Assembly: GCA_019747795.1 (NCBI GenBank)
Contig: JAIEQK010000016.1
Coordinates: 1-48,292 of the forward strand
Reading direction: 5' to 3'
Length of the DNA: 48,292 nucleotides
Source of the DNA: Gammaproteobacteria bacterium
GTDB lineage: Bacteria > Pseudomonadota > Gammaproteobacteria > Ga0077536
Positions 1 through 48,292 of the stretch are shown one piece after another (within the stretch, counting starts at the first letter, position 1; each line of letters opens with the position of its first letter). The notes below the pieces were generated by a model, which saw nothing but the letters and a program-made list of their open reading frames with translations, did no database searches and had not been told where the DNA came from. The translations under genes and the position numbers were made by a program.

Positions 1-245
1 TCGACTATGTGAGCCCGGCAGCCTACGAGAGCAGACCTAATCGAAACAACGTGTCCACGATTCGTTGGTAACACCAGTTGCAGGAGGAACCTCGTCGATA
101 AAGTCCACTTATCGCTGTCTACCGCCGGGGGAAGCTTACGGTTCGACCTGGCACGCGCCGTTTCGAATTCCGGACAAAAGTTGGACATGACGCACCGCTA
201 CTCGCAGGGCGTCGCTAGGTCGTCGGCAGAGGCAATAAGATGTCC

Positions 246-1535
246 CTAAGGCATAGTAGGCGGAGGGGACACAGTGGAAAAAACTGGCGAGGGCTGCCAG
301 TACGTTAGGCGGTATTCTCGGACTGCGCTTTCGTCCGGCCCCTTCAGCTGGCGGCATGAGTCGAGAAAATCCGCCCACCAAGCCATGATCTTCGTTCGTT
401 CAGCCATATAGAGGGCGCCGTTGTATATAGAGCGAATTTTGTCCTTATCGCTGTGAGCGAGCTGTAACTCAATTGCGCGGCTTTCGAACTGCCCGGATTC
501 ATGCAGGATCGTGGAAAACATTGACCTGAATCCGTGCCCGGTCAATCGACTCCTATAGCCTAGTCGATACAAGGCGAATAGGACCGTGTTTTCGCTCATG
601 GCTTTGGAGCCGGGATGGTGTTCGTTGGGAAAAATATAGCGCCGGCGGCCACTAATGGACTGAAGGGACTTTAGGGCACTAACGGCCTGACTGCTGAGCG
701 GAACAAGATGCTCTTTTCGGGATTTCATGCGGTGCGCGGGAATTCGCCAGATACGCGCGTCAAAATCGATTTCGGACCATTCGGCGAAGCGAAGCTCCTG
801 GGTCCGGACCGCGGTGAGGAGCAGAAGCTGCATCGCCATTTTGGTCACCGGTGCTCCAGAGAACCCGTCGAGTCTTTTCAGGAACTCCGGAAGCTCTGCC
901 TCGGTCAGGCGGGCGTGGTGCCTGACTTGGCGACTCTTGAGCGCTCCGCGAAGGTCACGAGACGGGTCACTGCTCATCAGTCCAGTCCGGACGCCGTGTC
1001 GGAAGATTTGTCCACCGATGTTGAGGACTTTCTCGGCCACGGCGGGCGCGTCACGGCCTTCAATTTTCCTGATGACTGTAAGAAGATCTCGGGGAGCAAT
1101 ATCGGAAACAGGCACGGCACCGAATTCCGATACCAGTTCTCTGTCCAGAAATTTCCGCGTGTCGGCGGCGTATCGCGGAGACCAACCGGCCTGCTTGGTT
1201 TCGAACCAGTCGTTCGCTAGCCCCACAAAAGTGTTGGCAAGCCTCAAGGAAGATTCCCGTTTTGAGCTCCTGCGTTCGGCCGTAGGGTCAATGCCCTCAG
1301 CGAGCAGTGTGCGTGCCTTGTCTCTTCGTCTACGTGCCTCTGCGAGAGTTACGGCGGGATACACGCCCAAGGCAAGCAGCTTTTCCTTCTTGTGAAATTT
1401 GAATCTGAAACGCCACTTTTTTCGGGTCAGGCCATCTGTCCCGACGGTCACGAGCAGGTAGAGCCCGTTTGAATCAAACAGCTTCTGAGGTTTGGTGGAG
1501 CCTTGCGCCGCTTTGACTTCAATGTCGGTGAGCAT
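246..1535 (-). CDS. P4-type tyrosine integrase of an integrated element
   Basis: Site-specific recombinase that would insert and excise a mobile element at the neighbouring tRNA. The N-terminus (LTDIEVKAA, then GLYLLV and ALGVYPAVTLAEAR) is the DUF4102 arm-binding domain of P4/CP4-57-like integrases. The middle is a SAM-like core-binding domain. The C-terminal catalytic domain keeps the Arg of LLLTAVRTQEL, the HGFR box, the LAH histidine and a Tyr in SIYNGA. About 429 residues is normal for the family. I start it at the ATG at 1533-1535, because family members begin at this point; an in-frame GTG at 1574 would add 13 residues. The gene reads away from tRNA-Gln, whose 3' end lies about 165 bases upstream. 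GC is visibly lower than in the neighbouring chromosome, consistent with transfer. The element's other genes lie outside the window. Confidence 0.93.
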   Translation of the reverse strand: MLTDIEVKAAQGSTKPQKLFDSNGLYLLVTVGTDGLTRKKWRFRFKFHKKEKLLALGVYPAVTLAEARRRRDKARTLLAEGIDPTAERRSSKRESSLRLANTFVGLANDWFETKQAGWSPRYAADTRKFLDRELVSEFGAVPVSDIAPRDLLTVIRKIEGRDAPAVAEKVLNIGGQIFRHGVRTGLMSSDPSRDLRGALKSRQVRHHARLTEAELPEFLKRLDGFSGAPVTKMAMQLLLLTAVRTQELRFAEWSEIDFDARIWRIPAHRMKSRKEHLVPLSSQAVSALKSLQSISGRRRYIFPNEHHPGSKAMSENTVLFALYRLGYRSRLTGHGFRSMFSTILHESGQFESRAIELQLAHSDKDKIRSIYNGALYMAERTKIMAWWADFLDSCRQLKGPDESAVREYRLTYWQPSPVFSTVSPPPTMP

Positions 1536-1634
1536 GGTGGGGTACTTTTCCTTGTGGTGGGCCGCGTACCCCACGAACGTACCCCTACTTGCCTTGCGCT
1601 TTCAAGACTTGGTGTGACACGACCAGAAACAAGA

Positions 1635-1665
1635 AACCCCGAGAAAACAGACGTTTCCCGGGGTT
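1635..1665 (-). terminator. Hairpin downstream of tRNA-Gln, probable terminator
   Basis: Inverted repeat with 12-base arms (1635-1646 and 1654-1665), one mismatched pair and a 7-base loop. Read on the minus strand it lies 35 bases past the tRNA 3' end and is followed by a T-rich tract (TTTCTTGTTTC), so it fits an intrinsic terminator for the tRNA. It also lies before the integrase start, so it would shield the integrase from tRNA transcription. If the crossover is in the tRNA 3' end, this hairpin belongs to the element. Confidence 0.7.
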
Positions 1666-1699
1666 CTGATACGAAGTGAAATGGTGTGATTCGATGAAA

Positions 1700-1727
1700 T
1701 GGCTGGGGGACTAGGATTCGAACCTAG
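1700..1727 (-). other. Candidate attachment site (tRNA 3' end)
   Basis: Integrases of this family usually recombine in the T arm or 3' end of a tRNA. The T arm, acceptor strand and CCA end occupy these bases and face the integrase. No second copy was seen in the 1.7 kb to the left, so the other end would lie outside the window. Location is inferred from family behaviour. Confidence 0.5.
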
Positions 1728-1773
1728 ACTGGCGGAGTCAGAGTCCGCTGTCCTACCGTTAGACGATCCCCCA
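1700..1773 (-). tRNA. tRNA-Gln (anticodon CTG)
   Basis: Complete cloverleaf on the minus strand: 7-bp acceptor stem TGGGGGA/TCCCCCA, a D arm, an anticodon arm with loop CTCTGAC giving anticodon CTG (reads CAG), a T arm with GGTTCGAATCC, discriminator G and an encoded CCA end (1700-1702). The U1-A72 pair is typical of bacterial tRNA-Gln. A possible -10 box (TAAACT) lies just upstream, at about 1786-1791. Confidence 0.95.
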
Positions 1774-1800
1774 GAAGTGCCGGCAGTTTAGCGAAGAATG

Positions 1801-1821
1801 CCGCGGGCCGAAAGCCCGCGG
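1801..1821 (-). terminator. Hairpin after the four-helix-bundle gene
   Basis: Perfect 8-bp GC stem (CCGCGGGC with GCCCGCGG) and a 5-base loop, 4 bases past the stop codon of the gene ending at 1826. No long T tract follows, so termination is plausible but not certain. Confidence 0.5.
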
Positions 1822-1825
1822 GCCT

Positions 1826-2245
1826 TCATTCGGCCACCTGGCGCCAGGCCCTGTGGGCGCGGGGCGAGGCGTCGGGCTGCGCATCGCACCAGGTGATGAG
1901 ACTCTGCAGCTGACGCGAGATCTCGACCGATTCCTGCATCAACTCGGTGGAGCGCGTCACGGGGATGAGGTCGAGTTGCGCGGCGAGATAGAGCTGGGTG
2001 CGCAGTTCCGCGCAGTTGCCGCGGGCGCGTTCGAGGAAGTTCGCGAACTGGCCGAGTGTCGCGCGTTCGTAGCCGGCGGCGATGTGCGCGGCGAGCGACA
2101 GGCTCGCGCTGGTCACGCGTTCGCGGAACACCGCGTCGTCGCAGTCGTGAATCAACGAGTAGCTGCGCACCGCGAGACTGCAGGCGCGATTCCAGATGCC
2201 GAGGGAAGCGAGCGGGGAAGAGGAATGCGAGTCGAGGGCGTCCAT
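1826..2245 (-). CDS. Four-helix bundle protein (23S IVS/Avd-like family)
   Basis: 139 residues, almost all helical, with the family pattern IWNRACSLAVRSYSLI near the start and the AAHIAAGYERATLGQFANFLERARG stretch (residues about 52-76) typical of the TIGR02436 four-helix bundle group. Members occur as inserts in 23S rRNA genes, as accessory proteins of diversity-generating retroelements, and as stand-alone genes of unknown role. Here it stands alone between tRNA-Gln and rpsI. No reverse transcriptase or rRNA is nearby. The start is fixed by a strong AAGGAGG (2253-2259) seven bases upstream of the ATG. Function unknown; family assignment is by pattern. Confidence 0.75.
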   Translation of the reverse strand: MDALDSHSSSPLASLGIWNRACSLAVRSYSLIHDCDDAVFRERVTSASLSLAAHIAAGYERATLGQFANFLERARGNCAELRTQLYLAAQLDLIPVTRSTELMQESVEISRQLQSLITWCDAQPDASPRAHRAWRQVAE

Positions 2246-2269
2246 GCCATGACCTCCTTGTGGTGGCGT

Positions 2270-2290
2270 ACCCGGGCATCCTGCCCGGGT
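2270..2290. repeat. 9-bp inverted repeat between rpsI and the next gene
   Basis: Perfect arms ACCCGGGCA and TGCCCGGGT around a 3-base loop, 40 bases past the rpsI stop. It may terminate the rplM-rpsI transcript, but no T run follows on the minus strand, so the role is uncertain. Confidence 0.45.
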
Positions 2291-2330
2291 TTGTGAGCCA
2301 GTATAGGCCGCATCGCCGCGGCCTGCACCG

Positions 2331-2723
2331 TCAGCGCTTGGAGTACTGCGGGCGCTTGCGGGCCTTGTGCAGGCCGACCTTCTTGCGCTCGACCTCGCGG
2401 GCGTCGCGGGTGACGAAGCCGGCGACGCGCAGCGGCTTGCGCAGCGACTCGTCGTATTCGATCAGGGCACGGGTGATGCCGTGGCGAATCGCGCCGGCCT
2501 GGCCGGTGATGCCGCCGCCGATGACCGTGACCTTGATGTCGAAGTCATGGGCCATGTTCACGGTCTCGAGCGGCTGGCGCACGATCATGCGGCCGGTCTC
2601 GCGGCCGAAGTACTCGTCGATGGGGCGCTCGTTGATGAGGATGTTGCCGCTGCCGCGCTGCAGGAACACGCGCGCGCTAGAGGTCTTGCGACGGCCGGTG
2701 CTGGTGAGGACTTCGTATGCCAT
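2331..2723 (-). CDS. rpsI: 30S ribosomal protein S9
   Basis: Small-subunit ribosomal protein whose C-terminal tail reaches the P-site tRNA. The 130 residues match the family along the whole length: the start [19 protein letters not shown], the central [19 protein letters not shown], and the basic end [14 protein letters not shown], which is the diagnostic tail. It starts four bases after the rplM stop, so the two are co-transcribed in the order found in most proteobacteria. The ATG is at 2721-2723. No strong Shine-Dalgarno is visible, suggesting translational coupling to rplM. Confidence 0.98.
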
Positions 2724-2727
2724 GCGA

Positions 2728-3156
2728 TCAGAATTCCAGTTGGATCGGCTGCTGTGCGGCGTGGGTGTGGGTCGGGCCGCTGAAGATCTTGAGCTTGCGC
2801 AGCATCGCGCGGCCCAGCGGACCCTTGGGCAGCATGCCCTTCACGGCGCGCTGGATGACCTGCTCGGGCGACTTGGCGAGGAGCTTGTCGAAGGTGATTT
2901 CCTTCATGCCGCCGATGTAGCCGGAGTGGTTGTAGTAGACCTTGTCCTGGGCCTTGTTACCCGTGACGCGAATCTTCCCGGCGTTGACGATGACGATGTA
3001 GTCGCCGGTGTCCATGTGGGGCGTGAAGATGGGCTTGTGCTTGCCGCGCAGCCGCTTGGCTACCTCGGCTGCCACACGGCCCAGCACCTTGTCGTTCGCA
3101 TCGACCAGGAACCAGTCACGTTTGATCGTGTCCGGCGTCGCAGTGTAAGTTTTCAT
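2728..3156 (-). CDS. rplM: 50S ribosomal protein L13
   Basis: Early-assembling large-subunit protein. It begins [15 protein letters not shown] and contains [12 protein letters not shown] and the [16 protein letters not shown] segment expected for L13. The 142-residue length equals the E. coli protein. I start it at the ATG at 3154-3156, since family members begin at this point; the reading frame extends 12 codons further upstream. The gene is read first in the rplM-rpsI operon, from a promoter at 3192-3220. Confidence 0.98.
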
Positions 3157-3191
3157 CGGGTTGATTGGTAAGGTTCGAAAAAAGAGGCGCA

Positions 3192-3220
3192 ATGGTACGG
3201 ATGGACTCCGGGGGTGTCAA
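3192..3220 (-). promoter_or_regulatory. Sigma70-type promoter of rplM-rpsI
   Basis: On the minus strand a perfect -35 box TTGACA (3215-3220) and a -10 box TACCAT (3192-3197) are separated by exactly 17 bases. Transcription would start near 3185, about 28 bases before the rplM ATG. The promoter overlaps the possible early starts of coq7, which favours the later coq7 start. Confidence 0.8.
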
Positions 3221-3266
3221 TGCAAAACCCTGTAATCCCGCCCCTTTTTCACCGGACTTCGAGCCG

Positions 3267-3935
3267 ATGGACGAGGCCGGGGCAAGTGTGGTGAACCCGC
3301 GCCACTACTCGGCCCTGGACCGGGTGTGTCTGAACCTCGACCTGCTGCTGCGGGCCGCGGCCCGTACCGGCGCCATGCAGAACCGCCCGACCCCTGGCGC
3401 GGATCTGCCGGATCCCGCCCTGGACGGGGCCGACCGGCGACGCTCGGCGGGCTTCATGCGGGTGAACCACGCGGGTGAGGTCTGCGCCCAGGCGCTCTAT
3501 GTCGGCCAGGCGGTGCTGGCCAGGGACGAAGACACCCGCGCGGCGCTGCTCGCGGCCGCCGAAGAAGAGGGGGATCACCTCTTCTGGTGCGAACAGCGGC
3601 TGGCGGAGCTTGAAGCCAGGCCCAGCCGGCTCGACCCGCTGTGGTTCCTGGGCTCGGCGGCGATCGGCGCCGCCGCGGCGCTGGCTGGCGATCGGCTGAG
3701 CCTGGGCTTCGTCGAGGAGACCGAGGAGCAGGTGGTGCGGCACCTCGATGGCCATCTCGAGCGGCTCGCGCCGGACGATCAGCGCAGCCGGGCCATCGTC
3801 AGCGCCATGCGCGCCGACGAGGCCCGCCACGCCGAGGAGGCACGTCAGCGCGGTGCCGCCCCGGTGCCGGCGCCCCTGCGACGCGTCATGGCCTGGACGG
3901 CGCGGCTGATGACCACCTCCGCCTACTGGATCTGA
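3267..3935 (+). CDS. coq7: Coq7-type di-iron demethoxyubiquinone hydroxylase
   Basis: Hydroxylates the last ring carbon in ubiquinone synthesis (2-polyprenyl-3-methyl-6-methoxy-1,4-benzoquinol monooxygenase). The family start PRHYSALDR is followed by GFMRVNHAGEVCAQALY. Six di-iron ligands can be assigned: E71, E101 and H104 (EGDH), E153, E185 and H188 (EARH). The 222-residue length is normal. I start at the ATG at 3267, 12 residues before HYS. ATGs at 3192 and 3201 are in frame, but they lie in the rplM promoter and add sequence unlike the family. The gene is divergent from rplM. This aerobic enzyme replaces UbiF in many proteobacteria. Confidence 0.93.
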   Translation: MDEAGASVVNPRHYSALDRVCLNLDLLLRAAARTGAMQNRPTPGADLPDPALDGADRRRSAGFMRVNHAGEVCAQALYVGQAVLARDEDTRAALLAAAEEEGDHLFWCEQRLAELEARPSRLDPLWFLGSAAIGAAAALAGDRLSLGFVEETEEQVVRHLDGHLERLAPDDQRSRAIVSAMRADEARHAEEARQRGAAPVPAPLRRVMAWTARLMTTSAYWI

Positions 3936-4006
3936 GCCAGAATCCTTGCCATGACGTAGGCCCGGCGATGTTGAACCACGCCGCGCCGCCCCAACCTAGA
4001 GCCGCC

Positions 4007-5389
4007 ATGCACAGCCCACGCCTCTCTCACGCGCTCGCGCGCGCGTTGATCGTCATCGCCTGCCTTTGGACCGGTCTCGCTGCCGCGGGTCTGCCGCCGG
4101 CGGTGAACGGGGATGCCCTGCCGAGCCTCGCGCCCATGCTCGAGCGGGTCACGCCGGCGGTGGTCAACATCGCGACCGAGGGTCACGTGGAAATGCAGTT
4201 GAACCCGCTGTTCAACGACCCCTTCTTCAGGCGCTTCTTCAACGTCCCGGACCGGCCGCTGAGCCGCAAGACCCAGAGCCTCGGCTCGGGGGTGATCGTG
4301 GACGCCACGCGCGGCCTCATCCTGACCAACAACCACGTCATCGCCAACGCCGACCGCATCACGGTCAACCTGCGGGACGGCAGGAATCTCAGCGCCGAAC
4401 TGGTGGGCAGCGACCCGGACAGCGACGTCGCCGTCATCCGCATCAAGGCGCCCCGGCTCACCGCCTTGAAGCTCGCCGACTCGGATCAGCTTCGGGTGGG
4501 CGACTTCGTGGTCGCCATCGGCAACCCTTTCGGTCTCGGCCAGACGGTCACTTCGGGCATCGTGAGCGCGCTCGCGCGCAGCGGTCTCGGCATCACGGGT
4601 TACGACGATCTCATCCAGACCGACGCCTCGATCAATCCCGGCAACTCGGGCGGCGCGCTGGTCAACCTGCGCGGCGAGCTGATCGGCATCAACACCGCGA
4701 TCTACTCGCAGAGCGGCGGCAACATCGGCATCGGCTTCGCCATCCCGGTGAACATGGCGCACCAGATCATGCTGCAGTTGGTCGACCACGGCGAAGTGAA
4801 GCGCGGCTATGTCGGCGCGCAGTTCCAGGACCTGACGCCCGAACTGTCCGAAGCCTTCTCGCTGCCTACCGGGCGTGGGGCCGTGGTGGTCGACGTGAGC
4901 GACGGCTCGCCGGCGGCCGAGGCCGGCCTGGTGCCGGGCGACGTGGTGACCCATCTGAACGGGCGCGCCATCGGCAGTGTCACGGACCTGCGTAACCAGC
5001 TCGCCCTCGTACGGAGCGGCGACCGCGCCGAGTTCCGCATCCTGCGCGACGGCGCCGCGGCCAAGCTCGACGTGCGCGTGGCCGACCGCGAGGAGCGGGT
5101 CAGCGCGGACGGCCAGTTCCGCAACGAGCGCTTCGCCGGCACCACCATGGGCGAGATACCCTCGGACGCGCCGGCCTACGGGCGGCTGCAAGGCGTGATG
5201 GCCTACAAGGTCACGCGCGGCTCCCGCGCCTGGAACGCCGGCCTGCGTGCCGGCGACATCATTCTCTCGGTGAACCGCGCGCCCACGCCCTCGCTGCCGG
5301 TGTTCCTGAACACCGTCAACCAGGCCAAGGGCTCATTGCTGCTGAACGTGCACCGCGGCGACCAGAGCGCGTACATCGTCATCAAGTAA
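4007..5389 (+). CDS. Periplasmic serine protease, DegP/DegQ family
   Basis: Envelope quality-control protease. The start MHSPRLSHALARALIVIACL gives a signal peptide ending near AAA (about residue 27). The catalytic triad is visible as H110 (LTNNHVI), D140 (SDPDSDVAVI) and S214 (NPGNSGGAL). Two PDZ domains follow (from about residues 265 and 370). 460 residues and two PDZ domains fit DegQ/DegP rather than the anchored single-PDZ DegS. An in-frame ATG at 3968 would add 13 residues before the signal. The gene follows coq7 by 71 bases on the same strand. Which Deg paralogue it replaces cannot be told from one window. Confidence 0.93.
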   Translation: MHSPRLSHALARALIVIACLWTGLAAAGLPPAVNGDALPSLAPMLERVTPAVVNIATEGHVEMQLNPLFNDPFFRRFFNVPDRPLSRKTQSLGSGVIVDATRGLILTNNHVIANADRITVNLRDGRNLSAELVGSDPDSDVAVIRIKAPRLTALKLADSDQLRVGDFVVAIGNPFGLGQTVTSGIVSALARSGLGITGYDDLIQTDASINPGNSGGALVNLRGELIGINTAIYSQSGGNIGIGFAIPVNMAHQIMLQLVDHGEVKRGYVGAQFQDLTPELSEAFSLPTGRGAVVVDVSDGSPAAEAGLVPGDVVTHLNGRAIGSVTDLRNQLALVRSGDRAEFRILRDGAAAKLDVRVADREERVSADGQFRNERFAGTTMGEIPSDAPAYGRLQGVMAYKVTRGSRAWNAGLRAGDIILSVNRAPTPSLPVFLNTVNQAKGSLLLNVHRGDQSAYIVIK

Positions 5390-5418
5390 GCGGCGTCATC
5401 AAGTGAGCGCCACGCCGC

Positions 5419-6330
5419 TCAGCGACAATAGTCGACGCCGGGAAGCTTGGCCTCACGCACCACGGTGGCGAGACACTGGATGACCTGCGGCCGAGCGAAG
5501 CCGCGACGGTAGAACACCGCGATGGTGCGCGACGGCGCAGGTGCGGCGAAGGGCCGCAGTTCGAGCAGGCCGGCCAGGTCTTCGTTGATGCGCATGGTCG
5601 ACGGCAGGATGGTCACACCCGCGCCCATCGCCACCATCTGGCAGATGGTCTCGAGCGAACTGCCCTCGAGCGTTTTCTGCAGGCCGCCGGCGGCCGGTCC
5701 CACCGGACAGATCTCCACCACCTGGTCGCGAAAGCAGTTGCGCGCGCCGAGCAGCAGCAGAGTCTCGCTGGCGAGGTCCTGGGGGGCGAGCTTCTTTTTC
5801 TTGGCCAGCGCGTGGCCGGTGGGCAGGGCGATGCGAAAGGGCTCGTCGTAGAGCGGCCGTGACAAGAGCTGCGGGTCGCTGAACGGCAGCGACATGATGG
5901 CCGCGTCCAGCTCCCCGCGCTTCAGCTGGTTGGCCAGCGCATCCGTGAAGTTCTCCTTCACCACCAGCGACATGTTCGGCGCGTGATGCTTGAGGCCCGG
6001 GATGAGCCGCGGCACCAGGTAGGGGCCGACGGTGTAGATCACGCCGAGCGTCAGCTGGCGGCCAAGCGGGTCGCGCGCCGCCTCGGCGATCTCCTTCACG
6101 CCGTCCGCGGCGCGCAGCACCTGTTCGGCCTGCGCGACGATGGCCTGACCGATGTCCGTCACCAGCACTTCGCTGTGGCTGCGCTCGAACAGGCGCACGC
6201 CCAGTTCTTCCTCGAGCTTGCGCACCGCGACGCTCAGGGTCGGCTGGCTGACGAAGCACGCCTCGGCCGCCTTGCCGAAATGGCGCAGGCGGGCGACGGC
6301 GGCGATGTAGCGCAGCTCGGTGAGCGTCAC
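5419..6330 (-). CDS. oxyR: Peroxide-sensing LysR-type regulator OxyR
   Basis: Transcription factor switched on by hydrogen peroxide. The N-terminal helix-turn-helix (residues about 1-60, with KAAEACFVSQPTLSVAVRKLE) is LysR type. The effector domain holds C199 and C208 in GARNCFRDQVVEIC, the same numbering and nine-residue offset as the redox pair of E. coli OxyR, so disulfide sensing should work as in the model protein. 303 residues is normal. The start is a GTG at 6328-6330. It is the last gene of an apparent rmuC - HAD hydrolase - oxyR operon, 18 bases after its neighbour. OxyR more often sits beside its targets or recG. Confidence 0.95.
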   Translation of the reverse strand: MTLTELRYIAAVARLRHFGKAAEACFVSQPTLSVAVRKLEEELGVRLFERSHSEVLVTDIGQAIVAQAEQVLRAADGVKEIAEAARDPLGRQLTLGVIYTVGPYLVPRLIPGLKHHAPNMSLVVKENFTDALANQLKRGELDAAIMSLPFSDPQLLSRPLYDEPFRIALPTGHALAKKKKLAPQDLASETLLLLGARNCFRDQVVEICPVGPAAGGLQKTLEGSSLETICQMVAMGAGVTILPSTMRINEDLAGLLELRPFAAPAPSRTIAVFYRRGFARPQVIQCLATVVREAKLPGVDYCR

Positions 6331-6348
6331 GGCGCGCGCTGTGACCGC

Positions 6349-7215
6349 TCAGCCGTTGGCGGCCAGGGCCGGTCGCGAGGCCGCGTCCAGCGGTCCGTGC
6401 CGGCGCTGCAACAGCAGCTCGAACAGCGCGAGGTCCAGGTACTGATGGCCTTCCGCCGAGCCCTGCAGCACGCGGAACGGGCTGTCGGGTTCACCGGCGG
6501 AATCGAGCACGAGGTCGGCATTCGGGAACGCCGCGTCGCGCGTGAAGCGATGGGTCGTGACCACGGTCACGAGCCCGGCCGCGAGGCCCGCCGCGGCGCC
6601 GTTCAGCGTGTCTTCCAGCGCGACGGTGCGCGTCGGATCGACGCCCATGGCGTTCAGCGCGGCGAGGTAGACGGCGGGGGAGGGCTTCTTCAAGGGCACG
6701 GAATCGCAGGTCTCGATGGCGCTGAACCATTGTCGCCAGCCGGGCGGCAGGTTGTTGTCGAGCAGCGTCTCGCAGTTGCTGCGCGCCGAGCTGGTGGCGA
6801 TGCCGAGCGTCAGGCCGGCCTCGCGCGCCTCGTCCAGCAGGCGGCGGATGCCCGGGCGCAGGCGTACCTGGCCTTCGGTCAGCATCGCGGCGTACTTGCG
6901 CGTCTTGGCGCGGTGCATGCTCACCACGAAGTCGGTGAAGCCCTCGCTGCTCGGGAAGCGCGAGCGCAGGCGGCGGCCATAGTCGGCGATACGTTCACGC
7001 CCACCGGAGATGGCGAGCAGTTCGCGGTACAGCTCCGGCGTCCAGTTCCAGTCCAGGCCGTATTCCTGGAACACGTGGTTGAAGGCCAGGCGATGGACGT
7101 CCTCGGTGTCGGCCAGGGTGCCGTCCACATCGAAGATGATGGCTTCTAGTCTCCTCACGTCCTGCTTGCGTCCCCGCAATGCGCCCGTCCAGGGCGATGA
7201 GTTTAAGGTAGTCAT
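6349..7215 (-). CDS. HAD-family phosphatase, CbbY/beta-phosphoglucomutase-like
   Basis: Cytosolic phosphohydrolase. Motif I is FDVDGTLADTE with nucleophile D29 and acid/base D31. Motif II is the Ser in IATSSAR, motif III the Lys of LKKPSPAVY, and motif IV ALEDT. The alpha-helical cap after motif I (LAFNHVFQEYGLDW) is the C1 type shared by CbbY and PGM-like enzymes. CbbY removes xylulose-1,5-bisphosphate, but no Calvin-cycle gene is nearby, so the substrate is unknown. The start is the ATG at 7213-7215. A good AGGAGG lies about 18 bases upstream, rather far, with no alternative ATG, GTG or TTG between. It lies between rmuC and oxyR in one transcription unit. Confidence 0.85.
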   Translation of the reverse strand: MTTLNSSPWTGALRGRKQDVRRLEAIIFDVDGTLADTEDVHRLAFNHVFQEYGLDWNWTPELYRELLAISGGRERIADYGRRLRSRFPSSEGFTDFVVSMHRAKTRKYAAMLTEGQVRLRPGIRRLLDEAREAGLTLGIATSSARSNCETLLDNNLPPGWRQWFSAIETCDSVPLKKPSPAVYLAALNAMGVDPTRTVALEDTLNGAAAGLAAGLVTVVTTHRFTRDAAFPNADLVLDSAGEPDSPFRVLQGSAEGHQYLDLALFELLLQRRHGPLDAASRPALAANG

Positions 7216-7249
7216 GGCGATTGAGCGATTGTTCCTCCTGTGAGTGAGC

Positions 7250-8587
7250 TCACGCTTGCCGACCCTGGTCGGGCGTCGGCGCCGGGTCAGGCGCGCGGGT
7301 CGCGGCCGGACTCTCTCCTGCTTGTCGGATCGATCCCTTGGAAACTTCAGCGGGCTCGAGTTCCACTCTTTCGATTTTTTCGAACCGCTCGGTGATTTTC
7401 CGCGCGGAAACATTCACCTCGTCCACGTCCCTGCTAGCCTGCTGGATGTGGCTCGCCAGCCGGTCCATGCGCTGGCGGAACCGCTGGAAGTCGTCGCCCA
7501 GGTGGCCGAGGTGGCGCTGGATGATGTCCACCTGCTCGCGCGTCGCGGCGTCCTTCAGCACCGCCGCGGCGGTATTCAGGATGGCCCACAGGGTGGTCGG
7601 GGAGGCCAGCCACACGCGCAGACCATGGGCCAGATCCACCAGGTCCGGATGGCGCGCCTGGATTTCGGCGAAGACGGCCTCGGCCGGCACGAACATGATG
7701 GCGCTGTCTGCGGTCACGTCGCGCAGGATGTAGCGCTCGGCGATGTCCCGGACATGCTTGCGGATGTCCTGCTTGAACTGCGCCTCCGCGCGCTTGCGCT
7801 CGGCTTCGTCGCGCGCCGGGTCGGCGAGGATGCGGTAGGACTCGAGCGGAAACTTGGAATCCACGCAGATGGTGCCGGTGGGCGGCGGCAGGAACAGCGC
7901 GCAGTCGGCGATGCGATCGTTGCCCAGCCGATGCTGGAGGGCATAGCTCCCGGGCGGCAGCACGTTGGCCACCAGCTGCGCGAGCTGCACCTCGCCGAAG
8001 GCGCCGCGCGAGCGCTTGTCGACCAGGATCTCCTGCAGGCTCACGACTTCGGCAGAAAGCGCGGTGATCTTCTTCTGCGCTTCGTCGATCAGCGCGAGGC
8101 GCTTCTGCACGTCGGAGAAGGTCGCGTTGGTCTTGTCGAAGCCATCGGCCAGGCGTCGGTCGACCTCGCCGGCGATGCCCTTCAGTCGTTCATCGGTAAT
8201 GCGGGTCAGCGCTTCCACTCGCTGGCCGAGATCGGTCGAGCCGCGCAGCAGCGCTTCGCCCAGCTGACGCTGCAGGCTGTCGAAGCTCTCGCGCAGGCTG
8301 CCCTGCAGGGTCGCGAGACCGCGCCCGTGCTGCTCCTCGACGCGCACCCGCTGTTCGGCCAGGGCCGCCTGCAGTCGCGCGGCTTCCTCCGCGTGGCGGC
8401 CGGCCAGCTGCAGCGCCCGCTGATCCATCAATTCCAGCGTGGTGCGCAGCGCGCCGAGCTCGGTTTCGAGCGCGCGCGCGCGCTGCGCGTTGCGGCCCGA
8501 TGAAATCAAAGTTACCAGCAGCGCGAGCAGCAGCAGCGCTGCGCCCGCTGCGAGCCACGGCAGCAAGGACGGGGGCAGGGCGGTCAC
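7250..8587 (-). CDS. rmuC: RmuC family DNA recombination protein
   Basis: Family members limit inversion at short inverted repeats and have a predicted PD-(D/E)xK nuclease fold. The N-terminus has one membrane segment (about residues 8-30, LLPWLAAGAALLLLALLV), then a long coiled coil (to about residue 150) and the conserved core with RGAFGEVQLAQLVA and ICVDSKFPLESY, where the DSK residues belong to the predicted catalytic site. 445 residues is normal. I start at a GTG (8585-8587), as no ATG fits near the membrane segment. A -10-like TAGAAT (8667-8672) and a 19-base interrupted palindrome (8636-8654) lie upstream. It is the first gene of an operon with the HAD hydrolase and oxyR. Confidence 0.9.
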   Translation of the reverse strand: MTALPPSLLPWLAAGAALLLLALLVTLISSGRNAQRARALETELGALRTTLELMDQRALQLAGRHAEEAARLQAALAEQRVRVEEQHGRGLATLQGSLRESFDSLQRQLGEALLRGSTDLGQRVEALTRITDERLKGIAGEVDRRLADGFDKTNATFSDVQKRLALIDEAQKKITALSAEVVSLQEILVDKRSRGAFGEVQLAQLVANVLPPGSYALQHRLGNDRIADCALFLPPPTGTICVDSKFPLESYRILADPARDEAERKRAEAQFKQDIRKHVRDIAERYILRDVTADSAIMFVPAEAVFAEIQARHPDLVDLAHGLRVWLASPTTLWAILNTAAAVLKDAATREQVDIIQRHLGHLGDDFQRFRQRMDRLASHIQQASRDVDEVNVSARKITERFEKIERVELEPAEVSKGSIRQAGESPAATRAPDPAPTPDQGRQA

Positions 8588-8699
8588 GCCGCGCCGCCGG
8601 CGGTGCTTGGTGGCATACTCACGACACTCTTTCAGCGCCGGCCGTCGGCCGGCGAAGATGGCGGCGATTCTAGCCGCCGGCCACCACGCGGTCGAACAC

Positions 8700-9782
8700 A
8701 TGACGCCAGACGACAATCCCGGTGGGCCGCGCAAGGGCCGCGGTGCGACCCAGTCCCCGGCGCCGCGCTACATGAGCGTCGAGCGCGACGCCTTCGACGA
8801 CGGCTGGGGCAGCGCCGACGAGGCGCCGGCGGTATTGCACACCACGGTGACCGAGGAGCGGGTGAAGAGCGTCATCAACCGCAACCAGTCGCCGGACCTG
8901 CCGTTCAACCTGTCCATCAATCCCTATCGCGGCTGTGAACACGGCTGCGCCTACTGCTACGCGCGGCCCGCGCACGCCTACGTCGATCTGTCACCGGGCC
9001 TCGACTTCGAGAGCCGGCTGTTTGCCAAGCCGGACGCCGCCGCGGTGCTGCGCGGCGAGCTCGCCAGGCGCGGGTACGTCTGCGAGCCCATCGCGGTCGG
9101 CGCCAACACCGACGCCTACCAGCCGGTGGAACGCAAACTCGGCATCACCCGCGCGATTCTCGAAGTGCTGACCGAGTGCGAGCATCCCTTCACCATCGTC
9201 ACCAAGTCGGCGCTCGTCGAGCGCGACCTCGATCTCATCGCGCCGGCGGCGGCCAAGGGCCTCACCCAGGTCTACGTCTCGGTGACAACGCTCGAGCGCG
9301 AACTCGCGCGAAGACTGGAACCCCGGGCCGCGGCGCCGCAGCGGCGCATCGAGACCCTGCGCCGACTCGCCGCGGCCGGCGTGCCTACCGGCGTGATGTT
9401 CGCGCCGGTCATTCCGGCATTGAACGATCACGAACTTGAGCGCGTGCTCGAACACGCGGCACAGGCGGGCGTGCGCTACGCGGGCTACATCATGCTGCGC
9501 CTGCCGCGAGAGGTGAACCCGGTTTTCAAGGACTGGCTGGCGAGCCACTACCCGCTGCGTTACGAGCGCGTCATGCACCGCATCCAGGACATCCGCGGCG
9601 GAGAGGAGAGCGACAGCCAGTTCGGGCGTCGCATGCGTGGCGAAGGCGTGTTCGCCGAACTCGTGGCGCAGCGCTTCGCGCGCGCCTGCCGCGCGCTCGG
9701 CCTGAACAAGTCACGTCACCAGCTGGAAACCCGCCACTTCCGCCCGCCGCGCGCCGCGAGCCCGCAGCTCGACCTGTTCTGA
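8700..9782 (+). CDS. PA0069-family radical SAM protein
   Basis: Radical S-adenosylmethionine enzyme with the 4Fe-4S site C79-x3-C83-x2-C86 (in RGCEHGCAYCYARP), preceded by FNLSINPYRG. The family resembles spore photoproduct lyase-like DNA repair enzymes by sequence, but its reaction is not established. The remaining barrel contains GANTDAYQPVERKL, TKSALVERDLDLI and a YIMLRLPREV segment, as in PA0069 homologues. 360 residues is normal. The start ATG is at 8700-8702. It diverges from rmuC and converges on the next gene, with six bases between the two stops. Confidence 0.88.
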   Translation: MTPDDNPGGPRKGRGATQSPAPRYMSVERDAFDDGWGSADEAPAVLHTTVTEERVKSVINRNQSPDLPFNLSINPYRGCEHGCAYCYARPAHAYVDLSPGLDFESRLFAKPDAAAVLRGELARRGYVCEPIAVGANTDAYQPVERKLGITRAILEVLTECEHPFTIVTKSALVERDLDLIAPAAAKGLTQVYVSVTTLERELARRLEPRAAAPQRRIETLRRLAAAGVPTGVMFAPVIPALNDHELERVLEHAAQAGVRYAGYIMLRLPREVNPVFKDWLASHYPLRYERVMHRIQDIRGGEESDSQFGRRMRGEGVFAELVAQRFARACRALGLNKSRHQLETRHFRPPRAASPQLDLF

Positions 9783-9788
9783 CGTCGC

Positions 9789-10301
9789 TCAGTTCAGCGC
9801 CGCCGGCGTCTGCAGCACCGTGAAGGCCGGGGCGGCGGGCAACGCCCACTCCGCCGCCTCGACCGTGCGTTCCAGCAGGGCCATGAAGGAGTGCAGCAGC
9901 TTCGGCGCCAGGGCGAGATCCAGACCCTGACCATGGTCGGGCGCGAGGGCCAGCAGCAGGCCGCCGTCCGGCTGCGCGCGCAGCTGGCAGCGCGTCAGCA
10001 CCAGGGGCTGCGCGCCGAGCGGCAGGGCGCGGGCGACATCGCGAAAGGGGGTGGAGAAATCGCTGCCGACCACAGCGGCTTCGCGTTCGAAGTCGAGGAG
10101 TGCATCGCGCACCGACGCGTCCGCCGGTACCTTGGCGAGCGGCCGCGTGGCCAGCGCCTGGCGCAGCGCCGGCTGCAGGGCCTTCACGAAACGTCGGGTC
10201 AGCCAGCAGCGAAACTCCTCGCCGCCGGTGGTCGATACCCGTAGTAGGAGCCGGTCTTCCCCGGCATGAAAACTCAGCTGGATCTGGTCAAGTCCCGACA
10301 T
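9789..10301 (-). CDS. Conserved hypothetical protein
   Basis: 170 residues, no signal peptide and no membrane segment. It begins MSGLDQIQLSFHAGEDRLLLRV, then has STTGGEEFRCWLTRRFVKAL and a long ALPLGAQPLVLTRCQLRAQ strand region, ending LERTVEAAEWALPAAP. The alternation of strands and helices and the high-GC third-position pattern look like a real soluble protein. I do not recognise a domain of known function. The start is the ATG at 10299-10301; the frame continues upstream but the extra residues are Arg/Cys-rich and unlikely. It is divergent from zapE, 105 bases away. Confidence 0.65.
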   Translation of the reverse strand: MSGLDQIQLSFHAGEDRLLLRVSTTGGEEFRCWLTRRFVKALQPALRQALATRPLAKVPADASVRDALLDFEREAAVVGSDFSTPFRDVARALPLGAQPLVLTRCQLRAQPDGGLLLALAPDHGQGLDLALAPKLLHSFMALLERTVEAAEWALPAAPAFTVLQTPAALN

Positions 10302-10406
10302 GCTCTCATCACTCGCCCGCGTCGCGCGTGTCCTCCACCAGCATGGTCCTTTATCATCGCGCCTGACAATGCGTCGCGCATCGCACCGACCCACGCTCAC
10401 CCGCCC

Positions 10407-11531
10407 ATGAATGCCAGCTCACCCGCCACGGGCGACTCGCCGCGCGCGCGCTACGCCGCCGATCTCGCGGCCGAGCGCCTGCGCCCCGACGCCGCGCAGG
10501 CCGCTGCGGTCCAGCACGTGGAGCGCATCTTCCAGGAACTGCTGCGCGCGCCGGCGCCTTCGGGCGGCGGTCTCATGGACCGACTGCTGGGCCGCAAGCG
10601 ACCCTTGTGGTCCGGCGTCCGGGGGCTCTATCTGTGGGGCCGGGTCGGTCGCGGCAAGACCTACATCGTCGACACCTTCTACGACTGCCTGCCCTTCGCT
10701 GCCAAACAGCGCATCCACTTCCACAACTTCATGCGCCAGACGCACGCGGAACTCCGGCGCCTGAAGCGCGAAGCCGATCCCTTGAAGATAGTCGCCGAGC
10801 GCTGGGCCGCCGCGCAGCGCGTGCTGTGCCTGGACGAGTTCCACGTGGGCGACATCACCGACGCCATGCTGCTCGCCAACCTGTTGGAAGCCCTGCTCGG
10901 CCACGGCGTGACCTTGATCGCCACCTCCAACGAGGCGCCGGACGATCTCTACGCCGGTGGCCTGCAGCGCGAGCGCTTCCTGCCGGCCATCGCCATGATC
11001 AAACGCGAACTCGAAGTATTCGAACTGGCGGGCGACACCGACTACCGGCTGCGCGCCCTGGAGCAGGCGCCGGTCTTCTACCTGTGCGCGCCGGGCGGCT
11101 GCACGGGCGACTTCGAGGCGAGCTTCAAGGCGCTGACCGCGGGCGCGGCGGCTTCCCACGGGGCGCTGGAAGTGGAGGACCGGCCCATACCGACCGTGCG
11201 TCATGCCGACGGCGTGGCGTGGTTCCGCTTCGAAGATTTGTGCGGCGGACCGCGCTCGGCCAGCGACTACATCGAGATTGCGCGCTGCCACCACACCGTC
11301 CTGCTGTCCGACGTGCCGCGCCTGGGCGTGGACGACAACGACGCCGCCCGCCGCTTCATCAATCTCATCGACGAACTCTACGACCGCAACGTCAACCTCA
11401 TCCTGTCCGCCGCGGCAGAACCCGAGGACCTGTACCACGGCGGCAAGCTGGCCAAACCCTTCCTGCGCACGGCGAGCCGTCTGCGCGAGATGCGCTCCCA
11501 CGACTACCTCGCGAGACCCCACATGTCATAG
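10407..11531 (+). CDS. zapE: ZapE/AFG1-like cell-division ATPase
   Basis: AAA-type ATPase related to mitochondrial AFG1. E. coli ZapE acts at the Z ring late in constriction. Walker A is GRVGRGKT (residues 78-85) and Walker B is VLCLDEFHV. The N-terminal YAADLAAERLRPDAAQAAAVQHV and the C-terminal end with LYDRNVNLILSAAAEPEDLY and FLRTASRLREM match the family across 374 residues. The start ATG is at 10407-10409. The gene is followed by an AT-rich region with two inverted repeats, a sharp change from the high-GC coding sequence. Confidence 0.93.
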   Translation: MNASSPATGDSPRARYAADLAAERLRPDAAQAAAVQHVERIFQELLRAPAPSGGGLMDRLLGRKRPLWSGVRGLYLWGRVGRGKTYIVDTFYDCLPFAAKQRIHFHNFMRQTHAELRRLKREADPLKIVAERWAAAQRVLCLDEFHVGDITDAMLLANLLEALLGHGVTLIATSNEAPDDLYAGGLQRERFLPAIAMIKRELEVFELAGDTDYRLRALEQAPVFYLCAPGGCTGDFEASFKALTAGAAASHGALEVEDRPIPTVRHADGVAWFRFEDLCGGPRSASDYIEIARCHHTVLLSDVPRLGVDDNDAARRFINLIDELYDRNVNLILSAAAEPEDLYHGGKLAKPFLRTASRLREMRSHDYLARPHMS

Positions 11532-11536
11532 GGATT

Positions 11537-11561
11537 TCAAGAAGCTATGAATTGTTCTTGA
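11537..11561. repeat. Inverted repeat overlapping a possible -35 box
   Basis: Perfect 7-base arms TCAAGAA (11537-11543) and TTCTTGA (11555-11561) with an 11-base spacer, six bases past the zapE stop. The right arm overlaps TTGACA at 11558-11563. It could be an operator or, less likely, a weak zapE transcript end, since no T tract follows. Confidence 0.5.
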
Positions 11562-11587
11562 CATAGCAAATTATCTAACTACTCTAT
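11558..11587 (+). promoter_or_regulatory. Possible promoter of the small ORF
   Basis: A perfect TTGACA (11558-11563) lies in an AT-rich island. The -10 region near 11580-11587 (TACTCT, ACTCTA or CTCTAT) matches poorly, so the promoter, if real, may need an activator. It would start transcription near 11593. Confidence 0.4.
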
Positions 11588-11604
11588 CCATCTAATAGTT
11601 AGAT
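11573..11604. promoter_or_regulatory. 9-bp inverted repeat, operator candidate
   Basis: Perfect arms ATCTAACTA (11573-11581) and TAGTTAGAT (11596-11604), 14-base spacer, placed over the expected -10 and start of transcription of the small ORF. This position suits a repressor operator or an mRNA 5' hairpin. The binding factor is unknown. Confidence 0.5.
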
Positions 11605-11641
11605 GAAATGTGGTTGGCCCGTTGGGCCCCACGAAAGACAC

Positions 11642-11854
11642 ATGATGGATATGCCCAGCCCCGCCACCAATTCCGATCTCGACCAGGCCATCGCCCGACT
11701 CATTTCCCGTCGCTATGGCGACGGCGGCGTGTACGTCCCCCGTCAGCAGAGCCGCCGCGGCTCCCTGGCCGAGGCCATCGCCAAGGGCTTCGTCAGCGAA
11801 GAGGGTTTCCTGACCAGCAAGGGCCGCAGGCTCCTGGCGCGCTTCGACCTCTGA
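11642..11854 (+). CDS. Small protein of unknown function
   Basis: 70 residues from the ATG at 11642 (in-frame ATGs also at 11603, 11645 and 11651). After a Ser/Thr/Asp-rich start come a helix (DLDQAIARLISRRYG), basic residues (PRQQSRRGS), a second helix (LAEAIAKGFVSEEG) and a C-terminal FLTSKGRRLLARFDL. The shape and net positive charge would suit a small DNA- or RNA-binding protein, but no family is recognised. It has its own AT-rich control region and is closed by a strong terminator, so it is an independent transcription unit. No clear Shine-Dalgarno marks the start, so the N-terminus is uncertain. Confidence 0.6.
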   Translation: MMDMPSPATNSDLDQAIARLISRRYGDGGVYVPRQQSRRGSLAEAIAKGFVSEEGFLTSKGRRLLARFDL

Positions 11855-11871
11855 GACCTCCGTGGGTGAGT

Positions 11872-11890
11872 TGACAGGTTCGTCCTGTCA
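11872..11890. repeat. Short hairpin before the terminator
   Basis: Perfect 7-base arms TGACAGG and CCTGTCA around a TTCGT loop, 18 bases past the small ORF stop and 11 bases before the main terminator stem. A tandem hairpin here could stabilise the 3' end of the short mRNA. Confidence 0.5.
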
Positions 11891-11900
11891 CCAGCGTATT

Positions 11901-11927
11901 GGGGCTGCGATTGCAGCCCTTTTTTTT
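11901..11927 (+). terminator. Strong intrinsic terminator
   Basis: Stem GGGCTGC (11902-11908) pairing with GCAGCCC (11913-11919), 4-base loop, followed directly by eight T (11920-11927). This is a textbook rho-independent terminator closing the small ORF unit before the sulfite reductase gene. Confidence 0.92.
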
Positions 11928-12053
11928 GTCCGGCGATTCGTGTCGCTTCTCAAAGAATAACGAAAGAGAAAAATATTACTTTTGTGCATATGTGGGCATT
12001 GCTACCGTGCGCGCCTCGAAAGCCATCGGCCGCGCCCTCGCGGAGGCAAGCCC

Positions 12054-13712
12054 ATGTACCAGTACGACGAATACGACCAGCGCCTGGTCGACGAGCGGGT
12101 CGCACAGTTCCGAGACCAGACCCGCCGCTTCCTGGCCGGCGAGCTCTCCGAGGAGGAGTTCCGCCCGCTGCGCCTGATGAACGGGCTGTACATCCAGCGC
12201 CACGCGCCCATGCTGCGGGTGGCCGTGCCCTACGGCCTGCTCTCGTCTCGCCAGCTGCGCAAGCTCGCGCACATCGCCGACACCTACGATCGCGGCTACG
12301 GCCACTTCAGCACCCGGCAGAACATCCAGTTCAACTGGCCTGAGTTGGCCTCCGTGCCGGACATCCTGGCCGAGCTGGCCACGGTGCAGATGCACGCCAT
12401 CCAGACCAGCGGCAACTGCGTGCGCAACATCACGGCGGACGCCTTCGCGGGCGTCGCGCCTGACGAGCTCGAAGACCCGCGCCCGTACTGCGAACTGCTG
12501 CGCCAGTGGTCGACCTTCCACCCGGAGTTCTCCTACCTGCCGCGCAAGTTCAAGATCGCGGTGAGCGGCGCGCGCGAAGATCGCGCCGCGACGGCCTATC
12601 ACGACATCGGCTTTCGCCTGGTCACCGATGCGACGCACGGCACCGGCTTTCGCGTGCTGGTGGGCGGTGGACAGGGCCGCACGCCCAAGGTGGGTGTGGT
12701 CATGAGAGAGTTTCTCGAGCCCGAGGACCTGCTCTCCTACACCGAGGCCATCCTGCGCATCTACAACCAGTTCGGACGGCGCGACAACAAGTACAAGGCA
12801 CGCATCAAGATCCTGGTCGCCGCGCTCGGCCCGGAAGAATTCACCCGGCTGGTGGAAGAAGAGTGGGCGCGCATACGTCACTCCGAGCTGCGGCTGGACC
12901 GCGCGGACATCGCGGCCATGCAGGCGCACTTCCCGCGTCCCACCTACCAGGCGGTGGCGCGCGACGGCGCGCTGGTCGAAGCATGGGCCGCACGTGACCC
13001 GGCTTTCGCGCGCTGGCTGAAGCGCAATACCCGCACGCACCGTGAAGCGGGTTATCGCGCCGTGGTGGTGTCGCTGAAGGCGCCAGATGTCGCGCCTGGC
13101 GACATCACGTCGCGCCAGATGCGCGTGCTGGCGGATCTCGCCGACAGCCACAGCTTCGGCGAGATTCGCGCGACCTACGATCAGAACCTGGTGCTCGCCG
13201 ACGTGCCGGAGACCGATCTGCACACAGTCTGGCGTGGGCTCGCCGACCACGGTCTCGCCACGCCCAACATCGGGCTCCTGACCGACATGATCTGCTGCCC
13301 GGGCCTCGACTTCTGCTCGCTCGCCAACGCGCGCTCGATTCCGATCGCGGCGCAGATCAATGCGCGCTTCGCCGATCTCGACTACCTGCACGACATCGGC
13401 GAGCTGGAGTTGAAGATGTCGGGCTGCATGAACGCCTGCGGTCACCACCACGTGGGCCACATCGGCATTCTCGGCGTCGACAAGAACGGTGAGGAGTTCT
13501 ACCAGATCACTCTCGGCGGCGTGGCCGGCGATGGCGCCCGCCTCGGCGAGCGTCTGGGCCCGGCGATCACCGCCGAAGCCGTGGCCGACACCATCGAGGG
13601 GCTGCTGGAAACCTACGTGAGCCTGCGCCACGAGGGCGAGCGCTTCGTGGACACCGTGCTGCGCTGTGGTGTGGCGCCCTTCAAGGACCGCGTCTACGCG
13701 GCCGCGGCCTGA
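12054..13712 (+). CDS. cysI: Nitrite/sulfite reductase, siroheme/4Fe-4S hemoprotein (CysI-like)
   Basis: Six-electron reductase, most likely reducing sulfite to sulfide in assimilation. Two ferredoxin-like repeats with siroheme-binding segments (YGHFSTRQNIQFNWPEL and QTSGNCVRNI in the first half) precede the cluster ligands C415-x5-C421 (CCPGLDFC) and C458-x3-C462 (GCMNACGH), which hold the 4Fe-4S cluster bridged to siroheme. 552 residues is normal. The start ATG has GGAGG eight bases upstream. The DUF934 partner follows 11 bases later. The 125 bases upstream are AT-rich and may carry an activator site, but no clear promoter is visible. No NADPH flavoprotein subunit is present in the window, so the electron donor is unknown. 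Confidence 0.9.
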   Translation: MYQYDEYDQRLVDERVAQFRDQTRRFLAGELSEEEFRPLRLMNGLYIQRHAPMLRVAVPYGLLSSRQLRKLAHIADTYDRGYGHFSTRQNIQFNWPELASVPDILAELATVQMHAIQTSGNCVRNITADAFAGVAPDELEDPRPYCELLRQWSTFHPEFSYLPRKFKIAVSGAREDRAATAYHDIGFRLVTDATHGTGFRVLVGGGQGRTPKVGVVMREFLEPEDLLSYTEAILRIYNQFGRRDNKYKARIKILVAALGPEEFTRLVEEEWARIRHSELRLDRADIAAMQAHFPRPTYQAVARDGALVEAWAARDPAFARWLKRNTRTHREAGYRAVVVSLKAPDVAPGDITSRQMRVLADLADSHSFGEIRATYDQNLVLADVPETDLHTVWRGLADHGLATPNIGLLTDMICCPGLDFCSLANARSIPIAAQINARFADLDYLHDIGELELKMSGCMNACGHHHVGHIGILGVDKNGEEFYQITLGGVAGDGARLGERLGPAITAEAVADTIEGLLETYVSLRHEGERFVDTVLRCGVAPFKDRVYAAAA

Positions 13713-13723
13713 GGCGATTCGAC

Positions 13724-14200
13724 ATGCGTGTGATCAAGCAAGGCGAAGAACGCCAGGATGACTGGACGCTCCCGGGCACGGAGGCGACAGAGGGCGCGCG
13801 GCTGATCCTGCCTCTGGCCGAGTGGCGCGAGCGCTCGCTCGACGCGGGTCCAAGCCCGTATGGCCTCCTGCTGACCACGGCCGACCGGGTCGAAGAGGTA
13901 CTGCCCGCGGCGCTGCGCAGCCCTTTGGTCGCGATCGAGTTCACCGATTTCAATGACGGTCGCGGCTACAGCCTCGCCCGCCAGTTGCGCGCCGCGGGCT
14001 ACGCCGGCGACCTGCGCGCGGTGGGCGAAGTACTTCGCGATCAGGCCTTCTACCTCGCGCGCTGCGGCTTCAGTTCCTTCGCGCCCGCGCCGCGCGTGAG
14101 CTGCGCGGCCTTCATCGCCGGCCTCGAGGACTTCAGCCTCGCTTACCAGGCCGCGGCGGACCAGCGTACCATCGTGCAACGCCTGCGCCGCGCTCGCTGA
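13724..14200 (+). CDS. DUF934 protein, sulfite reductase partner
   Basis: 158 residues. The segments VAIEFTDFNDGRGYSLARQLRAAGYAGDLRAVGEVLRDQ (residues about 68-106) and YLARCGFSSF are the DUF934 signature. Members nearly always sit directly after this type of nitrite/sulfite reductase in proteobacteria, often followed by cysH. Its biochemical role is not known; a link to assimilatory sulfite reduction is inferred from this constant pairing. Here cysH is missing from the cluster and the next gene is a signalling kinase. It is co-directional with cysI and probably in one transcript. Confidence 0.88.
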   Translation: MRVIKQGEERQDDWTLPGTEATEGARLILPLAEWRERSLDAGPSPYGLLLTTADRVEEVLPAALRSPLVAIEFTDFNDGRGYSLARQLRAAGYAGDLRAVGEVLRDQAFYLARCGFSSFAPAPRVSCAAFIAGLEDFSLAYQAAADQRTIVQRLRRAR

Positions 14201-14207
14201 CGCCTCG

Positions 14208-14248
14208 CCGCGCGGGCGACCGCGCGGTTCAAGCACCACGGATCCGTG
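14208..14248. repeat. Hairpin and 12-bp palindrome between DUF934 and the kinase gene
   Basis: A GC hairpin (CCGCGCG 14208-14214 with CGCGCGG 14221-14227) could end the cysI transcript, though no T run follows. A perfect palindrome CACGGATCCGTG (14237-14248) lies 15 bases before the next start codon and could be a regulator site. Confidence 0.35.
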
Positions 14249-14262
14249 CCGACACAGCGCGG

Positions 14263-15609
14263 ATGAGGACGGATCCGACAGCCCGAAGCAGCGTGAGCGC
14301 ATCTCCACCCCCCGACAGGCGCTACCCGGCCCGCCTGCGCCTCCTGATCATCGACGCTTCTCGCGAGGAATCCTCGCGGCTGCGGCGCCTGCTCGCGACC
14401 GTGCTGCCCGAGGTCGAGATCTCCGAATACGATCCCGAGCAACAGGGCGCGCCGCGCGCCGACTTCGACTGGAGCGAGTACGACGCGGTGCTGCTCGATC
14501 ATCTCCTCACCCCTGGCGAGACCGGGCTCGACTGGCTCGCGCGCTACGCCCGGCGTCCCGCCTTTCCGCCCACCATCCTGTTGTCTGGCGTCGGTGACGA
14601 CTATGCCGCGGCCCGCGCCATCAAGCTCGGCGCCGCGGACTACCTGCGCAAGCAGGACATCGATGCTTCGCGGCTCGGCGGCCTGATCGCCGAGGTGGTC
14701 GAGGACGCGCGCGCGGCGCAAGCCGTCGATACCACCGTGCGCGAGGAACGCGGCCAGCCACATCTCGAGATCCTCGAGCACCTGCACCTGCAGGACACCT
14801 CGCCCGGGCTCGCCAAGCAGGGCAGCATCGGCTACCGCTTCGTGCGGCTCATCGGCCAGGGCTCGAGCTCACGCGTCTACCTCGCGGAGCGCACCACCGA
14901 TGGCGTGACCCTGGTGCTGAAGGTCATCGACGTGCGCGGGGTACAGGACACCCAGACCATCGAGCGCTTCATGCGCGAGGCGGAGATCGTGTCCGGCATC
15001 CGCAGTCCCTACGTGGTGCGCTTCTACGACTACGGGCTCACGCAGAACTACGGCTACATCGCCATGGAGTTCTTCACCCGGGGCGACTTGAAGCAGCGCA
15101 TCGAGCACGGTGTGAGCCGCAGCGACGCGATGCTCTACCTGCGGCACATCGCGCTCGGTCTGCACGCGATCCATGCCGAGGGCATCGTGCATCGCGATCT
15201 CAAGCCCGGCAACATCATGTTCCGCGCCGACGACAGCCTGGCGCTCGCCGATTTCGGCATCTCCAAGCGACTGAACCAGACCAGCGATCTGACCAATCTC
15301 GGCTCGGTGATTGGCACGCCGAACTACCTGAGTCCCGAGCAGGCCATGGGGCAGCCGGTGGACCATCGCGCCGATCTCTACAGCGCCGGGGTCATGCTGT
15401 TCGAGATGCTGACCGGCCGTAAGCCCTACCGCGCCGAGAACGCCTCGGCGCTGGTCTACCAGCACGTGCATGCCGACGTGCCGCGCCTGCCCGATGAATT
15501 GCGTATGTATCAGCCCTTGGTCGCGCGCCTGCTCGCCAAGCACCCCGACGACCGCACCCAGACCGCCGCCGCCCTGGTCGACGCCATCGATCGCCTGCGC
15601 ACGCGCTGA
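14263..15609 (+). CDS. Receiver domain - Ser/Thr protein kinase fusion
   Basis: 448 residues. Residues about 24-145 form a response-regulator receiver with key positions D31, phospho-acceptor D79, S108 and K130 present. Residues about 190-445 are a Hanks-type kinase: glycine loop GQGSSSRVY (198-206), K220, E239, HRD (310-312) with K314 and N317, DFG (330-332), and GTPNYLSPE. Both modules therefore look active, and no membrane segment is seen, so this is a cytosolic switch where aspartate phosphorylation could control Ser/Thr phosphorylation. No histidine kinase or target is adjacent. The start is the ATG at 14263; a GTG at 14293 is possible. lon follows 105 bases later. Confidence 0.9.
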   Translation: MRTDPTARSSVSASPPPDRRYPARLRLLIIDASREESSRLRRLLATVLPEVEISEYDPEQQGAPRADFDWSEYDAVLLDHLLTPGETGLDWLARYARRPAFPPTILLSGVGDDYAAARAIKLGAADYLRKQDIDASRLGGLIAEVVEDARAAQAVDTTVREERGQPHLEILEHLHLQDTSPGLAKQGSIGYRFVRLIGQGSSSRVYLAERTTDGVTLVLKVIDVRGVQDTQTIERFMREAEIVSGIRSPYVVRFYDYGLTQNYGYIAMEFFTRGDLKQRIEHGVSRSDAMLYLRHIALGLHAIHAEGIVHRDLKPGNIMFRADDSLALADFGISKRLNQTSDLTNLGSVIGTPNYLSPEQAMGQPVDHRADLYSAGVMLFEMLTGRKPYRAENASALVYQHVHADVPRLPDELRMYQPLVARLLAKHPDDRTQTAAALVDAIDRLRTR

Positions 15610-15714
15610 GCGCGCGCACTTGAATTCCCGCGACGGCGTCCGCATCTCTGGACGACGCGGCGCTGCCTGCTCGGCCGGGCGGTGGCCGACCCCTGACCCT
15701 GCTCGAGCGACACC

Positions 15715-18108
15715 ATGAACGAAGAACAAGAACAGCGCGCGCGCGAAGAGACCATCACTCCCCAGGTCAGCGCCGTGCCGGCGCGCATCTCCGAGGTGCT
15801 GCCCGACAAGCTGCTCGTGCTGCCGCTGCGCGCGCGACCGTTCTTTCCGGCGCAGACCATGCCCATCGTCATCGAGGACGAGCTGTGGCTGGAGACCATC
15901 GAGCGCGTCGGCCACACACCGCAAAAGCTGGTGGGCCTGGTCTACGCGCGCCATCCGCAGGATCAGCCCGCGCCCAAGCCCGAGGAATTCGCCACCTTCG
16001 GCACGGTGGCGCGCGTGCACCACGCGATGCGCGACGGCGGCCGCATCCAGTTCATCGCCGAGGGTGTGGAGCGTTTCCGCATCGCCCACTGGGTGCGCAC
16101 CGAGCGCCCCTTCGTCGTGCAGGCCGAGTACCCGCGCGCGACCCAGGAGGCGGGCAAGGAAGTGCGGGCCTACGCGCTCGCCATTATCAACAAGATCAAG
16201 GAACTCCTGCCGCTCAACCCGCTGTACAAGGAGAACCTGCGCGCCTTCCTCGAACGTTACACGCCGGACGATCCTGGTCCGCTGGCCGACTTCGCTGCCG
16301 CCATGACCAGTGCCGATGGTGAACAGCTGCAGGAAGTGCTGGAGACCGTGCCGTTGCTGCGGCGCATGGAAAAGGTGCTGATGCTCATCCAGCACGAGCT
16401 CGAGGTCGCCGGCCTGCAGACCGAGATTCGCCAACGCGTCGAGCAGCGCATCTCCGAGCAGCAGCGCGAGTTCTTCCTGAAAGAGCAACTGAAGGAGATC
16501 CAGAAGGAGCTCGGCCTCTCCAAGGACGACCGCACGCTCGAGCTCGAACGCTTTCGCGAGCGCTTGAGCACGCGCAGCGTCCCGGCCGAAGCGCAGAAGC
16601 GCATCGACGAGGAACTGCACAAGTTCTCGCTGCTCGAGCCCGGCTCTCCGGAGTACGGGGTGACGCGCAACTACCTGGAGACGTTGACCGCGCTGCCCTG
16701 GGGCCAGTACACGGACGACCAGCTCGACCTCGATCATGCGCGCAAGGTGCTGGACGACGAACACGCCGGGCTTGGCGACGTGAAGGACCGCATCATCGAG
16801 TTCCTGGGCGTCGGCAAGCTGAAGGGCGAGATGGCGGGTTCCATCCTGCTGCTGGTCGGGCCGCCCGGCGTGGGCAAGACCTCCATCGGGCATTCCATCG
16901 CCAACGCGCTCGGCCGCAAGTTCTATCGCTTCAGCGTCGGCGGCATGCGCGACGAGGCCGAGATCAAGGGCCACCGGCGCACCTACATCGGCGCCATGCC
17001 GGGCAAGTTCATCCAGGCCATTCGCGACTGCGGCACGGCCAATCCGGTCGTGCTGATGGACGAGGTCGACAAGATTGGCGCGTCCTACCAGGGCGACCCT
17101 GCCTCGGCCCTTCTGGAGGTGCTGGACCCCGAGCAGAACTCGGACTTTCTCGATCACTACCTGGATGTGCGCTTCGATCTCTCCAAGGTGCTGTTCGTGT
17201 GCACCGCCAACCAGCTCGACTCCATCCCCGGGCCGCTGCTCGATCGCATGGAGGTCATTCGGCTGTCCGGCTACCTCACCGAGGAGAAGGTCGCCATCGG
17301 CGCCCGCTACCTGTGGCCCAAGCAGCGCGCGCGGGCCGGTCTGAACGCGCGCCAGGCCAAGGTCAGCCCGGCTGCCATCAAGGCCATCGCCGAGGGCTAC
17401 GCCCGCGAAGCCGGGGTGCGCAATCTCGACAAGCATCTCGGTCGCATCGCGCGCAAGGCCGCGTTGGAGGTGATCCGCGCGCCGTCTGCCCAGGTGCAGG
17501 TGACGCCGGCCAACCTGAAGCAGTATCTCGGCGCGCCCCTGTTCAAGAAACAGGAGCCGCAGCGCGGCGTCGGCATCGTCACCGGCCTCGCCTGGACCGC
17601 GCTCGGCGGCGCGACGCTGGATGTCGAGGCTACGCTCGTGCACAGCAAGCACCGCGGCTTCAAGCTCACCGGCCAGCTCGGCGAGGTGATGAAGGAGTCG
17701 GCCGAGATCGCCTACAGCTACGTGGCCTCGCACCTCGCCGAGCACGGCGCCACCACGAGCTTCTTCGACGAGGCCTTCGTGCACCTGCACGTGCCGGAAG
17801 GGGCGACGCCGAAGGATGGCCCGAGCGCCGGCATCACCATGGCGACCGCGCTCCTGTCCCTGGCGCTCGGGCGACGCATGCGTCGACCGATTGCCATGAC
17901 CGGTGAGCTGACGCTCACCGGCCGCGTGCTCGCGGTCGGCGGCATACGCGAGAAGATCATCGCCGCGCGACGCGCCGGCGTGCGCGAGATCATCCTGCCG
18001 GACGCGGTGCGCGGCGAGTTCGACGAGCTGCCGCCGCACGTCACCCGCGGCCTGCGCTTCCACTTCGTGACGCACTATCCCGAGGTGGCGGCCATCGCGT
18101 TCGGGTGA
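15715..18108 (+). CDS. lon: ATP-dependent protease Lon
   Basis: Cytosolic AAA+ protease for damaged and regulatory proteins. Order: N-terminal substrate domain (about residues 30-230, [13 protein letters not shown]), coiled-coil region, AAA+ module with Walker A GPPGVGKT (382-389) and the [11 protein letters not shown] Walker B, then the protease domain with the catalytic dyad S704 (KDGPSAG) and K747 (IREKIIAA). The 43-residue spacing equals that of E. coli Lon (S679/K722). 797 residues is full length. No clp genes lie upstream, unlike the usual clpX-lon order, so this may be a second Lon or a relocated one. No heat-shock promoter was recognised. Confidence 0.95.
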
Positions 18109-18178
18109 CGCGATGCGCGGCGGCGACTGCGGTCGAGTGTGCGATACTCGCCCGCATCCGCCGCGTATCGAGGCCCCG

Positions 18179-19633
18179 ATGTCCATCGTCACGGAACCTT
18201 CCCTGCTGGTCTACCGGCGCACGAAGATCGTCGCCACCGTCGGACCCGCGTCCAACAGCGAAGAGGCGATTCGCGCGCTGATCGACGCCGGCGTCGACGT
18301 GTTCCGCATCAATCTGTCCCATGGCAGCCATGCCGCCCACGGCGCGGCCATCGCCGCGATTCGGCGCGTTGCGCAGCAGCTCGGCACGCCGACCGCGATC
18401 CTGGCGGACCTGTGCGGGCCGAAGATCCGCACCGGACGCTTCCGCGACGGTGCGGTGGAACTCGTCACCGGCAGCACGGTGACCGTCACCACCGCCGACG
18501 TGCTCGGCGACGAGCGCGTCATACCCTCGCAGTACGAGTCCCTGCCCGGCGATGTCGCGCCCGGCAACCGCATCCTGTTGAACGATGGCGCGGTGGAGCT
18601 GCGCGTGATGGCGGTGCAAGACCACGAGGTCGAATGCCAGGTGGTGGCGGGCGGCCCGGTCGGCGATCACAAGGGCATCAACCTGCCGGGCGCGGCGGTG
18701 TCTGCGCCGTCGCTCACCGACAAGGACCGCGCCGACGCGCAGTTCGCGATGGAAGCGGGCGTGGACTTTCTCGCGCTGTCCTTCGTGCGCAGCGGCGCCG
18801 ACGTGAAGAGCCTGCGCGAGCTGGTCTACGCGGCCGGCTCGCCGGCCGGCATCATCGCCAAGATCGAGAAGCCCGAGGCGCTCGCCAACAGCGAGGACAT
18901 CATCAACCTCGCCGACGGCATCATGGTCGCGCGCGGCGATCTCGGCGTGGAACTGAACCCCGAGCAGGTGCCGCTCGCCCAGACCCAGCTCATCACCCGC
19001 GCGCGCCAGCTGAACAAGCCGGTGATCGTCGCGACCCAGATGCTGGAGTCGATGATCAGCAACGCGCGACCGACCCGCGCCGAGGTGTCCGACGTGTCCT
19101 TCGCGGTCGCGAGCGGCGCCGACGCGGTGATGCTGTCAGGCGAATCGGCGGTGGGCCGCTACCCGGTCGCCGCGGTGCAGATGATGGACCGCGTCGCGCG
19201 TCAGACCGAAGCCTATTACTGGCAGGCGGGCTTGACCTATGGCGGCACGCAGTCGCCGCCGCCCGCGCGGCCGCTGCCCTTCGGCGACGCGGTCGCCGCG
19301 GCCACCGCGCGCCTCGTCGAGGACATCCGCGCGCGCGCGGTGATCGTCATCTCCATGCAGGGCATGACCGCCGCGACCTTGAGCTCCGCGCGCCCCTCGG
19401 CGCCGGTGGTCGCCATCTCCTGCGATCACCAGACCTGTCGGCGTATGAATCTCATGTGGGGCATGATCCCGCACTTCGTGCCGGGGGTCGGCAGCGACAA
19501 CCCGAACCAGATTGCGCGCCGCGTGGCGCGGGAACTCAAGCTCGCCGACCAGGGCGGCTACATCGTCATGGTGCGTGGCTTCAACGCCGACCCGGCGATC
19601 AACTCGCCGTCGATCACGCTGCTGCAGGTGTAG
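18179..19633 (+). CDS. pyk: Pyruvate kinase
   Basis: Final step of glycolysis, phosphoenolpyruvate plus ADP to pyruvate plus ATP. The barrel starts RRTKIVATVGPAS, with FRINLSHGSHAAH, DLCGPKIRTG, the signature region IIAKIEKPEAL (catalytic Lys), MVARGDLGVEL and ATQMLESMI, and a C-terminal allosteric-type domain from about residue 360. 484 residues is normal. The start ATG at 18179 is chosen because the family begins shortly before RRTKIV; the frame continues 22 codons upstream. It follows lon by 70 bases on the same strand and converges on ssb. Confidence 0.96.
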   Translation: MSIVTEPSLLVYRRTKIVATVGPASNSEEAIRALIDAGVDVFRINLSHGSHAAHGAAIAAIRRVAQQLGTPTAILADLCGPKIRTGRFRDGAVELVTGSTVTVTTADVLGDERVIPSQYESLPGDVAPGNRILLNDGAVELRVMAVQDHEVECQVVAGGPVGDHKGINLPGAAVSAPSLTDKDRADAQFAMEAGVDFLALSFVRSGADVKSLRELVYAAGSPAGIIAKIEKPEALANSEDIINLADGIMVARGDLGVELNPEQVPLAQTQLITRARQLNKPVIVATQMLESMISNARPTRAEVSDVSFAVASGADAVMLSGESAVGRYPVAAVQMMDRVARQTEAYYWQAGLTYGGTQSPPPARPLPFGDAVAAATARLVEDIRARAVIVISMQGMTAATLSSARPSAPVVAISCDHQTCRRMNLMWGMIPHFVPGVGSDNPNQIARRVARELKLADQGGYIVMVRGFNADPAINSPSITLLQV

Positions 19634-19636
19634 GAA

Positions 19637-19664
19637 GGGACAGACCCCGGGCGGGGCCTGTCCC
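19637..19664. terminator. Bidirectional hairpin between pyk and ssb
   Basis: Stem GGGACAG (19637-19643) with CTGTCCC (19658-19664), extended by an inner CCCC/GGGG pair past one mismatch. It lies between the convergent stops of pyk and ssb and may serve both. No T run is present. Confidence 0.55.
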
Positions 19665-19672
19665 GGCGTTCG

Positions 19673-20188
19673 TCAGAACGGGATGTCGTCGTCGAAGGAA
19701 TCCATCGGCGGCTCGCTCGATCCACCGCCGCGCGGGCCGTCGCCGCCGCGACCGCCGCCACTCGGACGACCGCCGCCGCCGCTGCCGCTGCGCTCGTAGC
19801 CACCGCCACCACCGCCGCCTTCGTACCCGCCGCCACCGCCGCTGGAACCCCCGCGGCCGCCGAGCATCTGCATGTCGCTCGCGACGATTTCGGTGGAGTA
19901 GCGTTCGTTGCCGTCCTTGTCCTGCCATTTACGCGTCTGGATGCGGCCCTCGACGTAGAGCTGCGAACCCTTCTTCACGTACTGTTCGACGATTTCCGCG
20001 AGCTTGCCGAAGAACACCACGCGGTGCCATTCGGTGCGTTCCTGCTGCTCGCCGGATTCGCGATCGCGCCAGGCTTCGGCGGTGGCAAGGCGGATGTTGG
20101 CCACCGCGCTGCCGCCAGCGGTGTAGCGCACTTCCGGATCGGCACCGAGGTTGCCGATGAGCATGACTTTATTGAGGCCGCGTGCCAT
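19673..20188 (-). CDS. ssb: Single-stranded DNA-binding protein
   Basis: Binds and protects single-stranded DNA and recruits repair proteins. The OB fold (residues about 1-108) begins [22 protein letters not shown] and contains [23 protein letters not shown]. It is followed by a Gly-rich flexible linker (about residues 110-158) and the acidic tip DSFDDDIPF that binds partner proteins. 171 residues is normal. The start has AGGGAG nine bases upstream. Order ssb - MFS - uvrA is common in gammaproteobacteria. No LexA box was seen. Confidence 0.97.
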
Positions 20189-20247
20189 GGGTGTTGTCTC
20201 CCTGTAGTGGTTTGTCCGACCGGTCCGTGGTCGTGAGTGAGGCTCGG

Positions 20248-20277
20248 ATTCTACCCAAGCCAGGCGCGGGCCGTCAG
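20248..20277 (-). promoter_or_regulatory. Possible ssb promoter
   Basis: A -10 box TAGAAT (20248-20253) and a weaker -35 CTGACG (20272-20277) with an 18-base spacer on the minus strand. The -35 overlaps the end of the upstream MFS gene. Transcription would start about 53 bases before the ssb ATG. Confidence 0.4.
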
Positions 20278-21464
20278 TCCTGGAGCCGCGCCGTCAGTGC
20301 GCCCGTCGGGGCGCGGAGCGCCGCCACCAGCCAACCGACGCAGAGGATTGCGCACAGGCCCGGCACCGCGGCGAAGCCCAGCCGGCCGGCGACGAAGCCG
20401 CCCAGCGTGCCGCCGATGAACATGCCGAAGAACTGGAAGGTGGCGTAGGCGCCGAGCGCCGTGCCCTTGTGGGCCGGGGGCGCGACCCGCGAGATGAGGC
20501 TCGGCAGCGAGGCCTCGAGGAAATTGAAGGCGGTGAAGAACACGACCAGCGCGGCGATGGTGCCGATACGCTGGTGCCAGGCGAGCCACAGCAGCGCCTC
20601 GGCGATGACCAGTCCGGCGATCGCGCCTAGCGAGATGCGCATCAGCCACGCACCGCGCCCCGCCAGGCGAATGAGCGGCGCGACCAGCACGATGGACACC
20701 AGCAGCACCGGCAGGTAGATGCTGTGATGGCGGGCGGTCGGCAGCCCCAGGCCCTCACGCAGATCCACCGGAATGGCAACGAAGCTCGCCGCCAGCACCA
20801 GGTGCAAGGCGAGCACGCCGAAGTACAGGACGCGCAGTTCCGGTGCGCTGACCGCCGCCCAGGACAGGCGCTCCGCGTGCCGCACGCGCTGCTCGCCCTT
20901 GGGCACCAGGTAGTGCAGCACCGGCAGGGCCAGGAGGCCCATCAGTCCCGAGGCCAGGAACAGGCCGCGCAGGCCAAATGCCCCGTCGATCATGGGACCG
21001 ACCACGAACGCGACCGAGAAGGCGATGCCGATGGCAATGCCGATCAGCGCCATCACCTTGGTGCGCTGCTGTTCGCGTGTCAGGTCCGAGGCCAGCGCCA
21101 GGCTCGCACCCGACACCGCGCCCGCGCCCTGCACGGCGCGGCCGATCATCACCGGCAGGATGTGCTGGCCGAAGGCGGCGACGACCGAGCCGGCGGTGAA
21201 GATGAGCAGCCCCGCGGTAATCACCGGTCGCCGTCCCACTCTGTCGGACAGCAGGCCGAAAGGGATCTGCAGGCAGGCCTGGGTCAGGCCGTAGACGCCC
21301 AAGGTCAGCCCGACCATGAACGGGGTCGCGCCGGCCAACTTGTCGGCGTACAGCGCGAGCACCGGCACCAGCATGAACAGGCCCATCATGCGCAGGAAGA
21401 ACACGCCGCACAGCGCGAAGGTCGCGTGGCGTTCCTGGGGCGTGAAGGCGCTGCTGTCGGACAC
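20274..21464 (-). CDS. MFS transporter (ssb-uvrA neighbourhood type)
   Basis: Inner-membrane transporter of the major facilitator superfamily, about 396 residues with roughly 12 hydrophobic segments. The loop [13 protein letters not shown] is the conserved MFS motif A between helices 2 and 3. Homologues sit between ssb and uvrA in many gammaproteobacteria; the substrate is unknown and no DNA-repair role is shown. I start at a GTG (21462-21464) before [11 protein letters not shown], since the open frame upstream runs into the uvrA promoter and has no transporter sequence. It is divergent from uvrA and ends 85 bases before ssb. Confidence 0.88.
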
Positions 21465-21477
21465 GGTGGAAAACGAA

Positions 21478-21507
21478 TTGAGCGGTTGGGAAAAAGCGCC
21501 GTATAGT
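21478..21507 (+). promoter_or_regulatory. Probable uvrA promoter
   Basis: -35 TTGAGC (21478-21483) and -10 TATAGT (21502-21507), 18-base spacer. Start of transcription would be near 21514, about 56 bases before the uvrA ATG. No CTGT-N8-ACAG LexA box was found here, so SOS control as in E. coli is not supported. Confidence 0.6.
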
Positions 21508-21569
21508 ACCCGTTTGCCCTTCGCCGGCGCCAGTCGCGGCCGCAGTCCTGGAGAACGCTTCGCCACACC

Positions 21570-24428
21570 ATGGATACGATTCATCTGCGCGGCGCACGCA
21601 CGCACAATCTCAAGAACATCGATCTCGATCTGCCGCGCGACAGACTCATCGTGATCACCGGCCTGTCCGGCTCGGGCAAGTCCTCGCTCGCGTTCGACAC
21701 CATCTATGCGGAGGGCCAGCGCCGCTACGTGGAGTCGCTGTCGGCTTATGCACGGCAGTTCCTGTCGATGATGGAAAAGCCCGACATCGATCACATCGAG
21801 GGCCTGTCGCCGGCGATCTCCATCGAGCAGAAGTCGACCTCGCACAATCCGCGCTCGACGGTCGGCACCATCACCGAGATCTACGACTACCTGCGCCTCT
21901 TGTTCGCGCGCGTCGGCGAGCCGCGCTGTCCCGACCACGCCGAGGTCCTTGAAGCCCAGACCGTCTCGCAGATGGTCGACCAGGTGCTGGCGCTCGCGCC
22001 CGACTCACGTTGGATGCTGCTCGCGCCGGTGGTGCGCGGGCGCAAGGGCGAGCATCACCAGGTGTTCGAGCACCTCGCGCGCCTGGGCTACCTGCGCGCG
22101 GTGGTCGATGGCGAGGTGGTGATGCTCGATCAGCCGCCGGTGCTGGCGCTGCGCAAGAAGCACGACATCGACGTCGTCATCGATCGCTTCCGCGTGCGCG
22201 AGGACCTGAAGCAGCGCCTGGCGGAGTCCTTCGAAGCGGCGCTCGAACTCGGCGAGGGCGTGGCGCGCGTGGTGCCCATGGAAGGCGAGCAGGCCGGCGC
22301 TGGCGCCGAACTGGTGTTCTCCTCGCGCTTCGCCTGCAAGGTGTGCGGTTACAGCATCAGTGAACTCGAGCCGCGGCTCTTCTCGTTCAACAACCCGGTC
22401 GGCGCCTGCACGGCCTGCGACGGCCTCGGCACCGTGCAGTTCTTCGACGAGCAGCGCGTGGTGCAGCGGCCGGAAGTGAGCCTGCCGGCCGGTGCTATCC
22501 GCGGTTGGGATCGGCGCAACGCCTATTACTTCCAGCTCATCACCGCGCTCGCCAAGCATTACGGTTTCGACATCGACACGCCCTTCGGCGAACTGCCGCC
22601 GGCGGTGCGCAAGGTGATCCTGCACGGCAGCGGCGAGGAAGAGATCGAGTTCACCTACTTCAAGGCCGGCGGGCGCGCCTACAAGCGCAAGCACGCCTTC
22701 GAGGGCGTGCTGCCGAACATGGAGCGACGCTACCGCGAGACCGACTCGAACATGGTGCGCGAGGAACTGGCCCGCTACCAGGGTTCGAAGGCCTGCCCCG
22801 AGTGCGTCGGCACGCGCTTGAATCGCGCGGCGCGCAACGTCTACATCGGCAGTCACAATCTCGCCGACGTGACCTCCATGCCCATCGGGCGCAGCCATGC
22901 GTTCTTCGACAAGCTGACGCTCACGGGCAAGCGCGGCGAGATCGCCGAGAAGATCATCAAGGAAGTGAAGCTGCGTCTCACCTTCCTGGTGAACGTCGGC
23001 CTCGACTACCTGACGCTCGATCGCAGCGCCGACACTCTGTCCGGCGGCGAGGCGCAGCGCATCCGTCTCGCGAGCCAGATCGGCGCAGGCCTGGTCGGCG
23101 TGATGTACATCCTGGACGAGCCGTCCATCGGCCTGCATCAGCGCGACAACCAGCGCCTGCTTGCGACGCTCGTGCACCTGCGCGATCTCGGCAACACGGT
23201 GATCGTGGTCGAGCACGACGAAGAGGCGATCCTCGCCGCCGATCACGTGGTCGACATGGGACCGGGCGCGGGCGTGCATGGTGGTTGCGTGGTGGCCCAG
23301 GGCAAGCCGGCCGAGATCGCGGCCTGCGCCGAATCGCTGACCGGCCAGTACCTGTCCGGTCGCCGTGGCATCGCGATTCCGCACTTGAGGCTCAAGCCCG
23401 ATCCGAAGCGCATGCTCGGCATCCGCGGCGCGCGCGGCAACAACCTGAAGGGCGTGGACGTAGACATCCCGGTCGGGCTCATGACTTGCGTGACCGGTGT
23501 GTCGGGCTCGGGCAAGTCGACGCTCGTGAACGACACGCTGTTCGCCGTCACCGCGCGCGAACTGAACGGCGCGACGGTCAGCGCCGCCGAGCACGACGCG
23601 ATCACTGGTCTGGATAATTTCGACAAGGTGGTGGACATCGACCAGAGCCCCATCGGCCGCACGCCGCGCTCGAACCCCGCGACCTACACCGGGCTCTTCA
23701 CGCCGATACGCGAACTCTTCGCCGGCGTGCCCGAGGCGCGCTCGCGCGGCTATGAACCCGGCCGTTTCTCGTTCAACGTCAAGGGTGGGCGCTGCGAGGC
23801 CTGTCAGGGCGACGGCGTGATCAAGGTGGAGATGCACTTCCTGCCCGACGTCTACGTGCCCTGCGACATGTGCAAGGGCAAGCGCTACAACCGCGAGACG
23901 CTCGAGATCACCTACAAGGGCCGCAGCATCAGCGACGTGCTCGAGATGACGGTGGAGGAGGCGCGCGGCTTCTTCGAGGCGGTGCCGGCCATCGCCAGCA
24001 AGCTGCACACGCTGGCCGAGGTGGGCCTGTCCTACGTGCGCATCGGCCAGAACGCCACCACGCTCTCGGGCGGCGAGGCGCAGCGCGTGAAGCTGTCGCG
24101 CGAACTCTCCAAGCGCGACACCGGCAAGACGCTCTACATCCTGGACGAGCCGACCACGGGCCTGCACTTCTACGACATCGAGCAGCTCTTGAAGGTGCTG
24201 CACCGGCTGCGCGATCACGGCAACACGGTGGTGGTCATCGAGCACAATCTCGACGTGATCAAGACCGCCGACTGGGTCATCGATCTCGGCCCCGAGGGCG
24301 GCACCGGCGGCGGAGAGATCCTCGCGGTCGGTACGCCGGAGGAGGTGGCCGCCGACCCGCGCTCCCACACCGGGCGTTTCCTGGCCGAGGTGCTGCAGCG
24401 GCCGGCGCCGGCGCGCGCCTCGGCCTGA
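21570..24428 (+). CDS. uvrA: Excinuclease ABC subunit A
   Basis: Damage-recognition ATPase of nucleotide excision repair, acting with UvrB. Two ABC modules are complete: Walker [10 protein letters not shown] (about residue 31) and GVSGSGKST (about 643), each with an LSGGEAQR signature. The two zinc sites CKVCGYS...CTACDGLG and CEACQGDG...CDMCKGKR are present. The 952-residue length is full size. The start ATG has GGAGAA about 15 bases upstream. It is divergent from the MFS gene and followed after 16 bases by the S58 peptidase gene, which may be read through. Confidence 0.98.
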
Positions 24429-24444
24429 CATCGGAGCGCGGCGC

Positions 24445-25476
24445 ATGGATGTGATCGACACCGCCACTCACCGCGCGCTGCGGCCCGGGCCCCGCAACGC
24501 CATCACCGACGTCGCCGGTCTCACCGTCGGCCAGGCCGCGGACGCCGACATCGGCACCGGCGTCACGGTGGTGGTGCCGGCGGCCGGCTGCGTCGGCGCG
24601 AGCGACGTACGCGGCGGCGCGCCCGGTACCTTCCTGACCGACATCCTGGACAGCGCCAACGTCGGCCTGCCGGTCGATGCCGTGGTGCTGACCGGCGGCT
24701 CGGTGTTCGGCATGGGCGCGGCACAGGCAGTGATCCACACGCTCGCCGCGCGCGGTCGCGGCGCGGACTTCGTCGGCCGCACCGTGCCCTGCGTCCCCGC
24801 GGCGGTGATCTTCGACCTGCACGCGCACCGGCGGGATGACTGGCTGGAGGCCTCGCCCTACCCGGCGCTCGGTCGCGCGGCGCTTGCCGCCGCCGAGGTC
24901 GACGTCGCCCAGGGTTCCGTCGGCGCCGGCACCGGTGCGTCGGCGTGCAGCTACGCGGGCGGCGTCGGCACGGCCTCGGCCGTCACGCCGGACGGCCTGG
25001 TGGTGGGCGCGCTGGTCGTGGTGAACAGCTTCGGCGAGGTGGTGATCCCGGGCTCCCGACACTTCTGGGCCTGGCCCTTTGAATTCGGCGACGAGTTCGG
25101 TGGTCTCGGCGGGCCCGCGGGACAGGCGCCGCTCTCCCCTGAGCTCTCCGTGCCGCCGGCCCTGCGCCAGCCCGGCATGAGCACCACGCTCGCGGTGGTC
25201 GCGACCAATGCCTCGCTCGATCGCCCGGCAGCCAAGCGCATGGCCATCATGGCCCAGGATGGCATCGCGCGCGCCGTGCGACCGGTGCACACGCTCTACG
25301 ACGGCGACGTGGTGTTCACCCTCGCGACCGGCGAGCGCGCGGCCGTCGCCGATCCGCTCGAGCAGGCGCGCATCGGCCATCTCGCCGCCGACTGCGTGGC
25401 GCGCGCCATCGCCCGCGCCGTGTACCACGCCGGACCGCGCGCGCAGCCGCCGTCGTGGCGCGAGACCTGGGGCTGA
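24445..25476 (+). CDS. P1 (S58) family peptidase, DmpA/NylC-like
   Basis: N-terminal-nucleophile hydrolase of the DmpA/NylC fold, active on small amides or peptides. Family marks are the start NAITDVAGLTVGQ, VRGGAPGT, VVLTGGSVFGMGAAQAV and the nucleophile region VVVNSFGEVV. By comparison with NylC (cut before Thr) and DmpA (cut before Ser), self-processing would occur between N194 and S195, leaving S195 as the nucleophile; this position is my inference. 343 residues is normal. No signal peptide. It lies 16 bases after uvrA. The true substrate is unknown. Confidence 0.85.
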   Translation: MDVIDTATHRALRPGPRNAITDVAGLTVGQAADADIGTGVTVVVPAAGCVGASDVRGGAPGTFLTDILDSANVGLPVDAVVLTGGSVFGMGAAQAVIHTLAARGRGADFVGRTVPCVPAAVIFDLHAHRRDDWLEASPYPALGRAALAAAEVDVAQGSVGAGTGASACSYAGGVGTASAVTPDGLVVGALVVVNSFGEVVIPGSRHFWAWPFEFGDEFGGLGGPAGQAPLSPELSVPPALRQPGMSTTLAVVATNASLDRPAAKRMAIMAQDGIARAVRPVHTLYDGDVVFTLATGERAAVADPLEQARIGHLAADCVARAIARAVYHAGPRAQPPSWRETWG

Positions 25477-25492
25477 GCCGCGCGCGGCTCGT

Positions 25493-26134
25493 TCAGATGC
25501 CGAGCTGCTGGCCGACCAGGTAGCCGTAGAGCGTCAGCACCGCGGCACTCGCCAGGCGCTCGTAGAAACCGCCGAACACGCTCGCCAGGCGCAGTGTCGC
25601 GAAGCGCCGATCGATGAGCCCGCCCAGCTCGCGGCCGAGCGCGCCGGCCAGCCGCGGCAGCAGGAGCGCGAGGCCGAGCAGGGCGCCGGCCGCCAGCGGA
25701 CTTGGCCAGGCGGACGCGCTCAGCGCGCCGAGTTCGGTCCGCAGGGCATCGAACAGGGAGCCGGCCAGCACGCAGCCCTGCACGGTGAAGACCGCGGCGG
25801 CGCGCCGCGCGGTCCACGGCAGGCGCGCGGCCAGCAGGCCCGCCGTCGGCAGCACGATCATCAGGCCGAGAGCGTCCAGCGGCGCGAGCCGCAGGAGCTC
25901 CATCAGCGAGGCCGCCGCGCGCAGCCCGAAGATCGCGGGGTAGGTGATCAGCACCGCGGCCGCCACGCTCGTGAAACGCGCAAGCGGCGAGAGCGTGTCG
26001 CGCCAGCGTCGCCGACGCGCGTCCGCGTCGGCCGACGCCGCAGCACGCGTGGCCAGCCAGTCCTCCAGCGCGCCGCCGACGCACAGCACGGCGGTCAAGC
26101 AGAGCAGGGCCTGGGCAGGGGGCAGCGGCAGCAT
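25493..26134 (-). CDS. Multi-pass membrane protein of unknown function
   Basis: 213 residues with about five or six hydrophobic stretches, including residues about 4-22, 52-75, 84-105, 115-135 and 145-165, plus a weaker one near the C-terminus. A basic, Arg-rich cytosolic loop (residues about 38-48) follows the first segment. No catalytic motif was seen and I do not recognise the family. Coding is supported by the clean start (ATG 26132-26134), the hydrophobic pattern and its tail-to-tail fit with the peptidase gene, 16 bases away. Confidence 0.6.
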   Translation of the reverse strand: MLPLPPAQALLCLTAVLCVGGALEDWLATRAAASADADARRRRWRDTLSPLARFTSVAAAVLITYPAIFGLRAAASLMELLRLAPLDALGLMIVLPTAGLLAARLPWTARRAAAVFTVQGCVLAGSLFDALRTELGALSASAWPSPLAAGALLGLALLLPRLAGALGRELGGLIDRRFATLRLASVFGGFYERLASAAVLTLYGYLVGQQLGI

Positions 26135-26181
26135 CGGGCGTGATCAGTGGCGGCCGGTCAATGAGGAGCAGGGCTATCGGG

Positions 26182-26187
26182 TATCAT
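26182..26187 (+). promoter_or_regulatory. Possible -10 box of the PfkB kinase gene
   Basis: TATCAT lies 34 bases before the ATG of the kinase gene. No convincing -35 box was found at 16-18 bases, so this is only a weak candidate. Confidence 0.3.
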
Positions 26188-26221
26188 GCCGCCCATCCCC
26201 GTTTGCACAGGACTCCACGGC

Positions 26222-27160
26222 ATGTCCGTTCTGATCTGCGGTTCGCTCGCCTTCGACAACATCATGGTGTTCCAGGACAGGTTCAAGCACCACATCCTGC
26301 CCGACAAGATCCACATCCTGAACGTGTCCTTCCTGGTCCCGGAACTGCGCCGCGAGTTCGGTGGCTGCGCCGGCAACATCGCTTATAACCTGAAGCTGCT
26401 GGGCGGCGCACCCCTGATCATGGGCACCGTCGGCACCGACTTCGCGCCGTACGCCGCGTGGCTCGCGCGCCATGGCATCGACACGCGCTGCATCACCACC
26501 GTCGACGGCTCGCTCACCGCCCAGGCTTTCATCACCACCGATCTGGACGACAATCAGATCACCGCCTTCCATCCCGGCGCGATGAACCACTCGGCGCGCA
26601 ACAAGGTCGCCGATGCCGGCGCCGTCGAACTCGCCATCGTCGCGCCCGACGGCCGCGATGGCATGCTGACCCACGCGCGACAGCTGGCCGACGCCGGCAT
26701 TCCGTTCATCTTCGATCCGGGTCAGGGCATGCCGATGTTCGACGGCGACGATCTCAAGGCCTTCATCGATCTCGCCACCTGGGTGACGGTCAACGACTAC
26801 GAATCGGAGCTGATGCAGGAGCGCACCGGCTTGTCGCCCGAGGCGATCGCCGAACGCGTCAAGGCCTGCATCGTGACGCGCGGCGGCGAGGGCTCGCAGA
26901 TCTACACTCGCGAGGGGCGCATCGACATTCCCGCGGCCAAGCCCGCGAGCCTGACCGATCCGACCGGCTGCGGCGACGCCTACCGCGCGGGCCTGCTCTA
27001 CGGCCTGGTGCAGGGCCTGCCCTGGGAGACCACCGGGCGCATCGCGTCGCTGTGCGGCGCGATCAAGATCGCCCACTCCGGCACCCAGAACCATCACTAC
27101 ACGCGGGACGAGTTCGCCGCGCGCTACCGAGCGGAGTTCGGCGCGCCGCTGGCGTGGTGA
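26222..27160 (+). CDS. PfkB-family carbohydrate/nucleoside kinase
   Basis: Phosphotransferase of the ribokinase/adenosine kinase superfamily. It begins MSVLICGSLAFDNIM, has the GGCAGNIAYNLKLLGG substrate-binding loop, and the C-terminal PfkB signature DPTGCGDAY (residues 246-254), in which D252 is the expected catalytic base of the anion hole. 312 residues is normal. The GGCAGNIA loop and the IMVF start resemble bacterial adenosine-kinase-like members, so a nucleoside is a plausible substrate, but this cannot be settled by reading. It precedes lgt by 40 bases on the same strand. Confidence 0.85.
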   Translation: MSVLICGSLAFDNIMVFQDRFKHHILPDKIHILNVSFLVPELRREFGGCAGNIAYNLKLLGGAPLIMGTVGTDFAPYAAWLARHGIDTRCITTVDGSLTAQAFITTDLDDNQITAFHPGAMNHSARNKVADAGAVELAIVAPDGRDGMLTHARQLADAGIPFIFDPGQGMPMFDGDDLKAFIDLATWVTVNDYESELMQERTGLSPEAIAERVKACIVTRGGEGSQIYTREGRIDIPAAKPASLTDPTGCGDAYRAGLLYGLVQGLPWETTGRIASLCGAIKIAHSGTQNHHYTRDEFAARYRAEFGAPLAW

Positions 27161-27200
27161 GGCGCATAATGCGGAACCGTCGACTGGAACGTTCAAGGCC

Positions 27201-27983
27201 ATGATCCCTTTTCCGCACATCGATCCCGTCGCGTTCAAGGTCGGCCCCGTCGCCGTGCACTGGTACGGGCTGTCCTACATCGTCGGCATCGCGCTGGGCT
27301 GGGGACTCTTGCACGACCGCGCCGCGCGCAGCGACGGGCGCTGGACCAGCGAGCAGGTCGCGGACCTGGTGTTCTACGCCGCGCTCGGCGGCGTGCTCGG
27401 TGGACGTCTCGGCTACATCCTGTTCTACAACTTCGAAACCTACCTCGCCAATCCGCTCGGCATCTTCAAGGTCTGGCAGGGCGGCATGTCGTTTCACGGC
27501 GGCGCGCTCGGCATGAGTCTCGCGTTGGCGTGGTACGCGCGCGCCGGCAAGCGGCCCTTCCTCGAACTGGCGGATTTCCTCGTGCCGGTGATCCCGATTG
27601 GCTTGGGCCTCGGCCGCCTCGCCAACTTCGTCAACCAGGAACTGTGGGGCGCCCCGACCACGCTGCCCTGGGGCGTGGTGTTCACCAATCCCGCGGCCGG
27701 CGGCGTGGCCCGCCATCCGAGCCAGATCTACGAAGCCCTGCTCGAAGGCCTGCTGTTGTTCGTGATCCTGAACCTGGTCGCGCGCCGACCGCGGCCGACC
27801 GGCATGCTGCTCGGCCTGTTCCTGATGTTCTACGGCCTGTTCCGCTTCGCGGTGGAATTCGTGCGCGAGCCGGACGCGCACATCGGCTATCTCGCCTTCG
27901 ACTGGTTCACCATGGGGCAGCTGCTCTCGCTGCCGATGGTGATCATCGGGCTCGTCCTGGTCATCGCCGCCGGCCGGCGCTGA
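27201..27983 (+). CDS. lgt: Prolipoprotein diacylglyceryl transferase
   Basis: Inner-membrane enzyme that adds diacylglycerol to the lipobox cysteine, the first step of lipoprotein maturation. Seven hydrophobic segments are visible. Conserved motifs are HWYGLSYIVG near the start, GGMSFHGGALG with the essential His, GLGRLANFVNQELWG (the Lgt signature) and HPSQIYEALLEG. 260 residues is normal. It is followed nine bases later by thyA, the order seen in many gammaproteobacteria, so lgt, thyA and folA probably form an operon. Confidence 0.97.
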   Translation: MIPFPHIDPVAFKVGPVAVHWYGLSYIVGIALGWGLLHDRAARSDGRWTSEQVADLVFYAALGGVLGGRLGYILFYNFETYLANPLGIFKVWQGGMSFHGGALGMSLALAWYARAGKRPFLELADFLVPVIPIGLGLGRLANFVNQELWGAPTTLPWGVVFTNPAAGGVARHPSQIYEALLEGLLLFVILNLVARRPRPTGMLLGLFLMFYGLFRFAVEFVREPDAHIGYLAFDWFTMGQLLSLPMVIIGLVLVIAAGRR

Positions 27984-27992
27984 GGAGACGGC

Positions 27993-28787
27993 ATGCAGAC
28001 CTACCTCGATCTCCTGCGGCACGTGCGCGAGCACGGCGTGCGCAAGACCGACCGCACCGGCACCGGCACGCTGAGCGTGTTCGGTTACCAGATGCGCTTC
28101 GATCTCGGGGCGGGCTTTCCGCTCCTCACCACCAAGAAGCTGCATTTGAAGTCGATCATCCACGAGCTGATCTGGTTCCTGCGCGGCGAGTCCAATATCG
28201 CCTATCTCAAGCAGCACGGTGTCAGCATCTGGGACGAGTGGGCCGACGCCGACGGCGAACTCGGGCCGGTCTACGGCGTGCAGTGGCGCTCCTGGCCGAC
28301 GCCGGGCGGCGGCCAGGTCGACCAGCTCGCCGAGGTCATCGAAGCCATCAAGCGCACGCCGGACTCGCGTCGCCTGGTGGTGAGCGCCTGGAATGTGGCC
28401 GAAGTGCCGCGCATGGCGCTCGCGCCCTGCCACGTGATGTTCCAGTTCTACGTGGCCGACGGTCGACTGTCCTGCCAGATGTACCAGCGCAGCGCGGACA
28501 TCTTCCTGGGCGTGCCGTTCAACATCGCCTCCTACGCGCTCCTGACACTCATGGTGGCGCAGGTCTGCGATCTCGCGCCCGGTGATTTCGTGCACACGCT
28601 CGGCGACGCGCACCTGTACTTGAACCACCTCGAACAGGCGGATCTGCAGCTCACGCGCACGCCCTACCCGGCGCCGACCATGCGTCTGAATCCCGCGGTG
28701 AAGTCGATCGACGCGTTCACCTACGAGGACTTCACCCTCGAAGGCTACGTCGCCCATCCGCACATTCCCGCGCCCGTCGCGGTGTGA
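27993..28787 (+). CDS. thyA: Thymidylate synthase
   Basis: Makes dTMP from dUMP with methylene-tetrahydrofolate. The 264 residues equal the E. coli length. The nucleophile is C146 in [30 protein letters not shown], the [12 protein letters not shown] phosphate site and the [21 protein letters not shown] segment are all present. The start has GAGG eight bases upstream. Its product dihydrofolate is recycled by the folA product encoded 10 bases downstream. Confidence 0.98.
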
Positions 28788-28797
28788 GCGCGCGCCG

Positions 28798-29298
28798 ATG
28801 CGCGTGAGCCTGGTGGTCGCCATGGCGCATGACGGCGTGATCGGCCGCGACGGCGGCATGCCCTGGCATCTGCCCGCGGAGCTCAAGCGCTTTCGCGCCA
28901 TCACCATGGGCAAGCCCATCGTCATGGGACGCCGCACCCACGACTCCATCGGCCGCGCCTTGCCGGGACGGCGCAACATCGTGCTGAGTCGTGATCCTGC
29001 CTATCGGGCCGCCGAGGGCTGTGAAGTCTTCCCCTCGCTGGACGCCGCGCTCGCCGAACTCGGCGACTGCGAGGAAGTGATGATCATCGGCGGCGCGACG
29101 CTCTACGCCGAGGCGCTGCCGCGCGCCACGCGCCTGCACCTGACCGAGATCGACGCGGAACTCGCCGGCGACACCTGGTTTCCCGCATTCGACAGAGACC
29201 AATGGCGCGAGGTGGCGAGCGAGGCGCGCGGCATCGATGCCGATAATCCGCTCGCATGGAGGCACGTGGTGCTGGAACGCGAGCCGCCTGTCAGCTGA
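28798..29298 (+). CDS. folA: Dihydrofolate reductase
   Basis: Reduces dihydrofolate to tetrahydrofolate with NADPH. It begins [32 protein letters not shown] and has the NADPH motif [19 protein letters not shown] and [10 protein letters not shown]. 166 residues is normal. The active-site acid is E28 where E. coli has D27, a conservative change. The last eight bases overlap the end of the convergent FG-GAP gene. Third gene of the lgt-thyA-folA unit; no terminator fits between the convergent genes. Confidence 0.96.
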
Positions 29299-32077
29299 GG
29301 TCGCGCGCGAGCGAGCTGTCTATCAGGAGCGTGACCGCCGCGTCCGCGTGGGTATAGGTGGCGTAGAGCACGCCCGCGAGCGTGACGTCCTGGCCCGCGA
29401 CCCAGCCCTGCCCACTGGCCTCGATGCGGTCGCCGGCATCGCCTTCGACCACCAGTTGCCGCGTGGCGGTCTCGAGGAACATGTCGCTCGCATCCGGCAA
29501 GGCCAGCACGTCGCGCACCGCGAGCCGCAAGGTGTTGTCACCGCTACCCGTGAGGTCGATACGCTCGATGCCGCTGATGCGGGAGTCCGCCACGGCGGTC
29601 AGATCGAGCGTGACGCCGGCGCCCACCAGTCGCAGTCGGTCCTCACCGCCGCCGCCGTCCGCGCGGCGCAGGCCGTCCCGCCACACGAGCGTGTCATTGC
29701 CCCCACCGCCGCGCAGCACGTCGGCGCCGCCACCGCCGTCGAGGTGATCGTCGCCGAGGCCGCCCACGAAGTTCTCGTCCGCGCTCGTGCCGCTGAGCGT
29801 GTCCGACGCCGGGCCGCCCTGTCGTGTCACCACGCCGTTGAAGTCGCGACCGTGCACGACGTAGGCCGCGCCCGAGCCGCTCAGGTTCGGATTGCCCGAC
29901 GGCGCGCCGACTAGGAGATCGTCGAAGCCGTCGCCGTTGACGTCGCCCGCGCCGCTCACCGCCACGCCGCTGAAGGTTTCGGCGGCGGTGCCATCCAGCC
30001 GGATGCCATTGGTGCCGTCGATGTCGCTCAGCGCCAGGCGAGCCGCGAAGCCGTCGCCGCGCCCGAACACTACGTAGCTCGAACCCGAGCGCGCGCCGTT
30101 CGGCGTCTCGCGATAGACCCCGATGAGGATGTCGTCGTAGCCATCGCCATTGACGTCGCCGGCGGCAGCAAGAGCGCCGCCGCTGAAATGCTGTGCGGCC
30201 GCGCCGTCGATGCGGAAGCCGTTGCTGCCGTCGAGCGTCGCGAGATCCAGTTGCGGCGCGAAGCCCTGCGTGTTGCCGAACACGACGTAGCTGGTGCCGG
30301 CGCCATTGGAAGCGGCTAGGTCAGCGCCGATCAGGAAGTCGTCGACGCCGTCACCGTTGACGTCTCCCGCGCCGGCGAGCGCAACGCCGCTGCGATCTTC
30401 CGGCGTAGCGCCGACAATCTCGAAGCCATTGGCCCCGTCGAGCGTGCCGAGATCGAAGACCGGGCCCTGACCGTCGGCCTTGCCGTAGACGACGTAGGTG
30501 ACGCCGGCCCCATTGTTGGGGCCGATAGGACCATTGAATGGCGTGCTCGCCAGTACATCGTCGAAACCGTCGCCATTGATGTCGCCAGCGGCGGCCACGA
30601 CGATGCCGACGTCTCTGAAGGGTTCGGGGCTATCGATCCGAAAGCCGTCGCTGCCATCGAGCGCACCGAGGTCCAGGCTCGCGCCAAAACCCTGTGCGTG
30701 CCCGAATACCACGTAGATGGATCCCGCGGAATTGCCGCCAAGCACTGTGAAGGGCGCGCCAATCATCAGGTCATCAAAGCCATCGCCGTTGACGTCGCCG
30801 GCGCTGCTCACGCTCCAGCCGCTACTGTCGCCGGGTTGCACGCCCGTCAGCTTGAAGCCCGTGTTGCCGTCCAGGCTGTTGAGGTCCAGGGCGGCGGGGA
30901 AGCCGTCCGCCCGTCCGAAGACGAGGTAGCTCACGCCTGCGCGGCCATTGGCCAGGCGGTCGCCGATCAACATGTCTGCGAAGCCGTCGCCGTTGATGTC
31001 ACCGACGCCGGACATGGCGAAGATGTCGTAGGCGCCCGGCACATCGCCCACCAGGCGGAAGCCATCGCTGCCGTCCAGCGCGGCGAGTTCGACGCTCGAT
31101 TCAGACGCTTCGGCGCGACCGAACAGGACGAAGGCTCCGCGCGGCTGGCTCGTGGTGGGGAAAGACGGCGCGCCGATGAAGAGGTCGTCCAGGCCGTCGC
31201 CGTTCACGTCCCCCACGTTCGCGACGGCGCCGCCGAGGTTGTCACGCGCGAAGAGACCATCGAGGCGATAGCCATTCGTGCCGTTCAGGTTCGCGAGCGG
31301 CATCGCCCCGCCTACCAGGCGCGGCGCGGCGGCTTCGACGAGCAGCGTTGCGTCGCCCTGCGTGAAGCGGGCATAACTCACGCCATCGAGCGTCCTCGCG
31401 CCCGCTGCCTGCCACGCGCCATGGGCCGTGACCAGGTCGTCGCTGCCGGCGCGCACGCGCAGCGTGTCGCTGTCGGACAGGCTCGCCACGCGCGCCGCCG
31501 TCAGGGTCAGCGCATTGGCGCCACTGCCGTGGATGTCCAGTGCTTCGATGGCCGCGGCCCGCTGCAGGGTCGTGCTGGTGATAGCGAGTCCCGCGCCAGT
31601 GAACAACAAGGTGTCGGTGCCACTGCCGCCGCTCTGCACGAGGTCGGCGCCATCGAAGATCAGCACATCGTCGCCGGCCCCGCCGCGCAGGGTGTCCGCG
31701 CCGCCGCGACCATGCAGGCGGTTGTCACCGCGATTGCCGAGCAGGGTATTGGCGCCGTCGTTGCCGGTCCCAAGCAGGTTGGCCACACCGAGCAGCGTGA
31801 GGTTTTCCTGGTGGACACCCAGCGCGTAGCTGACGGCGGCCTTCACCAGGTCGAGGCCGGGATCGGTCAGCGTCTTGTCGATTTCGCCCGGGCCGTCGAT
31901 GACGTAGGTGTCATCGCCCGCATCCCCGCGCAGTTGGTCGCGGCCGCGGCCGCCGTCAAGCAGGTCGTCGCCAGCGCGGCCGACGAGCCGGTCATCGCCC
32001 GCGAGCCCGAACAGCACATCCGCGCTCGCGCCGCCGATCAGGCTGTCGTTTCTCGATGTACCGCGCTTGACTGCCAT
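29291..32077 (-). CDS. RTX-like protein with seven FG-GAP (integrin-type) repeats
   Basis: About 928 residues, likely secreted. Residues about 8-130 hold Gly/Asp nonapeptides of the RTX type ([17 protein letters not shown]). Residues about 260-750 hold seven blades, each beginning LDGS-x-GFR and continuing to a GDVNGDG(F/L/Y)DD calcium loop, enough for one seven-bladed propeller. A second RTX cluster ([20 protein letters not shown]) follows before the C-terminal domain. No N-terminal signal peptide is seen, so type I secretion by a C-terminal signal is likely, but no exporter genes are nearby. I start at the ATG at 32077; a GTG at 32098 is possible. A surface or adhesion role is inferred only from architecture. 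Confidence 0.88.
29850..31310 (-). repeat. Seven tandem FG-GAP coding repeats
   Basis: Seven diverged in-frame units with the GDVNGDG core at about 29940, 30155, 30360, 30580, 30790, 30995 and 31205, so the period is about 205-220 bases. Repeat identity is mainly at protein level, which suggests old duplication under selection rather than recent expansion. Confidence 0.85.
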
Positions 32078-32202
32078 GTCGGGCCCATCCGGGCCCACCG
32101 TCGGACCGCCTGGGCGTTCACCCTAGCCGAAGTACCGGGCGGACGACAGTTCGGAGCTTGCTGGCGCCCGCGCGCAGGGGCGGTGCCAGGACGGGGCAAG
32201 GC

Positions 32203-32799
32203 CTAGCCGCGGGACAGCGCGCGTGCCGGTTGCGGGACCGAGAGAGTCGGGCTGCGGGATACATCGTCGACCGCCCGCGCGATCTCCAGGCTCACCTGCC
32301 CGACCTTCAGGCCCCACCAGCCGACGGTCGCGTTGTTGATCACGCGTCCATCGGGCAGCTTGGCGAGCACGTCGCGAAAGCGCAGCTTGGGGCCGGGCTT
32401 GCCGTCCTCGCCCGGCACGCGCATGGCGTACTCGAGTCGGAAGACGCCGCCGTCGGTGAAGCCGCGGGCGAGGCCGACCACGTCCTCGCGCGTGCCCTGG
32501 AAGTCGCCGGTCGGCGTGCGGGTCAGGCGCCAGGTCTTGCGATCCTTCTCGCCGTCGTCGAAGGCGAAGTCCTCGACGAGCGTCAGCGTGGTGCCGTCCC
32601 AGGTGCCTTCCAGGTAGGCGGTGAAACCGCGATCGACCCCGGTGATGGTGCTGAAGCGGCCGCGGCCGATGGTGTGGCCGACGAGGTCCCTCTCCAGCAC
32701 GAACCGCTCACTCGCGGCCTCCGGTGGCGGGGCCGGCGCGGTGGCGCAGGCGCCGAGGCCGAGGGGGGCGAGCAGGATCGCGGCTAGGTGTCTGTGCAT
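32203..32799 (-). CDS. DUF3833 family lipoprotein
   Basis: 198 residues. The start MHRHLAAILLAPLGLGAC is a lipoprotein signal with the lipobox LGAC and C18 as the lipidated residue. The body has the DUF3833 pattern: ERDLVGHTIGRGRFSTITG, FTAYLEGTWDGTTLTLVEDFAFDDGEKDRKTWRL and RVPGEDGKPGPKLRFRDVL. Function unknown. The frame is open further upstream, but the ATG at 32797-32799 gives the proper lipoprotein start. It diverges from the universal stress gene, with 208 bases between them in which no convincing promoter was found. Confidence 0.88.
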   Translation of the reverse strand: MHRHLAAILLAPLGLGACATAPAPPPEAASERFVLERDLVGHTIGRGRFSTITGVDRGFTAYLEGTWDGTTLTLVEDFAFDDGEKDRKTWRLTRTPTGDFQGTREDVVGLARGFTDGGVFRLEYAMRVPGEDGKPGPKLRFRDVLAKLPDGRVINNATVGWWGLKVGQVSLEIARAVDDVSRSPTLSVPQPARALSRG

Positions 32800-33007
32800 G
32801 GCGGACTCCGGCGGCGTGGTTCTGTGAATCGTCCACCGACTACGCCCGTCCACGACGCCCGGATTACTCGCGGCCGCCGCACGGACCATGCCGACCCCGT
32901 GGAAGTTCCCATCCCTGGACTCGTTAAAGGCGAAAACGGCCCTCGGCATTTTCTGCTGTGCGGGGCGCGACCGATGGGCGAGGCTGCCATCAGAAACGGA
33001 GGTCCCC

Positions 33008-33973
33008 ATGCGCTTCAATCACGTGCTCGCCTACCTCGATACCCGTCGCGTGGCGAACCCGGCGCGAACGCGCGCCTGCCTTGCCAGCCTGGCCGACCTG
33101 GCCGTAGCCCACGAGGCGCGCCTCACCCTGTGCGACGTGCTCGAACCGCCGCCGGCGGCGGCCGGGGGCACCTCGGAGCGCGTCGCGGCGCTGCGCCGGC
33201 GCTATGTGCTCGCGGCGCTCGAGCATCTCGCGACGGAACTGCGCGGAAAGGTCGTCGCGGAGCACGTGTTGCTGGAGGGCAACCCGTTCATCGCCATCTC
33301 GCGACACGCGGCCCACCACGGCATCGATCTCGTGGCCACGCTCGATGGTACCGACGGCGAGGGTCGGCCGGACGCCACCGCCAGGCATCTCGTGCGCAAG
33401 TGCCCGGCGCCGGTATGGGTGATGGGGCCGCGCGGCCACGGCGCGCGGCAGCGCCTGCTGGTGGCCGTCGACCGCGACATCTTTCCCGCCACGGCGACTC
33501 CGCGCGACATGGCCGGGCGCCTGGTCGACGCCGCCGTCGCGCTCGCCCGCGGCCAGCCAGCGAGCGTGCACCTCGCCCACGCCTGGCAGGTCTACGGGGC
33601 GGAGCTGATGGAGGATCCGGGGCTGGGACTCGACGCCGCCAGTCTCGAGGCCTATGTCGACGGCCAGCGCTACAGCCACCACCTGTGGCTGGAAGAACTG
33701 CACGACGCGCTGCGCGCCCGGCTGGCAATACGCAGCGACTTCTCGCTCGAGACCACCACCCACCTGGTCGAGGGCGAGGCCGCCGAGGTGCTGCCGGCGC
33801 TGGCGCGGCGTTTGAGCGTGGACGCGCTCTTGCTCGGCACGCTGGGCGCGAGTCGCGCGCCGGGCGTGCTGATCGGCAACACGGCCGAGGAGATCCTCGG
33901 CCGCGCGGGCGTGCCGATACTCGCGCTCAAGCCGCCTGGCTTCGAATCGCCGCTGATCTCGCCCGGCGCGTGA
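33008..33973 (+). CDS. Tandem universal stress protein
   Basis: 321 residues with two Usp domains (about 1-145 and 150-315). The first begins MRFNHVLAYLDTRR, the second RQRLLVAVDRDIF. The second domain carries the nucleotide-loop pattern G-x2-G-x9-G as GTLGASRAPGVLIG followed by Asn instead of the usual Ser/Thr, so nucleotide binding may be altered. The end VPILALKPPGFESP is typical of the UspE group. The start ATG has GGAGG six bases upstream; upstream frame extension lacks Usp sequence. It converges on apaH with 15 bases between the stops. Confidence 0.9.
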   Translation: MRFNHVLAYLDTRRVANPARTRACLASLADLAVAHEARLTLCDVLEPPPAAAGGTSERVAALRRRYVLAALEHLATELRGKVVAEHVLLEGNPFIAISRHAAHHGIDLVATLDGTDGEGRPDATARHLVRKCPAPVWVMGPRGHGARQRLLVAVDRDIFPATATPRDMAGRLVDAAVALARGQPASVHLAHAWQVYGAELMEDPGLGLDAASLEAYVDGQRYSHHLWLEELHDALRARLAIRSDFSLETTTHLVEGEAAEVLPALARRLSVDALLLGTLGASRAPGVLIGNTAEEILGRAGVPILALKPPGFESPLISPGA

Positions 33974-33988
33974 GCGACGGCGCGAGTT

Positions 33989-34825
33989 TCAGTCGAAGTC
34001 GGCCGCGAAGCCGGACCGCACCTGCACCAGGCGGTCGTCCTCCAGGCACAGGGCGCTCAGTTCGCCGCCCCACACTGCGCCGCTGTCCAGCGGGTAGACG
34101 TGGTGTTCGCGCCAGCGCGCGCGCGGCAGGCGCAGCGTCGACCAGTGCCCGAACACGATGCCGTGGCCGGCGTTCGCGCGACCCGGCACGCCGAACCAGG
34201 GCAGGAGCGGCTTGTCCGCCGTGGGCTCGCTCTTGTCGTTCATCTCCAGGCGCCCGTCCGGCGCGCAGTAGCGCATGCGCGTGAGGCAGTTGGTGATGAA
34301 GCGCAGCCGCGCCGGGCCGTGGAGCATGGGGTCCCAGCGATCCGGCTCATCGCCGTACATGTGCGCGAGGAAGTCGACGAAGTCCGGCCCGCGCAGCGCG
34401 GCTTCCGCTTCGGCGGCGCAGGCAAGCGCGGTGGCGAGATCCCACTCGGGCGACAGGCCGGCATGCACCAGCACCCGGTCCAGGCGCGCGTCGTAGTGCA
34501 GGAGCGGCTGACGCCGCAGCCAGTCCAGCAGTTCGTCGCGATCGGGCGCGCGCAGCACGTCCTCGAAGGTGTCGCGGCGCCGCGGCTTCGCGCCCGGCAG
34601 GTGGGCGCAGGCGAGGAGATGCAGGTCGTGGTTGCCGAGCACCGTCACCACGCATGCGCCCAGTGCGCGAACTCGACGCAATACCGCGAGCGAGGCCGGC
34701 CCGCGATTGACCAGGTCGCCCACCAGCCACAGCCGGTCGCGTGTCGAATCGAAGTCGATGGCGTCGAGCAGCGCGCCGAGTTCGGCGTCGCAGCCCTGGA
34801 TGTCGCCGATGGCCCAGGTCGCCAC
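33989..34825 (-). CDS. apaH: Symmetrical bis(5'-nucleosyl)-tetraphosphatase
   Basis: Hydrolyses Ap4A to two ADP and removes Np4 caps from RNA. A metallophosphatase with the three motifs GDIQGC (7-12), GDLVNRGP (36-43) and GNHD (64-67), then VLVHAGLSPEWDL and FGHWSTL histidines. 278 residues is normal. It starts seven bases after the apaG stop, the standard apaG-apaH pairing. The usual upstream partner rsmA/ksgA is not next to apaG here. Confidence 0.96.
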   Translation of the reverse strand: MATWAIGDIQGCDAELGALLDAIDFDSTRDRLWLVGDLVNRGPASLAVLRRVRALGACVVTVLGNHDLHLLACAHLPGAKPRRRDTFEDVLRAPDRDELLDWLRRQPLLHYDARLDRVLVHAGLSPEWDLATALACAAEAEAALRGPDFVDFLAHMYGDEPDRWDPMLHGPARLRFITNCLTRMRYCAPDGRLEMNDKSEPTADKPLLPWFGVPGRANAGHGIVFGHWSTLRLPRARWREHHVYPLDSGAVWGGELSALCLEDDRLVQVRSGFAADFD

Positions 34826-34832
34826 GCCGCGC

Positions 34833-35213
34833 TCAGTTCAGGATGCGCGGCACCGCGAGGCGGAACAGCGGGATGGCCGCGTTGAACGCTTCGCCGTCCA
34901 CCGCCTGCATCTGGTAGGAGCCGGCCATGGTTCCGAGCGGCGTCTCGAGCACCGCGCCGCTGGTGTAGCGAAACGCCTGGCCGGGCTGGATCAGCGGTTG
35001 CTGGCCGACCACGCCGTCGCCATGCACTTCCTGGATGCGGCCGTTGGCGTCGGTGATGAGCCAGTGGCGCGACAGCAGTTGCGCGGCGATCGAGCCGTGG
35101 TTGGCGATGGTGATGGTGTAGGAGAAGGCGTAGCGGCGGGCGGCGGGTTCGGACTGGGCCTCCAGGTAGGCGGTGTCCGCGCTGACCTGGATGTCGTACT
35201 TGGGACTGTTCAC
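34833..35213 (-). CDS. apaG: Co2+/Mg2+ efflux protein ApaG
   Basis: Small fibronectin-III-like beta protein of 126 residues with the family core RYAFSYTITIANHGSIAAQLLSRHWLITDANG and the GVVGQQPLIQPGQAFRYTSGAVLETPLGTM segment. The efflux name comes from an old mutant phenotype; its molecular role is not settled. A -10-like TACAAT (35252-35257) lies 39 bases upstream, directly beside a long perfect hairpin. It is the first gene of apaG-apaH. Confidence 0.94.
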   Translation of the reverse strand: MNSPKYDIQVSADTAYLEAQSEPAARRYAFSYTITIANHGSIAAQLLSRHWLITDANGRIQEVHGDGVVGQQPLIQPGQAFRYTSGAVLETPLGTMAGSYQMQAVDGEAFNAAIPLFRLAVPRILN

Positions 35214-35251
35214 GGCGGCGCTCCGGGACTGGCGCGGCGTGCGCCGAGGCC

Positions 35252-35257
35252 ATTGTA
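35252..35257 (-). promoter_or_regulatory. Possible -10 box of apaG-apaH
   Basis: TACAAT on the minus strand, 39 bases before the apaG start. No -35 box is visible because the upstream bases form a GC-rich hairpin, so expression may depend on a factor or on read-through. Confidence 0.35.
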
Positions 35258-35259
35258 CC

Positions 35260-35289
35260 GTTCACGCGCGGCCCGCGCCGCGCGTGAAC
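35260..35289. repeat. Perfect 13-bp inverted repeat upstream of apaG
   Basis: Arms GTTCACGCGCGGC (35260-35272) and GCCGCGCGTGAAC (35277-35289), 4-base loop. It lies seven bases past the stop of the flavoprotein gene and just upstream of the apaG -10 box. It may end the former transcript, or act as an operator for apaG; no T run follows the stem. Confidence 0.6.
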
Positions 35290-35296
35290 GCATCGC

Positions 35297-36376
35297 TCAG
35301 TAGCGCGCGATGACGTGGGTGGCGAAATCGCGGAACACGCGCCGCGCGTGGTCCATGGGCGGCAGCAGGGTGACCTCGCGCAGGCCCGCGGCCTCGGCCG
35401 CGCGCAGGCGCTCGATGATCTGCTCGGGCTCGCCGGCCATGATGAAGGTCTCGATCGCCTCGGGCGTGATGAAGCGCCGCTCTTCCGGCACCACCCAGGA
35501 GCAGTGCCCCTCGTGGATCTGCAGGTAGCGCTTGTGCTCGGGCGTGGCCATCTTTTCCACGTAGGCGCAGTAGGCCTCCCAGGTGTTATGGATCGCGGGC
35601 GGAATGGCCGCCTCGTCCCGGGTCAGCTTCCAGTTCTCGTAGCAGTAGTGCAGGGCGGCCGCGACCTGCGAGCCACACTGGTCGATCACCCGTTCGCTGC
35701 TGAGCTTCTCGCCCGGGCCGAGCACCACCGCGGTGGTCAGCGCGGCGGTGTGGAAGTCATCGTTCAAGGTGCGTCCGACCTCGGCCGCGCCGGCGCGCAT
35801 CAGCTCGAAACTCTGGTGCACCATGGCCGGCGGCTCGTTCAGCGCCGAGATGCGGCCGTCGCCGTAGGCGCCAGCGGCGCGCAGCGCGCCCGGGCCATTG
35901 GCCGCGACCCAGATCGGTATGGGCTGGGTGATGTCGACGAACTTGCGCTCGAGATGCATGAAACGAATGGTGCGGGTCTCGCCGTTCAGCGTGTACTCCA
36001 CCTCTTCGCCATGCAGGAGCGCGCGCACCACCCGCAGGTACTCGCGGAAGGCCTTCGGCTTCATCGGGTTCATGCCCATGGTGCGCATCGCGGTGTGGCC
36101 GGTGCCGAGGCCGAGGAACACCCGTCCGGGTGCCAGCGCGGCGATGCTCGCGATGGAGTGCGCAGTGACCGGCGCGATGCGGGTCGGCGCGATCGACACG
36201 CCGGTGCCGATCTTAATGCGCGAGGTGTTGACCGCCGCCAGCGCCAGCACGGCGTAGCAGTCGGACCAGATCATCTGAGAATCGGGCACCCACGCGTGGT
36301 CGTAACCGAGATCCTCCGCCAGCCGCACGATCTGCCAATCGCTGATGTGGGTGGCGAACATGGCGCCGAATTTCAT
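35297..36376 (-). CDS. LLM-class flavin/F420-dependent oxidoreductase (A)
   Basis: 359 residues of the luciferase-like monooxygenase superfamily: MKFGAMFATHISDWQIVRLAEDLGYDHAWVPDS at the start, then TSRIKIGTGVSIAPTR, the FLGLGTGHTAMRTMG loop and PIPIWVAANGPGALRAAG. These enzymes use FMN or coenzyme F420; cofactor and substrate cannot be read here. I start at the ATG at 36374-36376, with GGGGAG eight bases upstream. It is the left-most gene of an accessory block that also holds a second LLM enzyme, a thiamine-diphosphate lyase and an amidohydrolase. It diverges from the anchored protein gene at 36523. Confidence 0.88.
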   Translation of the reverse strand: MKFGAMFATHISDWQIVRLAEDLGYDHAWVPDSQMIWSDCYAVLALAAVNTSRIKIGTGVSIAPTRIAPVTAHSIASIAALAPGRVFLGLGTGHTAMRTMGMNPMKPKAFREYLRVVRALLHGEEVEYTLNGETRTIRFMHLERKFVDITQPIPIWVAANGPGALRAAGAYGDGRISALNEPPAMVHQSFELMRAGAAEVGRTLNDDFHTAALTTAVVLGPGEKLSSERVIDQCGSQVAAALHYCYENWKLTRDEAAIPPAIHNTWEAYCAYVEKMATPEHKRYLQIHEGHCSWVVPEERRFITPEAIETFIMAGEPEQIIERLRAAEAAGLREVTLLPPMDHARRVFRDFATHVIARY

Positions 36377-36522
36377 GGGCAGTCTCCCCGTCTTGAATGT
36401 CGCGCCATCCTCGACGGCGGCCACCGGTGCGTCAAGCGGCCGACGTCGGCGTGCGTCGGGCGCCCAGTCCTGCTAGGGTGCGCGACGCGCGACTCGCGCG
36501 CTCGAACACACCCTCGACTCCC

Positions 36523-37164
36523 ATGGCGAACAAGCCCATCTACGTGCGCGGCGGCTCCTCGCGCAATCTCTTCGCGGTGCGCGTGGTGCTGTTCGTGCTG
36601 GTGCCGGCCGCGCTCCTGTTCAATTACTACGTGAGCACCATCGCGCTGTCGCGCGACATCAAGAGCATCGTGTTCGTGCACCCGCTCGGCTGGTCCTACC
36701 ATAGCGAGACCACCGCGGTGCCGAACATGCGCCGCATCGACTACACCGCGCAGGGCATCGCCGACGCCATCGCGCGTAACCACGCGGTGCCGCTGTTCCT
36801 GCTGAGCAAGTATCCCTCCAGCGAGAAGCGCCCCAATCCACTGATCGGCGTGAACGCCTACGACCTGGGCAAGGACACGCCGCCGACGCCGGAGGCGCTC
36901 CTGGCCGCCAACCTGGCCCGGGTGCAGAGCGACGCAGGCGGCAAGCTCGAGGTGGTGGAACAGATCTCGACCCTGCCGCTCGCCACCCTGCCGGCGGCGC
37001 GCGTGGTGCTGCGCGCGCCGGGCAAGCCGCTCGATCGCATGACCGTGTACACCGTGGTCGCGGGGCACCTGAGCTTCACCATCGTCGCCTCGGACGCCTC
37101 GAGCGGCGAGGACGACGTCTCCGCGGACCTGGAAACCTTCCTGGCCAACGTCGCGGTGGACTGA
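36523..37164 (+). CDS. Membrane-anchored protein of unknown function
   Basis: 213 residues. A short basic N-terminus (KPIYVRGGSSRN) is followed by one hydrophobic segment (about residues 17-37) and a soluble remainder, probably periplasmic. The body has SIVFVHPLGWSYHSETTAVPNMRR, a NPLIGVNAYDLGKDTPPTPEALLAANLARVQSD region and a C-terminal mixed strand domain. No family is recognised. It converges on the COX IV-like gene with 11 bases between the stops. The ATG at 36523 is chosen because the upstream frame extension is Arg-rich and non-homologous-looking. Confidence 0.65.
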   Translation: MANKPIYVRGGSSRNLFAVRVVLFVLVPAALLFNYYVSTIALSRDIKSIVFVHPLGWSYHSETTAVPNMRRIDYTAQGIADAIARNHAVPLFLLSKYPSSEKRPNPLIGVNAYDLGKDTPPTPEALLAANLARVQSDAGGKLEVVEQISTLPLATLPAARVVLRAPGKPLDRMTVYTVVAGHLSFTIVASDASSGEDDVSADLETFLANVAVD

Positions 37165-37175
37165 GGTACTCGCCG

Positions 37176-37445
37176 CTAGACTGGTGTGAACAGGTAGGCG
37201 CCGACGATGATCGCCGTCACCACCGCCACCCACACCTCGAGGATGGCGCGCCACGGCATCGCGCCCGCCGCGAGTTCCATGAAATGCAGGAACACGAGGC
37301 GGATCTTGAAGGCGGCGATCAGCAGGATGGCCAGCGTCGCGGCGCGCGCCGGGGCGTCGTTCTCGGCCAGCGCGAACACCACCAGGGTCGCCAGGGCCAG
37401 CACCGCCCAGGCGCGCGTGACCGTGAGTCGCGCCAGGCCGCTCAT
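37176..37445 (-). CDS. Prokaryotic cytochrome c oxidase subunit IV-like protein
   Basis: 89 residues with three membrane helices (about 11-28, 35-57, 66-87). The segment KIRLVFLHFMEL (47-58) matches the prokaryotic COX4 family. Such subunits help assemble or stabilise heme-copper oxidases. It overlaps the COX III-like gene by four bases (ATGA), so translation is coupled. No catalytic subunit I or copper subunit II is in the window. Confidence 0.8.
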   Translation of the reverse strand: MSGLARLTVTRAWAVLALATLVVFALAENDAPARAATLAILLIAAFKIRLVFLHFMELAAGAMPWRAILEVWVAVVTAIIVGAYLFTPV

Positions 37446-38062
37446 GGCGCGCGCAGCAGGTAGATCATGGGAAACAGCACAAGCCACAGCAGGTCGACCA
37501 TGTGCCAGTAGCAGCCGCCTGATTCCAGCCAGGTCAGGTAGCGAGCGTCCTGGTGTTCCGCGCGGGTCTTCGCCAGGCAGAGGGCCAGCACCGCCATGCC
37601 GCCGACGTAGTGCAGGAAATGCAGCCCGGTCAGCGCGAAGTAGAACATGAAGAAGTCGTTGGTGAGCAGGGTGATGCCGGCGTCGATCTTGTGCCAGTAC
37701 TCGTACACCTTGGTCAGCGCGAAACCCGCGCCGACCAGCATCGCCAACGTGAGATGACGTCGCACCGCCGCGCGCTGTCCCTCGCGCGCGCGGTGCACCG
37801 CCAGCGCCACCAGCCAGGAGCTGGTCAGCAGGATCAGGGTGTTCAGCGCGCCAAGCAGCGGGTCGAGCGCCTGGCGCGAGGTCTCGAACAGCGCCGGCGC
37901 CTTGTAGCGCTCGGTCATGAACAGCAGGAACAGCACCGCGAACAGGCAAAGGTCCGCGGTGATGAACGACCACACGCCCTCGTCACCGGCCAGCCTGCGC
38001 TGACCGGTGACGGGAGACGTGTCGAGGTCGGCGTGCCCCGCGGTCGGGTCAGAGGGTCGCAC
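37442..38062 (-). CDS. Cytochrome c oxidase subunit III / NorE-like protein
   Basis: 206 residues with five helices (about 32-49, 72-90, 104-122, 137-161, 186-204). The pattern GVWSFITADLCLFAVLFLLFM, TGLHFLHYVGG and the C-terminal HMVDLLWLVLFPMIYLL is typical of heme-copper oxidase subunit III and the short NorE variant. NorE accompanies nitric oxide reductase in denitrifiers, but norB and norC are not here. The start is a GTG (38060-38062) that overlaps the end of the upstream membrane gene by 14 bases. Central gene of a tightly packed three-gene cassette. Confidence 0.85.
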   Translation of the reverse strand: MRPSDPTAGHADLDTSPVTGQRRLAGDEGVWSFITADLCLFAVLFLLFMTERYKAPALFETSRQALDPLLGALNTLILLTSSWLVALAVHRAREGQRAAVRRHLTLAMLVGAGFALTKVYEYWHKIDAGITLLTNDFFMFYFALTGLHFLHYVGGMAVLALCLAKTRAEHQDARYLTWLESGGCYWHMVDLLWLVLFPMIYLLRAP

Positions 38063-38822
38063 CCGCGACCTTTCCGACGCCTTCGCCCGCTTGCGCCCGT
38101 TCCGTCGAGGTCGCGCCCCGCGCTTCGGCCTCCAGGCGCCGCAGCGCCGACACCATGTAGGTGGTCAAGCCGACGATCCAGAAGAACCACACGAAGAACT
38201 CGATCCAGAAGTTGAGCGTGCCCTGGCGCGCGAAGATGCCGCCCTTGAAGTAGGGCATGAGGAGTTCGGCGACGAAGCTCACGCCGACCCAGATGCCATA
38301 CCACGCCATCCACTTCGGGATCAGCGGCTCGCGGCGCGGGTCCTGGATGAAGGCCATGCCGAGCGCGATCATCTGCACCGAGGTCACCCAGAAGCACATG
38401 TCGATCATGAGCCAGCCCATGTCGTACAGGAGCTGCAAGATGGTGTCGTCCAGCACTTCCGGGCGATAGGCGCCGGCCAGCCAGAACACGCAGGAACACA
38501 TCAGCGGCACGACCGTGAGACCCGCGCCCCACACGGCGAGCGTGGACAGCACGTTGTTGTCCTTCTCGATGCCGATCTCGACGATCTTCGCGAGCGCCAG
38601 GCCCCACAGGAGGTAGAACACCGCGAACATCATCGCCATGCCCATGCCGATACGGATGCCGTTCGCCTCCGCGCGGAACATGTCGCCGATGTCCTTGGCC
38701 GGCAGGTCGGCGGGCACGGGCGGGATGGTGTGCCCGAGGATGCCCCAGAACACGATGAACACGGCCAGGAATACCGGGCCGCACCAGGTCAGGAAACGCA
38801 GGTACTTCAGTCGCTCGACCAT
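38049..38822 (-). CDS. Six-helix membrane protein, first gene of the COX III/IV-like cassette
   Basis: 257 residues, with predicted helices at about 11-30, 56-80, 92-116, 129-158, 169-190 and 203-226. Marked residues include W26, GHTIPPVPAD (30-39), C109 and C111, and many Trp and Met in the last two helices. No heme-ligand histidine pattern of subunit I is present (only H31 is obvious in the membrane part), so it is not the oxidase core. The family is not recognised; joint transcription with subunit III- and IV-like genes suggests a subunit or partner of a membrane electron-transfer complex. The ATG at 38820-38822 has GAGGGG nearby. Transcribed from the promoter at 38914-38942. Confidence 0.75.
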   Translation of the reverse strand: MVERLKYLRFLTWCGPVFLAVFIVFWGILGHTIPPVPADLPAKDIGDMFRAEANGIRIGMGMAMMFAVFYLLWGLALAKIVEIGIEKDNNVLSTLAVWGAGLTVVPLMCSCVFWLAGAYRPEVLDDTILQLLYDMGWLMIDMCFWVTSVQMIALGMAFIQDPRREPLIPKWMAWYGIWVGVSFVAELLMPYFKGGIFARQGTLNFWIEFFVWFFWIVGLTTYMVSALRRLEAEARGATSTERAQAGEGVGKVAGATL

Positions 38823-38908
38823 GGAAGATTCCCCTCGAAGTGGTGTGTGGCCGCCGCGCGGCATGACGTCGCGGGCTCGCCGGACCCGGGCTCCCCGGCA
38901 CGGGTATG

Positions 38909-38940
38909 GCCAGATGGTAAGCATGCTTACTAAATCTGGC
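38909..38940. promoter_or_regulatory. Nested palindrome, operator candidate
   Basis: A perfect 14-bp palindrome GTAAGCATGCTTAC (38917-38930) lies inside a wider inverted repeat, GCCAGAT (38909-38915) and ATCTGGC (38934-38940). The inner palindrome sits between the -35 and -10 boxes of the cassette promoter and overlaps the -10. This is a typical repressor operator position, for instance for a TetR- or GntR-type protein. The regulator is not identified. Confidence 0.7.
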
Positions 38941-38942
38941 AA
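38914..38942 (-). promoter_or_regulatory. Promoter of the COX III/IV-like cassette
   Basis: -35 TTGCCA (38937-38942, five of six matches) and -10 TACCAT (38914-38919), spacer exactly 17 bases. Transcription would start near 38907 and leave an 85-base leader before the first cassette gene. Confidence 0.7.
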
Positions 38943-38966
38943 CCCGCGGCCGGCGGCGGAGCCGCA

Positions 38967-38972
38967 TACAAT
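38967..38972 (+). promoter_or_regulatory. Possible -10 box of the TPP lyase gene
   Basis: TACAAT lies 44 bases before the lyase start on the plus strand. No -35 box is seen, so an activator may be required. The nested palindrome lies 27 bases upstream and could affect both directions. Confidence 0.35.
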
Positions 38973-39016
38973 CCCTCGCAGCGCCGCCGGGGCGCGCAAG
39001 CGGGGAGTCCCATGCC

Positions 39017-40669
39017 ATGGCAACACTGAACGGATCGACCCTCATCGCCCAGAGCCTCAAGCGCCAGGGCGTGAAGCAGGTGTTCGGCGTGATGGGCTTC
39101 CCCATCGTCGAACTCGCGCAGGTGGTGCAGAACGAGGGCATCGACTACTACGGCTTTCGCAACGAGCAGTCGGCGAGCTACGCGGCCGGCGCGGTGGGCT
39201 ACATGACCGGCCGACCGGGCGTATGCCTGACGGTCTCGGGGCCGGGCATGGTGCACGCGGTGGCGGGACTGTCGAACGCCTGGGCCAACTGCTGGCCGAT
39301 GCTGCTGGTGAGCGGCGCGCCCGATTCCTACCAGCGTGAGCAGGGCGCGTTCCAGGAGGCGCCGCAGCTGGAATCGGCGCGGCCCTACGTCAAGCTCGCG
39401 ACGCGTCCCGATGCGCTCGCGCGGGTGCCCGCCTACGTCGAGAAGTGCGTGCGCACCGCGATCTACGGGCGTCCCGGCGCGGTGTATCTCGATCTCCCCA
39501 ACGACATCATCGCCGACACCCTGGCCGAGGGGGACGTGCGCTGGGCGCCGTGCTGTCCGCCGGCGCCGCGCACGCTCGCCGATCCCGAGCAGGTGGAGGC
39601 CGCGCTCGCCGCGCTGCGCGGCGCGAAGCGGCCGCTGGTGATCGTCGGCAAGGGCGCGGCCTACGCCCGCGCCGAGCACGAAGTGCGGCGCTTCATCGAT
39701 GCGACCGGCCTGCCGTTCCTGGCCTCGCCGATGGGCAAGGGCGTGGTGCCGGACGACCATGCCCTGTCGGTCGCGCCGGCGCGCTCGCTCGCGCTGCAGG
39801 AGGCGGACGTCGTGTTCCTGGTCGGCGCGCGGCTCAACTGGATCATGCATTTCGGCCTGCCGCCGCGCTTCGCGGCCGACGTCAAGATCATCCAGCTCGA
39901 CATCGCCGCGGAGGAGATCGGCACCAACGTGCCGGCGGAGGTCGGCCTGGTGGGTGACGCGCAGGCGGTGATGGCGCAGTTCAACGAGGCCTTGGCGGCT
40001 GAGCCCTGGCGCTTCGACGCCGGTTCTCCGTGGTGGACGGCGCTCAAGGCGAAGATCGCCGAGAACGACGCGCAGGTCGCGGCCATGATGCGGGACGACA
40101 GCCTGCCCATGGGCTACTACCGCGTGTTCGCCGCCATTCGCGCCGCGCTGCCGAAGGACGCGGTGATCGTGAGCGAGGGGGCCAACACCATGGACATCGG
40201 CCGCGGCGTGATGCCGAACTTCGCGCCGCGCCTGCGCCTCGACGCCGGCACCTTCGGCACCATGGGCGTGGGGCCAGGCTTCGCCGTGGCCGCGGCGGTG
40301 GTGCATCCCGACAAGCGCGTGTTCTGCATCGAGGGCGATTCGGCCTTCGGCTTCTCCGGCCTCGAAGTGGAGACCGCCTGCCGCTATCGCCTGCCCATCA
40401 CCTTCATCGTGGTGAACAACAACGGCATCGGCTCCGGCCCGACCGAACTCGGCGAAGTGGTGCCGCCCAACGCCTACACGCCGAACGCGCGCTACGACCA
40501 GGTGATCGAGGCCTTCGGTGGGCGCGGCTTCTTCGTCAACACGCCGGCGGAGCTCGAGAGCGCGCTCGGCGCGGCGGCGCGCGAGACCGACAGACCGACG
40601 CTCATCAACGTGATGATCAACCCGACCGCGACGCGCAAGCCGCAGAAGTTCGACTGGCTGACGCGCTGA
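39017..40669 (+). CDS. ThDP-dependent oxalyl-CoA decarboxylase / 2-hydroxyacyl-CoA lyase family enzyme
   Basis: 550-residue thiamine-diphosphate enzyme. The cofactor-activating glutamate is E50 in GFRNEQSASYAAGAVGYMTG. The pyrophosphate motif begins GDS (440-442) and closes at NNN (467-469). The middle FAD/ADP-like domain has PLVIVGKGAAYARAEHEVR. The C-terminal TRKPQKFDWL tail and general pattern match the OXC/HACL branch rather than acetolactate synthase. Reaction choices are decarboxylation of oxalyl-CoA or reversible cleavage of 2-hydroxyacyl-CoA to formyl-CoA and an aldehyde; no frc (formyl-CoA transferase) is nearby, which slightly favours the lyase. Divergent from the membrane cassette, convergent with the LysR gene. 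Confidence 0.85.
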   Translation: MATLNGSTLIAQSLKRQGVKQVFGVMGFPIVELAQVVQNEGIDYYGFRNEQSASYAAGAVGYMTGRPGVCLTVSGPGMVHAVAGLSNAWANCWPMLLVSGAPDSYQREQGAFQEAPQLESARPYVKLATRPDALARVPAYVEKCVRTAIYGRPGAVYLDLPNDIIADTLAEGDVRWAPCCPPAPRTLADPEQVEAALAALRGAKRPLVIVGKGAAYARAEHEVRRFIDATGLPFLASPMGKGVVPDDHALSVAPARSLALQEADVVFLVGARLNWIMHFGLPPRFAADVKIIQLDIAAEEIGTNVPAEVGLVGDAQAVMAQFNEALAAEPWRFDAGSPWWTALKAKIAENDAQVAAMMRDDSLPMGYYRVFAAIRAALPKDAVIVSEGANTMDIGRGVMPNFAPRLRLDAGTFGTMGVGPGFAVAAAVVHPDKRVFCIEGDSAFGFSGLEVETACRYRLPITFIVVNNNGIGSGPTELGEVVPPNAYTPNARYDQVIEAFGGRGFFVNTPAELESALGAAARETDRPTLINVMINPTATRKPQKFDWLTR

Positions 40670-40676
40670 GCGCGCC

Positions 40677-41597
40677 TCACGGCGCGTAGCGCTTGACCGC
40701 GGCCTCCAGGTCGGCGAGCAGTTCTTCGGCCGCTGGGGGCAGGCTGCGATCGACCAGGGTGCCGAGCAGCACAGGGAGATCGAGCAGCGCGGCCTGGTGC
40801 CCCGGTGTGCGCACCGCGACGAAACCGCCGCTCGCGATCTCCGTGTGCAGCATGGCGGCGGTGGTGAAGCCCACCGCGTCGGTCTCGCGCACGATGGCGC
40901 GCACCACGCCGAAGTCGTTCACGATCACGGCGGCGTCGGCGCGCGCCGCGGCGCCGCTCTCCATGCGCAACTCCTCGGCGATGCGTCGCACGAACCAGCG
41001 CGGGCTCGGCCCCTGCACGATGGCGTGACCGAGGATGGCGGCCAGGCTGTGCTCGCGGCCGTCGGCCAGGGGATGGCCGGGCCGCACGAAGGGCAGGGCG
41101 CGGATGAGGCCGAGTTCGCGCAGCACGAGGCCGGAGGTCGGCACATCGGGCTGCACGCCGAGGAAGAAGTCGACGCGCTTGTCGCGCAGTTCCTGCACGA
41201 GGGCCTCGGAGGCGAGCGCCTGCAGGCGAAAGCGCAGGCCCGGGTAGCGCTCCATGCTGCGCGCGATGGCCTCGGTCAGGTAGGGTTCGATGAGCCCGGC
41301 CTCGGCGCCGATCGCGAGCCGCCCGCGGGCCGAGCCCTTGATCAGGCTGATCTCGCGGTGCGCCTCGTCCATCACGCGCAGCGCCTGCATGGCGGCCTGC
41401 ACCACCACCCGGCCGTAGACCGTGGGATGGGTGCCGCGCCTGTCGCGCTCGAACAGGCGCGCGCCGTAGGCGGTCTCGAGCCGGGCGATCACATCGCTCA
41501 GCGTCGACTGCGACATGCCGAGGGTCTCCGCCGCACGGCGCATGTTGCCGGTCAGGGCGAGCTCGGTGAGGGCCGCCAGCTCGTCGCGATGGTTCAT
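40677..41597 (-). CDS. LysR-type transcriptional regulator
   Basis: 306 residues: N-terminal winged helix (LAALTELALTGNMRRAAETLGMSQSTLSDVIARLE) and a two-lobed effector domain from about residue 90. The ligand is unknown. It sits between the lyase and amidohydrolase genes, divergent from the latter, the usual layout for a LysR regulator and its target. A perfect inverted repeat (41614-41633) lies 16 bases before its start. The ATG at 41595-41597 fits the family; upstream frame extension covers the control region. Confidence 0.92.
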   Translation of the reverse strand: MNHRDELAALTELALTGNMRRAAETLGMSQSTLSDVIARLETAYGARLFERDRRGTHPTVYGRVVVQAAMQALRVMDEAHREISLIKGSARGRLAIGAEAGLIEPYLTEAIARSMERYPGLRFRLQALASEALVQELRDKRVDFFLGVQPDVPTSGLVLRELGLIRALPFVRPGHPLADGREHSLAAILGHAIVQGPSPRWFVRRIAEELRMESGAAARADAAVIVNDFGVVRAIVRETDAVGFTTAAMLHTEIASGGFVAVRTPGHQAALLDLPVLLGTLVDRSLPPAAEELLADLEAAVKRYAP

Positions 41598-41613
41598 ACA
41601 CTCGGCCAGGTAG

Positions 41614-41633
41614 GTGACCGAAAATCCGGTCAC
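41614..41633. promoter_or_regulatory. Inverted repeat, probable LysR binding site
   Basis: Perfect arms GTGACCG (41614-41620) and CGGTCAC (41627-41633), 6-base spacer, in the LysR/amidohydrolase intergenic region. It lies at about -40 to -21 from a start predicted by the TATTAT box (41642-41647) of the amidohydrolase gene, which lacks a good -35. ATCCGGT also recurs at 41624-41630 and 41646-41652, 22 bases apart (two helix turns), suggesting a second protein contact. Confidence 0.6.
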
Positions 41634-41792
41634 ATCGATTCTATTATCCGGTTTTACGAACGGCAATCTTGGTGCGAGACTTGCCCCCGCACGTGAGCCG
41701 CCGCCCCAGGCTGGGGAGCAGCGCCGCGCTGAGGCTCAAGGCCGGCCGCCCACGTCACCGCATCCATGCAAGCATTTCCGGAGGTCTCACGT

Positions 41793-43502
41793 ATGAGCCA
41801 GTTCGACACCATCATTCGCAACGGCACCATCATCGACGGCACCCGCGCGCCGCGCTTCCAGGGCGACGTGGGCATTCGCGACGGCAAGGTGGTCGCCGTG
41901 TCGCGCACGCCGCTCGGCGGCGACGCCGACCAGGTGATCGATGCCAAGGGCCTGATCGTGGCCCCCGGCTTCGTCGATCTGCACACCCACTACGACGCGC
42001 AGATCCAGTGGGACCCGTGGTGCACCCTGTCCGGCTGGCACGGCGTGACCTCGCTCGTGCTCGGCAACTGCGGTTTCGGCTTCGCGCCGGTCGCGCCTGA
42101 GAACCGCGATCGCGTGATGCTGTCGATGTCGCGCGTCGAAGCGATTCCCTACGACTCCATGAAGCAGGGCATGCTGTGGGACTGGGTGACGTTCCCCGAG
42201 TGGCTGGATTCGCTCTCGCGCATGCCCAAGGGCGTCAACGTGCTGTCCTACGTGCCGCTGGGCCCGCTCATGATCTGGGTGATGGGTCTCGAAGAAGCCA
42301 AGTCCCGTGAACCCACGGACGCCGAGATGGAGGAGATGTGCCGTCTCATCAACGTCGGCATGGACGCCGGCGCGCCGGGTTGGTCGGTACAGAAACTCGG
42401 TGATGGCTTCACGTCGGTGCAGCGTGACTACGACGGCACGCCGATGGTCACCGACATGATGAGCAACGAGACCTGCCTGAAGTTCGCCGAAGTGCTGCGC
42501 AAGCGCGGCAACGGCCATATCCAGATCACCCAGGCCCGCGAAGACATCTACGAGGACCTGGTGTTCGTCGAGAAACTCGCCGAAGTGTCTGGCTGCCCGG
42601 TGCTGTTCAACGTGGTGTCGGCCAACAACTACCATCCGCGTCAAAGCCGCCGCCTGCTCGCCTGGGCGGAAAAGGCCCAGGCCAAGGGCAACCAAGTGTG
42701 GCTGCAGGCCATCAACGTCGGCAACGAGCAGACCATGACCTTCGAGGACTTCAATCTCCTCGATGGCCAGGACGACTGGCGCAATGTCACGCTGGGTGAC
42801 GTGCCGACGCGCAAGGCCAAGATGATGGACCCGCAGATCCGCGCCAACCTGCGCAACGACTACGACCACGGCCGCATGCCGGTGGTGACGGGCCCGATCA
42901 AGTACTTCGTGGTGCACAAGACCTTCAAGCCCGAGAACAAGCAGTGGGAGGGCATGACCCTGGAGGCCATCGGCGCCGCGCAGGGCCGTCATCCCATCGA
43001 CTGCCTGCTCGACATCGTGGTGGACGAGGATCTGCGCACCGAGATCTTCACGCCGCCGTTCAACACCGATGTCGAACTCAACCGTGAGATCTTCAGCAGC
43101 GAATACACCGTGCCCGGCGTGTCCGACGGCGGTGCCCACACCAAGTTCGTGACCATCGGCCGGTACACCACCGAGTTCATCACCGACTTCGTGCGCGACA
43201 AGCAGATCCTGGGCCTGGAAGAGGCCCACTACCGGCTGTCCTGTCTGCCGGCGAGGATGGCGGGCTTCCTCGACCGCGGCGTGATCGCCGAGGGTCGTCC
43301 GGCCGACATCGTGGTCTACGACTACGACGAACTGCAGTGCACGCCTTCCGAGATTGCCCATGACTTTCCGGGTGGCGAGTGGCGCCGCATCCAGAAGGCC
43401 GTCGGTTACCGCTACATCATGGTCAACGGTGAAGTGACCTTCCGTGACGGCGAGTGCACCGGCGCCACGCCGGGCAAGCTGCTGCGTCACGGTCACGCTT
43501 GA
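41793..43502 (+). CDS. Amidohydrolase, N-acyl-D-amino-acid deacylase-like
   Basis: 569-residue metal-dependent hydrolase. The metal motif is VDLHTHYDAQ with H64 and H66, and the catalytic Asp fits D445 in GVSDGGAHT. The start YDTIIRNGT-like pattern (FDTIIRNGTIIDGT) and the C-terminal GRPADIVVYDYDEL are the beta-sandwich parts of this family. Conserved glycine- and Trp-rich segments match the large D-aminoacylase-like subgroup common near LLM enzymes in environmental bacteria; the substrate is not known. The ATG at 41793 has GGAGG eight bases upstream. Followed by a strong terminator. Confidence 0.88.
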   Translation: MSQFDTIIRNGTIIDGTRAPRFQGDVGIRDGKVVAVSRTPLGGDADQVIDAKGLIVAPGFVDLHTHYDAQIQWDPWCTLSGWHGVTSLVLGNCGFGFAPVAPENRDRVMLSMSRVEAIPYDSMKQGMLWDWVTFPEWLDSLSRMPKGVNVLSYVPLGPLMIWVMGLEEAKSREPTDAEMEEMCRLINVGMDAGAPGWSVQKLGDGFTSVQRDYDGTPMVTDMMSNETCLKFAEVLRKRGNGHIQITQAREDIYEDLVFVEKLAEVSGCPVLFNVVSANNYHPRQSRRLLAWAEKAQAKGNQVWLQAINVGNEQTMTFEDFNLLDGQDDWRNVTLGDVPTRKAKMMDPQIRANLRNDYDHGRMPVVTGPIKYFVVHKTFKPENKQWEGMTLEAIGAAQGRHPIDCLLDIVVDEDLRTEIFTPPFNTDVELNREIFSSEYTVPGVSDGGAHTKFVTIGRYTTEFITDFVRDKQILGLEEAHYRLSCLPARMAGFLDRGVIAEGRPADIVVYDYDELQCTPSEIAHDFPGGEWRRIQKAVGYRYIMVNGEVTFRDGECTGATPGKLLRHGHA

Positions 43503-43605
43503 GGCGAGGAGAGGCCCGGGCGGCGTGAAAGCGCCGCCGGTCGGGGAGAGGGGGGAGCGTATCCTCCACAGGATGCGTCCTCTCCCTGGCTATCTCGCAA
43601 GACGA

Positions 43606-43633
43606 ACGGCCCGCTCTGCGGGCCGTTTTTTTT
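43606..43633 (+). terminator. Strong intrinsic terminator after the amidohydrolase
   Basis: Stem ACGGCCCGC (43606-43614) with GCGGGCCGT (43618-43626), 3-base loop, then a run of eight T ending at 43633. Confidence 0.93.
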
Positions 43634-43651
43634 GGTGCTGCACCCGCCCCT

Positions 43652-43734
43652 GTAGGTCGGACTTCAGTCCGACATTCGTTCCAGGGCTTTGCGAGGCGCT
43701 CTGGAACCCAATGTCGGACTGAAGTCCGACCTAC
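43652..43734. repeat. REP/BIME-like paired palindromic element
   Basis: Two perfect 25-base inverted arms (43652-43676 and 43710-43734). Each arm is itself a hairpin, GTCGGACT and AGTCCGAC around two bases. Between them a 7-base pair GTTCCAG/CTGGAAC extends the large stem. Such paired palindromes are the form of REP elements spread by RAYT transposases. It lies between two convergent genes, a usual REP position. Confidence 0.8.
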
Positions 43735-43745
43735 GGATTACAGGG

Positions 43746-44624
43746 TCAGCCGACGAAGCGCGCGTAGGCGTCCAGCGTCTTCAGCACGGTCGACTCGTCC
43801 ATCACCGGCAGCTTGAGGATGATGCGCTTCACGCCTGTCTCCAGCACTTTCATGAAGGTGTCGTCGGACGGCGCGTCGCCGAGGAAGAACAGCGACACCT
43901 CGAGCTTGGCCGGGTCGCGGCCGAGTTCGCGCATCTGCGCGTGGATGTCCTCGATGTCCTTCACCGTCTGTTCGAGATCGAAGGTCAGCGGCAGCCAGCC
44001 GTCGCCGTAGCGCGCCACCTGGCGGCGCGCGAACGGCGTCATCAGCGTGCCGAGCACCACGGGTGGACCTTCGGGACGCAGCGGCTTCGGGTATTGCCAC
44101 AGTTCGTCGAAGTGCACGAACTCGCCGTCGAAGCTCGCGCGCTCCTCGCGCCAGATCGTGCGCACCGCGGCCAGGCGTTCGCGCAGTTCGCGCCAGCGGG
44201 TCTCGAAGGCCACGCCGTGGTGGCCCATCTCCGCCACGTTCCAGCCGGCGCCGATGCCGAAGATGAAGCGCCCGTCGGACAGCCGGTCCAGGGTCGCGAC
44301 GTGCTTGGCCACGTTGATCGGATGGTGCTGGTTGATGAGACACACGCAGGTGCCGAGCCGAATGCGGCTGGTGACCGCGGCGGCCGCGGCCAGCGTGGTG
44401 AACGGGTCGGACATGTGCCGATATTCTTCCGACAGGAAGAACAGGTTGCCGCCCGCCATCGGCATGCCGGTCACGGGATCGGCGGGCTCGCCCGGCTGCG
44501 GCACGGGAATGTGCGTGTGCTCCGGCACCCACAGCGACTCGAAACCGCGCACTTCCACCGCGCGCGCGAGGCGGTCGGCGCGCATGGTGTACTCGGTGTT
44601 GAAGGAAAAGATGCCGACGTCCAT
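43746..44624 (-). CDS. LLM-class flavin/F420-dependent oxidoreductase (B)
   Basis: 292 residues, luciferase-like fold: MDVGIFSFNTEYTMRADRLARAVEVRGFESLWVPEHTHIP at the start, TSRIRLGTCVCLINQHHPINVAKHVATLDRLSDGRFIFGIGAGWNVAEM and PPVVLGTLMTPFARRQVARYGDGWLPL. The pattern agrees with the TIGR03619-type subfamily. Cofactor FMN or F420 and substrate are unknown. The ATG at 44622-44624 is the family start. It is clearly different from LLM enzyme A at 35297 (about 70 residues shorter, other loops), so the two are not a recent duplication. Confidence 0.9.
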   Translation of the reverse strand: MDVGIFSFNTEYTMRADRLARAVEVRGFESLWVPEHTHIPVPQPGEPADPVTGMPMAGGNLFFLSEEYRHMSDPFTTLAAAAAVTSRIRLGTCVCLINQHHPINVAKHVATLDRLSDGRFIFGIGAGWNVAEMGHHGVAFETRWRELRERLAAVRTIWREERASFDGEFVHFDELWQYPKPLRPEGPPVVLGTLMTPFARRQVARYGDGWLPLTFDLEQTVKDIEDIHAQMRELGRDPAKLEVSLFFLGDAPSDDTFMKVLETGVKRIILKLPVMDESTVLKTLDAYARFVG

Positions 44625-44717
44625 CGCTGCGATCTCGCTTGATTCAGTGGGCGGGCAGTGTACCCAAGCGCGCGCCACCGCACCCCTCCGCCATCGGGGA
44701 AGCCGCATGCGCCGGCG

Positions 44718-46289
44718 TCAGTGGCCGCCGCCGCCGTTCGCCATGTCGACCTTGCGCACCAGCGGCAGCAGCACGAGCGCGCCGAAGAACATCAGGCCGA
44801 GGAGCTGGAAGGTCTGGTTGGTGGTCAGCACCTCGGCCTCGCGCCAGGTGTACTGGCTGAAGAGTTCCAGCGCCGTGCGTTCGGGGTCGGGACTGCCGCG
44901 CGCGGCCGCCGTTGCGGCGAGGTTCTCCAGCATCGCGTTCGCGCCGACGTTGTCCGGCGTGACGAAGCCGCGCAGCTGGGCGTAGTTGTCCTTGCGCCAG
45001 TGCACCATCAGCGTGTTGGCGACAGCGAGCCCGATGGCCCCGCCCAGGTTGCGCATCAGGTTGAACAGCCCGCTGGCGTTCTGCACCTCGTCCGCCGGCA
45101 AGGTGCCGAGCGCCAGCGCATTGATCGGCAGGAAGATGAACATCATCGAGATGCCGCGCAGCATCTGCGGCAGGAACATCTCGGCATAGCCCCAGTCGGC
45201 GTTCATCTGGCCATTCATCCAGCAGCCCGTGCCGTAGATGGCGAGCCCGAGGCCGAGCATCAGGCGCGAATCCATCCACCGCGCGGCGCCGCCGGCGAGG
45301 AAGGCCGAGAGGAACTGGAAGCCGCCGGTCACCATCAGGTACTCGCCGATCTGCAGGCTGTTCAGGCCCTTCACCGCGGCCAGGTGCACCGGCATCACGA
45401 ACAGCACGGTGTAGATGCCGACGCCCATGATGAAGCTGTAGAGGCTGCCGACGGTGAAGTTGAAGTCGCGAAAGGCGCGCAGTTCCACTATCGGCGCCTG
45501 GCAGGTGAGTTCGCGCGCCACCATGCCGAGGCCCGCGAGCACCGCCAGCGCGGTGAAGAACACGATCTCGTGGCTCTCGAACCACTGCTCGCGTACCCCT
45601 TCCTCGAGCACGTACTGCAGGCTGCCGAGGAACACCACCACGCCGAGCGCGCCCAGGAAGTCGATGCGCCGGAACAGCGACCAGTCCGGCCGGTCGACGT
45701 CGACGAACACCAGCACGCAGAGCGTGATGACGGCGCCCGGCACCAGGTTGATCAGGAACAGCGCGTGCCACGAGTAGGTCTCGGTGAGATAGCCGCCGAG
45801 CACCGGGCCGGCGGTCGGCGCGATGGTCACCACCAGGCCCGCCAGCACGGTCATCGGCGTCTGCAGTCGCGGCGGGAACAGCGTGTAGATGACCGAGAAC
45901 ACGGTCGGGATCATCACGCCGCCGCACAGGCCCTGCACCGCGCGGAACGCGATCATGGACGGCAGGTTCCAGGCGAAGGCGCACAGCGCGCTGGTCAAGG
46001 TGAAGCCGGCCGCCGCGACGCTCACCAGCCAGCGCGTCGACATGGCGCGCGCCAGCCAGCCGGTCAGCGGGATGATCACCACTTCCGCGACCAGGTAGGA
46101 CGTCGTGACCCAGGTGATCTCGTCGCGCGTCGCCGACAGCCCGGCCTGGATCTGCTGCAGCGAGCTCGACACGATCTGGATGTCGAGGATCGCGATGAAG
46201 ATGCCGAGCACCATCGCGATGAAGCCTATCCAGTCGCCGACGCTGAGCGTTTTCTCGGCGCCGCGGTCCACCTCCGCCACGACGCTCAT
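44718..46289 (-). CDS. DHA2-family drug:proton antiporter (EmrB-like)
   Basis: 523-residue inner-membrane transporter with about 14 helices. Marks of the DHA2 group are FIAILDIQIVSSSLQQIQAGL in helix 1, WVTTSYLVAEVVIIPLTGWLARAMSTRWLVS, and MIAFRAVQGLCGGVMIPTVF. It exports hydrophobic drugs or acids with its adaptor, encoded 10 bases upstream in the same operon. The start ATG is at 46287-46289. Confidence 0.93.
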   Translation of the reverse strand: MSVVAEVDRGAEKTLSVGDWIGFIAMVLGIFIAILDIQIVSSSLQQIQAGLSATRDEITWVTTSYLVAEVVIIPLTGWLARAMSTRWLVSVAAAGFTLTSALCAFAWNLPSMIAFRAVQGLCGGVMIPTVFSVIYTLFPPRLQTPMTVLAGLVVTIAPTAGPVLGGYLTETYSWHALFLINLVPGAVITLCVLVFVDVDRPDWSLFRRIDFLGALGVVVFLGSLQYVLEEGVREQWFESHEIVFFTALAVLAGLGMVARELTCQAPIVELRAFRDFNFTVGSLYSFIMGVGIYTVLFVMPVHLAAVKGLNSLQIGEYLMVTGGFQFLSAFLAGGAARWMDSRLMLGLGLAIYGTGCWMNGQMNADWGYAEMFLPQMLRGISMMFIFLPINALALGTLPADEVQNASGLFNLMRNLGGAIGLAVANTLMVHWRKDNYAQLRGFVTPDNVGANAMLENLAATAAARGSPDPERTALELFSQYTWREAEVLTTNQTFQLLGLMFFGALVLLPLVRKVDMANGGGGH

Positions 46290-46299
46290 GCGTCGTCGC

Positions 46300-47328
46300 T
46301 CATCGCACCCGCACCTTGACCTCGGTGGACAGACCCGGCTTCAGCGCCGCGAGATCGAGACCCGCGTCGAAGCGGATCTTGACCGGCACGCGCCGCACAA
46401 TCTTGGTGAAGTTGCCGGTGGCGTTCTCCGGCGGCAGGATGCTGAACTCCGCGCCGCTGGCCGGCGCGGTGCTGTCCACCACGCCGCTGAAGGCGCGCTC
46501 GGGATAGGCGTCCACGCGCACTTCGGCCGGCTGACCAACCGCCATCTCGGCGAGCTGGGTCTCCTTGAAATTCGCCTCGACGAAGAACTCGCCCTGCGGC
46601 ACCAGGTAGGCGAGCACCGCGCCCGGCTGCACCAGCTGACCGACCTGCACTGCGCGGTTGCCGAGCACGCCGGCGAACGGCGCCGAGATACGGGTCTGGG
46701 CGAGATCCACATCGAGCCGCGCCAGCGCCGCGCTCGCCACCGCGCGCGCGGCCAGCGCTTCTTCGACCTGTGCGGCGAGCGCCGCGCGCTGGCGCGTCGC
46801 TTCCTCGGTACGCGCGCGGTGCTCGGCGAGCGAGGCACGGGCGACCGCCAGCGCCTGCTCGGCGGCATCGCGCTGCTGCGCCGGCACCGAGCCGTCCTCC
46901 ACCAGCCCGGCGAGCCGCGCGAGATCCTTCCGTGCGCGCTCGAAGTTGGCGAGCGCCGCGCCGTAGGCGGCGACGTGCTGCGCGATGCGCGCGTTCTGTA
47001 CCTCGCGCTCGGCGAGCAGCGCGTCGCGGCGTCGGTCCTGCGCAGCGACCTCTGCCTCAACCCGCGCGCGCTCCGCGCGCAACGGCGCGTCGTCCACCTC
47101 CACCAGCAGTGCGCCGGCCGCGACCGCCTGGTTGTCCTCGAAGCGCACCGTCTTCACGTAGCCGCCGATGCGCGGGCTGATGCGCGCCATGTGCGCGCGC
47201 ACGTAGGCGTTGTCGGTGCTCTCGAAGGGGCGCACGTGGTCGCGCCACCAGGCGTGGCCCAGCCACGCGGTGAGACCCAGCGCCCAGCACAGCACCAGCA
47301 GGTTGAACAGGCGTTTCGCGGTGGCCAT
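46300..47328 (-). CDS. HlyD/EmrA-type periplasmic adaptor
   Basis: 342 residues: one N-terminal membrane helix (about 7-27), a split biotinyl-lipoyl domain (TDNAYVRAHMARISPRIGGYVKTV near residue 40 and the matching half near 215), a long coiled-coil hairpin (about residues 85-200) and a beta-barrel. It bridges the EmrB-like pump and an outer-membrane channel. The start ATG is at 47326-47328. It is divergent from the TetR gene, sharing a 77-base control region. Confidence 0.93.
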   Translation of the reverse strand: MATAKRLFNLLVLCWALGLTAWLGHAWWRDHVRPFESTDNAYVRAHMARISPRIGGYVKTVRFEDNQAVAAGALLVEVDDAPLRAERARVEAEVAAQDRRRDALLAEREVQNARIAQHVAAYGAALANFERARKDLARLAGLVEDGSVPAQQRDAAEQALAVARASLAEHRARTEEATRQRAALAAQVEEALAARAVASAALARLDVDLAQTRISAPFAGVLGNRAVQVGQLVQPGAVLAYLVPQGEFFVEANFKETQLAEMAVGQPAEVRVDAYPERAFSGVVDSTAPASGAEFSILPPENATGNFTKIVRRVPVKIRFDAGLDLAALKPGLSTEVKVRVR

Positions 47329-47337
47329 GGTCCGACG

Positions 47338-47366
47338 TTGTACTAAACCGTGTAGTGTAGAATAAT
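47338..47366 (+). promoter_or_regulatory. Possible tetR-OMF promoter
   Basis: A -35-like TTGTAC (47338-47343) and -10 AATAAT (47361-47366) with a 17-base spacer. The quasi-palindrome 47342-47356 lies within the spacer, as expected for autoregulation. Confidence 0.4.
47342..47356. promoter_or_regulatory. Quasi-palindrome, TetR operator candidate
   Basis: ACTAAACCGTGTAGT: arms ACTAAAC and GTGTAGT pair with one mismatch around a central C. It lies midway between the divergent emrA-like and tetR genes. Confidence 0.55.
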
Positions 47367-47405
47367 CGCCGACGCTTCGACCCGGCAAGCGGCGAGGAGA
47401 CCTGC

Positions 47406-48014
47406 ATGACCCAGCTCAGCGACGCCAAGCGCGATGCCATCCTGGCGGCGGCCTCGCGCATGTTCCTCTCCCAGGGCTACAGCGCGGTCAGCATGGACGC
47501 CATCGCCGAGGCCGCGCCGGTGTCGAAGCCGACCCTCTACAACTACTTCCCCGGCAAGCCGGCGCTGTTCGCCGCGGTGGTCGGCCAGGTGTGCGAACGC
47601 CTGGGCGCGGCGGTGGAGGCCGCGGCTACCGACGACGGCGACCTGCGCGCCGATCTCGAAGCCATCGCGCGCGCCTACGTGGACGTGGTCTACGCCCCCG
47701 ACTGCCTCGCGCTGTACCGCGCGATCATCGCCGAGCTCGGTCACTTTCCCGAGCTCGGCCAACTCGCCTACGAGAGCGGCGCCATTCCCATCAAGCATGC
47801 CATCGTGCGCTACCTGCGCGGCGTGCCGCCCGCGAGCGGTGTGCGCTTTCCGCGCGCGGAGGAATCGGCCCGCGTGCTGATCGGGCTCCTGACCGGTGAC
47901 GAATTCCACCGCTGCCTGCTCGGTCTCGCACCGACCCTGACCCCGCGCGAACGCGGCCAGCTGGTGAAGCGCATGGTGGCGCGCTTCATTGCCGCCCATC
48001 GCAGCGATGACTGA
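47406..48014 (+). CDS. TetR/AcrR-family regulator of the efflux operon
   Basis: 202 residues. The N-terminal helix-turn-helix (AILAAASRMFLSQGYSAVSMDAIAEAAPVSKPTLYNYFPGKPALFAAVV, residues about 11-60) is clear; the C-terminal ligand domain resembles the TetR_C AefR-like group. It probably represses the divergent emrAB-like pair and its own transcript. The start has GAGGAGA nearby. Its last eight bases overlap the start of the outer-membrane factor gene, so the two are translated together. Confidence 0.92.
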   Translation: MTQLSDAKRDAILAAASRMFLSQGYSAVSMDAIAEAAPVSKPTLYNYFPGKPALFAAVVGQVCERLGAAVEAAATDDGDLRADLEAIARAYVDVVYAPDCLALYRAIIAELGHFPELGQLAYESGAIPIKHAIVRYLRGVPPASGVRFPRAEESARVLIGLLTGDEFHRCLLGLAPTLTPRERGQLVKRMVARFIAAHRSDD

Positions 48015-48292
48015 GCCGCGCATGCGCACGCTCGCGTGGCTGGCCGCGCTGCTGCTCGCGGGCTGTACCGTGGGGCCGGACTACGTGCGGCCCGAGCAGC
48101 CGACGCCGGCCGAGTGGGTGACGCCGACCGCGGCGGCGCTCGCTGCCGCGCCGCGCGCGGAGACCGCAGAGGAACTCGCGCGGTGGTGGACCTGGTTCGA
48201 GGATCCGCTGCTCGACAGCCTGGTGGAACGCGCGCTCGCGCAGGGCTTCGACGTGCGCGCCGCCGAGGCGCGCCTCGCCGCCGCGCGCGCCG
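48007..48292 (+). CDS. NodT-type outer-membrane efflux lipoprotein (partial)
   Basis: The first 95 codons are visible; the gene runs off the window. The start MTEPRMRTLAWLAALLLAGC has a lipobox with C20, followed by TVGPDYVRPEQPTP, the standard mature start of NodT/OprM-type outer-membrane factors, and then WWTWFEDPLLDSLVERALAQ and the repeat-region start VRAAEARLAAARA. It would give the exit duct for the EmrAB-like pump. An ATG at 48022 is an alternative start. The eight-base overlap with tetR suggests one transcript. Confidence 0.9.
   Translation, partial: MTEPRMRTLAWLAALLLAGCTVGPDYVRPEQPTPAEWVTPTAAALAAAPRAETAEELARWWTWFEDPLLDSLVERALAQGFDVRAAEARLAAARA

Follow-up and report, generated by a model that had tools for sequence, protein, structure and literature searches.

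Transcriptional regulators of the MarR family bind inverted repeats of the kind described here as dimers, and several of those acting in CoA-dependent catabolism leave their sites in response to CoA thioesters (PMC4737184; PMC5487221). Among the closest described systems is that of CouR, a MarR-family repressor of p-hydroxycinnamate catabolism in Rhodococcus jostii RHA1 (PMC4737184). The system that we propose shares with CouR a MarR repressor with several inverted-repeat promoter sites in one catabolic regulon, its own promoter included, as well as a single site serving divergent promoters and a pathway involving acyl-CoA (PMC4737184). However, the CouR boxes (cATTGA-N5-TCAATg) overlap the -35 element, whereas the 20-bp site described here, with the consensus ATNGTANGCATGCNTACNAT, overlaps the -10 element; the gene content also differs, the sequence similarity is only distant, and the ligand mechanism of CouR is carried over here as an analogy. 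The SlyA/MarR structures 3q5f and 2fbh provide a second point of reference, as our candidate regulator shows a clear sequence match to them (E about 1e-11) that spans the wHTH and dimerisation region. A symmetric site read by a dimer is common to these and to the proposed system, but the operator sequence and the residues of the recognition helix are different.

The site lies in the window, that is, the whole 48,292-nucleotide stretch of gammaproteobacterial DNA analysed here, between a membrane-protein cassette and a divergent enzyme gene (Table 1). Sequence comparison indicates that it is very probably the operator of a homodimeric MarR-family repressor, encoded on contig C309 of the same genome, that governs one dispersed regulon for oxygenase and beta-oxidation-type catabolism. 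We infer that regulation proceeds by binding, repression and release by an acyl-CoA thioester of the pathway.

Table 1. Coordinates of the features discussed (window positions unless a contig or locus is given)
Feature	Position	Strand	Sequence or basis
Operator-like site, 20 bp	38914..38933	.	ATGGTAAGCATGCTTACTAA, 1 mismatch to consensus ATNGTANGCATGCNTACNAT; recurrence in genome and relatives, four-genome alignment
Palindrome core, 14 bp	38917..38930	.	GTAAGCATGCTTAC, perfect, read directly; chance estimate
Outer repeat, left arm GCCAGAT	38909..38915	.	not conserved, probably coincidental
Outer repeat, right arm ATCTGGC	38934..38940	.	not conserved, overlaps -35 hexamer
Predicted -35 hexamer TTGCCA	38937..38942	- (38942-38937)	sequence; TTGNNN equivalent in same register at about half of sites
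Predicted -10 hexamer TACCAT	38914..38919	- (38919-38914)	sequence; TAC[CTG]AT in same register at about half of sites
Cassette gene 1, 257-aa multi-helix membrane protein	38049..38822	-	homologs 49-73% identical
Cassette gene 2, COX3-like membrane protein	37442..38062	-	PF00510, E=1.6e-18
Cassette gene 3, prokaryotic COX4-like protein	37176..37445	-	PF03626, E=1.4e-10
Divergent ThDP enzyme (lyase), oxalyl-CoA decarboxylase-like	39017..40669	+	NF006721, 575.6 bits (cut-off 557)
LysR-family regulator	40677..41666	-	Pfam; rejected as main candidate
20-mer site between CoA ligase and ferredoxin-reductase genes	C309 37271		own genome
20-mer site between MarR and acyl-CoA dehydrogenase genes	C309 44445		own genome
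20-mer site, weaker, between P450 and CoA-transferase genes	C316 48798		own genome
Orphan cassette	37176-38822		
Orphan cassette	L010:4986-6617		
Orphan cassette	L011:4992-6282		
Orphan cassette	L009:5001-6609		
Orphan cassette	L012:2355-3703		

The site and the cassette that it precedes

A preliminary description of this locus had reported the palindrome, the arms around it and the two hexamers of the promoter, all of which we could read directly at their positions. It had the palindrome filling the space between the hexamers; the perfect 14 bp extend beyond the spacer, however, since their last three bases (TAC) already begin the -10 hexamer. A 14-bp palindrome alone is not rare in the window, which has a GC content of 68% (18 perfect ones found against a simulated mean of 10.65), whereas the AT-rich type is (one with at least 8 A/T bases found, 0.275 expected). 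Even with up to 3 mismatches allowed, the window contains no other match to the 14-mer. A genome-wide search for further copies, as suggested in the preliminary description, yielded no second exact copy in the 5.94 Mb, and at 2 mismatches the 14-mer was found at the level of the control (4 versus 3), for which reason the 20-mer, which does recur, was used for searches instead.

Conservation is a stronger argument than the palindrome statistics for judging the site to be more than chance. When the regions upstream of the cassette in the own genome (G000) and in three relatives (G001, G002 and G010) were aligned, the near-invariant block coincided with the palindrome: the bases T-GTA-GCATGC-TAC-A were kept, and little else in a row. 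The 20-mer upstream of the cassette matches the consensus exactly in G001 and G002, and those of G000 and G010 each differ from it at one position. The proposal of an operator-like site inside the cassette promoter, made on the understanding that the palindrome should be conserved before homologous cassettes, is borne out in all three relatives. No such site was found upstream of the more distant cassettes of Zavarzinia, Rhodoferax, Burkholderiales and Novosphingobium, and hence the operator belongs to this bacterial family and not to the cassette in general.

The cassette itself, previously regarded as unknown, is so only in part, as the second of its three proteins is COX3-like and the third COX4-like. 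For the first protein, profile searches returned no Pfam or NCBIfam family, and its structure model (pLDDT 79.8) gave no significant PDB fold match. Orphan cassettes of this type, consisting of the unclassified membrane protein, a COX3-like protein and usually a COX4-like protein, are organised in two or three genes with no oxidase subunit I gene beside them (Table 1). In Rhodoferax and another Burkholderiales genome, the cassette is located near genes for an AlkB/XylM-like hydroxylase and a ferredoxin reductase. Our literature searches on the cassette found nothing. COX3-like and COX4-like proteins without an adjacent subunit I gene also occur as orphans of the NorE/NorF type. The cassette shares with these the COX3/COX4-like pair and the lack of a neighbouring subunit I gene, but it also encodes a third membrane protein, to which no family could be assigned, and is linked to hydroxylase and CoA catabolism, not to nitric oxide reduction.

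Regarding the divergent enzyme, it should be noted that a second equivalog, TIGR03254, scores under its cut-off. It is possible that this lyase gene is also under operator control. A TACAAT element at positions 38967-38972, which precedes the start codon of the lyase gene by 45 bases and is present ahead of that gene in G001 too, is possibly a separate lyase promoter.

Promoter geometry

The predicted minus-strand promoter, with a spacer of 17 bp and 9 of the 12 consensus bases, faces the membrane operon; transcription would start near position 38907, about 85 bases ahead of the operon's first start codon (38822), and continue through all three membrane-protein genes. The conserved 20-bp form contains the entire -10 hexamer. 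At about half of 20 sites, such a hexamer forms the outer portion of an operator half, and TTGNNN-17/18-TAC[CTG]AT occurs in a fixed register with the operator, the arrangement and spacing (16-18 bp) of a sigma-70-type promoter with an overlapping operator. No promoter in the matching register was found at the cassette site of G010. In three genomes, the intergenic region between the MarR and acyl-CoA dehydrogenase genes contains TTGACA-17-TACTAT and, on the opposite strand, TTGACG-16-TATAGT, and both overlap one operator.

Based on this geometry, a MarR dimer bound at the cassette promoter would lie over its -10 element and spacer and block RNA polymerase, the overlap with the -10 element being as expected for steric repression. 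The same protein probably controls its own gene and the divergent acyl-CoA dehydrogenase operon, the divergent pair of CoA-ligase and ferredoxin-reductase genes, and the P450/CoA-transferase pair. A promoter on each strand overlapping one operator fits dual repression, in which a single dimer would repress the dehydrogenase operon and the MarR gene itself. Repression would probably be relieved by an acyl-CoA of the pathway, a ligand suggested by analogy.

It is very unlikely that the MarR protein, when bound to the site, instead activates transcription or has a dual role in which it also switches on the divergent lyase gene. Activation is known for some MarR proteins (PMC4737184), and the genes on either side of the site are divergent, but a position over the spacer and -10 element of the cassette promoter is a repressing one, and the operator does not include the TACAAT element near the lyase gene.

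Recurrence of the site and its candidate regulator

In the own genome, the 20-mer was found seven times at up to 3 mismatches, against none for the reversed control pattern, and three times at up to 1 mismatch, against about 0.007 expected by base composition. Its recurrence at three other places (Table 1) indicates that the earlier view of a single cassette had missed a regulon of multiple operons. Sites at the cassette and at these three places are also present in G001 and G002, and G010 has five sites within 25 kb of one contig, which also carries the MarR gene, the ligase, the dehydrogenases, a P450 and the COX3-type cassette in duplicate. One of the duplicates (L030:1656-3015, contig C56) encodes a first protein that is only about 21% identical; next to it are a gene for a zinc alcohol dehydrogenase and two sites resembling the operator. 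G000, G009, G382 and G383 encode a PF00487 hydroxylase, judged from its sequence to be of the AlkB/XylM type, that is 73-86% identical to the one of G001, and in G001, G009, G382 and G383 no more than a few kilobases separate the hydroxylase and MarR genes. The operator sequence (GTACGCATGCGTAC or GTAAGCATGCTTAC) had no description in the literature searched. The regulon appears to be undescribed, and is ordinary in kind.

Co-occurrence with the site was tested for the MarR gene and for two rival regulator genes, the adjacent LysR and a clustered TetR, and the only one that tracks the site is the MarR-family gene (C309, about 44.5-45.1 kb), which is located on a different contig from the cassette. 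The protein has a winged-helix domain (PF12802, E=9.3e-15; PF01047, E=7.5e-10). In a survey of 36 family genomes, close MarR orthologs, defined by E below 1e-60, were present in seven (G000, G001, G002, G009, G010, G382 and G383); sites with at most 1 mismatch were present in six, all of which carry a close ortholog. The naive p value of this co-occurrence, 3.6e-6, ignores relatedness and so overstates the case. A site is found near the MarR gene in all seven ortholog genomes, and it lies upstream of that gene in five (G000, G001, G002, G010 and G383), with a weaker one in G382; palindromic sites at both its own and its target promoters are thus present, as expected of a MarR regulator. Against this view, the strong site follows rather than precedes the MarR gene in G382 (0 mismatches, just downstream) and G009 (2 mismatches, about 0.5 kb past the gene), and the association of site and MarR gene could be due to co-inheritance within a clustered pathway.

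The TetR-family gene (PF00440) is a rival in that it is located in the same C309 cluster as the MarR gene, and TetR operators are often palindromes that overlap promoters. Its binding to the operator is nevertheless highly improbable: no site adjoins it, and orthologs of this one clustered TetR gene that was tested are confined to the three own-genus genomes, whereas sites also occur in others. Still harder to sustain is that the operator is bound by the LysR-family regulator encoded beyond the lyase gene, with lyase and cassette both under its control. No other regulator gene is closer, as the preliminary description had pointed out, and it is retained within the genus, but four site-bearing genomes (G009, G010, G382 and G383) lack an ortholog and three with an ortholog (G007, G008 and G391) lack good sites, a failure to track the site for which it was rejected as the main candidate. 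Moreover, the usual LysR box is T-N11-A, to which a symmetric 20-mer of even length is a poor fit. Finally, that the nested outer repeat forms a second functional operator for tight two-layer control, as the significance formerly attached to the nesting would have it, is barely credible and was dropped, since its arms, although exact over 7 bp (such arms occurring within 16 bp in only 6 of 426 simulated palindromes), are off-centre by 1 base from the inner palindrome, are partly explained by the -35 hexamer and are missing in all three relatives (G001, G002 and G010), so that the repeat is probably coincidental.

Recognition helix, operator centre and implications

Three diverged MarR paralogs (in G010, G324 and G383) have upstream sites (CTCGTAAGGTACCGAACGAC, GTAGTACGGTACCGCACTAT and AAAGTACGGGTCCGTACCAA) with the same outer half and a changed centre, GTAC or GGTC instead of CATG. 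Their recognition helices read GE[TC]V in all three, versus GGLV in the seven orthologs, and in an alignment the position of the G-to-E change corresponds to Arg65 of SlyA, which contacts bases (PMC4737184). The paralog sites match 9 of the 11 half-site bases, compared with at most 8 for 11 more distant MarR genes, a thin margin given that the true ortholog of G010 also reaches just 8. The shift is based on three sequences, one of them with an imperfect site, and may represent a single evolutionary event. Upstream of a luciferase-like gene in G008 (L064), two GCGTACTAT half-sites are present in direct orientation, 15 bases apart, near a MarR gene whose helix reads GSLV.

A more far-reaching interpretation, which we consider possible rather than probable, is that an undescribed MarR subfamily controls a new hydroxylase-based pathway, in which the COX3/COX4-like complex would be a dedicated accessory of the hydroxylase, and that the operator centre switched from CATG to GTAC or GGTC via the change in the recognition helix.

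In summary, the analysis places a palindrome first seen in isolation within a defined regulon, names a MarR-family protein as the candidate regulator, and ties an orphan COX-like membrane cassette to a catabolic pathway of oxygenase and acyl-CoA steps. In addition, the regulon would provide a small natural experiment on how the recognition helices of MarR proteins set operator specificity.
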